From Selenomonadales bacterium (GTDB taxonomy: Bacteria > Bacillota > Negativicutes > Sporomusales > UBA7701): DNA of 45,513 nucleotides. The position numbers and the translations under genes were made by a program. The stretch's first letter is position 1, and each line of letters begins with the position of its first letter. The notes beneath the pieces are model-generated. The model was given only the letters and a program-made list of their open reading frames with translations. It ran no database searches and had not been told where the DNA came from. Positions 1-45,513 of this stretch are shown here, piece by piece. The DNA is taken from the NCBI GenBank assembly GCA_029975165.1, contig JARKPR010000050.1, positions 1 through 45,513 of the forward strand, written 5' to 3'.

Positions 1-11
1 TGGAAAGTCCC

Positions 12-33
12 ACATGACCGCTGTCGGTCATGT
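12..33. repeat. Short perfect hairpin at the window edge
   Basis: Nine-base arms ACATGACCG and CGGTCATGT surround a CTGT loop. There is no T-run on either side, so it does not look like an intrinsic terminator. It could be an operator or an RNA hairpin of a gene outside the window. Nothing else can be assigned to positions 1-136. Confidence 0.4.
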
Positions 34-136
34 CTGCCGCAAAATGACTTCCATCATTTTTGCTGTTCTTCGGGACAACGCTCCTTATCTCCCGGCCATG
101 TAACGTTCCTTCCCACTTGACTTTTTATAGCCGGTC

Positions 137-442
137 TTAAAAAGGCCTCTTGCCGTTCGTCTCCTCCACAATCTTTATAAGTTCCGCGATGAAGCCGCCG
201 ATGCCGGGGATATTCAGAAGGATGACCCGTCGCAAGATCTCGACCATCAACGCGAAAATCAGCGTCGCCCCGATGGCGATCCCCAGGCCCCGCGCCAGCC
301 CGGCGGCGAAATTCAGGAACAGCAGCCGCGCCGGCCGCTGCATCAGCTCCACGTACCCGGCGACATTCATCTTTTCCAGGTAGCACGCCAGCCGCTCCAG
401 CTGGGCCACGATCACGTTCGCCTTATCAGTCTCCACGGCCAT
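137..442 (-). CDS. DUF5665 family small membrane protein
   Basis: A 101-aa protein of unknown function. The start at 442 is chosen because GGAGG lies 7 bases upstream; an upstream in-frame start at 475 has no ribosome site. The N-terminal third is a short helical stretch with LERLACYLEK, then an ARLLFLNFAAGLARGLGIAIG segment and a hydrophobic stretch (about residues 45-80) that probably makes one or two membrane passes, ending in IPGIGGFIAELIKIVEE. The LLFLNFAAGLARGLG signature and the IGGFIAEL tail match the DUF5665 proteins common in Firmicutes. It is monocistronic as far as can be seen, leftward and divergent from the Crp-like gene. No function is inferred from context. Confidence 0.75.
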   Translation of the reverse strand: MAVETDKANVIVAQLERLACYLEKMNVAGYVELMQRPARLLFLNFAAGLARGLGIAIGATLIFALMVEILRRVILLNIPGIGGFIAELIKIVEETNGKRPF

Positions 443-616
443 CGGCAAACCTCCATACAGCCCTAGTATCTCCACGCCGGCCGCAAATAATTAGGCCCGA
501 CGGGCGGCAAACTATCACGCCGCTGACAGGATTGTCGCCCCGGCCAGCGAAATATCCTATACGCGCCCTCGCCGCTCGCCGGTGCCGAGGATCAAACTAC
601 GAAAGAGTGAAGAACC

Positions 617-1306
617 ATGCCCTACGGAGAATCAACGCCGGAATTCGCCCTGTTGTCCCTGCCCTGGATCAACTCCCCCGACCCCTCGCCATGGGAAAAC
701 ATCCTCGAACTGGCCAGCAGGCGCAATTACCGCAAAAACGAACTGATAATCCGCTCGGGGCAAATACTCGAACACCTGTATTATTTGCGGAACGGCGAAA
801 TAAAAACGCTCGCCGTGAGCGACGACGGCCAGCAAAAAACTGTCTGGTTCCTGGCCGCCGCCTGCCTGTTCGGCGAGACGCCCCTCTTCAACCGCAAGCC
901 GTGCGCCTACTTTTTTCAGGCGGTCACTGACTGCGAGGTATACCTGTTCGCCCGCGAGACGCTGCACGAGCTGTTCGCCCGCAACCCGGCCGCAGCCTTA
1001 TCGCTTGTAACCACCCTGACCCGCAAGGTGCACATCCTCTCCTGCCAGATTGAAGACTCCCTGTTCTGCAAGCCGGTCGGCCGCGTCGCGAAACTCATCT
1101 ACCTCCTGTATCAGACGAAACAAAAGGCAGGGAACAATTCCCTGCCCATAACGCAAGAGGATATTGCCGCCGTTCTTGGCCTTCACCGCGTGACGGTCAA
1201 CCAGGCGATCAGAATCATGAAACACGAAGAAATCCTCGGCATCAGGAACCATCAGATATTCGTCCGCGACGTAAACAAACTCAGTATCCTGGCGTCAGGG
1301 ACATGA
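617..1306 (+). CDS. Crp/Fnr family transcriptional regulator
   Basis: A 229-aa cytoplasmic DNA-binding regulator. Residues about 20-135 form the cyclic-nucleotide-binding-like beta barrel (EHLYYLRNGEIKTLAVSDDG, then CLFGETPLFN), and residues about 170-222 form a winged helix with the recognition helix in LGLHRVTVNQAIRIMK. The N-terminal cysteine cluster of FNR is absent, so an iron-sulfur oxygen sensor is unlikely; the ligand is unknown. The ribosome site is modest (GAAAGAGTGAAGAACC before ATG). It converges with the NhaC/ferredoxin/flavoprotein operon and may regulate it, but no matching operator was identified, so that link is only positional. Confidence 0.88.
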   Translation: MPYGESTPEFALLSLPWINSPDPSPWENILELASRRNYRKNELIIRSGQILEHLYYLRNGEIKTLAVSDDGQQKTVWFLAAACLFGETPLFNRKPCAYFFQAVTDCEVYLFARETLHELFARNPAAALSLVTTLTRKVHILSCQIEDSLFCKPVGRVAKLIYLLYQTKQKAGNNSLPITQEDIAAVLGLHRVTVNQAIRIMKHEEILGIRNHQIFVRDVNKLSILASGT

Positions 1307-1344
1307 ACCGGCGGGCGGCTATTGGCCGCTCGCCGCCGGTTTTT
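1306..1344 (+). terminator. Intrinsic terminator of the Crp-like gene
   Basis: AACCGGCGG at 1306-1314 pairs with CCGCCGGTT at 1333-1341, with an inner GCGGC/GCCGC stem and a T-run at 1340-1344. It starts in the last codon region of the regulator and overlaps the 3' end of the convergent NhaC gene, so the two genes share it. Confidence 0.75.
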
Positions 1345-2740
1345 CCGGCCTGCGGGCCGGCGTGCCGTCGCTGCGCCAGATTCCTATGCCGGTGTAGCCG
1401 TACAGGATGGAAAACAGCGGCACGATCCAGTTCAGCAGGGCGTACGGGGCGAACTCGTACGCGCTGACGCCGAGGACGGCCGAAATGTAAAAAGCGTGCA
1501 CGCTCCACGGGATCAACGGGCAGCCGATCGTGCCGCCGTCCTCGCAGGTCCGGGACAGGACGCGCAGGCTGATGTTCTTCTCCTTGAACACCGGCACGAA
1601 CGCCCGGCCGGGGATGATCACCGCCACCATCTGGCTGCCTGTCCCCAGCAGCATGATATAGCTCGCCGCCAGGACGGAAACCACCAGGCGGCCGGTATTC
1701 TTGGCCCAGCGGGCGGCCGCCTCGATCAGGACCGCGAGGGTGCGGATCTTCTCCAGCACGCCGCCGAAGGCGACCCCGGTGATCAGCAGCACCAGCGTAC
1801 CCATGATACTGTTGAGCCCGCCGCGGGTCAGCAGCACGTCCACCTGCTTCACGCCTGTTTTCGCCACATACCCGGACATGCACGCCTGAATCATATCCTT
1901 AACCGTGCTCCCCTGCAGCACCCACGCCACCGCCAGGCCGACGGCCACGCACAGGAACAGCAGCGGCACCGCCGGCATGCGGCGGTAGGCCAGGATCATC
2001 AGGAGCGCCGGCGGCAGCAGCGTCCACAACGAAAGATTGAACTTGCCGGCGATCGCCTGCAGGATGACCGGGATGTTGCCGGCCTCGGCGCCGCCGGCGT
2101 GCTGCATGCCCATCGCCAGATAAATCAAGGCGGAAACTACGGCCGCCGGGATAGTCGTCCACATCATCGACGCGATATGCGGAAACAGCTCCACCTCGCA
2201 GATCGACGCCGTGATGTTGGTCGAATCCGACACCGGCGACATCTTGTCGCCGAAATACGCCCCGGCGACGATCGAGCCTACCACCATCGGCAGCGGATAC
2301 CCCAGCGCCTGGCCCACGCCCAGCAGCGCTACGCCCACCGTCCCCATCGTCCCGAAGGACGTGCCGGTAGCCGTCGAGGCGACCACGCACAGCAGGAAAG
2401 TGGTCATCAAAAAGCTGCTCGGCGAGATCAGCGTCAGGCCCCAGTAAATGATCGTCGGGATGGTGCCCGCCAATATCCAGGCGCCGATCAGCATCCCTAC
2501 GGCGATCAGAATGAGAATCGCCACCAGGATCCGCGAAATAGCCTCGAACATGCCGGTCTGCATCTCGTCCCACGAATAGCCGAACCAAGCCCCGAAGCCG
2601 CAGGCAATGGCCGTCGCCGCCACCAGCGGCAGGATTGCGCCGACTTTTAGGATAGCAGTCCCGTACAGGATCACCGCCACCGGAATCACGAACGATATAA
2701 AGGCTAACAGCGGCGACGGTTTTCTGTCCACGCAGTTCAT
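1319..2740 (-). CDS. nhaC: NhaC family Na+/H+ antiporter
   Basis: A 473-aa polytopic inner-membrane antiporter with about 11-12 hydrophobic segments. The start at 2740 follows GAGGAGG by about 7 bases. Typical NhaC stretches are visible: GTSFGTMGTVGVALLGVG, AGAYFGDKMSPVSDSTNITAS in the middle and LLGTGSQMVAVIIPGR followed by CEDGGTIGCPLIPWS near the C-terminus. NhaC relatives exchange sodium for protons, and some (MleN type) exchange malate for lactate. As third gene of an operon with a flavoprotein reductase and a ferredoxin it may import or exchange the organic acid they act on. That substrate role is inference; the family assignment is secure. Confidence 0.88.
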   Translation of the reverse strand: MNCVDRKPSPLLAFISFVIPVAVILYGTAILKVGAILPLVAATAIACGFGAWFGYSWDEMQTGMFEAISRILVAILILIAVGMLIGAWILAGTIPTIIYWGLTLISPSSFLMTTFLLCVVASTATGTSFGTMGTVGVALLGVGQALGYPLPMVVGSIVAGAYFGDKMSPVSDSTNITASICEVELFPHIASMMWTTIPAAVVSALIYLAMGMQHAGGAEAGNIPVILQAIAGKFNLSLWTLLPPALLMILAYRRMPAVPLLFLCVAVGLAVAWVLQGSTVKDMIQACMSGYVAKTGVKQVDVLLTRGGLNSIMGTLVLLITGVAFGGVLEKIRTLAVLIEAAARWAKNTGRLVVSVLAASYIMLLGTGSQMVAVIIPGRAFVPVFKEKNISLRVLSRTCEDGGTIGCPLIPWSVHAFYISAVLGVSAYEFAPYALLNWIVPLFSILYGYTGIGIWRSDGTPARRPEKPAASGQ

Positions 2741-2773
2741 CCATCTTCCTCCTCGCAAAATCTTTCGCCACAG

Positions 2774-2974
2774 CTAAACGATCAGGCAGGGAAACTCCAT
2801 CTTCGCGGCGCCTGTCGGGCACTCCTGCTCGCACACGCCGCAGTACCAGCAGTCGTTCTTGTACTTATTGTACGGCAGCTTCCGGCGCCGATCCATGCGG
2901 ATCACGTCCCCGGGGCATTCGTCCGCGCAACGCCCGCAGCCGACGCACTTCTCCTTGTCCACCTTTATACCCAT
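2774..2974 (-). CDS. 4Fe-4S ferredoxin, AprB/FrdB-like partner
   Basis: A 66-aa dicluster ferredoxin. The start at 2974 has GGGAGGAG upstream. The first cluster motif is CVGCGRCADECP (Cys10, 13, 16, 20) and the second is CWYCGVCEQECP (Cys42, 45, 48, 52), so two [4Fe-4S] clusters are expected. It lies 20 bases downstream of the flavoprotein and 33 bases upstream of the NhaC gene in the same operon. The arrangement of a flavoprotein plus a small dicluster ferredoxin copies the AprA/AprB subunits of adenylylsulfate reductase, but it lacks AprB's C-terminal tail. It probably passes electrons to or from the FAD of its neighbour. Confidence 0.88.
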   Translation of the reverse strand: MGIKVDKEKCVGCGRCADECPGDVIRMDRRRKLPYNKYKNDCWYCGVCEQECPTGAAKMEFPCLIV

Positions 2975-2994
2975 ATTATCGCTCCTCCCGGCCG

Positions 2995-4683
2995 TCAACC
3001 GCGGTATTCGGGAACCGGCTTCGCATACGTGACCATGCCGCCGGTAGCCATATCCTTCGCCACCACGGCGTATTTCTTTGCCCAGGCGGCGTCCTTCTCC
3101 GGATGCTCGATACGGTAATGCCCGTACCCCCACCGGCTCTCCTTGCGGGCCAGCGACGCGCGCACCGCCATCTCCAGGGTATCGATGATCGCCGCGACCT
3201 CCACGCACTTCATCACCTCGTGGTAATCGCGCGCCCTCACCTTGTCCATATCGGCGCGGAACCCTTCCACCGCCCGCAGCGCCGCCTGCAGCCGCGCCTC
3301 GCTCTTCGGCGACGTCAGATGCGGCTTGATAATCCGCCGGACCTTATACTCCATCTCCTCGGGGTCGAAGCCGTCCTCCCGGCCCAGCGGCGCCCGCAGC
3401 CGCGCCAGCTCCTGCGCCACCTCCCGGTTGTCCGGGGCCGCGAACGCCAGTGCCGGCATACGGCCGGCAGCGTCCTCGGCCGCTACGGTGCCGAAAACCC
3501 AGGCCGCGCCGACGAACCCCCACCCGGTCGACGCCACGTCGCCGGCGGCGTACAAGTTCTCCACCCGCGTCTCGGCGTTCACGCCCACCAGCGCCCCCGT
3601 CGGACCATGCCCGCCGCACATATTGGGGCCGGACAGCGTCAACTCGATCAGATCCTTGCCGATATCGATCCCCTTGAGGGCGAAAAAATCCTTCTCCGTC
3701 GGGCGCTCGGCCGCGAAAATGCCCTCTTTGATAAGCTCGACCGTTTCTGGCGACAAATGGCGGAGATCGTAATAGATCGGCCCGCGTCCCTCCCTGAGTT
3801 CGGTGCGCATCGCCCGCTCGCGGATACCCGATGGCGCCCGTTCGAGGAACTCGGGGGAATACTTCGCCATGAACCGCTCGCCGAGGGAATTCACCAGATA
3901 ACCGCCGTGGCGGATGAAGGTCGAATGGCCCGGGCCCTCGTAATCCTTCAGCATCGGCGACACATCGTTGTACTCCATGTTGGCTAGCTCCCCGCCGGCA
4001 TGATACACCATCGCGTACCCCTCGCCGGCATTGAACGGGCAGTCAAAGGTCCCGAACAAATAGCCCGAGTCCGGCAATCCGAACCGCCCCTGGCCGCCCG
4101 TACAGAGGATGACCGCCTTCGCCCGGCATAACTGGAAGACGCCGCTGCGGATATTGAACAAGGCCGCGCCCGCGACCCGGCCGCCGGCAGCGAACAGGCG
4201 GGTGGCCATCGTCCGGTTCAGCACCCGCACGCCGCGCTCCGCCAGCAGCTTGGCCATCGCCGGCTTGATGTCGCCGCGCATCTCGGCCAGGAAAGCGCCT
4301 TTGGGATGAAACTTCTGCACCATATAGTTCCCGTCGGCATCCCTGGGGAAGGTCGCCACCCCCCACTCCTCCAGCTCGCGGAGGATAGCGAAGCTTTTCT
4401 CCGCCACGACCTTGCTGATGTTAGGATCGGCAATCCCGTCGCTCATCAGGTCGATCGAGTCGATATACTGCTGTACCGTCGCCACGCCGGGGACGGTGAC
4501 ATTGTTGAACGCGTCCATGCCGCGGCAGATCGAGCCGCCGCGCCGGACAGTGGCCTTATCGACCAGCAGCACATCCAGGGCCGGGTTCTTCATCTTCGCT
4601 TTCAGGGCCGCCATCGGGCCGGCCGTGCCGCCGCCGATGACCAGCAGGTCGGCCGCCAAGTCCTCCTTGCGGACAATTCTCAT
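2995..4683 (-). CDS. FAD-dependent reductase, AprA/fumarate reductase flavoprotein family
   Basis: A 562-aa flavoprotein. The dinucleotide-binding motif VIGGGTAGPMAAL is at residues 15-27, and the C-terminal FAD contact NLYAAGDVAS at about 376-385, preceded by NMCGGHGPTGALVG. Length and the GSICRGMDAFNNV region resemble AprA-type adenylylsulfate reductase alpha subunits and their uncharacterised relatives more than classical FrdA. It is first in an operon with a ferredoxin and an NhaC antiporter. No sat or apr partner gene is in the window, so sulfate respiration is not supported. A redox reaction on an organic acid brought in by the antiporter is a reasonable guess; the substrate is unknown. 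Confidence 0.8.
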   Translation of the reverse strand: MRIVRKEDLAADLLVIGGGTAGPMAALKAKMKNPALDVLLVDKATVRRGGSICRGMDAFNNVTVPGVATVQQYIDSIDLMSDGIADPNISKVVAEKSFAILRELEEWGVATFPRDADGNYMVQKFHPKGAFLAEMRGDIKPAMAKLLAERGVRVLNRTMATRLFAAGGRVAGAALFNIRSGVFQLCRAKAVILCTGGQGRFGLPDSGYLFGTFDCPFNAGEGYAMVYHAGGELANMEYNDVSPMLKDYEGPGHSTFIRHGGYLVNSLGERFMAKYSPEFLERAPSGIRERAMRTELREGRGPIYYDLRHLSPETVELIKEGIFAAERPTEKDFFALKGIDIGKDLIELTLSGPNMCGGHGPTGALVGVNAETRVENLYAAGDVASTGWGFVGAAWVFGTVAAEDAAGRMPALAFAAPDNREVAQELARLRAPLGREDGFDPEEMEYKVRRIIKPHLTSPKSEARLQAALRAVEGFRADMDKVRARDYHEVMKCVEVAAIIDTLEMAVRASLARKESRWGYGHYRIEHPEKDAAWAKKYAVVAKDMATGGMVTYAKPVPEYRG

Positions 4684-4844
4684 GGCATTCCCTCCTTTCC
4701 TAATAGGATAACCCAGGATATCCCAACAAGTCTGTAGTCGTATTTACATTCTCCCGCCGAACGCCACCTTTTCAGCCCTCCAAACGCTTCACGGAAACAC
4801 CCTCACAGCAACCGGCCCCTCCCCGTCAATAGCCGCTGCCATAC

Positions 4845-4874
4845 AAAAACCCCCGGGACTTCCGTTCCGGGGGT
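4845..4874 (-). terminator. Intrinsic terminator of ileS
   Basis: On the minus strand the stem CCCCCGG / CCGGGGG closes a short loop and is followed by TTTTTG. It lies 14 bases past the ileS stop codon. Confidence 0.85.
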
Positions 4875-4887
4875 CTCAGCTTTCGCC

Positions 4888-7680
<2,793 letters not shown>

Positions 7681-7772
7681 CCCAGCCACCTCCGTTTAAT
7701 ATCGCACTACAATAATTCCAAACTAACAAACATCCTATCCGCAGCCCCACCGTATTCCGTTATCCTTGCGCC

Positions 7773-7893
7773 GCGGCCGTTCAGGAGTGCCCAGATGCAA
7801 GGCAGGTCGAGGACACGCCGCGACGCGTATCGGACGTACGCTAGCAAGTACCCGCAGACCTAACGCCGCAGATGGGCGCTCATCAACGGCCGC
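7773..7893. repeat. 121-bp dispersed-repeat-like element with imperfect terminal inverted repeats
   Basis: Outer ends GCGGCCGTT (7773-7781) and AACGGCCGC (7885-7893) are perfect inverted repeats, and the match continues inward through TGCCCAGATGC against GCAGATGGGCG with a few mismatches. The interior carries the short inverted pair GTACGCTAGCAAGTAC. It has no coding capacity and sits in the ileS leader between the T-box terminator and the start codon. This is the size and shape of a MITE/REP-type element. The 10-mer GATGCAAGGC at 7794-7803 recurs in the terminator at 30719-30756. Confidence 0.55.
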
Positions 7894-7897
7894 CAAA

Positions 7898-8134
7898 ATA
7901 AAAAGCCTCCTCCCTAAAGGGACGAGGTTATCTCGCGGTACCACCCTACTTGCCTTCTGCCACTCGAAACGTCTAACGCCCGTCACGCGGCGGAGCCTAC
8001 TGCCTTCGGTCCGCGGCTCGGGAGTGATCTTCGCCGCATCCGTCCTGCCGGGCTCCCACCGCCCCCGGCTCGCTGTGAAGACTCAGACCGCTATTGTCTC
8101 CGTCATTGCCTTTGCCCTATGGAAATACTGTATA
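7898..8134 (-). promoter_or_regulatory. T-box riboswitch, isoleucine-specific, upstream of ileS
   Basis: On the minus strand the conserved T-box AGGGTGGTACCGCG is at 7934-7947, followed by a terminator hairpin (7904-7929, stem CCTCGTCCC/GGGAGGAGG with one mismatch) and a T-run. The likely specifier triplet is ATC (Ile) at 8026-8028 within GAAGATCACTCC, which fits the downstream gene. Uncharged tRNA-Ile should favour the antiterminator and so ileS expression. Confidence 0.92.
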
Positions 8135-8140
8135 CACTGT

Positions 8141-8170
8141 ATTATATACGACCGGGTCGCAATTAGTCAA
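8141..8170 (-). promoter_or_regulatory. Sigma-A type promoter for the ileS T-box transcript
   Basis: TTGACT (8165-8170) and TATAAT (8141-8146) are separated by 18 bases on the minus strand. The -35 box overlaps the stop codon of the DUF167 gene. An 8-bp palindrome TGTATACA at 8129-8136 covers the expected start site. Confidence 0.8.
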
Positions 8171-8477
8171 ACTTTACCGTCGCCAGCGCAGCAAAAAGGG
8201 CCGCCTTATCCAAGCCGGCCACCTGCAGCGTCTTATTGCGGCTCTTCAACCCGGCGACAATGCTCACGCGGCTTTTGGCCACCCCCAGCAGAGCCGCGAA
8301 AAACACCGTGCAGGCCGCGTTGGCCGCGCCCTCCACCGGCGGCGACGTCAGGGCCACGCGGACGGCGTCGCCGGCCAGGCCGGTCACCGCCGAGCGCGAC
8401 GCGCGCGGCTGGACGCGCACCTTGAACGTCACGCCGGCAGGTCCCTCCCGCACGTCAAGCGCCGCCCAGTCCACCAT
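8163..8477 (-). CDS. DUF167 (YggU) family protein
   Basis: A 104-aa small cytoplasmic protein. The hallmark DUF167 stretches are FKVRVQPRASRSAVTGLAGDAV and VRVALTSPPVEGAANAA, followed by SRVSIVAGLKSRNKTLQVAG. Its start codon overlaps the divIVA stop by one base (TGATG), so the two are translationally coupled. The biochemical role of the family is not settled. In Firmicutes it commonly ends the ylm cell-division cluster, as here; ileS then follows from its own promoter. Confidence 0.92.
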   Translation of the reverse strand: MVDWAALDVREGPAGVTFKVRVQPRASRSAVTGLAGDAVRVALTSPPVEGAANAACTVFFAALLGVAKSRVSIVAGLKSRNKTLQVAGLDKAALFAALATVKFD

Positions 8478-8929
8478 CAGCCGTCGCTCTCTTCCGCCTT
8501 CTGCAGCATCTCCATCTGGGCCTGCAATAGCGCGCGCATCCGCGTCTTGGCCACCTGGACCTGGCGCTGCAGTTCCTCATACTCGGACTGCACGCGGCGG
8601 ACCTTGGCCATCGACTCTTCCACCAGCTTCTGGGCGCGAATCTCCGCTTCCTTGAGCTGGAGCTCGCTCTCCTTCCGGGCGTTGAGCTTGACCTCCTCGG
8701 CCGTCTCCTGGGCGATGACCAGCGTATTGTGCAGGGTGCTCTCCATCGTCTGGTAATGCTCAAGCTTGCTGTTTAACCTGTCCACCGTTTCCTTCAGCTC
8801 GATGTTCTCGCGGTACAGCTTCTCGTAATCCTTGACGACCTCGTCGAGGAACGAGTCCACCTCTTCCTCGTTGTAGCCGCGAAAGCTACGGCCGAACTCC
8901 TTATTGTGGATGTCCAGCGGTGTTAGCAA
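8477..8929 (-). CDS. divIVA: DivIVA cell-division/polar scaffold protein
   Basis: A 150-aa coiled-coil protein. A TTG start at 8929 is chosen: it sits 8 bases after AAAGGAG and gives the classic N-terminus LTPLDIHNKEFGRSFRGY, while a GTG at 8938 is too close to the ribosome site. The N-terminal lipid-binding domain covers residues 1-55 (NEEEVDSFLDEVVKDYEKLY), and the rest is a long heptad-type coiled coil rich in Glu, Lys and Gln. DivIVA binds curved membrane at poles and septa and recruits division or sporulation proteins. It is in the cluster with sepF and ylmH. Confidence 0.95.
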   Translation of the reverse strand: MLTPLDIHNKEFGRSFRGYNEEEVDSFLDEVVKDYEKLYRENIELKETVDRLNSKLEHYQTMESTLHNTLVIAQETAEEVKLNARKESELQLKEAEIRAQKLVEESMAKVRRVQSEYEELQRQVQVAKTRMRALLQAQMEMLQKAEESDG

Positions 8930-9019
8930 GTGCCACACTCCTTTGGCGACCGGTTATAAAGCCCAGCTGCGGCGTCCGCCTTGCATCGGGGCTTTCCCAT
9001 CAGTCGCTGCTATTCTCCC

Positions 9020-9805
9020 CTATATAAACCGTTTGAGGTATATACTCGTACGGCCCTTTTTGGTCTGGCCGAGAATCTCCACCACCTCGACCCGGCCGCG
9101 GCCGCGCATCGAAATGACATCCCCCGCCTTGACCGCCTGGGCGGGTCCCTTGGCATCCTGCCAGTTCAATTTCACCTTCGCGGCCTCGATCTCCTCCGCC
9201 ATCTGGCTGCGCGACGTCCCGAAGCCGGCCGCCGCGACCGTATCCAGCCTGAGCGACGCCACCGTCGCGCGGATCTCCTTCACCTTCTCCTCGCGCGGCG
9301 CGATATCCGCCAGCGCGATATCCGCCGGCTCCACCGGCGCGGCGCCGATCTTGCGGAGATTATCCTTGATGAACTCCGCCAGCGACGCGTCGCACACCAT
9401 CTGGCAGCCCCGGCCGCCCATCACGATATCGCCCACCACCTCGCGCTTCACGCCCAGGGCCAGCACCGCCCCGAGCACATCGCGGTGGCCGATGCTGTAA
9501 TAACGCACATCCACCTCGGCCGCCAGCGCCGCCAGCTCGAAATCCACCTTGCCGCGGAAATCCTCCGCCGCGAACGCGACCCGCAACCGTTCCGCCCCCG
9601 GATAGCCGCCGTCCGCCTCCAGCCTCACCCGCGGATAATGGGCGGCCACCGTCTCGGCGATACTGTAGCCGAACGGATCGAGGAACTCGCTCACCTTATA
9701 CCGTCTGCTCCTTAAAGCTCCCTCGGCCAGGTCCACCAGCCGGGCGGCCAGATCGGACTCGCCGCTGGCGCGGTAAAAGCGCAGAATCTTTTCCCGTTCG
9801 CTCAT
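9020..9805 (-). CDS. ylmH: YlmH family S4-domain RNA-binding protein
   Basis: A 261-aa protein. The N-terminal part (LRFYRASGESDLAARLVDLAE onward) and the central IGHRDVLGAVLALGVKREVVGDI block are typical of YlmH; the S4 RNA-binding domain is at about residues 185-250 (SLRLDTVAAAGFGTSRSQMAEEI, VKAGDVISMRGRGRVEV). YlmH homologues have been linked to division and to ribosome rescue by binding peptidyl-tRNA-obstructed 50S subunits. Its ATG overlaps the proC stop by 4 bases (ATGA), indicating coupling. The ylmG/yggT gene usually found immediately upstream in this cluster is missing. Confidence 0.93.
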   Translation of the reverse strand: MSEREKILRFYRASGESDLAARLVDLAEGALRSRRYKVSEFLDPFGYSIAETVAAHYPRVRLEADGGYPGAERLRVAFAAEDFRGKVDFELAALAAEVDVRYYSIGHRDVLGAVLALGVKREVVGDIVMGGRGCQMVCDASLAEFIKDNLRKIGAAPVEPADIALADIAPREEKVKEIRATVASLRLDTVAAAGFGTSRSQMAEEIEAAKVKLNWQDAKGPAQAVKAGDVISMRGRGRVEVVEILGQTKKGRTSIYLKRFI

Positions 9806-10620
9806 TTATGCTTCTGTCCCATCTCGCGCGAACGCTCCGTAGCGGCCACCACCGCATCCATCAACGCGGCCCGGACGCCCTTCTGCTCCAGCACATGCAC
9901 GCCGGCGATCGTCGTCCCGGCCGGCGACGTCACCATATCGCGCAGCCGCGCCGGGTGTTCGCCCGTCTCCAGCACCATCTTCGCCGCCCCGAACAGCGTC
10001 TGGGCCGCCAGCGTGATCGCCAGCTGGCGCGGGAAACCCACCCGTACCCCGGCGTCGGCCAGCGCATCGATCATCACATAGGCAAACGCCGGCCCGCTGC
10101 CCGACAACCCCGTCACAGCGTCCATCGCGTCCTCATTCACCTTCACCGCCCGGCCCACGGCAGCGAACACCGCCATCGCCACATCGCCGGCCGCCGCATC
10201 GGCGTGCGCGCCGAGGGCGATCGCGCTCATCCCCGCCCCCACGGCCACCGCCGTGTTCGGCATCACCCGCACCACCGGCACCCCGGGCAGCTTCGCCTCC
10301 AGCGTCGCCAGCGTAACGCCGGCCGCCACCGAAATCACCAGCGTCGTCTTCCTCACCGCCGGCGCGATGAAATCAAGCACCGAACCGATAACCTGCGGCT
10401 TCACCGTCAGGAACAGCACGTCCGCCTTGGCCGTCAGCGCGGCCGTATCCAGCGTCGTCTTGACCCCGTAAGTCCCGGCCAGATACTCCAGCCGCTCTGT
10501 CGCCACATCGCCGATCGTCACCTGGTCCGCGGCCACCAGGCCGGCCTGCAGCACCCCGCGGGTCAGCGCCTCGGCCATCGCCCCGCCGCCGACGAAACCT
10601 ATCTTCTTACCTGTCAGCAT
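9802..10620 (-). CDS. proC: Pyrroline-5-carboxylate reductase
   Basis: A 272-aa NAD(P)H-dependent enzyme catalysing the last step of proline synthesis, pyrroline-5-carboxylate to L-proline. The N-terminal Rossmann motif is IGFVGGGAMAEAL (residues 7-19). The central VISVAAGVTLATLEAKLPG, then VVRVMPNTAVAVGAGMSAI, and the C-terminal LSGSGPAFAYVMIDALADAGVRVGFPR and DMVTSPAGTTIAG are the standard ProC signatures. GGGAGG lies upstream of the ATG. It is embedded in the division cluster, between sepF and ylmH, a frequent order in this lineage. Confidence 0.97.
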   Translation of the reverse strand: MLTGKKIGFVGGGAMAEALTRGVLQAGLVAADQVTIGDVATERLEYLAGTYGVKTTLDTAALTAKADVLFLTVKPQVIGSVLDFIAPAVRKTTLVISVAAGVTLATLEAKLPGVPVVRVMPNTAVAVGAGMSAIALGAHADAAAGDVAMAVFAAVGRAVKVNEDAMDAVTGLSGSGPAFAYVMIDALADAGVRVGFPRQLAITLAAQTLFGAAKMVLETGEHPARLRDMVTSPAGTTIAGVHVLEQKGVRAALMDAVVAATERSREMGQKHK

Positions 10621-10655
10621 ACTCTTCCTCCCGAATAAGGCGGCCGGAAAAATGG

Positions 10656-11090
10656 CTACTGCTTACTGCTCCAGGGCAGGATCGTCCGTTCCAGGTTCTC
10701 CTCGCGGCTGTTGTAAGCTACATCCACATTATTGGGCGCGCACAAGAAAATATTGTTGCCGATCTTCTGGATCTGGCCCCCGAGAGCATACGTCGTGCCG
10801 CTGATGAAATCAATCATCCGCTTGGCCACGTCCTTGTCCGTATTCTCCAAGTTTACCACCACCGGCTTGCGGTTCTTCAAATGGTCGGCGACATGCTGGG
10901 CATCGTCGAAAACGACCGGCTCCACCACCATCACCTTGATCTGTTTGGGCTGGGCTGTCGGCAAATTCACGATATTCCCGCCCCTCTTCCCTTTATTTTC
11001 CGGCTCCTCCAGGCGGGGGCGCTCCTCCTCCACCGTCTCGACCGGCTCGAAAAGACCCAGGCTGCCCCAAATCTTCTCCATAATCTTCAC
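10656..11090 (-). CDS. sepF: SepF, FtsZ-bundling cell-division protein
   Basis: A 144-aa protein. A GTG at 11090 is preferred because AGGGGG lies 8 bases upstream; ATG at 11081 is an alternative. The amphipathic membrane-binding start ([13 protein letters not shown]) is followed by an acidic linker (residues about 15-45) and the SepF core: [55 protein letters not shown]. SepF polymerises on FtsZ and tethers the Z-ring to the membrane, overlapping FtsA function. It begins 14 bases after the yggS stop. Confidence 0.96.
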
Positions 11091-11104
11091 GACGTATACC
11101 CCCT

Positions 11105-11800
11105 TCAATAGTGGCGCGGCCCGAAGATCGCCGTGCCGATGCGCACCAGATTGGCCCCTTCCTCCACAGCCACGCTATAATCGTTCGTCATCCCCATTGA
11201 CAGCCATTCGATATCCGTATTGGGCAGCGCGGCCGCCCGCAAGGCCGCGAACATCCGGTACAGCTCGCGGAACACCGGCCGGGCCTCCTCCACATCCTCG
11301 TAAAAAGGCGCCATCGTCATCAGCCCGCACAGCCGCACATGCGGCAGGCCGCTCACCAGCGCCGCCAGAGCCGTCATTTCGTCCGGCGCTACGCCCGACT
11401 TAGTATCCTCGCCGGCCACATTCACCTGGATGAGCACGTCCTGGCGCTTGTCCGCCCTGGCCGCCGCCCGCTCCACCTCCAGCGCCAGCCGCTCGCTGTC
11501 CAGCGAATGGATCAGCGAAAACAGCGGCACCGCCTGGCGGACCTTGTTCGTCTGCAAATGGCCGATCAGATGCCACTCCGCCGGCGGCAGCAGCACGGCC
11601 TTGGTCGCCGCCTCCTGCACCCGGTTCTCGCCCACCGCCGTCGCTCCGGCCGCCAGAACTTCCCGTACGGCCGCCGCGTCGCGATTCTTCGTCACGGCCA
11701 CCACCTTGACGCCGGGCCCCGTGACGGGCGCTTCCCGCCGCCTGGCGGCGGCTAAATCTATATTATGCCTGATGTGGGCCAGATTAGCGCCGATAGACAT
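11105..11800 (-). CDS. yggS: YggS/PLPBP family PLP-homeostasis protein
   Basis: A 231-aa single-domain alanine-racemase-fold protein that binds pyridoxal phosphate and buffers vitamin B6 and amino-acid metabolism; it has no known catalytic activity. The PLP lysine is in [13 protein letters not shown], near residue 37. Other family blocks are [47 protein letters not shown] and [34 protein letters not shown] lies 7 bases before the ATG. It heads the leftward division operon. No clear promoter was recognised in 11801-11900, though that stretch is AT-rich. Confidence 0.96.
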
Positions 11801-12011
11801 GGAAAACCCTCCAATGGGAATACTATTCGCCCATAAACATAATTTTCCTCTTAGTATCTGCCATTAACATAAAAATATCATACAAAAACGGCGATAAAAG
11901 CCCCGTCTGCCGTATCACGGCTGCGGATGCCCCCGCCGCCCGTCGCCCGCGAGCATCTTCCCGGCATGTTCGAGGAAATCGCCGCTAGAAAACCCTAACC
12001 TGCCCATAGGC

Positions 12012-12037
12012 CCCGCGCCCGCAAGGCGCGGGTTTTT
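12012..12037 (+). terminator. Orphan plus-strand intrinsic terminator
   Basis: CCCGCGCC (12012-12019) pairs with GGCGCGGG (12025-12032), followed by TTTTT. No rightward gene lies between 11801 and 12011, so it either ends an unannotated RNA or acts as a leader attenuator for the small ORF at 12078. Confidence 0.75.
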
Positions 12038-12077
12038 CTTTCCCCGCCGAGGCAGACTATTACCGGAGGTGGTAACA

Positions 12078-12236
12078 ATGCCGCAACGGCGCAAATCCCC
12101 CTGGACGGCGGTCGACAAAGACCAGCTCGGCTACGAATCGAACTTCAACCCCCAAGGCCAGTTCCACGACGGCCCCCGCACCGCCGACAACGACAAAACC
12201 ATAACCGTCGGCCAGGACGACCGGCAGCTGACCTAG
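12078..12236 (+). CDS. Small hydrophilic hypothetical protein (52 aa)
   Basis: The ORF begins at ATG 12078 with GGAGG upstream at good spacing and ends at TAG 12236. The product is a charged, proline- and glutamine-bearing peptide starting MPQRRKSPWTAVDKDQLGY and ending TVGQDDRQLT, with no membrane segment and no cysteine. No family is recognised. Codon choice matches the genome (GCC, GAC, CGC rich), which together with the ribosome site supports real translation. It lies between an orphan terminator and the CBO0543-type gene and could share a transcript with the latter (72-base gap). Confidence 0.6.
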   Translation: MPQRRKSPWTAVDKDQLGYESNFNPQGQFHDGPRTADNDKTITVGQDDRQLT

Positions 12237-12308
12237 CCCGCGGATGCAATTTTATCGGCCGCCCGGCAATACTAATAAAAACTGCTCTGCCGGGAAGGGG
12301 CGCGGCCA

Positions 12309-12815
12309 GTGACACTCACCCCCGAACAAATAATCACCGCCGCCGCCGCGGCAATAGCCCTGCTGCTGTTCGTCTTCGCCGTCGACTGGCGCTATTTCCG
12401 CGACTGGGTGGCAATCTTCCTGTTCAAATGCACCCTCGATTTCATCTGGGGCAGCGCCGTCGTCAGCCTCGACCTGATAGACTATCCCTACAGGCTCCTC
12501 CCGCAGTACTACGATACCAGCATCCTCTTCGAGCTGTGGGTCTTCCCCGTCCTGTGCATCCTCTACAACCAGGTGACAAGGACGCGCGGCCTCCCGGCCA
12601 TCGTCGGCTACGCCCTGCTCTATAGCGCCGGCATCACCGCCCTCGAATACCCGCTGGAGCGATACACCGACCTGATCAAATACCTCAACTGGACCTGGTT
12701 CACCAGCTTCTACACCCTCACTCTCACCTTCCTCATATCGCGAATCTTCATCGCCTTCTACCGCTGGGGCTGCACCCGCTTCGGGGACGGTGGCTACGGC
12801 CGGCCCCGTGGATGA
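12309..12815 (+). CDS. CBO0543-type integral membrane protein
   Basis: A 168-aa protein with about five hydrophobic segments, starting at GTG 12309 after GGGAAGGGG. The region LPQYYDTSILFELWVFPVLC, followed by ILYNQ, and a later segment ending ITALEYPLERYTDLIKYLNW are typical of the CBO0543 family of spore-former membrane proteins, whose function is not known. It ends before a bidirectional terminator shared with the convergent substrate-binding protein gene. Confidence 0.75.
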   Translation: MTLTPEQIITAAAAAIALLLFVFAVDWRYFRDWVAIFLFKCTLDFIWGSAVVSLDLIDYPYRLLPQYYDTSILFELWVFPVLCILYNQVTRTRGLPAIVGYALLYSAGITALEYPLERYTDLIKYLNWTWFTSFYTLTLTFLISRIFIAFYRWGCTRFGDGGYGRPRG

Positions 12816-12879
12816 CAAGCCGAAAACCTGCGCTGCGCCGCGCCGGCCGCCGCACCGTGCACCCACGTACCGCCGCAAA

Positions 12880-12914
12880 TAAAAACCCCCTCCGCCTTTT
12901 CGGCGTAGGGGGTT
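12880..12914. terminator. Bidirectional terminator between the CBO0543-type gene and livJ
   Basis: AAACCCCCT...GCC and GGC...AGGGGGTTT arms enclose a TTTTC loop; on the minus strand it is followed by TTTTTATTT, and the plus strand has TTT. It serves both convergent genes. Confidence 0.8.
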
Positions 12915-12926
12915 TCGCCTGCCTGG

Positions 12927-14093
12927 CTACGGATTGACCGTCGCCTTGTAGACCTGCTTGCCGTCCTTGAACTCGATGATGACCGCGCTCTTGACCGCGT
13001 CATGGGTCGCGTTCAGCGTCAGCTTGCCGGTCACGCCCTCGAAATCCTTGGTCGCGGCCAGCGCCTCGCGGATCTTGGCCGGCTCCGTGCTGCCCGCCCG
13101 CTTGATGGCGTCCGCCAGCACGTACGCGGCGTCATAGCCCAGCACCGCCATGGCGTCGGGCACCAGGCCGAACTCCTTCTTGTACGCCTCCACGAACGCC
13201 TTCGACTTCGGGCTGGTATCCTCCACCGAATAATGGTTCGTGAAATACGTGCCGTTCAGAGGCGCAGCGCCGGCGATCTCCGCCAGCTTCGGCGAATCCC
13301 AGCCGTCGCCGCCCACGAACGGGACGGTTATGCCAAGCTCGCGGGCCTGCTTGATGATCTTGCCCACCTCCTCATAATAGCCGGGCACGTAGACCATCTC
13401 GGGATTGACGGCTTTCACCTTCGTCAGGATGGTCTTGAAATCCTGGTCCTTCTGCAGGTAAGCCTCCTCGGCGAGGATGGTGCCGCCGCCCCTAACGAAC
13501 GCCTCCTTGAAGAACTGAGCCAGCCCCTTGCTATAGTCGCTGGAATTGTCGATCAGCACCGCCACCTTCTTCACCTTGAGCGTATTCAGGGCGAAGTTGG
13601 CGCCCACCGTGCCCTGGAACGGGTCGATGAAGCACACGCGGAAGGTGTAATCCTTGGCCTTGCCGGTCTGCTCGTCGACGGTCACCTTCGGGTTGGTGGT
13701 CGCCGCCGCCACGAAAGGAATCTTGCTCGCTTCCGCCACCGTCGAACCGGCGATGCCGTTCGAGCTCGTCGTAAAGCCGGTCACCGCGATGACCTTATCC
13801 TGCGAAATTACCTTGGTCATGGCGTTGGTCGACTCGGCCGGCTCGCTCTTGTTATCGGCCGCCACGGCCGCAATTTGCTTGCCGAGCACGCCGCCCTTGG
13901 CGTTGATCTCCTTGAACGCCAGCTTGGCGCCGTTGCTGGCCGCCGTGCCGAACGTGGCCGTACCGCCGGTCAATTCGTATACGACGCCGATCTTGATGTC
14001 GTTGCTACTGCTGCCGCCGCAGCCGGCGACAAGCGCGGCCAGCATAAACACTGCCGCGACGATGCCAGTCACGCGTAAATATCGTTTTTTCAC
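12927..14093 (-). CDS. livJ: Branched-chain amino-acid type ABC transporter substrate-binding lipoprotein
   Basis: A 388-aa periplasmic-binding-fold lipoprotein. The signal peptide ends in a lipobox, LVAGC, with Cys25 as the lipidated residue. Then IKIGVVYELTGGTATFGTAASNGAKLAFKEINAKGG opens the type I binding domain; FVAAATTNPKVTV and VLIDNSSDYSKGLAQFF follow. These proteins deliver Leu/Ile/Val or related ligands to a LivHMGF permease. No permease or ATPase gene is in the window, so it is an orphan here. The start is GTG with GGGAGG upstream. Its promoter lies between two arms of a 9-bp inverted repeat. Confidence 0.9.
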   Translation of the reverse strand: MKKRYLRVTGIVAAVFMLAALVAGCGGSSSNDIKIGVVYELTGGTATFGTAASNGAKLAFKEINAKGGVLGKQIAAVAADNKSEPAESTNAMTKVISQDKVIAVTGFTTSSNGIAGSTVAEASKIPFVAAATTNPKVTVDEQTGKAKDYTFRVCFIDPFQGTVGANFALNTLKVKKVAVLIDNSSDYSKGLAQFFKEAFVRGGGTILAEEAYLQKDQDFKTILTKVKAVNPEMVYVPGYYEEVGKIIKQARELGITVPFVGGDGWDSPKLAEIAGAAPLNGTYFTNHYSVEDTSPKSKAFVEAYKKEFGLVPDAMAVLGYDAAYVLADAIKRAGSTEPAKIREALAATKDFEGVTGKLTLNATHDAVKSAVIIEFKDGKQVYKATVNP

Positions 14094-14264
14094 ACCATTG
14101 CCTCCCTAATTAACCGCATGATAAAATTGCCCGTCCGGCCCTGCCTCGGCCGCTCCTCACCTCCGGCCGACAAGCCTGCCTGTCCTGCGGCGCACCCCCG
14201 CAGAAAAAAAACGAAACTTTTTAAAAAGCAAATTTTTTGCCCTCTAAAAAGCCTCGTTGCTCGC

Positions 14265-14320
14265 ACACTTGTCTCTTATGATTATACATTGTATTACGCT
14301 ACCGGTTATTTGACAAGTGT
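14265..14320 (-). promoter_or_regulatory. livJ promoter bracketed by a 9-bp inverted repeat
   Basis: On the minus strand TTGTCA (14311-14316) and TACAAT (14288-14293) are 17 bases apart. The arms ACACTTGTC (14265-14273) and GACAAGTGT (14312-14320) are perfect inverted repeats; one overlaps the -35 box and the other lies just past the expected start site. This is a layout expected for a dimeric or looping repressor. Confidence 0.65.
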
Positions 14321-14360
14321 TTTTTATGAATTTCCATATTTTTTTACATAACGGCTATGC

Positions 14361-15701
14361 TCACAACGGCAGATAAGTCAGGACAGCCGTCCCCGCCAGC
14401 GTCGCCGCGACCGTGAAAGCCCAGTTCTGGCGGAAGCTGGCCGCAATGGGATCGCCCCTGGTAAGGCTGACGACGACAAGGCTGATTATCGAAAAAGGCG
14501 ACATATTCGCGTACGCCACATAACCCATCGTCAAAGCTCCCGCCATCTGGACCGGCGTCAGCGCCACGCTGCCCGGCGGCAGCGCTATCGCCAGCGTCGA
14601 AATGGTGAGGAACGGATGCAAGCCGAACAGGCACGGAAAAGCCGTCAGAAAAGTGATCAGCGGGATGAGCGTCAACGGCGAATCGAAGCCCAGATACTCG
14701 ATAACGGGCACGATATAATGCTTCACGTCCGTCAACCCCAAGGCATAACCGCAGAAACCGAACGCCGTGAACAGGATCATCTCCCCGTAGGCATTCGGCA
14801 AAGAGACCTTGAAATACTCCCGCAGCCGGGCGCGATAGACGCCCAGGCGGGAAAACAGCAGCGCCAGCAGCAGCGGCCCGGCGAACGACACCAGCGGCAC
14901 GGTGACGAGCGCGCTCTTGCGGGTAAAATACTGGAGCAGGGAGATAACGACGCTCAGGACCGCCAACTGGAGGAAAAGCTTCCCCATCATCACCGCCAGC
15001 CGGCCATCCGTGCCTTCCCCGTCCTCCTGCCCACGGCCGGCGAACTCCACCGCCCCGAACGCCAGCGCGACCGCGAAGGTCGCAACCGCCAGCGCGGCGC
15101 CCCCGGGGAGCATCTCGAACCAGGTGAGGCCGGCGTACTGCATCACGATCGCCACCGAAATGAACGCCGGCGACCAGAGCATATTGGCCGAAATACCCCG
15201 GATCAGCGACTTTTCCACCGCCCCGGCGGGGTACTTCCCGGCCACATCCTTAAGCAGATTATAGACGAACGGCAGCCCCCCCACGTTCAGCAGCGACGTC
15301 AGCGCGGACGTAAACCCCAGGCTGACCGCGTAAAACTGGAACGGCGACCTGGCCAAGCGGGGCAGGCTCGTGCACAACACCTCGTGATAGCGCTCGAAAT
15401 GGAGCGGGATGGTAAACAGCGACACCGCCAGCAGCAGGCTGATGATCGAGGCGTTGTTGAGCATGGCGGCCACCCAGTCCCCGGCCGATGCCCCGCTCAC
15501 CACGAGCAGCGCCGTTCCCACAACCGTGAGCACCGCGCTCACATACCTGCTGGCCCTCTTCATCTTGCCGTAGGCGATGGCATGGACGCCGGCCATCGCG
15601 GCCAGCATCACGCCGCGGCCGGCGGACGACGGATAAAACGCGTCCACGAGATACGTCACAAGATAAACGAACAGCAGCGCGCTCAACGCCTTTGCCTGCA
15701 T
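14361..15701 (-). CDS. Uncharacterised polytopic permease, paralogue A
   Basis: A 446-aa protein with roughly 11-12 membrane segments and no soluble domain. It is about half identical by eye to the gene at 18154-19488; shared blocks include SPFQFYA, NVGGLPFVYNLLKDVA, LWSPAFISVAIVMQYAG, RKSALVTVPLVSFAGPLLLA, FLTAFPCLFGLHPFLTIST and IALPPGSVALTPVQMAG. The repeated pattern of long helices and a P-C-L-F-G-H loop is like transporters of the ion-transporter superfamily, but I cannot name the family. The ATG at 15701 follows GGAGG by about 11 bases. It is alone on its transcript as far as visible, unlike its paralogue. Confidence 0.7.
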   Translation of the reverse strand: MQAKALSALLFVYLVTYLVDAFYPSSAGRGVMLAAMAGVHAIAYGKMKRASRYVSAVLTVVGTALLVVSGASAGDWVAAMLNNASIISLLLAVSLFTIPLHFERYHEVLCTSLPRLARSPFQFYAVSLGFTSALTSLLNVGGLPFVYNLLKDVAGKYPAGAVEKSLIRGISANMLWSPAFISVAIVMQYAGLTWFEMLPGGAALAVATFAVALAFGAVEFAGRGQEDGEGTDGRLAVMMGKLFLQLAVLSVVISLLQYFTRKSALVTVPLVSFAGPLLLALLFSRLGVYRARLREYFKVSLPNAYGEMILFTAFGFCGYALGLTDVKHYIVPVIEYLGFDSPLTLIPLITFLTAFPCLFGLHPFLTISTLAIALPPGSVALTPVQMAGALTMGYVAYANMSPFSIISLVVVSLTRGDPIAASFRQNWAFTVAATLAGTAVLTYLPL

Positions 15702-15846
15702 CTACCGCTTGTCCTCCCTCCGTAGCGAAGGGGCCGCCCTGCAGCCCCTGTCAGCGTCATAATTCTTTGCCCCCCTGCCATTTCCTGCCTGCGGGGCAGG
15801 AAAAATTCCCGCGGACCGCCGTCGGGGCACCATGCGGAATTGACCG

Positions 15847-16518
15847 TCAACCGAGATACTTGCTCCCCTCGCGCACGCTCAGCGGGTGCAGCCTATGTCC
15901 GGCCACAAAACCCCGCACCCACTCCCGGTCGGTCTTCGAATACTCTCTGAGCGCCCAGCCGATCGCCTTATTGAGGAAAAATTCCTTCGTACCGCCCGTC
16001 AGGCCGATCACCCGGGCCAACACCCGCGTATCGGTCCTTTCCTTATACTTGAGCTGGAACAGGATGGCCGTCCGCGCCAGCCAGATATTCTCCCCCGCCG
16101 CCCACGGCAGCATATGGCTCGCCACCAGCCCCGGATGCCGCGCGCACAGCGGCCCCGCCACATTCGCCGCCAGCGCGTCCACCGTGTCCCACCAGGATTT
16201 ATCGGCGATCAGCCCGGCCAGCAAGCCGATGTCCTCCTTCGCCAGCCCGCCACTCAGCGCCGTCAGGTAATCGACCGCCAGATACTGGAACTCCCGCTCC
16301 GGCAGCGCCCACAGCCGCGCCACCAGCTCCCGGTCCACCGGCCCCGCCTGCTTCGTCCCGCGCAGGAACCCCCGCTGCAGCCCCGCCCGCTCCGGCTTCC
16401 CTATCCCCAAAAACGGAAACTGATTCTTCATATACGCCGCCATCCCCCGCGCCCGTTCCTCATCGCGGCCCGCGTAAAACGCCTTTATCAGTTCATCCGC
16501 TTCCGTCAATTTTGCCAC
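15847..16518 (-). CDS. AlkD-like DNA alkylation repair protein
   Basis: A 223-aa all-helical HEAT-repeat-like DNA glycosylase family member that removes bulky or cationic alkylated bases such as 7-methylguanine. The hallmark KSWWDTVDALA supplies the tryptophan and the catalytic-type Asp, and WLARTAILFQL the arginine that contacts the DNA backbone. The C-terminal FFLNKAIGWALREYSKTD and WVRGFVAGHRLHPLSVREGSKYL are also family signatures. The start is probably GTG 16518 close to AAAGGG. It is divergent from the PLP decarboxylase and shows no operon partner. Confidence 0.92.
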   Translation of the reverse strand: MAKLTEADELIKAFYAGRDEERARGMAAYMKNQFPFLGIGKPERAGLQRGFLRGTKQAGPVDRELVARLWALPEREFQYLAVDYLTALSGGLAKEDIGLLAGLIADKSWWDTVDALAANVAGPLCARHPGLVASHMLPWAAGENIWLARTAILFQLKYKERTDTRVLARVIGLTGGTKEFFLNKAIGWALREYSKTDREWVRGFVAGHRLHPLSVREGSKYLG

Positions 16519-16702
16519 CGCCCTTTAATGCGTAATAACGTTTTGGTTCTTCGCCGGTAAAATATTATCCTCCAACAGCAAAGTCGGCGCGGGCTGGCCC
16601 CGCGCTTCCGGCGGCGAGTTCCCCTCCCCCATTTGACGCCCGCCCCTTCCCAGAATTATACTGTTCAATAGAATAGAATCCACCCCAAAGGAGGCTGACA
16701 AA

Positions 16703-18097
16703 ATGGCTGCCGACGACATCTCCGGGCGCTTCCGCCGCCACGCCACGGACTGGGATCTATACGAACAGGCGAAAAACTATGCCCTCGACTACATGCGCAC
16801 CGTATGCGACCGGCCCGTCTCACCTGCGCCCGCAGCCCTCGCCGGGCTCGAAGCCTTCCGCGAGCCGCTGCCCGACGGACCATCCGACCCGCACGACATA
16901 ATCGCCACGCTCCACCGCCACGGCTCGCCGGCCACCGTCGCCCAGACCGGCGGCCGCTACTTCGGCTTCGTCAACGGCGGCGTCATCCCCGCCGCCCTCG
17001 CCGCCAAATGGCTGAGCGACGCCTGGGACCAGAACGCCGCCCTGCACGTCATGTCGCCCGTCGCCTCCGTGCTGGAGGAAGTCTGCGAAGCCTGGCTCGT
17101 CGACCTGCTCGGCCTGCCGGCCGGCACCGCCGCCGGCTTCGTCGGCGGCACCTCCAACGCCAGCCTGTGCGGCCTCGCCGCCGGACGCGACCACCTCCTC
17201 CGCCGCCAGGGCTGGGACGCCGGCGCCGCCGGACTGTTCGGCGCCCCCGCGCTCCGCGTCGTCCTCGGCGAAGGCGCCCACTCCACCGTCTACAAAGCCC
17301 TCGGCATCCTCGGCCTCGGCCGCGAGCGCATCATCAAAGTGCCGGCCGACGACCAGGGCCGCATGCGGGCCGACCGGCTGCCGCCCCTCGACGACGCCAC
17401 CCTCCTCATCCTCCAGGCCGGCCACGTCCAGACCGGCGCCTTCGACCCCTTCGCCGCCATCTGCCCCCGGGCCCGCGAAGCCGGCGCCTGGGTCCACATC
17501 GACGGCGCCTTCGGCCTGTGGGCCGCCGCCTCGCCCGCGCTCCGCGCCCTCACCGCCGGCATCGAACAGGGCGACTCCTGGTCGGCCGACGCCCACAAAA
17601 CCCTCAACGCCCCCTACGACGGCGGCATCGTCCTCTGCCGCCACCGGGACGCCCTCGTCCAGGCCATGAGCATGACCGGCTCGTACATCGTCTACAGCGA
17701 CCACCGCGACGGCATGCTCTACACCGCCGACATGTCCCGCCGCGCCAGGGCGGTCGAACTCTGGGCCGCGCTCAAGGCCCTCGGCCGCGCCGGCGCCGGC
17801 CAGCTCGTCGACGACCTGTGCGCCAAGGCCCGCTACTTTGCCGCCGGCCTGCGGCAGGCAGGCTTCCGCATCCTCAACGACGTCTGCTTCAACCAGGTCC
17901 TCGCCGCCTGCGGCGACCCCGCCGCCACGCAAAAGACGCTGGCGAACGTCCAGCAGTCGGGCGAATGCTGGTGCGGCCCGTCGGAGTGGCAGGGCGAGAC
18001 CGTCATCCGTATCAGCGTCTGCTCCTACCGCACCACCCTGGCCGACATCGACCGCTCGATCGCCGTCTTCGTCAAAGCCCGCGAAGCGGCAAAATAA
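16703..18097 (+). CDS. Group II PLP-dependent amino-acid decarboxylase
   Basis: A 464-aa cytosolic PLP enzyme of the glutamate/tyrosine/aromatic decarboxylase group. AAAGGAGG precedes ATG 16703. The Schiff-base lysine is Lys299 in SADAHKTLNAPYDGG, the pyridine-nitrogen aspartate is Asp267 in WVHIDGAFGLW, and the ring-stacking histidine is His193 in GEGAHST. The GGRYFGFVNGGVIPAALAA block near residue 83 is typical of the family's bacterial branch. The substrate cannot be read from the sequence. It is rightward, single, and ends in a terminator shared with the tct operon. Confidence 0.88.
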   Translation: MAADDISGRFRRHATDWDLYEQAKNYALDYMRTVCDRPVSPAPAALAGLEAFREPLPDGPSDPHDIIATLHRHGSPATVAQTGGRYFGFVNGGVIPAALAAKWLSDAWDQNAALHVMSPVASVLEEVCEAWLVDLLGLPAGTAAGFVGGTSNASLCGLAAGRDHLLRRQGWDAGAAGLFGAPALRVVLGEGAHSTVYKALGILGLGRERIIKVPADDQGRMRADRLPPLDDATLLILQAGHVQTGAFDPFAAICPRAREAGAWVHIDGAFGLWAAASPALRALTAGIEQGDSWSADAHKTLNAPYDGGIVLCRHRDALVQAMSMTGSYIVYSDHRDGMLYTADMSRRARAVELWAALKALGRAGAGQLVDDLCAKARYFAAGLRQAGFRILNDVCFNQVLAACGDPAATQKTLANVQQSGECWCGPSEWQGETVIRISVCSYRTTLADIDRSIAVFVKAREAAK

Positions 18098-18111
18098 TCG
18101 ATACAAACGCC

Positions 18112-18147
18112 AAAGCCGCCATGTAGCCATACCATGGCGGCTTTCCC
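18112..18147. terminator. Bidirectional terminator, CCGCCATG stem
   Basis: AAAGCCGCCATG (18112-18123) and CATGGCGGCTTT (18133-18144) are perfect complements. It lies between the convergent decarboxylase and paralogue-B permease genes. The same 12-base arms occur again at 26725-26752. Confidence 0.85.
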
Positions 18148-18153
18148 GTTCCC

Positions 18154-19488
18154 CTAAAAAAGACCGGTCAAAATCACCGTCGCCGCCGCCGTGACGGCGA
18201 ACGCGTACGGCCAGTTCCGCAGCAGGGTAGCCTTGAGCGGCTCCTCCTTCGTCAGACCGAGGATGACCAGGTTCACCGCCGAAAACGGCGACAGGTTGCC
18301 GTAGCACACATACCCGAGCAGCAAGACCCCGGCCATCTGGAGGTTCGACAGCGCCACGCTGCCCGGCGGCAGCGCGATCGCCACCGTGGAAATCGTGATC
18401 AGCGGATGGATGCCGAACAGGCAGGGGAAGGTCGTCAAAAAGGTGATCAGCGGAATGAGCACGAGCGGCGAATCGAATCCCAGAAACCGGATGGCGAGCG
18501 GGATATAATCCTTTACAGCCGACAGGCCCAGCGCATACCCGAAGAACCCGAACGACGTGAACAGGATCACCTCGCCGTACGAATTCGGCAGCGACGTCCG
18601 GAAGTACTCTCCCAGCCTCGCCGCCCAGACGCGGAGGCGGGAAAAGATCGCCGCCAGCAGCAGCGGGCCGGTGAACGACACCAGCGGCACGGTCACAAGG
18701 GCGCTCTTGTGAGTGAAATACTGCAGCAGGGCGATGAACACCATCAGGATGGCGAGCTGGAGCAGCAGCTTCCCCAGGATGGTCGCCGAAGCGCCGTTCC
18801 CCTCTTCCGCCTGCGCCTGCATCCCGCTCCGGAACTCGACCGCCCCGAACGCCAGGGCGACGAGAAAAGCGGCGACAGCGACGAGTATGCCGCTGGGGAG
18901 AAGCTCGAACCAGGAAACATTGCCATACTGCATGACGATGGCCACCGAAATGAACGCCGGCGACCAGAACATATCGACGGCGGTGGCCCGGATAAGGGCT
19001 TTCGCCACCGCCCCCTCGCCATACCTGGCGGCCGTCTCCTTAAAGAGATTGTGGACGAAGGGCAGGCTCGCCACGTTGAGCAGCGACGCCAGCGCCGTCG
19101 TCAGGCCGAGCGTAAGCGCGTAAAACTGGAACGGCGATTTGGCCAGCCGGGTCACGTTCGTGGCCAGCGCCTCGTGATAAGGCTCGAAATACAGCGGGAT
19201 GGTGAACAGCGACACCGTCAGCAGCAGGCAGATGACCGGCGCGTTATTCAGCCAGGCGTTCACCCAGTCGTCCGCCGCCGCCCCGTTGCCCGCCATCAGC
19301 AGCACGCCCAAGAAGGTGAGCGCGGCGCTGATTATCTTGCTCGCCCTCTTCACCCTGGCGAACGCCAGCAGATGGACGGCGGCCAGGATAGCCACCATCA
19401 GATAGCGGGCGCCGGCCGACGGGGAAAAAGTATTGGCGATGAACGCGGCGAGGTACAAAAACAGGAGCGCGCTTAAAAGCTTCGTCAT
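18154..19488 (-). CDS. Uncharacterised polytopic permease, paralogue B, in the tct operon
   Basis: A 444-aa membrane protein closely related to the gene at 14361-15701. It has the same segment order, with SPFQFYALTLGLTTALASLLN, LWSPAFISVAIVMQYG (here FWSPAFISVAIVMQYG), a cytoplasmic loop near residue 225 (RSGMQAQAEEGNG), and FLTTFPCLFGIHPLITIST. It starts 57 bases after the tctC stop, with a stable hairpin in the gap, and its ribosome site is weak. Placement with a tripartite tricarboxylate transporter suggests a carboxylate-related substrate. The family is not identified, so this is context-based inference. Confidence 0.7.
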   Translation of the reverse strand: MTKLLSALLFLYLAAFIANTFSPSAGARYLMVAILAAVHLLAFARVKRASKIISAALTFLGVLLMAGNGAAADDWVNAWLNNAPVICLLLTVSLFTIPLYFEPYHEALATNVTRLAKSPFQFYALTLGLTTALASLLNVASLPFVHNLFKETAARYGEGAVAKALIRATAVDMFWSPAFISVAIVMQYGNVSWFELLPSGILVAVAAFLVALAFGAVEFRSGMQAQAEEGNGASATILGKLLLQLAILMVFIALLQYFTHKSALVTVPLVSFTGPLLLAAIFSRLRVWAARLGEYFRTSLPNSYGEVILFTSFGFFGYALGLSAVKDYIPLAIRFLGFDSPLVLIPLITFLTTFPCLFGIHPLITISTVAIALPPGSVALSNLQMAGVLLLGYVCYGNLSPFSAVNLVILGLTKEEPLKATLLRNWPYAFAVTAAATVILTGLF

Positions 19489-19517
19489 TATTGCCGTTTT
19501 CGCCCACTTTCGAAGGC

Positions 19518-19541
19518 GATGGGCTGCTTGCGCAGCCCATC
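19518..19541 (-). other. GNRA-type intergenic RNA hairpin between tctC and permease B
   Basis: On the minus strand GATGGGCTGC and GCAGCCCATC form a perfect 10-bp stem capped by GCAA, a GNRA tetraloop. No T-run follows, so it is not a classical terminator. A role in protecting the tctC message end or reducing permease translation is plausible but unproven. Confidence 0.6.
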
Positions 19542-19545
19542 ATTC

Positions 19546-20535
19546 TTACCTTTTCAGGCCCGCTTCGGCGAGAACCGCCTGGACCTTCGGATAAAAAGCG
19601 TCGAGAAACTTGATGAAATCCTCGGGGCTGCGGTAGTAAATATCGAACTTGGCCTTGTCGGCCGTTTCCTGGAACTCCTTGTTGTTATACGCCTTGGTAA
19701 AAGCGTCGCTAAGCACCTTCTTGACCTCGGGCGGCGTATTCTTCGGCACCGCGATCGCCCGGAAGCTCTCGTGCACGGTGTTGTAGCCGAGCTCCTTCAG
19801 GGTCGGGGCGTCGGGGAAGCGCGGGCTGCGTTTCTCGCTGGTCACGGCCAGCACGCGGAACGTCCCGTTCTTGACGTGCGAATCGAGCAGCGTCAGCGTA
19901 TTCACCTGGACGTCGACATGGCCGCCCAGCAGCGCCGTGTTGACCTCGGCCGCGCCCGGGAACGGCACGACGCGGAACTTGGCGCCGGAATCCTTTTCCA
20001 CCATTGCCAGCGCCTGGTGGTAAATGCCGCCGAGCGGCGTGGTCGCCACCCTGATCGTGCCAGGGTTGGCCTTGCCCGCCTTCAACAAGTCGTCGAGCGT
20101 CTTATAGGGCGAATCGCTCTTCACCACGAAGGCCAGCGGCTGGGACGTGAACTGGAGGAGATACTCGAAATCGTTGTACTTCGTCGGCGAACGGCCGAGG
20201 GCCTGGTTGGTCATGATGTCGAACGTGACCATTACGATAGTATAACCGTCCGGCCTGGCTTTCACCGCCTCCGCCCACGCGGTGGCCCCGTTGGCGCCGT
20301 CCTGGTTCACCGGCGTTATCGGCTGGCCGAGCTCCTTTTCGGCGTACTTGGCCAGGGCGCGGGTGGAAAGGTCGCTCGCCCCGCCTGCCGGCCACGGGAT
20401 GATCAACTGGATCGGCTTGGTGGGGAAGTTTTTCTGCTGCGCCTGCTTCGACCCTCCACAGCCGGCCGCGATCAGGCCGAAGATGGCGATGGCGACGATC
20501 AGGGCAACCCAAACGAAATTTTTCTTGCTCAACAC
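19546..20535 (-). CDS. tctC: Tripartite tricarboxylate transporter substrate-binding lipoprotein
   Basis: A 329-aa TctC/BugT family receptor. The signal peptide ends in a lipobox with Cys26 (LIAAGCGGS). The mature start, FPTKPIQLIIPWPAGGASDLSTRALA, is the family signature; DGANGATAWAEAVKARPDGYT and FVVKSDSPYKTLDDLLKAGKA are other conserved stretches. It captures a carboxylate outside the membrane and hands it to TctAB. The start is GTG 20535, with TTG 20532 a possible alternative after GGAGG. Its gene follows tctA by 14 bases, the last of the three transporter components here. Confidence 0.93.
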   Translation of the reverse strand: MLSKKNFVWVALIVAIAIFGLIAAGCGGSKQAQQKNFPTKPIQLIIPWPAGGASDLSTRALAKYAEKELGQPITPVNQDGANGATAWAEAVKARPDGYTIVMVTFDIMTNQALGRSPTKYNDFEYLLQFTSQPLAFVVKSDSPYKTLDDLLKAGKANPGTIRVATTPLGGIYHQALAMVEKDSGAKFRVVPFPGAAEVNTALLGGHVDVQVNTLTLLDSHVKNGTFRVLAVTSEKRSPRFPDAPTLKELGYNTVHESFRAIAVPKNTPPEVKKVLSDAFTKAYNNKEFQETADKAKFDIYYRSPEDFIKFLDAFYPKVQAVLAEAGLKR

Positions 20536-20549
20536 ATTTCCCTCCTATG

Positions 20550-22058
20550 TTATGATGGATTGTCCAACGCCTTATTGGGCTTTCCCTTGGCAAGGTTATA
20601 CAGGGAAAAGGCGACCATCAGGCAGGCAATCGTCAAAAAAGTGACCGAAATCGGGCTGGCGAAGAAAATCGCGAACGACGAACCCGACATCGACAGCGCC
20701 TGCCGGAAGGACTGCTCGAGCATCGGCCCGAGCACCAGCCCCAGAATCAAAGGCGCCATGGGATACTGCCAGCGCTGGAGAATATAGCCGGCTATGCCGC
20801 ACGCGAGCATCACGGTCACGTCGAACATATTGTTGCGGGCGCCGAACGCGCCCAGCACCGAGAACACCAGCACGAGCGGCGCGAGATAATGGTACGGGAC
20901 CTGGATCATCCGCGCCCACAGCCCCACCAGGGGCAGGTTCAGGATCAGCAGCATGATGTTGCCCACGTACATGCTGGCGATGACGCCCCACACGAAATCC
21001 GGTTTTTCCTTGAACAGCAGCGGTCCCGGCTCGAGCCCGTAAATCATCAGGCCGCTCAGCAGCACCGCCAGCGCGGGCGCCGTCGGCAGCCCCAGGCTGA
21101 ACAGCGGCACGAAGCCGCCGCTCGTGGCCGCGTTGTTCGACCCCTCCGCTGCGGCCACCCCGTCAAGGGCGCCCTTGCCGAACAGCTCCTTATTCTTCGA
21201 AAACCGTTTTTCGAACTCATAGGCGATGAACGCGATCGCCCCGGCCGTACAGCCCGGCAGCAGCCCCAGGAAAAAGCCGACGAAACCGGAACGCACCGTA
21301 GCGCCGGAAATAGCCTTAAGCTCCTCCCTATTGGGGTAAAGCCGGTTGATTTTTTGGAAAACGACCTCCGTGCCCCCCTCGCAGTTGGAGAGAATCTCGC
21401 CGATCGCGAACACCCCCACCACGATCGGCACCATATTGATGCCGGACAGCAGCTCCGTCGAGCCGAACGTGAAGCGGGGAATGGCGGTCAGGGGGTCCTG
21501 GCCGACCATCGTGATCAGAAACCCGCTCAGAGCCATCACTATCCCCTTGAGCGGCGAGCTTCCCGACAACCCGATCACCAGCGTGAACGCCATCGTCATC
21601 AGGCCGAAATACTCCGGCGGCCCGAACTGCAGCGCCATCTGGGCCAGCGGGGGCGCAAAAAACGTCAGACCGAGAATACTCAGCGTACCGGCGAAGAACG
21701 ACGAAATCGCCGCCACGGCGAGCGCGACGCCCGCCTTCCCCTGCTTGGCGAGCTGATACCCGTCGAGAGTAGTGACGACCGAGGCCACCTCGCCGGGGAT
21801 ATTAACGAGGATGGCGGTGGTCGACCCGCCGTACATCGCGCCGTAATAAATTCCCGCGAGCATGATCGTCGCGCTGATCGGGTCGCTCGTGCTCGTCGCC
21901 ACCACCGGCAAAAGGATGGCGATCGCCGACGCCGGCCCGATGCCCGGCAATACGCCGGTAAGCGTGCCCAGCAGGGCGCCGATGAACGCGTACAGCAGCG
22001 AAACCGGTGCAAGCGCGATGCTGAAGCCGTTGGCAAGCTGCGATAACGCCTCCAGCAT
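20550..22058 (-). CDS. tctA: Tripartite tricarboxylate transporter large permease
   Basis: A 502-aa membrane protein with about 11-12 segments. The TctA signature GTLTGVLPGIGPASAIAILLPV is at about residues 35-56, and the inverted-repeat counterpart GFFLGLLPGCTAGAIAFIAYEFE is at about 265-287. It forms the transport channel with TctB and is sodium- or proton-coupled in known systems. The ATG at 22058 overlaps the tctB TGA by one base (TGATG), with AGGAGG 7 bases ahead, so translation is coupled. Confidence 0.95.
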   Translation of the reverse strand: MLEALSQLANGFSIALAPVSLLYAFIGALLGTLTGVLPGIGPASAIAILLPVVATSTSDPISATIMLAGIYYGAMYGGSTTAILVNIPGEVASVVTTLDGYQLAKQGKAGVALAVAAISSFFAGTLSILGLTFFAPPLAQMALQFGPPEYFGLMTMAFTLVIGLSGSSPLKGIVMALSGFLITMVGQDPLTAIPRFTFGSTELLSGINMVPIVVGVFAIGEILSNCEGGTEVVFQKINRLYPNREELKAISGATVRSGFVGFFLGLLPGCTAGAIAFIAYEFEKRFSKNKELFGKGALDGVAAAEGSNNAATSGGFVPLFSLGLPTAPALAVLLSGLMIYGLEPGPLLFKEKPDFVWGVIASMYVGNIMLLILNLPLVGLWARMIQVPYHYLAPLVLVFSVLGAFGARNNMFDVTVMLACGIAGYILQRWQYPMAPLILGLVLGPMLEQSFRQALSMSGSSFAIFFASPISVTFLTIACLMVAFSLYNLAKGKPNKALDNPS

Positions 22059-22525
22059 CACAACACCTCCTGAAATTCAAACAGGCCGGCCGGCAGCGGC
22101 ATCTGCATCCACGTCTGGAAAACAAGCGCGAACACCACCGCCGTGACGACCGCCGTCAAAATCGCCTTCCCCCAGCTTTTCGCGCCGAGGAATTTGGTCA
22201 GGTACGCCACGAAAACAAAAGTTGCGATCATATAACCAAGGAACTCAATCAAAATAGCATAAACAACAAGACCCGCGAAAACCTGAAAAAGCTTCCAGAC
22301 CTGCCCGGCGTCGAGCGATTGGTGACTCTGGGCGACTCTCCCGGCGGATAAAATCTGATACACGCCGCACAGCACCAGGCAGCCGCCGACGATCAGCGGG
22401 AAGAGGCCCACCCCCATATCCTCGTCGTTGAGGCGAAACCCCAGCGTCACCGCGTGCGCCATTGCCCCGGCGCCGACCAAAACGGTCGCCGCGCCCAAAA
22501 TCCGTTCACCAGTAAGCTGCTTCAT
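22058..22525 (-). CDS. tctB: Tripartite tricarboxylate transporter small permease
   Basis: A 155-aa protein with four predicted membrane segments, as is usual for TctB. The ATG at 22525 is chosen since GGAGG is upstream; an earlier in-frame ATG at 22546 lacks a site. Blocks such as LGFRLNDEDMGVGLFPLIVGGCLVLCGVYQ and VYAILIEFLGYMIATFVFVAYLTKFLGAKSW fit the family. It is the first gene of the operon tctB-tctA-tctC-permease. Confidence 0.9.
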   Translation of the reverse strand: MKQLTGERILGAATVLVGAGAMAHAVTLGFRLNDEDMGVGLFPLIVGGCLVLCGVYQILSAGRVAQSHQSLDAGQVWKLFQVFAGLVVYAILIEFLGYMIATFVFVAYLTKFLGAKSWGKAILTAVVTAVVFALVFQTWMQMPLPAGLFEFQEVL

Positions 22526-22925
22526 AAAATCCTCCGTTTTCTGCAAACTGAAAGATCCCGTTCCTTGCTTCCCGCCAGGCAGTCCCTCCTTGCTTGATCC
22601 GACAAAATATTATTTATACGCGTCCCGCCGCTCATCATAAATGAGCAATAACAGGCCGCATACCGCCCCGGCGCCCGACCGCATCCCGCGGCCAAATAAA
22701 AAAGCAGCTATACCGGCTCACCGATATAATACTGCCTCTTCGCATTACTACCAGGCACGTCCTCGGCGCGTCGTCACCAATCGACTATAGCAACATCCAG
22801 GTTACTCATCTCGCACAAGGGATTTGCTCCATACAGCCTCGGCATACCTGCTATATTTTTATCTTGTTCACCAGAATTCGCTAACCGTCGACCAATTCCT
22901 GCCGGCCGCAAAAATAAATTCGCCT
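22526..22925. other. 400-bp gap between tctB and the YheO-like gene
   Basis: No gene is supported. A palindrome GCTCAT-CATAA-ATGAGC (22630-22646) overlaps a weak leftward promoter candidate for the tct operon (TTTATG, 17-base spacer, TATAAA). No terminator with a clear T-run was found after the YheO-like gene. Confidence 0.4.
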
Positions 22926-23582
22926 TTAATCTTTGAGCTTATTGAGATAACGGTAGATGGTAGGCTCGGACAACTGCATGCGCCTGGCCAGTTCGCTCAC
23001 CCCCCCCTTCAAGAGGAACAGACCGTTCTCGCTCAATGCCCTGACCACCGCCAACTTCTCCTCCACCGACATCCTGTCGGGCGTAACCTCGTACCTGCCG
23101 AGCACACCGTCGATAATCGCCGTCAAAACGTCATCGACGGAAGAATGGAGATTTTCGAAAACATCCCCCCCGTCATCCGTCCTGTCCGGTACCGGCGCCT
23201 GCGCCCCGCCGCCGATCATAAGCTCTAGCAGCTTTTTCGCCTCGACGAATTTGCTCACGTCGACGTTGACGCACAGCACCCCGGCGATCCTGTTGCCTTC
23301 GTCCCTGATAAAGAAGCTCGACGACCGGCAGATGATGTTGTTCATATTCCGCGCGTTGTAGTTCGCGATATAGGCGTCCCCGCCCTCCAGGCCCTCCTTC
23401 AGTATCTTGAGCACGAGATCGGTCGACGGCCCGCCGATCTTCCGGCCGCTGATGTGGCCGTTGGCGATGGCGATGATCGAATGCTCCGGGTCGGTCAGGT
23501 CGTGCAGCACCACCTCGCAATTCGGGCCCAGGGCCTTGCCCAGAAAATCCACGAGAGGAACGAAATTTGCCAGTACACCCAT
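22926..23582 (-). CDS. YheO/DauR-like PAS-HTH transcriptional regulator
   Basis: A 218-aa regulator. ATG 23582 is used (GGAGG 7 bases upstream). The YheO PAS-like domain covers residues 1-120: PLVDFLGKALGPNCEVVLHDL, then SIIAIANGHISGRKIGGPSTD and a segment ending GVLCVNVDVSKF. The C-terminal helix-turn-helix is GLFLLKGGVSELARRMQLSEPTIYRYLNKLK. DauR, the studied relative, controls D-arginine catabolism, and relatives often lie beside RidA and amino-acid genes. It is divergent from dcuC and its -10 box lies in a 16-bp perfect palindrome, suggesting autoregulation. Confidence 0.9.
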   Translation of the reverse strand: MGVLANFVPLVDFLGKALGPNCEVVLHDLTDPEHSIIAIANGHISGRKIGGPSTDLVLKILKEGLEGGDAYIANYNARNMNNIICRSSSFFIRDEGNRIAGVLCVNVDVSKFVEAKKLLELMIGGGAQAPVPDRTDDGGDVFENLHSSVDDVLTAIIDGVLGRYEVTPDRMSVEEKLAVVRALSENGLFLLKGGVSELARRMQLSEPTIYRYLNKLKD

Positions 23583-23611
23583 CCCACAACCTCCAGCCCA
23601 CAAGAAACTCC

Positions 23612-23647
23612 CGATAAAATTTTATCGTAAAGATAAAAAAAATGCAA
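23612..23647 (-). promoter_or_regulatory. Promoter of the YheO-like gene with palindromic operator
   Basis: TTGCAT (23642-23647) and TAAAAT (23619-23624) are 17 bases apart on the minus strand. The -10 box lies inside a perfect 16-bp palindrome, CGATAAAATTTTATCG (23612-23627). Confidence 0.65.
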
Positions 23648-23664
23648 AACCTTTTAACCATCTA

Positions 23665-23725
23665 TTGACAACAAAAATTTACCGCATATACTATAATTAG
23701 CTATAATAAAAAATTATCGCGGTAA
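23665..23725 (+). promoter_or_regulatory. dcuC operon promoter with flanking inverted repeat
   Basis: TTGACA (23665-23670) and TATACT (23687-23692) are 16 bases apart; TATAAT at 23692-23697 is an alternative -10. TTACCGC (23679-23685) and GCGGTAA (23719-23725) form a perfect inverted repeat around the -10 and start site, a likely operator. Confidence 0.65.
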
Positions 23726-23757
23726 GAAAAACCAATCAAAAGAACGGAGGTCAGAGC

Positions 23758-25113
23758 ATGGGAACCATTATCGCCCTCATCGTAATCATCTGGGTTATCT
23801 ACATGATCATCAAAAAGTATCTGCCCCAAGCCATCCTGTTCACGGCCGGCATCGTCCTTCTCCTGGCGGCGTTCCTCCTCGGCGTCAGCCCCCTCGACGC
23901 CAAGCAGTCGTCCGGCTCGGCATTCCTCGACATCTACCACACCATAACGGTCCTGCTCAGCTCCCGGGTCGCGGGCCTCGGCCTCATGATCATGTCCATC
24001 GCCGGTTTCGCCAAGTACATGGAATATGTCGGCGCGAGCAAATCGCTGTTCGCCGTCGTGGCCGCGCCGCTCAAGCTCATCAAGTCCCCTTACATCCTCC
24101 TCGTCTTCGGCTTCTACGTCAGCCAGTTCCTCGTCCTGTTCATCCCCAGCCACGCCGGCCTGGGGCTGCTGCTCATGGTCACCATGTACCCCATCCTCAT
24201 CCGCGCCGGCGTCAGCAAGCTGTCCGCCCTCGGCGTCATCGGCTGCGCCCAGTACATGGACGTCGGCCCCGGGTCGGGCAACGCCATCCTCGCCGCCAAA
24301 ATCTGCAACCTCGACCCGGCGGTCTACTTCGTGCAATACCAATTGCCGATCTTCGCCACCACCACCATCATCCTCGGCGGCGTCCACTACTTCGTCCAGA
24401 AATGGTGGGACAAGCGCGAAGGCTTCGCCGGCAACGAAGAAACCATCAACCTCGTCGAAGAGGACAAGACCCGCCCGCCGCTGATCTACGCCATCCTGCC
24501 CATCATCCCGATGCTGTTCATCCTCGGCTTCAGCCCCCTCTTCCACAGCAAAATCAAGATGGACGTAGTCACGGCGATGTTCCTCAGCACCTTCATCGCC
24601 ATGATCTTCGAATATGTGCGCACCAGGGACCTGCGCGGCACCTTCCAGAGCCTGAAGCACATGTTTGACGGCATGGGCGCCAGCTTCGCCACCGTCGTCA
24701 CGCTCATCGTCTCCGGCGAAGTCTTCGCCGCCGGCCTCACGAAGATCGGCGCCGTCGACGCCATGATCAAAGGCGCCCAGGGCCTCGGCCTCGGCATCCA
24801 GTTCCTCATCATCATCTTCTGCCTCGTCATCGCCGCCTGCGCCTTCCTCATGGGCTCCGGCAACGCCGCCTTCTTCTCCTTCTCCGCCCTGGCCCCCAAG
24901 ATCGCCGTCGCCATGAAGATCGACATCGTCACCCTGCTGCTGCCGATGCAGATCATGACCAGCTTCGGCCGCGTCGTATCGCCGATCACCGCCGCCATCG
25001 TCGCCATCGCCGGCGTCGCCGGCGTGTCCCCCGTCCAGGTCGTCAAGCGGACCGCCTTCCCGATGATCGCCGCCGCGCTCATCAACATCGCCTTCATCTT
25101 CATCAATTCCTGA
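23758..25113 (+). CDS. dcuC: DcuC-type anaerobic C4-dicarboxylate carrier
   Basis: A 451-aa inner-membrane carrier with about 12-14 hydrophobic segments, starting at ATG 23758 after CGGAGG. Typical family stretches are SRVAGLGLMIMSIAGFAKYMEYVGASKSL, FIPSHAGLGLLLMVTMYPILIRAGVSKLSAL and CAFLMGSGNAAFFSF near the C-terminus. DcuC members export succinate or exchange C4-dicarboxylates anaerobically; some relatives carry other amino or organic acids. It heads an operon with a MalY/PatB-type lyase and RidA under a divergent YheO-like regulator, so the substrate may well be an amino acid or its keto product rather than a dicarboxylate. Confidence 0.85.
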   Translation: MGTIIALIVIIWVIYMIIKKYLPQAILFTAGIVLLLAAFLLGVSPLDAKQSSGSAFLDIYHTITVLLSSRVAGLGLMIMSIAGFAKYMEYVGASKSLFAVVAAPLKLIKSPYILLVFGFYVSQFLVLFIPSHAGLGLLLMVTMYPILIRAGVSKLSALGVIGCAQYMDVGPGSGNAILAAKICNLDPAVYFVQYQLPIFATTTIILGGVHYFVQKWWDKREGFAGNEETINLVEEDKTRPPLIYAILPIIPMLFILGFSPLFHSKIKMDVVTAMFLSTFIAMIFEYVRTRDLRGTFQSLKHMFDGMGASFATVVTLIVSGEVFAAGLTKIGAVDAMIKGAQGLGLGIQFLIIIFCLVIAACAFLMGSGNAAFFSFSALAPKIAVAMKIDIVTLLLPMQIMTSFGRVVSPITAAIVAIAGVAGVSPVQVVKRTAFPMIAAALINIAFIFINS

Positions 25114-25144
25114 CCGACATCCAATGGCAAGGAGGACCAGCGTT

Positions 25145-26311
25145 ATGTTGAAACACAACTTTGACGAAATCGTCGACCGCCGCAACACCGAATGCAAAAA
25201 ATGGGACACCTACGCTGCCGACGTCATCCCGATGTGGATCGCCGACACCGACTTCAAATGCCCGCAGCCCGTCGTCGACGCCATGGTCAAACGCGCCCGG
25301 CACGGCATCTACGGCTACCCGGTCAACCACAAGAACTTCGAGCAATCCATCGTCAACTGGCAGAAAAAACGCTTCGACTGGGACGTCGACCTCGACTGGG
25401 TGGAATACACGCCGGCCGTCGTCCCCGCCATCGTCTACGCCCTGCGCGCCTTCACCCAGCCCGGCGACAACGTCGTCATGCAGATGCCCGCCTACCACCC
25501 CTTCCACGACATCATCCCCCACAACGGCCGCCACATCCTCGGCAACCAGCTCGTCCCCCAGGCCGACGGCAGCTACGCGGTCGACTTCGAAAACCTCGAA
25601 GCGCTGCTCAGCAAAAAGCGCACCACCATGCTCCTGCTCTGCAGCCCCCACAACCCGGTCGGCAAATGCTTCACCCGCGAAGAGCTGGCCAAAATGGCCG
25701 AGCTTTGCCTCAAACACAACGTCTTCGTCGTCTCCGACGAAATCCACAGCGACATCGTCTACAAAGGCAGCGAGCACATCCCCTTCGCCAGCCTCTCGCC
25801 GGAAGCCGCCGCCAACAGCCTCGTATGCGTCAACCCGAGTAAAACCTTCAACATCGCCGGCGTCAGGACGGGCGCGGCCATCATTCCCGACCGCCATAAG
25901 CACGACCTCTTCTACGCCCGCATCGAGGACAACAAAGCTTACGGCCGCACCATCTTCGGCACCCTGCCGATCGAGGTCTGCTACAACGAGTGCGACTACT
26001 ACGCCGACCAGCTGCTGGCCTATCTCGAAGACAACCTCGCCTACCTCAACAAATTCGTCGCCGAACGCATCCCCAGACTCAAAGTCACCCCCACGCAGGC
26101 CACCTACCTCGTCTGGCTCGACTGCCGCGGCCTGAACATGGGCCCGAAAGAAATGCAAAACTTCTTCCTCCAGCAGGCCAAAGTCGCCATGAACGAAGGC
26201 TCCACCTTCGGGCCCGGCGGCGTTGGCTACATGCGGATGAACATCGCCTGCCCGCGCTCGCAGCTGGCCGAAGCGCTTGCCAGGATGGAAGCGGCCGTCA
26301 ACAAACTATAA
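25145..26311 (+). CDS. MalY/PatB family PLP-dependent C-S lyase or aminotransferase
   Basis: A 388-aa fold-type I PLP enzyme. ATG 25145 follows AAGGAGG. The Schiff-base lysine is Lys233 in NPSKTFNIAG, with the arginine block VRTGAAIIP after it. The start FDEIVDRRNTECKKWD and the segment IPMWIADTDFKCPQPVVDAM are characteristic of the MalY/PatB group, whose members cleave cystathionine or cysteine to pyruvate, ammonia and a thiol. The reaction gives an enamine intermediate, which fits the RidA gene that follows after 20 bases. Exact substrate is uncertain. Confidence 0.9.
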   Translation: MLKHNFDEIVDRRNTECKKWDTYAADVIPMWIADTDFKCPQPVVDAMVKRARHGIYGYPVNHKNFEQSIVNWQKKRFDWDVDLDWVEYTPAVVPAIVYALRAFTQPGDNVVMQMPAYHPFHDIIPHNGRHILGNQLVPQADGSYAVDFENLEALLSKKRTTMLLLCSPHNPVGKCFTREELAKMAELCLKHNVFVVSDEIHSDIVYKGSEHIPFASLSPEAAANSLVCVNPSKTFNIAGVRTGAAIIPDRHKHDLFYARIEDNKAYGRTIFGTLPIEVCYNECDYYADQLLAYLEDNLAYLNKFVAERIPRLKVTPTQATYLVWLDCRGLNMGPKEMQNFFLQQAKVAMNEGSTFGPGGVGYMRMNIACPRSQLAEALARMEAAVNKL

Positions 26312-26331
26312 ACCATAACAAGGAGTAGACC

Positions 26332-26712
26332 ATGAAACAGGTTATCAGCACCACCGCAGCCCCGGGCGCCATCGGCCCCTATTCGCAAGCCATCAAGGCC
26401 AACGGGTTCGTCTTCGTCTCCGGCCAGCTGCCGATCGACCCCGCGACCGGCCAGTTCGCCGCCGGCGGCATCGCCGGACAGACGAAGCAATGCCTGGAAA
26501 ACGTTCAGGCCATCCTCGCCCAGGCCGGTTGCACCCTGGAAAATGTCGTGAAAACCACCGTGTTCCTCAAGAACATGGACGACTTCGCCGCCGTCAACGA
26601 AATGTACGCCCGGTATTTCACCGCCGGCTGCCCGGCCCGCGCCTGCTTCGAAGTCGCCCGCCTGCCCAAGGACAGCCTGGTCGAGATCGAAGCCATCGCC
26701 GCCTGCGAATAA
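26332..26712 (+). CDS. ridA: RidA family enamine/imine deaminase
   Basis: A 126-aa trimeric deaminase that hydrolyses reactive 2-aminoacrylate-type enamines made by PLP lyases. The signature [23 protein letters not shown] is at residues 13-35, and the substrate-carboxylate arginine is in [16 protein letters not shown] near residue 104. AAGGAG precedes ATG 26332. It is the last gene of the dcuC operon and functionally complements the lyase upstream. A terminator follows. Confidence 0.97.
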
Positions 26713-26724
26713 CAGCCAAACATC

Positions 26725-26756
26725 AAAGCCGCCATGGCGCCATGGCGGCTTTCTCT
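26725..26756. terminator. Bidirectional terminator, second copy of the CCGCCATG stem
   Basis: AAAGCCGCCATG and CATGGCGGCTTT enclose GCGC, between convergent ridA and the ParB-like gene. The arms are identical to those at 18112-18144. Confidence 0.85.
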
Positions 26757-26759
26757 CTA

Positions 26760-27872
26760 TCAGGAACGCTCCTTTTTTAGCACCGTCTTGATCCTCGTCA
26801 GCTCGGCCGCCTGCCAGCTGAGCGCCGCCAGCGAATCCTCCACCGCCGCCAGCAGCCGCTTCCGCGCCGCGCCCTCCAGCGCGGCCAGCGCGGCTATATC
26901 CTCCGGCGGCAGCGCCCGGTACGCGGTGATCATCGCCAGCAGCTTGGCCGCCTCCGCCGGCAGGCCATCTGCGAACGGGCCTGCCGCCGCCGGCTCGGCC
27001 CCGGAAGCCGCGGCCGGTTCCGCAAGCGTTACGGCGGCCGCTGCCGGACAAACCGCCTCTCCCGCAGCCTGACCCTCCGTCGCCGCCGCTGTTGGTCCGG
27101 CCCCGCAGGCGGCGGGCCCGGGCTCCGCCGCCTGCTTCGTATCCACCGCCGCCTGCGCCAGCTCCTTGCGCCGTTCGTCGTCCACACTCAGCGCCACCAG
27201 CTCGTGGCAGGGCATCCGCAAAAACCGCTCCTTCGCTTTGTCGTCGAAGGCCGCGTCGCAAAACAGGGCGGCGATCCGCTTCACATCGCGGACGCTGCGC
27301 CCGTCCTTCGCCACCTTTTGCGCCAGCGAATCGCGGAACGCCAGCGGCACATCCTTCAGGCCGAGGGCCTGCTCCTCCGACAACTGGCCGGCGACGATCG
27401 CCGCCCCGCTGCGGATCAGCTTCCGCACCTCCGGCCCGAAGACCAGCAGCGCCAGCTTATTGGTGATATACTTCTCCGTCTTGCCCAGCCGGCTGGACAA
27501 ATACTTCTTCGAAACCTGCCACTTCTCCCCGGCCAGCAGCCGCTGGAACCCCTCCGCCTCCTCCACCGGCGTGAAATCCTTGCGCTGGATATTCTCGGTC
27601 AGCTGCTCGAAATAAATATCCAGCTCGTCGGTATTGTCGGACAGGATGCACGGCACCTTGCGGAAGCCCAGCAGCTTCAGCGCCTTGTAGCGGCGGTTGC
27701 CGAACACGATCCTGTAGCGCCCGTACTTTGCCTTATACACCTTTATCGGGTTGAGCAGCCCCACCTCGCGGATGCTCTCGGCCAGCTCGTCGATCGCCGT
27801 CTTGTCGAACTCCCGGCGCGGCTGCTCGCTATCTTCATCGATCAAATTGATATCGATCTCGACCAGTTTCAC
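26760..27872 (-). CDS. Orphan ParB/Spo0J-like partition or nucleoid-occlusion protein
   Basis: A 370-aa DNA-binding protein. GTG 27872 is chosen (AGAGGA 7 bases upstream). The N-terminal ParB/CTPase domain is at residues 1-100: QPRREFDKTAIDELAESIREVGLLNPIKV, FGNRRYKALKLLGFRKVPCIL and TENIQRKDFTPVEEAEGFQRLL. A helix-turn-helix follows (VSKKYLSSRLGKTEKYITNKLALL). Residues about 250-325 are an Ala/Gly/Pro-rich low-complexity linker, then a helical C-terminus. There is no parA next to it and no obvious parS site was noticed, so it differs from the usual parAB locus. It is divergent from sod. Confidence 0.82.
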   Translation of the reverse strand: MKLVEIDINLIDEDSEQPRREFDKTAIDELAESIREVGLLNPIKVYKAKYGRYRIVFGNRRYKALKLLGFRKVPCILSDNTDELDIYFEQLTENIQRKDFTPVEEAEGFQRLLAGEKWQVSKKYLSSRLGKTEKYITNKLALLVFGPEVRKLIRSGAAIVAGQLSEEQALGLKDVPLAFRDSLAQKVAKDGRSVRDVKRIAALFCDAAFDDKAKERFLRMPCHELVALSVDDERRKELAQAAVDTKQAAEPGPAACGAGPTAAATEGQAAGEAVCPAAAAVTLAEPAAASGAEPAAAGPFADGLPAEAAKLLAMITAYRALPPEDIAALAALEGAARKRLLAAVEDSLAALSWQAAELTRIKTVLKKERS

Positions 27873-28074
27873 CCTGTTATCCTCTCCCGCCTGCAGACAT
27901 CGGCCTCTAAATTCGACGGCGCCCACCTTATTCCTGCCGCGGGCGCCGTCCCTATTTCCCCGTCATCTCATATTCGCCGCCGCGCCATCCTTGCCCCGGC
28001 CGTCAACAACCTCCCGTCTGCCGAATAACATATAACATAATAGCTACCAAAATAATCACCGGGAGGTCGAAAAA

Positions 28075-28746
28075 TTGGACCAGGAAAATGACCGTCGCTT
28101 CGTACCGGCCGGCAAACACCGCCTGCCGCCCCTGCCCTACCCCTACGACGCCCTCGAACCCGTCATCAGCGCCGACACCCTCCGCTTCCACCACGACCAC
28201 CACCACAAAGCCTACGTCGACGGCCTCAACAAGGCCGAAACGGCGCTCGTGGCGGCGCGGCGCGAGAATAACCTCGCCAACGTCAAATGCCTGGAAAACG
28301 AACTGGCCTTCAACGGCTCGGGCCACATCCTCCACAGCATCTACTGGACGATCATGGCCCCGGAAGACTGCGGCGGCGAACCCGGCCCGGCCGTCGCCAA
28401 AAACATCTGCAAATACTTCGGCAGCCTCGGCGCCTTCTGCAATCAATTCGTCACCGCCGCCGCCAGGGTCGAGGGCTCGGGCTGGGGGATACTCGTCTGG
28501 AACCCGGCCTGGGGCCGCCTGGAGATCCTTGCCGCCGAAAAACACCAGAACCTCACCCAGTGGGGCTCCATCCCCATCCTCGTCCTCGACGTCTGGGAAC
28601 ACGCCTACTACCTCGACTACCAGTACGACCGCGAAAAATACATCCGCCAGTGGCTCAAGCTCATCAACTGGGTCGAGGTCGAAAACCGGCTGCTCATCGC
28701 CATGCAGGGCGGCCTACCGCTGCTGCTCGCCTGCGAACCGGAATAA
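28075..28746 (+). CDS. sodA: Fe/Mn superoxide dismutase
   Basis: A 223-aa enzyme starting at TTG 28075 after GGGAGG. It converts superoxide to peroxide and oxygen in the cytoplasm. The metal ligands are visible: His39 (FHHDHHHKAYV), His87 (HILHSIYW), Asp172 and His176 (LDVWEHAYYLDY). Spacing and length match bacterial iron/manganese SODs with a slight N-terminal extension; metal choice cannot be decided here. It suggests exposure to oxygen in an otherwise anaerobic-looking genome. It converges with the CotF-like gene with a 15-base gap. Confidence 0.96.
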   Translation: MDQENDRRFVPAGKHRLPPLPYPYDALEPVISADTLRFHHDHHHKAYVDGLNKAETALVAARRENNLANVKCLENELAFNGSGHILHSIYWTIMAPEDCGGEPGPAVAKNICKYFGSLGAFCNQFVTAAARVEGSGWGILVWNPAWGRLEILAAEKHQNLTQWGSIPILVLDVWEHAYYLDYQYDREKYIRQWLKLINWVEVENRLLIAMQGGLPLLLACEPE

Positions 28747-28761
28747 ACCCCTCCCCGGCCT

Positions 28762-29286
28762 TCACCTGATTTTACGCCGCCGGCTCGGGCCGCCGCCGGG
28801 AAACAACCGCAAATTCGTCACCGTCGCCGCCGCGCGGTCCCCACGGCCCGGGCCGTGGGGCGGGAGCCAGCCCTTGGCCAGCAGCAGGTCGACCGTCTCG
28901 CCGTACAGATCAATCGCGGTCCGCAGCTGGTCGGCCAGCGTCGCCCGCACCGCCTGGTCCGTCGCCGCCGTCAGCGCCAGCGCATAGTTCTGCACGCCGT
29001 TCCTGGCCGCCGTCAGAAAATCCATGGCGATCGCCGCGTCGGCCAATTCCGGCATCCCCATCGCGCCGGCGTCGTCGCGGCAACCGTTTTTCGCCCTGCC
29101 GCCGTACGGCGCGCCGGCGGCGGCCTCCCCGCGGTACAGGCTCTCCAGTGCGGCGATCGCCGCCGCCCCGAGCGCCGCGTCCCTCGCCACGAGCGACCCG
29201 AGGTCCCGGTCGAGCACCACGCCGGCCAACAGCCTGGCCTTCACCAGGCAGACCGCCTTGAAATTCAGCAGCTCGTACAGCTCCAC
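28762..29286 (-). CDS. CotF-like spore coat family protein
   Basis: A 174-aa protein from GTG 29286, with AAAGAGAG about 9 bases upstream. The stretch MGMPELADAAIAMDFLTAARNGVQNYA, then TLADQLRTAIDLYGETVDLLLAKGWLPPH, matches the ferritin-like helical CotF coat domain, in which such helices end in a GW-(L/Y)-P motif. The N-terminal region has a non-CotF Ala/Gly-rich helix, also common in clostridial coat proteins. It supports a spore-forming host. The C-terminal tail is Arg/Gly rich. Confidence 0.7.
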   Translation of the reverse strand: MELYELLNFKAVCLVKARLLAGVVLDRDLGSLVARDAALGAAAIAALESLYRGEAAAGAPYGGRAKNGCRDDAGAMGMPELADAAIAMDFLTAARNGVQNYALALTAATDQAVRATLADQLRTAIDLYGETVDLLLAKGWLPPHGPGRGDRAAATVTNLRLFPGGGPSRRRKIR

Positions 29287-29545
29287 GCGTCCACACTCTC
29301 TTTCCCCCAATTTCCCGCTATTCTGCCCCGCCTCCCTCCCGCCCATGCGGCCGCCCGGAACCTTTTTCCATTAACCCGAAGTTTCGCCATATAAGCCCGT
29401 AATTGCCGGCAATCGCGCCCTGCCGCCGCCGTTCTGGCCTGTCGGCGTGTTGAACTCCCCCCGCCCTGCGGCTATAATGAATTCCAAAGCACCACGCCGG
29501 CTCAGGGCGCGGCCCTGCGTCCGCCGGCTTCATCCAGGAGTCCGT

Positions 29546-30706
29546 ATGTCGATAATGCCGTCGCTCTTCGCCAACAGGCAGTTTCAGGTCATCGCCTTCG
29601 TGCAGATCATGCTCCAGTTCGCCACCAACCTGCTCAACCCCGTCCTGCCGGTCCATTTCAAGCTGACGGGGCTAAATGAATCCCAGATCGGTTTCGTCAT
29701 GGGCATCGTCTCGCTCGGCGCCTTGCTGGTAAGGCCCTGGGCGGGAACGAGCGCCGACGTGCGGGGCAGCCGCTTCACCCTCCTGTGCGGCCAGGCGATG
29801 ACCAGCGCGGGAATAGCGGCCTACCTTTTCGTTTCCGGCTTCTGGCCCCTCTTGGTGGTGCGGTTTTTCCAAGGAACGGCCCTGGCGTTCTCCGGCACCG
29901 GCGCCATCACGTTCGCCAGCTCCGTGGGGACGCGGGAAACCACCACCGCCGCCATCGCCTACTACGCCCTCTGCACCATGATCGGCCTCGGCCTCGGCAC
30001 AAGCGCCGGCCCCCTGGTCTATAACGCCGCCGGCTTCACGCCGATCATCGCCGCCAGCCTGACCGCCGCCCTCTGCGCCCTGGCGGCCATGTGGCTCTAC
30101 TCCCAGCCCACGCCGCCGCGCGCCGGCGAAACTCGCGCCCCCTTCCGCGCCGTCCTGGCCTCCAAAGTAGTCCTGGCGCCCTCCGTCTGCCTGTTCGCCT
30201 CCAATTTCACCCTTGGCACGGCATTCACCTTCGTGCCCCTGCTGGCGCTGGCCCGCGGCATCGGCAGCTTTTCCGCCTTCTTCCTCGCCTTCAGCACCGC
30301 CGTCGTCCTCTCCCGGCTGGGCGTCCAGGCGATAAACAACCGTCTGGGTTCCATAAAGACCTCCGCAGTCGCCGGCATGGTCAACGCCGCCGGCGCGCTC
30401 CTGCTGGCGGCCGTGCCCTCCACGGCCGCGTTCGCCGTCGCCGGCGTCCTCATCGGCACCGGCTTCGGCATCATCTTCCCGACCCTGGCCGGCTACCTGG
30501 TGCGGAACGTCGGCGAAGCCAACCGGGGCTCGGCCCTCAGCGTCCTCTCCGGCGCAGGCGACATCGGCAACGCCCTCGGCGCCTCGGTCCTGGGCATAGT
30601 CGCCCAGACGCTGGGCTTTACGGCCGTGTTCGCCGCCGACGCCCTCGTCATCCTCGTCTGCACCGGCTACTTCTATACCGCCCTGCGGAACACCGCCCGG
30701 GAATAA
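29546..30706 (+). CDS. Major facilitator superfamily transporter
   Basis: A 386-aa protein with 12 predicted membrane segments in two six-helix halves. ATG 29546 follows CAGGAG by five bases; longer in-frame starts lack a site. The MFS loop 2-3 region reads GIVSLGALLVRPWAGTSADVRGSR, and GTGFGIIFPTLAGYLVRNV is in the second half. It resembles drug or metabolite efflux members, but the substrate is not evident. It stands alone and ends at a strong terminator shared with the convergent hydrolase. Confidence 0.88.
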   Translation: MSIMPSLFANRQFQVIAFVQIMLQFATNLLNPVLPVHFKLTGLNESQIGFVMGIVSLGALLVRPWAGTSADVRGSRFTLLCGQAMTSAGIAAYLFVSGFWPLLVVRFFQGTALAFSGTGAITFASSVGTRETTTAAIAYYALCTMIGLGLGTSAGPLVYNAAGFTPIIAASLTAALCALAAMWLYSQPTPPRAGETRAPFRAVLASKVVLAPSVCLFASNFTLGTAFTFVPLLALARGIGSFSAFFLAFSTAVVLSRLGVQAINNRLGSIKTSAVAGMVNAAGALLLAAVPSTAAFAVAGVLIGTGFGIIFPTLAGYLVRNVGEANRGSALSVLSGAGDIGNALGASVLGIVAQTLGFTAVFAADALVILVCTGYFYTALRNTARE

Positions 30707-30718
30707 AAACAGGCTGAC

Positions 30719-30756
30719 GATAAAGGTCCGGTGCGCCTTGCATCCGGACCTTTATC
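30719..30756. terminator. Bidirectional terminator with repeat-like core
   Basis: GATAAAGGTCCGG (30719-30731) and CCGGACCTTTATC (30744-30756) are perfect complements. The loop region holds GCCTTGCATC (30735-30744), the complement of GATGCAAGGC in the repeat at 7773-7893. Confidence 0.8.
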
Positions 30757-30772
30757 ACCAGCCTGGCTTCGC

Positions 30773-31606
30773 TTATGTCCGCCCGCAGCCGCAGCCCTCG
30801 ATAAACCGCGCCAGCTCGGCGGTGAACTTCTCCCGCTCGTCATAGAACAGCCCGTGGCCGCTGTACTTGAACGGCACCAGCGTCGAATCCCTGATCCCCT
30901 CGTGCTGGGCGATCGCCAACGGGAACGGGCAAACCTTGTCATGGATGCCATGGAGGATTATCGTCGGCACGGCGATCGCCCCCAGGTCGGCGAACAGCCT
31001 CTCCTCGCCCAGCCACGTGGCGGCGACCGCCGCCGTCGACCAGCCCGCCGCCTGCAGCCCCATCTGGAAAAACCAGTCCACAAAAGGCTGCGAAACATGC
31101 TGGAAAAAGAACATCTCCCCGAAGCCCCGCAGCATCGCCGGCCGGTCGCTCAGCGTATCCTCGATGAACTTCACCACCGTCTCCCGCGTCTGGCCATGCG
31201 GGAAATACGGCCGCTGGATGAGACTGGGCGCCGCCGCCGCGCACAGCGCCAGCCTCGCCACCCCGCAGCCCCGGTGGCGGGCAATGTAGCGGACGGCGAT
31301 CGCGCCCCCCGTCGAATGCCCCGCAAGGGTGAAACCCTCCAGCCCCAGCTCGTCGACCACGCAGCGGACATCGTCCGCCAGCGTGTCGTAGTCGTAGCCG
31401 CCGCACGGTTTGTCGGAATTGCCGAACCCCCGGGTATCAACGCCCACGCAGCGGTACCCCAGCTTGGGCAGCTCCGCGAACTGATACTCGAACATCCTGT
31501 GGCTCGCCGGCCAACCGTGGAGGAATAAAATGGCCTTCCCGCTTCCCGGATTGAGATCCTCCACATACATCCTCACATCCGGCCCGACCTTGACAAAAAA
31601 ACCCAT
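30773..31606 (-). CDS. Alpha/beta hydrolase
   Basis: A 277-aa serine hydrolase. The oxyanion region is LFLHGWPASHRMFEYQ (HGWP), the nucleophile Ser98 is in LAGHSTGGA, the acid is the Asp in IILHGIHDKVCPF, and the base is the His in FKYSGHGLFYDERE. The HGWP and lid arrangement resembles haloperoxidase/epoxide-hydrolase-like esterases; the substrate is unknown. AGAAGG lies upstream of ATG 31606. It is divergent from the T-box-controlled operon. Confidence 0.9.
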   Translation of the reverse strand: MGFFVKVGPDVRMYVEDLNPGSGKAILFLHGWPASHRMFEYQFAELPKLGYRCVGVDTRGFGNSDKPCGGYDYDTLADDVRCVVDELGLEGFTLAGHSTGGAIAVRYIARHRGCGVARLALCAAAAPSLIQRPYFPHGQTRETVVKFIEDTLSDRPAMLRGFGEMFFFQHVSQPFVDWFFQMGLQAAGWSTAAVAATWLGEERLFADLGAIAVPTIILHGIHDKVCPFPLAIAQHEGIRDSTLVPFKYSGHGLFYDEREKFTAELARFIEGCGCGRT

Positions 31607-31768
31607 ACCACACCTTCTCGCAACATTTTACATAATATGCTATGCGCCTGGCGGCCATATTGCGCCCCCGTGCGGCAGCCCGCTTCCGCCGCCCGGCCGA
31701 TTATTAATTTGCCGTGCTGATTTGCCGGACCCTGGAGAAATCCCGGCCAAAAATCTTGCCGCCGGCTA

Positions 31769-31804
31769 TTGACAGAAGATATGTATACTGGGATAATGTA
31801 TACA
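31769..31804 (+). promoter_or_regulatory. Promoter and putative operators of the T-box-TRAP operon
   Basis: TTGACA (31769-31774) and GATAAT (31792-31797) are separated by 17 bases. TGTATAC (31782-31788) and TGTATACA (31797-31804) flank the -10 box; TGTATACA is a typical half-site style for FadR-type GntR repressors. Confidence 0.7.
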
Positions 31805-32136
31805 ATATTACATTTTAGCCCAATCCGCCGCGGGAAAACCGGCCGCATTGACAGTCGCGCCCCCCGGCCGCAAACCGCATAACGCCAAAAGTGATGCTTG
31901 GGTCCGGGCGACGGACATCCCGCTTAAGAGAGCCGGTGGCAGGTGCGAACCGGTGCGGCCTCCTCGCCGACTCCCCCAAAAACTCTCCCGCCGAACGGCC
32001 GCCGGCCCAGTAGGCGGCAGCGGCCCCGCCCGTTATCCGGCGGCTGCCCCCGAGGCAGCGCGAGTATAATATAGGGTGGTACCGCGTCGGTGACGCCCCT
32101 ATCGGTGCAGCAGCGCCGATGGGGGCTTTTTATTTT
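31804..32136 (+). promoter_or_regulatory. T-box riboswitch upstream of a lyase-TRAP transporter operon
   Basis: A complete T-box leader. The Stem I distal motif AAGAGAGCCGGTGGCAGG with GCGAACCGG is at 31925-31953, the T-box AGGGTGGTACCGCG at 32073-32086, and a 14-bp terminator at 32095-32126 with TTTTTATTTT. By position the specifier is most likely CTC (Leu) at 31983-31985, after CCCCCAAAAA, but this is a weak reading; AAC (Asn, 31981-31983) is an alternative. The next gene is not a synthetase. Confidence 0.92.
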
Positions 32137-32191
32137 CTCTTTGCCAGAGCGCCGGGGCCGTCGCCGTTCATCCCAAAAGGAGGAAGCACTA

Positions 32192-33076
32192 GTGGACAAA
32201 ACAAGGAAACTCCGCAAACTGCTGGCGGAACCGGAAATCATCACCCTCCCCGGCGTCTACGACGCCCTTACCGCCAAAATCGCCGCCGCGGCCGGCTTCA
32301 AAGTCCTGGTGGTCGGCGGCTACAGCATCGCCGCCAGCCGCCTCGGCGAGCCGGACGTAGGCTACCTGGCGATGCCGGAAATGGCGGCCGCCGTCAAAAC
32401 CATTGCCGACGCCACCGACCTGCCGCTCTTCGCCGACGGCGACACCGGCTACGGCAACGCCCTCAGCGCCCGCCGCACCGTCCGCGAATACGAAAAAGCC
32501 GGCGCCGACGCCATCATTCTCGAAGACCAGGTCTGGCCGAAACGTTGCGGCCACATGCAGGGGAAAGCCGTCATCGACGCGGCCGAACACGCCCAAAAAA
32601 TCCGCGCCGCCGTAGACGCCCGCCAAAACCCCCACACCCTCATCGTCGCCCGCACCGACGCCCGGGCCGTCAACGGCCTGGCCGACGCCATCGAGCGCGG
32701 CCGGCGGTACCTCGCGGCCGGTGCCGAAGCCCTCTTCATCGAAGCTCCCCAGGACGAAAAAGAACTGGCCGCCGTCGCCGCCGCCTTTCCCGACACCATC
32801 CTCCTCGCCAACATGATCGAAGGCGGCCGCACCCCCATCCTCACCGCCGGCCAGCTGCAAAACATGGGCTACAAAATCGTCTTCTGGCCCTGCACCGCCC
32901 TCTACGCCGTCGTCCGCTGCCTCACCGAGGTATACGCCGGCCTCAAGAGAGACGGGACCACCCAGGCCTCCTGGGATAAAATGCTCACCTTCAGCGAATT
33001 CAACCGGTTCATCGGCGTCGACAACTACCGGGAAATCGAAAACAAATACAAAAACAACGGAGGAATGCGAAAATGA
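32192..33076 (+). CDS. Isocitrate lyase/PEP mutase superfamily carbon-carbon lyase
   Basis: A 294-aa enzyme starting at GTG 32192 after AAAGGAGG. The metal-binding DGDTGYGN is at residues 82-89 and the catalytic loop KRCGH at 117-121, with a cysteine as in isocitrate and methylisocitrate lyases rather than in true PEP mutases. LPGVYDALTAKIAAAAGFKVL near the N-terminus is typical of the 2-methylisocitrate or dimethylmalate lyase branch. It is first in an operon with dctPQM under a T-box. A likely role is cleaving an imported hydroxy-di- or tricarboxylate; the substrate is unknown. Its stop overlaps the dctP start (ATGA). Confidence 0.87.
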   Translation: MDKTRKLRKLLAEPEIITLPGVYDALTAKIAAAAGFKVLVVGGYSIAASRLGEPDVGYLAMPEMAAAVKTIADATDLPLFADGDTGYGNALSARRTVREYEKAGADAIILEDQVWPKRCGHMQGKAVIDAAEHAQKIRAAVDARQNPHTLIVARTDARAVNGLADAIERGRRYLAAGAEALFIEAPQDEKELAAVAAAFPDTILLANMIEGGRTPILTAGQLQNMGYKIVFWPCTALYAVVRCLTEVYAGLKRDGTTQASWDKMLTFSEFNRFIGVDNYREIENKYKNNGGMRK

Positions 33077-34110
33077 AAATGACGAAAACGAGCCGCCTGT
33101 TAGTCATCACCCTTGCGGCCATGGCCATGCTCCTCGCCGCCGGCTGCGGCGGCAAAACCCAAGACGCCAAACCCGCCGCCCAAGCCCCCGAGAACGTCAC
33201 CATCAAGCTGGCCCACAACCTGCCGGTCACCCACCACCTCGCCCGCGGCATGGAAGACTTCGCCAAAAAAGTCGAAGCCAAATCCCAGGGCAAGATCAAA
33301 GTCAACATCTTCCCCTCCGGCCAGCTCTACAACGACAAAAGCATGAACGACGCCATCATGGCCGGCGGCATCGAAATGGGCCTCAACTCCTCGGCCATGT
33401 GGTCCTCCGTCGTCCCGGCCATGGAAATCTTCGACGTGCCCTTCCTCTTCCCCAGCTACGAACGGGTCGTCAAAGCCCTCGCCGGCGGCATCGGCGAAAA
33501 GCTCTCCCAGGAGCTCGAGAAGAAAGGCGCCAAAGTCCTCATCTGGGCCGACTACGGCTTCGTCCAGTTCGCCAACAGCAAACGGCCGATAACCCAGCCC
33601 GCCGACTTCAAGGGCCTCAAACTGCGCGGCTACGGCGAACTGCCCTCCGAGACCATCAAAGCCCTCGGCGGCTCCCCCGTCACCATGGGTTCCGGCGAAG
33701 TCTACATGGCCCTGCAGCGCGGCACCATCGACGGCCAGACTTCGGGCACCACCGCCATGTACGACCGCAAAATGTACGAAGTCAGCAAATACCTCACCGT
33801 CACCAACCACGCCTTCCCCGAATTCCTCGTCGCCGTCAACCTCAAATTCTGGAACAGCCTGTCCGCCGACCAGAAAAAAATAGTTCAGCAGGCCGCCGAC
33901 GAAGTGCAGGGCAGCATCCGCGCCCAGACCAAGACCGAAGACGAAAAAACCCTCAAGGGCCTCAAGGATAAAGGCATGGAAGTCTACGTCGTCCCTGAAA
34001 GCGAGCTCGGCAAATGGCAGGCGGTCACCGAACCCGTCCAAGCCATCTACGTCAAGCGCGTCGGCCCGGTCGGCCAGGAACTCGTCGACCTCTGCAGAAA
34101 CCTGAAATAA
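33073..34110 (+). CDS. dctP: TRAP transporter substrate-binding lipoprotein
   Basis: A 345-aa DctP-family receptor with a lipobox at LLAAGC (Cys25). VTIKLAHNLPVTHHLARGMEDFAKKVEAK starts the mature domain; FPSGQLYNDKSMNDAIMAGGIEM and LKGLKLRGYGELPSETIKALGGSPVTMGSGEVYMALQRGTIDGQ carry the conserved arginine and ligand-carboxylate contacts. Known ligands are C4-dicarboxylates, 2-oxoacids or sugar acids. It overlaps the lyase gene by four bases. Confidence 0.95.
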   Translation: MKMTKTSRLLVITLAAMAMLLAAGCGGKTQDAKPAAQAPENVTIKLAHNLPVTHHLARGMEDFAKKVEAKSQGKIKVNIFPSGQLYNDKSMNDAIMAGGIEMGLNSSAMWSSVVPAMEIFDVPFLFPSYERVVKALAGGIGEKLSQELEKKGAKVLIWADYGFVQFANSKRPITQPADFKGLKLRGYGELPSETIKALGGSPVTMGSGEVYMALQRGTIDGQTSGTTAMYDRKMYEVSKYLTVTNHAFPEFLVAVNLKFWNSLSADQKKIVQQAADEVQGSIRAQTKTEDEKTLKGLKDKGMEVYVVPESELGKWQAVTEPVQAIYVKRVGPVGQELVDLCRNLK

Positions 34111-34135
34111 GCCTCAGCCAAGGAGGAGACCGGAA

Positions 34136-34678
34136 GTGACCAGAATCCTGTCCCTGCTGGACCGCGCCGTCCAGGCCATGACCGCCCTGGCGACCGGCGT
34201 CGCCGGCCTGTTCATCCTCGCCACCGCTCTCATCGTCACCTACGAGGTCGTCATGCGGGCCCTGTTCAACGCCCCCACCGAATGGGTCATCGAAATCTCC
34301 GTATACCTCATCGTCGTCGCCGGCTTCCTCGGCTTGGCCATCACCTACGCCGACGACAAGCACATCAAAGTCGACCTCCTCACCCTCAAGCTGCCGGTCA
34401 AGGCCGGCAAATACCTCGAAGTCGCCGTCAATCTCGTCGCCCTGGCCTTCAGCCTCGTTTTCCTCGTCGAAAGCTGGGACATGATGGCCACCTCCTTTGC
34501 CATCGACCGCACCGCCGCCAGCAGCATCCGCATGCCGCTCTGGATACCCCAGGCCGCCCTGCCCATAGGCTTCGGCCTCCTCCTCCTGCAGATCATCCGC
34601 AAACTCATCGTGGACATCCGCGACCTGGCCGCCGGCCGGCTGGCCGCCGCTGGTCCCACGCGCCGGCTGGAGGGTTGA
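34136..34678 (+). CDS. dctQ: TRAP transporter small permease
   Basis: A 180-aa four-helix membrane protein. GTG 34136 follows AAGGAGG by about ten bases. YEVVMRALFNAPTEWVIEISVYLIV is the DctQ signature. It bridges DctM to the binding protein. It starts 25 bases after dctP and ends 4 bases before dctM. Confidence 0.92.
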   Translation: MTRILSLLDRAVQAMTALATGVAGLFILATALIVTYEVVMRALFNAPTEWVIEISVYLIVVAGFLGLAITYADDKHIKVDLLTLKLPVKAGKYLEVAVNLVALAFSLVFLVESWDMMATSFAIDRTAASSIRMPLWIPQAALPIGFGLLLLQIIRKLIVDIRDLAAGRLAAAGPTRRLEG

Positions 34679-34682
34679 CGAC

Positions 34683-35957
34683 ATGCTGACCTTCTGCGCC
34701 CTTCTCATCCTGCTGTTGCTCTGCGGCCTGCCGGTCGCCTTCAGCCTCGGCTTCGCCGGCCTCGCCGGCATGCTCTTCTTGGCCGGCGGCACGGCCTCCT
34801 TAACCCAGTTGCCCATTATCGCCTACAAATCCCTTGACGACTTCGTCCTCACCGCCGTGCCCCTCTACGTCCTCATGAGCCAGATCCTCCTCACCGGCAA
34901 AATCGGCGGCGACCTGTACGAAGTCGCCGCCAAATGGTTCCGCCACCTGCCCGGCGGCCTCGGCGTCGCCACCATCCTCGCCTGTGCCGTCTTCGCCGCC
35001 ATCTCCGGCTCCAGCGTCGCCACCGCCGTCACCATCGGCGCCGTCGCCATCCCCGAGATGCTCGCCCGCGGCTACGACCGCAAGCTCGTCCTCGGCTCGG
35101 TCGCCGCCGGCGGCACGCTCGGCATCCTCATCCCGCCCAGCATCCCCATGATCCTCTACGGCTCCGTCACCGGCGAATCGGTCGGCGAACTGTTCATGTC
35201 CGGCGTCGTCCCCGGCATCGTCCTCACCGCCCTGTTCATCGCCATCATTGTCCTCCGCTCCCGCCGCCTGCCGCGCCAGGAGCCCGCCCCGTGGGCCGAA
35301 CGCTTCGCCATCCTCCGCCGCTCCGCCCTCGGCCTTTTCCTGCCCGTCCTCGTCGTCGGCGGCATCTACGCCGGCATCTTCACCCCCACCGAAGCGGCGG
35401 CCGTCGGCACCGTCTACAGCCTCATCATCACCTTCCTATGCTACCGCACGCTCACCCTCCGCGACCTGCCCCTCATCCTCAAGGAAACCGTCAAAACCAC
35501 CACCATGATCTTCGCCATCATCATCGGCGCCATGCTGTTCGGCTTCGTCCTCACCGTCCTCCAGCTGCCCCAGCACATGACCGAGCTCGTCACCGCCGTC
35601 GAAAGCAACCGCTGGTTCGTCTTGGTCGCCATCAACCTCCTCCTCCTCCTCCTCGGCTGCTTCCTCGAGACCATCTCCATCATCCTCATCACCCTGCCCA
35701 TCCTCTACCCCGTCATCCTCAAGCTCGGCTTCGACCCCATCTGGTTCAACGTCGTCCTCGTCATCAACATGGAACTCGCTCTCATCACCCCGCCGGTCGG
35801 CATGAACCTCTTCGTCATCCAGGGCATCGCCAAAGACAGCAACATGGCCGAGATTACCCGTGGCGTCTACCCCTTCGGCCTCGCCATGATGGCCATCATC
35901 GCCGTCCTCGCCCTCTTCCCGGCCCTCGCCCTCTGGCTGCCGCAATTCCTGAAATAG
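34683..35957 (+). CDS. dctM: TRAP transporter large permease
   Basis: A 424-aa permease with about 12 segments; the ion-coupled channel of the TRAP system. Family blocks include YVLMSQILLTGKIGGDLYEVAAKW, FAAISGSSVATAVTIGAVAIPEM and LGILIPPSIPMILYGSVTGESVGELF, and later GCFLETISIILITLPILYPV. ATG 34683 has GGAGGG about ten bases upstream. It is the last gene of the T-box operon; a terminator follows at 35974. Confidence 0.96.
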   Translation: MLTFCALLILLLLCGLPVAFSLGFAGLAGMLFLAGGTASLTQLPIIAYKSLDDFVLTAVPLYVLMSQILLTGKIGGDLYEVAAKWFRHLPGGLGVATILACAVFAAISGSSVATAVTIGAVAIPEMLARGYDRKLVLGSVAAGGTLGILIPPSIPMILYGSVTGESVGELFMSGVVPGIVLTALFIAIIVLRSRRLPRQEPAPWAERFAILRRSALGLFLPVLVVGGIYAGIFTPTEAAAVGTVYSLIITFLCYRTLTLRDLPLILKETVKTTTMIFAIIIGAMLFGFVLTVLQLPQHMTELVTAVESNRWFVLVAINLLLLLLGCFLETISIILITLPILYPVILKLGFDPIWFNVVLVINMELALITPPVGMNLFVIQGIAKDSNMAEITRGVYPFGLAMMAIIAVLALFPALALWLPQFLK

Positions 35958-35973
35958 CGCCTATACAAGCACA

Positions 35974-36007
35974 AACCCGCGTACGCCGGTACGCGGGTTC
36001 TTTATCT
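35974..36007. terminator. Terminator with CCCGCGTAC stem, copy 1
   Basis: AACCCGCGTAC and GTACGCGGGTT enclose GCCG and are followed by TCTTTAT on the plus strand. Near-identical stems recur at 37129 and 42683. Confidence 0.85.
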
Positions 36008-36125
36008 ACCCTGCATATATCGCCCTCCCCAAAAAATCGATACGCGCCGGCAGGGTAACGCAAGGGTACGGCGAGCATCATGCCGAACGTCTACAATAGC
36101 AGACCGGAAAAGGAGGATGTTTTTC

Positions 36126-37106
36126 GTGAAAATCGCCCACCGTCATACGCCTCCAAGGCTTCTTGCCGTCTTCTTCGCCGCAACGCTCCTGCTCGGCACC
36201 GCAACGCCGAACAGCGCCTTCGGCGCCGAGGCGCCGGCCCGGCCGCAGGCCACGGCCTTTTACCGCATCACGGTAGGAGACTTCGCGGTAACCGCCCTGT
36301 CCGACGGCGCGGCCAAGCGGCCGGCCGAGCAGCAGCTGCAACTGCTGTACGGCGACAAGGAAAAAATCACTGCCGCCTTGCGGCGCGCCTACCCGGACGG
36401 GCAAATCCCCACCGCGGTCAATGCCTATCTGATCGACACGGGAGCCAAACTGATGCTCATCGACGCCGGCAATGGCCGCATGGGCAGTCCGGCCATGGGA
36501 CAGATGATCGACAATCTGCGCGCTGCCGGCTACCGGCCCGAGGACGTGGACGAGATCTACCTCACCCATATGCACGGCGACCATGTCGGCGGCCTGGTAG
36601 CGGAAACGGGGCGCGCCTTCCCGCAGGCGACGGTCTACGCCGCCAAGGCCGAAGCCGAATACTGGCTGAACGACAGCAACCTCGACGCCGCCCCCGACGC
36701 TGCCAAACGCTCCTTCCAGGCGGCGAAAACAGCCCTCGCCCCCTACATAGCCGCCGGCAAATTCCAGACCTTCGCAGGCGGCGGCCCGTTGACCCCGGGA
36801 ATCAGGGCCGAAGCACTACCCGGGCACACACCCGGCCATACCGCGTACTTCATAGAGAGCAAAGGCCGGACACTGCTCCTGTGGGGCGACATCGTCCACG
36901 TCGCCGCCGTGCAGTTCGCCGACCCCGCCGTGACGATCGCCTACGACAGCGATAGAGCGGTTGCCGCGGCAACACGCCAACAAATTTTGGCCGCCGCCGC
37001 ACAAAACGGCTGGCTCATCGGCGGCGCCCACATCCTATTCCCCGGCTTCGGCCGCGTGCGGGCCGACGGCAACGGCGGTTACGTCTTCCAGCCGCTCGAC
37101 GAATAA
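36126..37106 (+). CDS. Secreted metallo-beta-lactamase-fold hydrolase
   Basis: A 326-aa protein. GTG 36126 is chosen over ATG 36117, which touches AGGAGG; the GTG is nine bases away. A signal peptide covers residues 1-33 (RLLAVFFAATLLLGTA ... AFGAEA). The zinc motif HMHGDH is at 148-153; further ligands are likely in GHTPGHTAYF (His), WGDIVH (Asp) and GAHILFPG (His). Overall it resembles quorum-quenching lactonase/YcbL-like MBL enzymes with an exported destination. The substrate is unknown. It is a single gene between two similar terminators. Confidence 0.87.
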   Translation: MKIAHRHTPPRLLAVFFAATLLLGTATPNSAFGAEAPARPQATAFYRITVGDFAVTALSDGAAKRPAEQQLQLLYGDKEKITAALRRAYPDGQIPTAVNAYLIDTGAKLMLIDAGNGRMGSPAMGQMIDNLRAAGYRPEDVDEIYLTHMHGDHVGGLVAETGRAFPQATVYAAKAEAEYWLNDSNLDAAPDAAKRSFQAAKTALAPYIAAGKFQTFAGGGPLTPGIRAEALPGHTPGHTAYFIESKGRTLLLWGDIVHVAAVQFADPAVTIAYDSDRAVAAATRQQILAAAAQNGWLIGGAHILFPGFGRVRADGNGGYVFQPLDE

Positions 37107-37128
37107 CCTCCCCCACCCGCACACAGCG

Positions 37129-37160
37129 AAACCCGCGTACTTCCCGTACGCGGGTTTCTT
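37129..37160. terminator. Terminator with CCCGCGTAC stem, copy 2
   Basis: AAACCCGCGTAC and GTACGCGGGTTT enclose TTCCC, between the convergent MBL and DUF5664 genes. Confidence 0.85.
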
Positions 37161-37175
37161 ATTCGCCGCCAGCGG

Positions 37176-37532
37176 CTACTCCTTATCCTTTTGCAGCGCC
37201 AGCCGCGCCGGGATATCCTGCATATCGGGGCGGTGCTTCTCCATCCAAATGGCGAAGGCCACGTTCCACAGCGCCGCCCGGAGATGCGGCTCGTCGTTCA
37301 TCCCGCGGAGATAGCACGACAGGTGCCTGATCGCGCTGTCGATCAGCGAATGCATCGGGATGCCCTTCTCGCAATTGCGCTCGCCGTATTTCTTCGCCCC
37401 TTGCTCGCAATGGATCGCCAGCTCGTGGATCGCGTCCCAGGGAATCAAATCGTACCGCCCTTTCCCTTCATGGAAATCCCTAACAGCCCCGGTGTCGAAC
37501 TTCGTCCTGTTCCCGCTGTCCTTAATGTCCAT
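37176..37532 (-). CDS. DUF5664 (dATP/dGTP diphosphohydrolase-like) protein
   Basis: A 118-aa protein from ATG 37532; the ribosome site is weak (GGTGGAG close to the ATG), so the start is uncertain. The signature TKFDTGAVRDFHEGKGRYDLIPWDAI and the segment ending ELAIHCEQGAKKYGERN, then LIDSAIRHLSCYLRGMNDEPHLRAALWNVAFAIW, match DUF5664, a family common in phages where members are annotated as dATP/dGTP diphosphohydrolase domains. Here no other phage gene is adjacent, so it is either a domesticated remnant or a house-cleaning protein. Confidence 0.8.
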   Translation of the reverse strand: MDIKDSGNRTKFDTGAVRDFHEGKGRYDLIPWDAIHELAIHCEQGAKKYGERNCEKGIPMHSLIDSAIRHLSCYLRGMNDEPHLRAALWNVAFAIWMEKHRPDMQDIPARLALQKDKE

Positions 37533-37645
37533 GCTCCACCGTCCATCGAAGTGTAATTCTTTTTTCCACCTATTCTGCAACCCGGCCAGTTCTTCCTTCT
37601 TATCGCGCGGGTTTTGCCGGTTTCCGCCGGCCGGGCCGGCGGCCG

Positions 37646-38362
37646 CTAACTCCCCGCGGCCGGGTCCACAAGCTTCGTGCCGCAATCGCGGCAGACGGCG
37701 GCCCCCTCCTGCCAATACTCCACCCGGCACTTGGGGCACCAAAGACGGCCGCTCCCGCCCGCCGCCGGCGGGGCCGGTTCAGGCGGGCCGCCGGCATCTG
37801 CGCCGGTCCGCCCGTTGTCCCCGGCCAGCTCCCGCACGCTGTCGACCACGTCCCGGGCACTATCCAGCAACTCCTCCGGCACATAAATATCCACCCCGGC
37901 GGCGCCGGCGACCTTCACCGCCGGAATCCCGTCCTCGTTAAGCCGCTCCTCGAGCAGCCCCGCCTCCGGCCAGCCGGCCACCGTCACCAGACGGGCGTCA
38001 CAGAAGGATTTTACCTCGTCCTCCTCCCCGGCCTCGTCCTCCTCCGCGATCTCCACCGGCCCGGCCACAAGCTCCGCGCCGCAGTCGCCGCAGAGCGCGA
38101 AGCCCCGCCGGTACTCCGTCCCGCACCGCGGGCAGCACAGGCCGTCCCCGGACGGCGCCACCCGCCGCCGGCCCCGCCTTGTCCGCCCGTATTCCCCGGC
38201 CCCTTTTCCGCCGGCTCCCTGCCGGCCATAGCTGCCGCCCAGCTCCGCCGCCGCGTCGTCTTTCGCCGGCGGCGGCAATTCGTCGACAAGCTCCGCGCCG
38301 CAATCGATGCAGGTTTTGAAACCGTCCCGGTACTCCTCCCGGCAGTTCGGACACCACGGCAT
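37646..38362 (-). CDS. Triple zinc-ribbon protein with a DUF2007-like centre
   Basis: A 238-aa protein. ATG 38362 has GGGAGGG upstream. Three near-identical zinc ribbons occur: WCPNCREEYRDGFKTCIDCG (residues 3-22), CCPRCGTEYRRGFALCGDCG (near 85) and WCPKCRVEYWQEGAAVCRDC (near the C-terminus). Between the second and third is a DUF2007-like segment (LVTVAGWPEAGLLEERLNEDGIPAVK, then VDIYVPEELLDSARDVV), which in other proteins is a small signal-transducing alpha/beta domain. The ribbons are joined by Gly/Arg-rich and acidic linkers. The role is unknown. Confidence 0.78.
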   Translation of the reverse strand: MPWCPNCREEYRDGFKTCIDCGAELVDELPPPAKDDAAAELGGSYGRQGAGGKGAGEYGRTRRGRRRVAPSGDGLCCPRCGTEYRRGFALCGDCGAELVAGPVEIAEEDEAGEEDEVKSFCDARLVTVAGWPEAGLLEERLNEDGIPAVKVAGAAGVDIYVPEELLDSARDVVDSVRELAGDNGRTGADAGGPPEPAPPAAGGSGRLWCPKCRVEYWQEGAAVCRDCGTKLVDPAAGS

Positions 38363-38577
38363 GCCGTTCCCTCCCAATTACCATAATATTGCCTAATGAA
38401 ACTATACGACAATCTGCGCCGATATCCTGCTCAGGCGGTTTCGGACCGGCTCCCCCTCCCCCATGCCATTTTGTATTTTGTATTTTCTGCGGAAAAAACC
38501 CCGCGGCACAAGGAAATGCGCACCGCCCTGCGAATATACAAGGAATACCCCAGTTCCCGAGAACAGGAGGTCGGCTT

Positions 38578-39669
38578 ATGATTGGACACTATCTCATCGG
38601 ACTACCGGTCGAACAGCTCCCCACCCCCGCCCTGGTGCTCGACTACGAAGCCTTCATGGCCAACATTGCAACCATGGGCGACTACCTCGCCAAAGCCAAG
38701 GTCAACATCCGCCCCCACGCCAAAACGCACAAGACCCCGGCCATCGGCCACATCCAGATGAATGCCGGCGCCATCGGCCTATGCTGTGCCACGATCGGCG
38801 AAGCCGAAGTCATGGTCTATGCCGGCATCGGCAACATCCTCGTCGCCACCGAAGTCGTCGGCGCCGCCGCCATCAGGCGGCTCGCCTGCCTCGCCCGCCA
38901 CGCCCGGATAATGGTCGTCGTCGACGACCCGGCCAACGCCCGCGACCTCTCCGCGGCGGCGACGCAATACGGCGCCACCCTCCACGTCCTCGTCGACCTC
39001 GACGTCGGCCAGGGCCGCTGCGGCCTCCGCAGCATCGACCGGCTCGTCGACCTCGGCAAGCTCGTCGACAAACTGCCCGGGCTGGAATTCCGGGGCGCCT
39101 TCGGCTACGAAGGCCACGTGCAATTCATCCCCGACCGCGCCGAACGCACCAAACAGGGCCAAGCCGCCAACGCCCTCCTCGTGCAGGGGGCCAAGGCGCT
39201 GGCGGCCGCCGGGCTGCCGGTCGACATCGTCAGCGGCGCCGGCACCGGCACCTACGACATCGCCGCCGCCTTCCCCGGCATCACGGAAATCCAGGCCGGC
39301 TCCTACATCTTCATGGACGGCACGTACCAAAAGCTCGGCCTGCCCTTCAAACAAGCCCTCACCGTGCTGGCGACGGTCGTCAGCCGGCCGACCGACGACC
39401 TCGCCATCTGCGACGTCGGCCTCAAGGGCATCTCCCCCGAACGGTTCAACCCGTCCGTCCAGGGGCACGAAAACGCCATCGAAGTGCAGAAGCTCTCCGA
39501 GGAGCATGCCAACGCCCGCCTTAGCGGCGGCCTCGACCCCCGTCCCGGCGACAAGCTGCATTTCATCCCCAGCCATTGCTGCACCACCGTAAACCTTTAC
39601 GACAACCTGTTCGTCACCCGCGGCGGCATCGTCGAGGCCATCTGGCCGATCGCCGCCCGGCGGGCGTAA
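38578..39669 (+). CDS. D-threonine aldolase / D-serine dehydratase (DSD1) family enzyme
   Basis: A 363-aa fold-type III PLP enzyme. ATG 38578 follows AGGAGG by 7 bases. LPTPALVLDYEAFMANI at residue 14 and NIRPHAKTHKTP carry the PLP lysine (Lys49). Metal ligands are predicted at His333 and Cys335 in PSHCCTTVN, with the C-terminal LYDNLFVTRGGIVEAIWPIAARR. Relatives cleave D-threonine or deaminate D-serine, both with a divalent metal. It is first in an operon with an N-acyl-D-amino-acid deacylase and a permease, which supports a role in D-amino-acid use. Confidence 0.88.
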   Translation: MIGHYLIGLPVEQLPTPALVLDYEAFMANIATMGDYLAKAKVNIRPHAKTHKTPAIGHIQMNAGAIGLCCATIGEAEVMVYAGIGNILVATEVVGAAAIRRLACLARHARIMVVVDDPANARDLSAAATQYGATLHVLVDLDVGQGRCGLRSIDRLVDLGKLVDKLPGLEFRGAFGYEGHVQFIPDRAERTKQGQAANALLVQGAKALAAAGLPVDIVSGAGTGTYDIAAAFPGITEIQAGSYIFMDGTYQKLGLPFKQALTVLATVVSRPTDDLAICDVGLKGISPERFNPSVQGHENAIEVQKLSEEHANARLSGGLDPRPGDKLHFIPSHCCTTVNLYDNLFVTRGGIVEAIWPIAARRA

Positions 39670-39701
39670 ACCACTATAACGAAGAAAAGGTGGCGGGTGT
39701 T

Positions 39702-41297
39702 TTGAACAAACTGCTCATACGCAACGCGACAATCATCGACGGCACCGGCCGGCCGGGTTTCCCGGGCGACATCGCCGTCGACGGCGACACGATCGCCGCG
39801 GTCGGCGCCAAGCTCGACGCCGCGGGCCGGACCGTCCTCGACGCCGCCGGCCTGGTCGCCGCCCCCGGCTTCATCGACCTCCATACCCATACCGACCGCA
39901 AAATCTTCGACAATCCCCGCGGCGACAGCAAAATCATGCAGGGCGTCACCACCGAAGTAACCGGCAACTGCGGCGTCGGGCCCTTCCCGGCGCGGCCGGG
40001 CCGGCTGGCCGAACTCGAAACCTACCTCAACACGCTCAGCGGTTCCCTGCCCGCCGCCGGCATCACCTGGACCGACTTCGCCAGCTTCGCCGCCACCGTC
40101 GAGAAGCTCGACCCCGGCATCAACCTGGCGATGCTCGTCGCCCACGGCGCGCTCCGGATCGCCGCCGTCGGCCTCGCCGACCGGCCCCCCGCGGCCGAAG
40201 AACTAGCCCTGATGGAGGAAATGCTCGCCACCGCTCTCGAGCAGGGCGCCTGGGGCATGTCCACCGGCCTGGTTTACCCGCCGGGCAGCTTCGCCAAAAC
40301 CGACGAACTCATCGCCCTCGGCAAGGTGCTGGCCAAGCACCGGGCCCTCTACACCAGCCATATCCGGGGCGAAAGCGCCACCCTCCAGGCCGCCGTCGAC
40401 GAAGCGATCGCCATCGGGCGGGAAAGCGGCGTACGCGTCGAAATCTCCCACCTCAAAGCCATCGGCAAACCCTTCTGGGGCCAGGGTCTCGCGGCGCTCC
40501 GCCGCATCGAGGAAGCCCGGCGGCAGGGCGTCGACATCTGGGCGGACCAATACCCCTACGAGGCGACCGCCACCGCCCTCACCCGCCTCGTGCCCGACTG
40601 GGCCCACGACGGCGGCACGAACGACATGCTCAAGCGCCTGCAGGACCGCGACCTGGTGCCGCGGCTCGACGAGGAGATCGGCCGGGAGATGAACGTGCGC
40701 GGCGGGCCCGAGCGGGTCAAAATCTCCTACCTGACCACCAAAGGCAACGAACGCTGGATCGGCAAAACGATCGCCGACGTCGCCGCCGACCGCAACATAC
40801 CGGCCGTCGAGGCCGTTCGCCAACTACTCCTCGAAGAAAACGGGCGGGTCAACGCCGTCTACTTCTCCCTCGGCACCGACGACCTTGAAGGCATCATCCG
40901 CAACCCGGACGTGGCCGTCGGCAGCGACGGCCAGGTCATGAGCCCGGAGCGGGACGGGCTCGAAAACGTGCATCCCCGCTCCTACGGCACCTTCCCGCGG
41001 GTCCTCGGCCGCTTCGTGCGGGAACAAGGGCTGCTGCCGCTCGAGACAGCCGTCCGCAAGATGACCGCCCTGCCGGCGGCCATCCTCCGCCTCCCCGACC
41101 GGGGGACGATCAAACCCGGCTACAAGGCCGACATCACCCTGTTCGACCCGGCCACCGTCCTCGACACGGCCGACTTCGACCAGCCGCACCGCTACCCGGC
41201 CGGCATCCCCCACGTCATAATCAACGGCACCATCGCCGTCAAAGACGCGCGCCTCACCGGCGACGGCCGGGGCTCCGTACTGCGCAAGACACGCTGA
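39702..41297 (+). CDS. N-acyl-D-amino-acid deacylase
   Basis: A 531-aa amidohydrolase. TTG 39702 is preferred (AAAGGTGG eight bases upstream; starts LNKLLIRNATIIDGTG). The metal-binding HTH is at 61-63 (FIDLHTHTDRK), the bridging cysteine is Cys90 in TGNCGVGPF, further ligands are the His residues in YTSHIRGES and ISHLKAIG, and the catalytic aspartate is in AVGSDGQV. It removes acyl groups from N-acyl-D-amino acids, giving a free D-amino acid for the neighbouring PLP enzyme. The gap to that gene is 32 bases. Confidence 0.92.
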   Translation: MNKLLIRNATIIDGTGRPGFPGDIAVDGDTIAAVGAKLDAAGRTVLDAAGLVAAPGFIDLHTHTDRKIFDNPRGDSKIMQGVTTEVTGNCGVGPFPARPGRLAELETYLNTLSGSLPAAGITWTDFASFAATVEKLDPGINLAMLVAHGALRIAAVGLADRPPAAEELALMEEMLATALEQGAWGMSTGLVYPPGSFAKTDELIALGKVLAKHRALYTSHIRGESATLQAAVDEAIAIGRESGVRVEISHLKAIGKPFWGQGLAALRRIEEARRQGVDIWADQYPYEATATALTRLVPDWAHDGGTNDMLKRLQDRDLVPRLDEEIGREMNVRGGPERVKISYLTTKGNERWIGKTIADVAADRNIPAVEAVRQLLLEENGRVNAVYFSLGTDDLEGIIRNPDVAVGSDGQVMSPERDGLENVHPRSYGTFPRVLGRFVREQGLLPLETAVRKMTALPAAILRLPDRGTIKPGYKADITLFDPATVLDTADFDQPHRYPAGIPHVIINGTIAVKDARLTGDGRGSVLRKTR

Positions 41298-41351
41298 TAT
41301 ACCCGGACAACAGAGACGTTCCAAAATAATTAGATGGAGGGTTCAAAAAAC

Positions 41352-42665
41352 ATGGATGCGGGATTTAATATCTGGTGGGGACTTGTCGGCCTTATTCCTC
41401 TGCTGCTCTACATCGTGCTCGTGCTGCGCGAAATGGACCCGCTGCCGGCCACCATCCTTTGCGTGGCCCTCGGTGCGATCATAAACGCCAAGAGCATGGT
41501 CGCCATCGGCGCCGACCTGACGAAAGCCATGGGCTCCTTCCTGGGGCTGGTCGGGCTCATAATCATGCTCGGCCGCGGCCTCGGCGAAGTCCTGTCCGAG
41601 ACCAGGGTGGCCCACACCCTCGTCTACAAAATCCTGTACGGCATCGGCGTCAACACCCAGAAAAAAGCCATGCTGGGGATAATGGCGGCGACGCTGGTCA
41701 TCGTCGGCCTGCTGGGCACCATGGCCGGCGGGGTCGCGATCATCGCCCCGATCGTCAACCCCATCGCCGCCACGGTCGGCCTCACCCCCGCAGTGGTGGG
41801 CGTACTCTACCAGGCTGTCGGCGAGGAGGCCCTCACCCTCGGGCCGTTCACCCCGCCGGTCGTCACCCTCGTCGGCCTCACCAAGCTCGACTACGGCACC
41901 ATGCTGATCACCACCGCCCTCCCCATCGCCGTCATCACCCTGATCGTCACCTGGGTCATGGCCCAGCGCATCCAGCAGCGCACCAAAGAAAAAGAAAGCT
42001 TCGAAATAGCGGCCGCCCCGGCGGACGATCCCGCCGCCTACGCCACGCCGCAAAGCCGCCGGGCGACCAACGTCTTCCTCGTCCTCTTCCTCGCCCTCAT
42101 CGTCTACGGCATCGCGATCAAAGCGGCCACCCCGTACGTCATCACCGTCATGCTCGGCCTGTCCTTCGTCGTCGGCCTCGTCGGCGGCATGAAATTCGAA
42201 CAAATCTGCAAGACCGTAGTCAAAGGGATGGCCGGCAACGTCGGCCTCTTCCTCCTGTTCATCCTCCTCGAGCTCTTCTTCAACTACGTCGAACTGGCCG
42301 GCGGCTTCAAGGCCCTCACCTACCTGCTCATGCCGCTCGTCAACATCGGCGGCAAGGTCGCCGTCGTCATCGCCGGCGGCGTCCTCGGCGGCTTCGGCAT
42401 CGCCGGCGCGGTCGTCGCCGAGCTCATGACCCTGCACAAGGTTTTCAGCCATCTGCTCACCGAATACGGCGTCTCCATGATCGCCTGGAGCGTGGCCCTC
42501 ATCGTGGCCACCAGGGTCACGAACTTCATCATCCCCGGCGCCAACATGGTAGCCATGATGGGCTTCGCCCAGTCCAAAAACCTCAAAGCCATGATGACCA
42601 ACGGCTGGGTCGTAGCCATCGCCCAAACCGTCCTCCTCGTCATCTACGCCCTCGTCTTCCGGTAA
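41352..42665 (+). CDS. Permease of the D-amino-acid operon (NhaC/GntP-like ion-transporter fold)
   Basis: A 437-aa protein with about 11-12 hydrophobic segments. ATG 41352 has GGAGGG at about ten bases. Segments ending GLVGLIIMLGRGLGEVLSETR, then GTMAGGVAIIAPIVNPIAATVGLTP, GEEALTLGPFTPPVVTLVG and a late GGFGIAGAVVAELMTLHKVFSHLL resemble GntP/NhaC-type symporters. In this operon it most likely imports the N-acyl-D-amino acid or D-amino acid used by the two enzymes; direct evidence is lacking. A terminator follows at 42683. Confidence 0.75.
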   Translation: MDAGFNIWWGLVGLIPLLLYIVLVLREMDPLPATILCVALGAIINAKSMVAIGADLTKAMGSFLGLVGLIIMLGRGLGEVLSETRVAHTLVYKILYGIGVNTQKKAMLGIMAATLVIVGLLGTMAGGVAIIAPIVNPIAATVGLTPAVVGVLYQAVGEEALTLGPFTPPVVTLVGLTKLDYGTMLITTALPIAVITLIVTWVMAQRIQQRTKEKESFEIAAAPADDPAAYATPQSRRATNVFLVLFLALIVYGIAIKAATPYVITVMLGLSFVVGLVGGMKFEQICKTVVKGMAGNVGLFLLFILLELFFNYVELAGGFKALTYLLMPLVNIGGKVAVVIAGGVLGGFGIAGAVVAELMTLHKVFSHLLTEYGVSMIAWSVALIVATRVTNFIIPGANMVAMMGFAQSKNLKAMMTNGWVVAIAQTVLLVIYALVFR

Positions 42666-42682
42666 ACGCCGCTTCAAAGCCC

Positions 42683-42717
42683 AACCCCCGCGTATTCCAT
42701 ACGCGGGGGTTTCTCTT
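42683..42717. terminator. Terminator with CCCGCGTA stem, copy 3
   Basis: AACCCCCGCGTAT and ATACGCGGGGGTT enclose TCC, followed by TCTCTTTCC. It closes the D-amino-acid operon and would also block leftward transcription from the recombinase segment. Confidence 0.85.
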
Positions 42718-42719
42718 TC

Positions 42720-42891
42720 CGCCGGCCGGAGCGGCAGCCGCAGTTTATCTTTTCATCTTGCCACCATAACGCCAAACCGCCGTCTATGCGCTGTTCCTGT
42801 AGTGCGCCGGCTGTCTTGGCCGCAAACCCCCATTAAAAATTTATGTAAATTTATAATTTATAAATAATGCGTGTAACCAATAATATATACG
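42720..42891. other. AT-rich intergenic flank left of the recombinase segment
   Basis: From 42830 the sequence turns sharply AT-rich, with an ATTTATAATTTATAAAT near-palindrome at 42849-42865. GTGTAACC at 42871-42878 resembles the recombinase repeat end GTGTTACC in all but one base and could be an accessory binding site. No gene is seen. Confidence 0.4.
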
Positions 42892-42917
42892 AGGTAACAC
42901 AATCTACTTATGTTACT
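42892..42917 (+). repeat. Left 26-bp inverted repeat (putative recombination site)
   Basis: A 26-bp sequence starting AGGTAACAC and ending TATGTTACT; the exact reverse complement is at 43668-43693. Its ends GTAACA and TGTTAC are inverted around an asymmetric 11-bp centre (CAATCTACTTA), as in a tyrosine-recombinase core site. Confidence 0.9.
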
Positions 42918-43027
42918 CGATAGTTATTTCCCCAGAGCTAAAATTCATCTTTTTTTCATATTTCTCCTTTCTTTCGACATATTTTTTATTATTAATTTAC
43001 CCATCTTTTTCCGCTTCACAAATGTCT

Positions 43028-43576
43028 TCATAAATTTAGCGTAATATACACATTATCCAATTCGTCCTTGGTAATTCCCAAGTAAGCCAGCGTTACACTG
43101 GGGGCCGAATGATTAAGCAGCTTCTGAATTTTCGTCACGTCCACCCCGTTCTTATATGCCCAGTAGCCGAACGTTTTGCGCAAGGTGTGCGTTCCGATGG
43201 CCTCTTTGATATTTATCGAACGCGCCGCGCGATTTATGATGCGATAAGCTTGGATTCGCGTGATAGGGCGATCGCCCTTTTTGCTTTTAAATAGCCAATT
43301 GCTCTGATATTCAATATTGTCAAGGTACTTCTGAATCGCCTTTTTGCATGTATCGGAAAGAGGGAAATCCTTGATTTTGCTGGTCTTTTTTTCCCGGAGG
43401 ACAATTCTGTCCTTTCCCTTCACATCATCTATTTTCAATGACAATAAATCGGAAATCCGCAGACCGCTGTTGATACCTAAAACAAAAAGCAGGTAATCGC
43501 GCAGACTTCTGCTCTCTAAATAATATTTAATGGCCTCGATCTGTTTCTTGCTGCGAATCGGTTCTACATACTCCAT
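43028..43576 (-). CDS. Minimal tyrosine recombinase/integrase
   Basis: A 182-aa site-specific recombinase from ATG 43576 (AGGAGA ten bases upstream; a GTG at 43585 is too close). It has almost only the catalytic domain, as in FimB/FimE. Catalytic residues: Arg40 (NSGLRISDLLSL), Lys64 in EKKTSK, His130 and Arg133 (HTLRKTFGYW), His156 (LLNHSAP) and nucleophile Tyr165 (TLAYLG). The usual N-terminal core-binding domain of XerC/D is missing. Codon use is AT-rich, unlike its neighbours, so it is probably transferred. It lies within perfect inverted repeats, its probable targets. A promoter is at 43613-43641. Confidence 0.92.
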   Translation of the reverse strand: MEYVEPIRSKKQIEAIKYYLESRSLRDYLLFVLGINSGLRISDLLSLKIDDVKGKDRIVLREKKTSKIKDFPLSDTCKKAIQKYLDNIEYQSNWLFKSKKGDRPITRIQAYRIINRAARSINIKEAIGTHTLRKTFGYWAYKNGVDVTKIQKLLNHSAPSVTLAYLGITKDELDNVYITLNL

Positions 43577-43612
43577 TCTGATCACATCTCCTAAAGTCGC
43601 ATATTATTTTTG

Positions 43613-43641
43613 AGTATATAATATGTTGCCGGCGTTGGCAA
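43613..43641 (-). promoter_or_regulatory. Putative promoter of the recombinase, inside the cassette
   Basis: TTGCCA (43636-43641) and TATACT (43613-43618) are 17 bases apart on the minus strand. It fires leftward, away from the chemoreceptor; inversion would point it rightward. Confidence 0.55.
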
Positions 43642-43667
43642 AACGGCGGTAACGCCTTATCGGGCAA

Positions 43668-43693
43668 AGTAACATAAGTAGATTGTGTTACCT
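43668..43693 (-). repeat. Right 26-bp inverted repeat (putative recombination site)
   Basis: The exact reverse complement of 42892-42917. It ends 102 bases before the chemoreceptor start codon. Confidence 0.9.
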
Positions 43694-43713
43694 GAGAACA
43701 GCCTGCGGGGGCA

Positions 43714-43749
43714 AAAACTCTCCCCAAAGTATCACTTGGGGAGAGTTTT
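43714..43749. terminator. Strong hairpin in the chemoreceptor leader
   Basis: AAAACTCTCCCCAA and TTGGGGAGAGTTTT form a perfect 14-bp stem with loop AGTATCAC. The T-run is four on the plus strand and five on the minus strand, so it can terminate in both directions, though less strongly rightward. It separates the cassette from the chemoreceptor gene. Confidence 0.75.
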
Positions 43750-43794
43750 ACATACAAAAATCTATTATCACGGAATTTGTTGGAGGTGTATTCG

Positions 43795-45513
43795 ATGTCA
43801 TGGTTTCGCAATTTCAAAACAGCGGTCAAAATCATCATTCTCATCTCTGTTACTGCGGTATTCCTGGCAGGAGTCGGGTACGTAGGCTATTATTACAGCG
43901 GAAAACTCAGCGACGACCTGGAAAAAACGTACAAGGACAGCCTGCTGCCGATAAAATGGCTGAACGCGGCCCGCGGTCAGTCCAGGGCCGTCGAAGGACT
44001 CGTGCTGAAATTGGCTCATCCCGACTCGACAAAAGACCAGGAAGCCGCCTTCCTTAAAGAAATCGAGGAGCGGACCCAGGGAATCAACCAATTGCTGGCT
44101 GAATACGAAAAAACAGTCAATACTGACTTTGAAAGGCAGAATTTCCCCGTCGTGAAGGATTCGCTGAATAAATGGCGCCAGGAGAGAGCCAAAATAATCG
44201 AACTCGCCCAGGCCGGAAAAAAGGCGGAAGCCTTTGATCATTACCGCAAATACGGCGACGAGGTTATGGATACCCTCAACGGGACCTTGGAAAAGCTGGC
44301 CGATTTTAACGCCGCCGCAGCCGAAAAGCTGCACCAAAACGGTGAGAAGGACGCCGCAACCGCCGCCAGGATGATTGTCGGCATAAGCGTGGCGGCGGTG
44401 CTCCTGGCGTTGATGCTGGGCCTTACCATAGCGAGGATGATCGCCAACCCGCTCAACATAATGCTGGAAAACGTGCAAACGGTTGCGGCCGGCAACCTTA
44501 CGGTCCGGCCGCTCAACATGAAATCCCGGGACGAAGTGGGGCAACTGGCCGTGGCCTTCGATACGATGGTGGCCAATTTGCGGACCGTTGTCCGTCATGT
44601 GTCCCAGGCAGCCGAACAAGTGGCGGCCGCCAGCGAAGAACTTACCGCCAGCTCGGAACAATCGGCGCAGGCCGCCAACCAGATTGCCGCCTCCATCACC
44701 GGCGTCGCCAACGGCGCCGGCGAACAACTGGCGGCAGCCACCGAAACCTCCGCGGTCGTTGAACAGATGTCGGCCGGCATCCAGCAGGTGGCGGCCAACG
44801 CCAATCAGGTGGCGACCCAGTCGGCGCAAGCCGCCGACCAGGCCGACGCCGGCGGCGCGGCGGTGGAAAAAGCAGTCGGCCAAATGGGGACAATCGCCGA
44901 TTCTTCCCAGGTTGTCGCGGAAGCGATCGGCAAATTAAGCGACAAATCCAAGGAAATAGGGCAAATCGTCGATACGATAGCAGGCATCGCCGGCCAAACA
45001 AACCTCCTGGCCCTCAACGCCGCCATCGAGGCCGCCCGCGCCGGCGAGCAGGGCCGCGGTTTCTCGGTGGTCGCCGAAGAAGTCCGCACACTGGCCGAGC
45101 AGTCCCAGCGGGCCGCCGAACAGATCGGCGCCATCATCGGCGACATGCTCGGCGACATCGGCGGCGTCGTCCAGGCCTTCGCCGGCACCAGCGCGGCCGT
45201 CGGCAACGGCGTCGCGACCATCAACCGGGCCAACGCCAGCTTCGGCGAAATCACCGCCAACATCGGCGTGACCGCCGACAAGGTCGCCGAGGCCGTCGCC
45301 ATGGCCGACCGCCAGTCGCTGGCCGCCGCCAGCATCAAGGAAGCCGTCCAGAACGTCGCCGCCGTCGCCGAGCAGTCGGCCGCCGCCACCGAGACCACCG
45401 CCGCCAGCGCCCAGCAGGTCAACGCCGCCATCGACGGCATCGCCGCCAGCGCCCAGGACCTCTCGCGGGTGGCCGACGAACTCCAGCAGTCGGTGCTCAA
45501 ATTCAAACTGTAA
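43795..45513 (+). CDS. Methyl-accepting chemotaxis protein with 4-helix-bundle sensor
   Basis: A 572-aa inner-membrane chemoreceptor. ATG 43795 follows GGAGG by nine bases. TM1 is about residues 10-34, a four-helix-bundle ligand domain 35-190, TM2 192-214, HAMP 215-268 ([13 protein letters not shown] then [13 protein letters not shown]), and a long signalling coiled coil with the tip [20 protein letters not shown] near residue 396. No ligand residues can be named. No clear promoter lies between its start and the leader hairpin. The last third uses almost only G/C-ending codons, unlike the sensor part. The gene is complete and ends at the window edge. Confidence 0.96.

Follow-up and report, generated by a model that had tools for sequence, protein, structure and literature searches.

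In Salmonella, the serine recombinase Hin is encoded inside an invertible segment of about 1 kb, which is bounded by 26-bp inverted hix sites and carries an outward promoter, and the enzyme works with Fis and an enhancer. The segment of the E. coli fim switch is 296 bp long (PMC5903667); the fimB and fimE genes lie outside it. At a fimbrial locus of Providencia stuartii, a putative invertible segment of 844 bp encloses a recombinase between 14-bp imperfect repeats (PMC5903667), and in Anaerotignum propionicum, Clostridium thermocellum and Desulfitobacterium dehalogenans the same paper described read-based signatures of inversion beside genes for MCPs, chemotaxis proteins and HD-type phosphodiesterases, so that neither inversion near MCP and HD genes nor an enclosed recombinase is new by itself. 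In Clostridioides difficile, the pdcB and pdcC switches have inversion sites upstream of c-di-GMP phosphodiesterase genes (PMC9286219). Chemoreceptor repertoires are usually treated as fixed for a given strain and tuned by methylation. The literature that we searched, which left most subscription papers out of scope, gave no description of the cassette family reported here or of its chemoreceptor switching.

The locus lies in a stretch of 45,513 nucleotides from a Selenomonadales bacterium, the whole of which we call the window. Two 26-nt inverted repeats, 100% complementary and with arms 750 nt apart, were found at 42892–42917 (plus strand) and 43668–43693 (minus strand); by our own arithmetic (about 45513 squared / 2 x 4^-26), the chance expectation for such a repeat is approximately 2e-7. 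Each has the form GTAACA-11 nt-TGTTAC with an asymmetric center, and each holds a 23-bp core recombination site (42894–42916 on the left, 43669–43691 on the right, target side) recognized by the family consensus GTAACAnAAnnnnnTTnTGTTAC. The sole substantial gene between them, on the minus strand, encodes a Phage_integrase (PF00589) protein, a tyrosine recombinase with intact Arg, Lys-region, HxxR, His and Tyr motifs, which occupies 43028–43576 from an ATG (182 aa) or begins at a GTG at 43585 (185 aa). Beyond the right repeat, 102 bp separate position 43693 from the start of a chemoreceptor (MCP) gene, the presumed switch target, on the plus strand at 43795–45513 (4HB_MCP_1, HAMP and MCPsignal in Pfam). 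Its ATG at 43795 is preceded by a ribosome-binding site recognized by eye, and the open reading frame opens at a TTG at 43777. A preliminary description of the window had claimed two perfect 26-bp repeats with GTAACA/TGTTAC arms around an asymmetric center, exactly one gene between them, a minimal tyrosine recombinase with all catalytic residues, and a gap of 102 bases to a chemotaxis receptor gene, and all of these claims held. Its likening of the locus to Hin, made with the remark that the recombinase is of the other class, holds for the layout only. On the other side of the cassette, the region 38389–42665 resembles a cluster for D-amino-acid use, with D-threonine aldolase-like and N-acyl-D-amino-acid deacylase-like genes named by eye and a GntP-family permease (Pfam); a T-box leader (RF00230, 105.9 bits in Rfam) lies at 7915–8115 on the minus strand.

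Set against Hin and hix, the window has the same layout, with the gene inside the segment, 26-bp inverted sites, and a putative outward promoter aimed at the neighbor in one orientation, but its enzyme is a tyrosine recombinase and its target a chemoreceptor, whereas Hin is a serine recombinase that works with Fis and an enhancer. As the enzyme is a tyrosine recombinase with plasmid and phage relatives, we use 'Hin-like' for the layout only. The protein does not qualify for the Hin family: in Pfam it matches PF00589 alone, and its NCBIfam matches include no model of a serine recombinase. FimB and FimE are likewise small tyrosine recombinases, but the NCBIfam models for tyrosine-type DNA invertases match the window protein far below their cut-offs (NF007370, 55.6 bits against 221; NF007371, 51.4 against 222), and membership of the FimB/FimE type was not met either. 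The fim switch is resembled instead by recombinase-less segments of 195–262 bp that we describe below, although their target differs and the fim recombinase genes are outside the switch. The P. stuartii segment shares the enclosed recombinase with the window and differs in its fimbrial surroundings and its short imperfect repeats. In the three Firmicutes noted above the inversions adjoin the classes of gene found here, but the relevant section of that paper names no recombinase, site family or mechanism. The C. difficile sites, in a different species, lie by c-di-GMP phosphodiesterase genes, and HD-domain genes are common targets of the Negativicutes cassettes.

The match to PF00589 spans residues 13–171 of 185 (E 6.1e-31, above cut-off), which satisfies membership of the tyrosine recombinases and leaves a protein little bigger than the catalytic domain alone; the top-scoring solved chains are the XerC-like 4a8e and XerA 5hxy. 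With the source genome counted each time, homologs are present in 12 of the 28 genomes searched from the order (E<=1e-30), 30 of 380 from the class (E<=1e-60) and 9 of 398 sampled from the phylum (E<=1e-55). In a tree of 55 recombinases, the 25 from cassettes, all in Negativicutes, form one clade (SH-aLRT 98), the labels change once compared with a mean of 18.4 when shuffled, and all 25 retain the R, HxxR, H/W and Y motifs. Both sites are seen for 22 of these 25, and three have lost one site to a contig end. The set of 22 complete cassettes described below is not quite the same: L052 belongs to it and is absent from the tree, its recombinase frame being broken; the tree in turn counts as cassettes L090 and the three loci that lack a site at a contig end (L039, L085 and L088), which stand outside the 22; and L124, which has a broken gene, is in neither set. 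Stops are written X in the tree rows. Rows outside the cassette clade have no site or one site by the family consensus. Five related non-cassette recombinases have a single site 141–165 bp upstream, and a sixth, L149, has one about 160 bp upstream of its gene, found after the tree had been labeled and hence still marked 'no site' there. Relatives abound on plasmids, with 814 records at E<=1e-20, and on phages, with 145 at E<=1e-15; the closest of those listed is 67.2% identical. From this we infer that a plasmid or phage origin of the cassette recombinases is possible. One distant recombinase, at L057:7744–8600 (39% identity), has an inverted repeat of its own (25 nt, one mismatch) and an HD-domain gene beyond, and it could perhaps represent a second, divergent cassette lineage.

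The source genome itself contains a second cassette (G000:C41:28112–28879), in which a 76% identical recombinase lies inside its own inverted sites, followed by an MCP gene and then CheW; the sites have the same arms as those of the window and a different center. Rfam searches at gathering thresholds gave no match near either source-genome cassette (window and L005 searched). Across the family, an MCP or HD-domain gene adjoins 21 of the 22 complete cassettes. The target is an MCP or MCP-like gene in 11 (the window, L005, L036, L037, L038, L041, L042, L052, L079, L082 and L091), with an IS110-like gene, named by eye, intervening in L036, and an HD-domain gene in 10 (L040, L043, L078, L081, L083, L084, L086, L087, L089 and L094), three of which (L043, L081 and L087) have an MCP gene after it and two of which (L078 and L086) place it about 500 bp from the cassette. 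In the remaining cassette, L080, the neighbor is a sigma-factor-like gene (L080:6505–7092, in G119) with Sigma70_r2 and Sigma70_r4_2 domains (Pfam). Among the non-cassette relatives, only 1 of 21 (L057) has an MCP or HD gene among its nearest listed genes. The target side was assigned by us as the side whose nearest gene start faces the cassette, and target genes were named by blastp against the window MCP and an HD protein, with Pfam run on eight of them (window MCP, L038, L040, L043, L078, L079, L080 and L094). Several of the 22 cassettes are orthologous (L084 and L089, for example) and are not independent.

The sites follow the consensus GTAACAnAA(5)TTnTGTTAC. Their central 9 bp are identical within 36 of 37 pairs and in just 22 of 666 combinations between pairs; 21 distinct centers occur, and when sites were re-dealt the matching pairs averaged 2.2 with a maximum of 9. 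Most of the differences within pairs (14 of 17) fall on the two degenerate arm positions. Some of the 37 pairs are orthologous, so not all rows are independent. Strand exchange with central homology would maintain such equality. The genome-wide site count is a lower bound, as 10 genomes were covered with a tighter center and one mismatch, which passes over a few looser matches. Unpaired sites also occur: one at G107:C4:207020–207042 has the center of a cassette 66 kb away on the same contig, and there are single sites in G102, G106 and other genomes.

The most direct evidence for inversion comes from two comparisons between relatives. The loci L122 (G098) and L123 (G099) have collinear flanks that are 92–97% identical, between which the cassette (14345–15174) aligns inverted at 95.5%, and in each genome the cassette is on a single contig of 5.0–5.4 Mb. 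Similarly, a 284-bp segment is inverted between L102 (G098) and L108 (G101) with the flanks collinear. A bounded segment found in both orientations is one criterion for a DNA-inversion switch, which these relatives satisfy and which has not been shown for the window itself. The preliminary description had proposed that inversion could switch receptor expression and that relatives should be searched for the opposite orientation; that search was positive, for a cassette and for a small segment, and the idea is supported to that extent, with inversion in the source genome and any effect on the MCP remaining inferences.

Draft assemblies provide further, indirect evidence. Fourteen contig ends in seven genomes coincide exactly with a terminal base of a site (G100:C9, C36, C51 and C53; G101:C43; G104:C10 and C18; G105:C359; G119:C29 and C68; G121:C7, C16 and C21; G174:C6), three others are within 4 bp of a site (G004:C27 and C87; G107:C4), and two contigs start inside one (G010:C63 and G101:C117). 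In G121, the 125 bases with which C7 ends at the site reappear at the start of C40, as is expected where an assembly graph forks. A 23-bp repeat alone should not fork a long-k-mer graph; DNA in mixed orientations would. Among the 30 segments in the 17 drafts first collected, 8 were broken compared with 0.45 expected, a count that rests on rounded genome sizes, contig numbers and a hand tally; one of the eight breaks (G107) ends 3 bp outside the segment, and G100, G104, G121 and G004, found later, were excluded. Larger, shufflon-type inversions involving third sites (G101:C117, G101:C43, G174:C6 and G010:C63) were considered and dropped, the runs of N there being scaffold joins. In the source genome, examined as an assembly without reads, there was no inversion or contig break at either cassette, both being in one orientation on unbroken contigs. 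The recombinase reads away from the MCP gene in both of these cassettes, and away from the target in 19 of the 22 complete ones, and for these reasons inversion may be rare or biased. The best relative of the window MCP in five other genomes of the family is only 35% identical, so no empty-site comparison was possible.

Genome-wide site searches also revealed inverted site pairs without a recombinase. Thirteen intact ones were examined, and 12 of them, at seven distinct loci, precede either an MCP gene or an HD-domain gene that has an MCP or MCP-like gene after it; that of L117 precedes a 57.7% relative (570 aa) of the window MCP. The thirteenth, L115, has no MCP or HD gene in view, a contig end cutting one flank 70 bp from the site and the 3' end of a gene facing the site on the other. 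Among 40 genomes of the class that lacked a recombinase match at the order (1e-30) or class (1e-60) threshold, 33 have no site and seven have sites. Of those seven, G100, G104 and G121 have contigs that stop on a site at both flanks of a cassette locus, which makes a gap in the assembly, and not absence from the cell, the probable explanation for the missing cassette. Two loci appear intermediate: L124, with a split recombinase between sites 884 bp apart, and L125, with recombinase fragments between sites 465 bp apart, each followed by an MCP gene recognized by eye. They hint at a possible route from cassette to small switch.

Between the 3' end of the recombinase gene and the left site, 25 nt from the latter, lies an outward promoter-like motif (AGGAGAAATATGAAAAAAAGATGAATT, 42942–42968, minus strand), whose promoter function is inferred. 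In 19 of 22 cassettes, the stretch from the recombinase stop to the site contains an outward motif of the form [AG]GGA-N16-18-G[AT]A; shuffled sequences gave a mean of 1.4 and a maximum of 7, and the other three readings gave 0, 0 and 1 of 22. The test is partly circular, because the pattern was derived from these same, related sequences. The motif points away from the target in 16 cassettes, the window included, and toward it in three (L078, L086 and L089), and is absent from three (L080, L082 and L094); the match in L081 sits in a purine-rich run and may be another motif. It is present in all 12 small segments tested, pointing away from the target in 11 and toward it in L108, the inverted one, whose orthologs L102 and L105 have it pointing away from the MCP. 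L124 and L125 were left out of this count; L124 has one match, pointing away from the MCP, and L125 has one in mid-segment, pointing toward the MCP, where the recombinase remnants also lie. The sequence AGGA...GAAT/CGTA resembles the sigma-H consensus, and 'Sigma-H-like' is our own label; AGGAWWW had no match in the literature searched. As the motif of the window points away from the MCP, we read the present state as OFF, and if the motif is a promoter, which is possible, inversion would aim it at the MCP; promoter activity and the ON and OFF labels are inferred from sequence alone. The recombinase has a promoter-like site of its own, TTGCCA-17-TATACT (43613–43641, minus strand), the second hexamer (-10) of which adjoins a half-site-like stretch, GCAACATA. 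By a strict pattern, such a stretch (GTAACATA or GCAACATA) lies beside the recombinase -10 in 10 of 22 cassettes, and it might serve autoregulation.

Folding at the junctions gave a less uniform picture. In the window, the target-side junction forms no palindrome extension in either state (-23.5 kcal/mol at present, -21.2 when flipped). The present junction folds more stably than the flipped one in every one of the 11 'away' small segments, with the reverse in L108, and in 9 of the 11 the site palindrome has an extension of at least 4 bases in the present state and of no more than 1 after flipping, for example in L102 and L107, where a T-run follows. It is conceivable, as a model prediction, that this extended palindrome would act as a terminator in the OFF state. 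Among the 19 cassettes whose recombinase reads away from the target, 15 fold more stably now (exceptions L041, L087, L091 and L094) and 7 have an extension of at least 4 bases, and the three whose recombinase reads toward it would fold more stably when flipped. Some segments (L040, L091, L103, L104 and L110) have an extended palindrome at the far site too, where the terminator idea does not need one. Because the terminator logic is mixed across the family and fails for the window, we keep it out of our core claim. Repeat search and folding also identified, beyond the invertible segment, a hairpin in the MCP leader whose stem is 14 bp long (43714–43749, plus strand); the leader (43694–43800) has a folding z of -2.81, with 1 of 200 shuffles as stable. 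A weak T-run follows this hairpin, which stays put in both orientations. Its role is unexplained, and we can only suggest, from prediction, that a constant leader hairpin might weaken or gate MCP expression in either state.

We suggest that the window contains a working, or recently working, self-contained phase-variation switch of a chemoreceptor, a reading to which we give a probability of about 0.84 and in which the effect on expression is inferred. The sites, the clade, the pair-matched centers, the association with target genes and the opposite orientations in relatives are established. In the proposed mechanism, the recombinase would bind the two inverted sites around its own gene and invert the 0.8-kb segment, with strand exchange at the center of the sites, where the two members of a pair have to agree. 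In the orientation seen in the window, the outward promoter would fire away from the MCP (OFF) and the recombinase would be transcribed leftward; after inversion, the promoter would fire through the proximal site into the MCP (ON), with the recombinase reading the same way. Some of the relatives may form a hairpin across the proximal site in OFF and lose it on inversion. Promoter activity, inversion in the source strain and any effect on the MCP lack support from reads or expression data.

The alternative that survives best, though we consider it unlikely, is that the locus descends from a switch and has become locked in the source strain, with sites and gene persisting without inversion. The single orientation and unbroken contigs of both source-genome cassettes are consistent with this, as are the decayed cassettes of relatives (the split gene of L124 and the remnant of L125), but the perfect 26-bp repeats and intact catalytic motifs of the window argue against it. 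Less plausible is a mobile element, in which the repeats would be transposon-like ends and the recombinase would move the cassette to new places. The recombinase's relatives on plasmids and phages would fit this, as would the fact that the MCP and HD genes behind the cassettes vary from genus to genus; yet centers differ between cassettes while matching within pairs, which suits site-specific recombination better than the ends of one transposon, the orthologous locus of G098 and G099 keeps its cassette in place while inverting, recombinase-less segments are retained with both sites, and no flanking target duplication is visible by eye in the window. That the repeats are mere operators for autoregulation of the recombinase, any rearrangement being incidental, draws on the half-site-like stretches by the -10 and on the single sites upstream of five non-cassette relatives, but is very unlikely given a far site behind the recombinase 3' end without obvious operator use, both orientations in relatives, and small site pairs that precede MCP genes without any recombinase gene.

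Returning to the phase-variation switch, a bolder reading extends it to the family, and we lean toward it, as one joint claim, by a narrow margin. It holds that Negativicutes have a phase-variation regulon for chemosensing and HD-domain (probably c-di-GMP) signaling; that one tyrosine recombinase clade, from plasmid or phage relatives of which some have a single site upstream, became self-inverting cassettes ahead of chemoreceptor and HD genes; and that loss of the recombinase leaves 200-bp switches that are flipped in trans by an intact cassette elsewhere in the genome. If this is true, cells of one clone would carry different receptor sets. The system would also offer a tractable model for the spread of a self-carried switch into a multi-locus regulon, in which cassette, decaying cassette and satellite can all still be seen, and a family of recombinases that flip promoters ahead of chemoreceptor and HD-domain genes would allow a clone to hedge its bets in what it senses.
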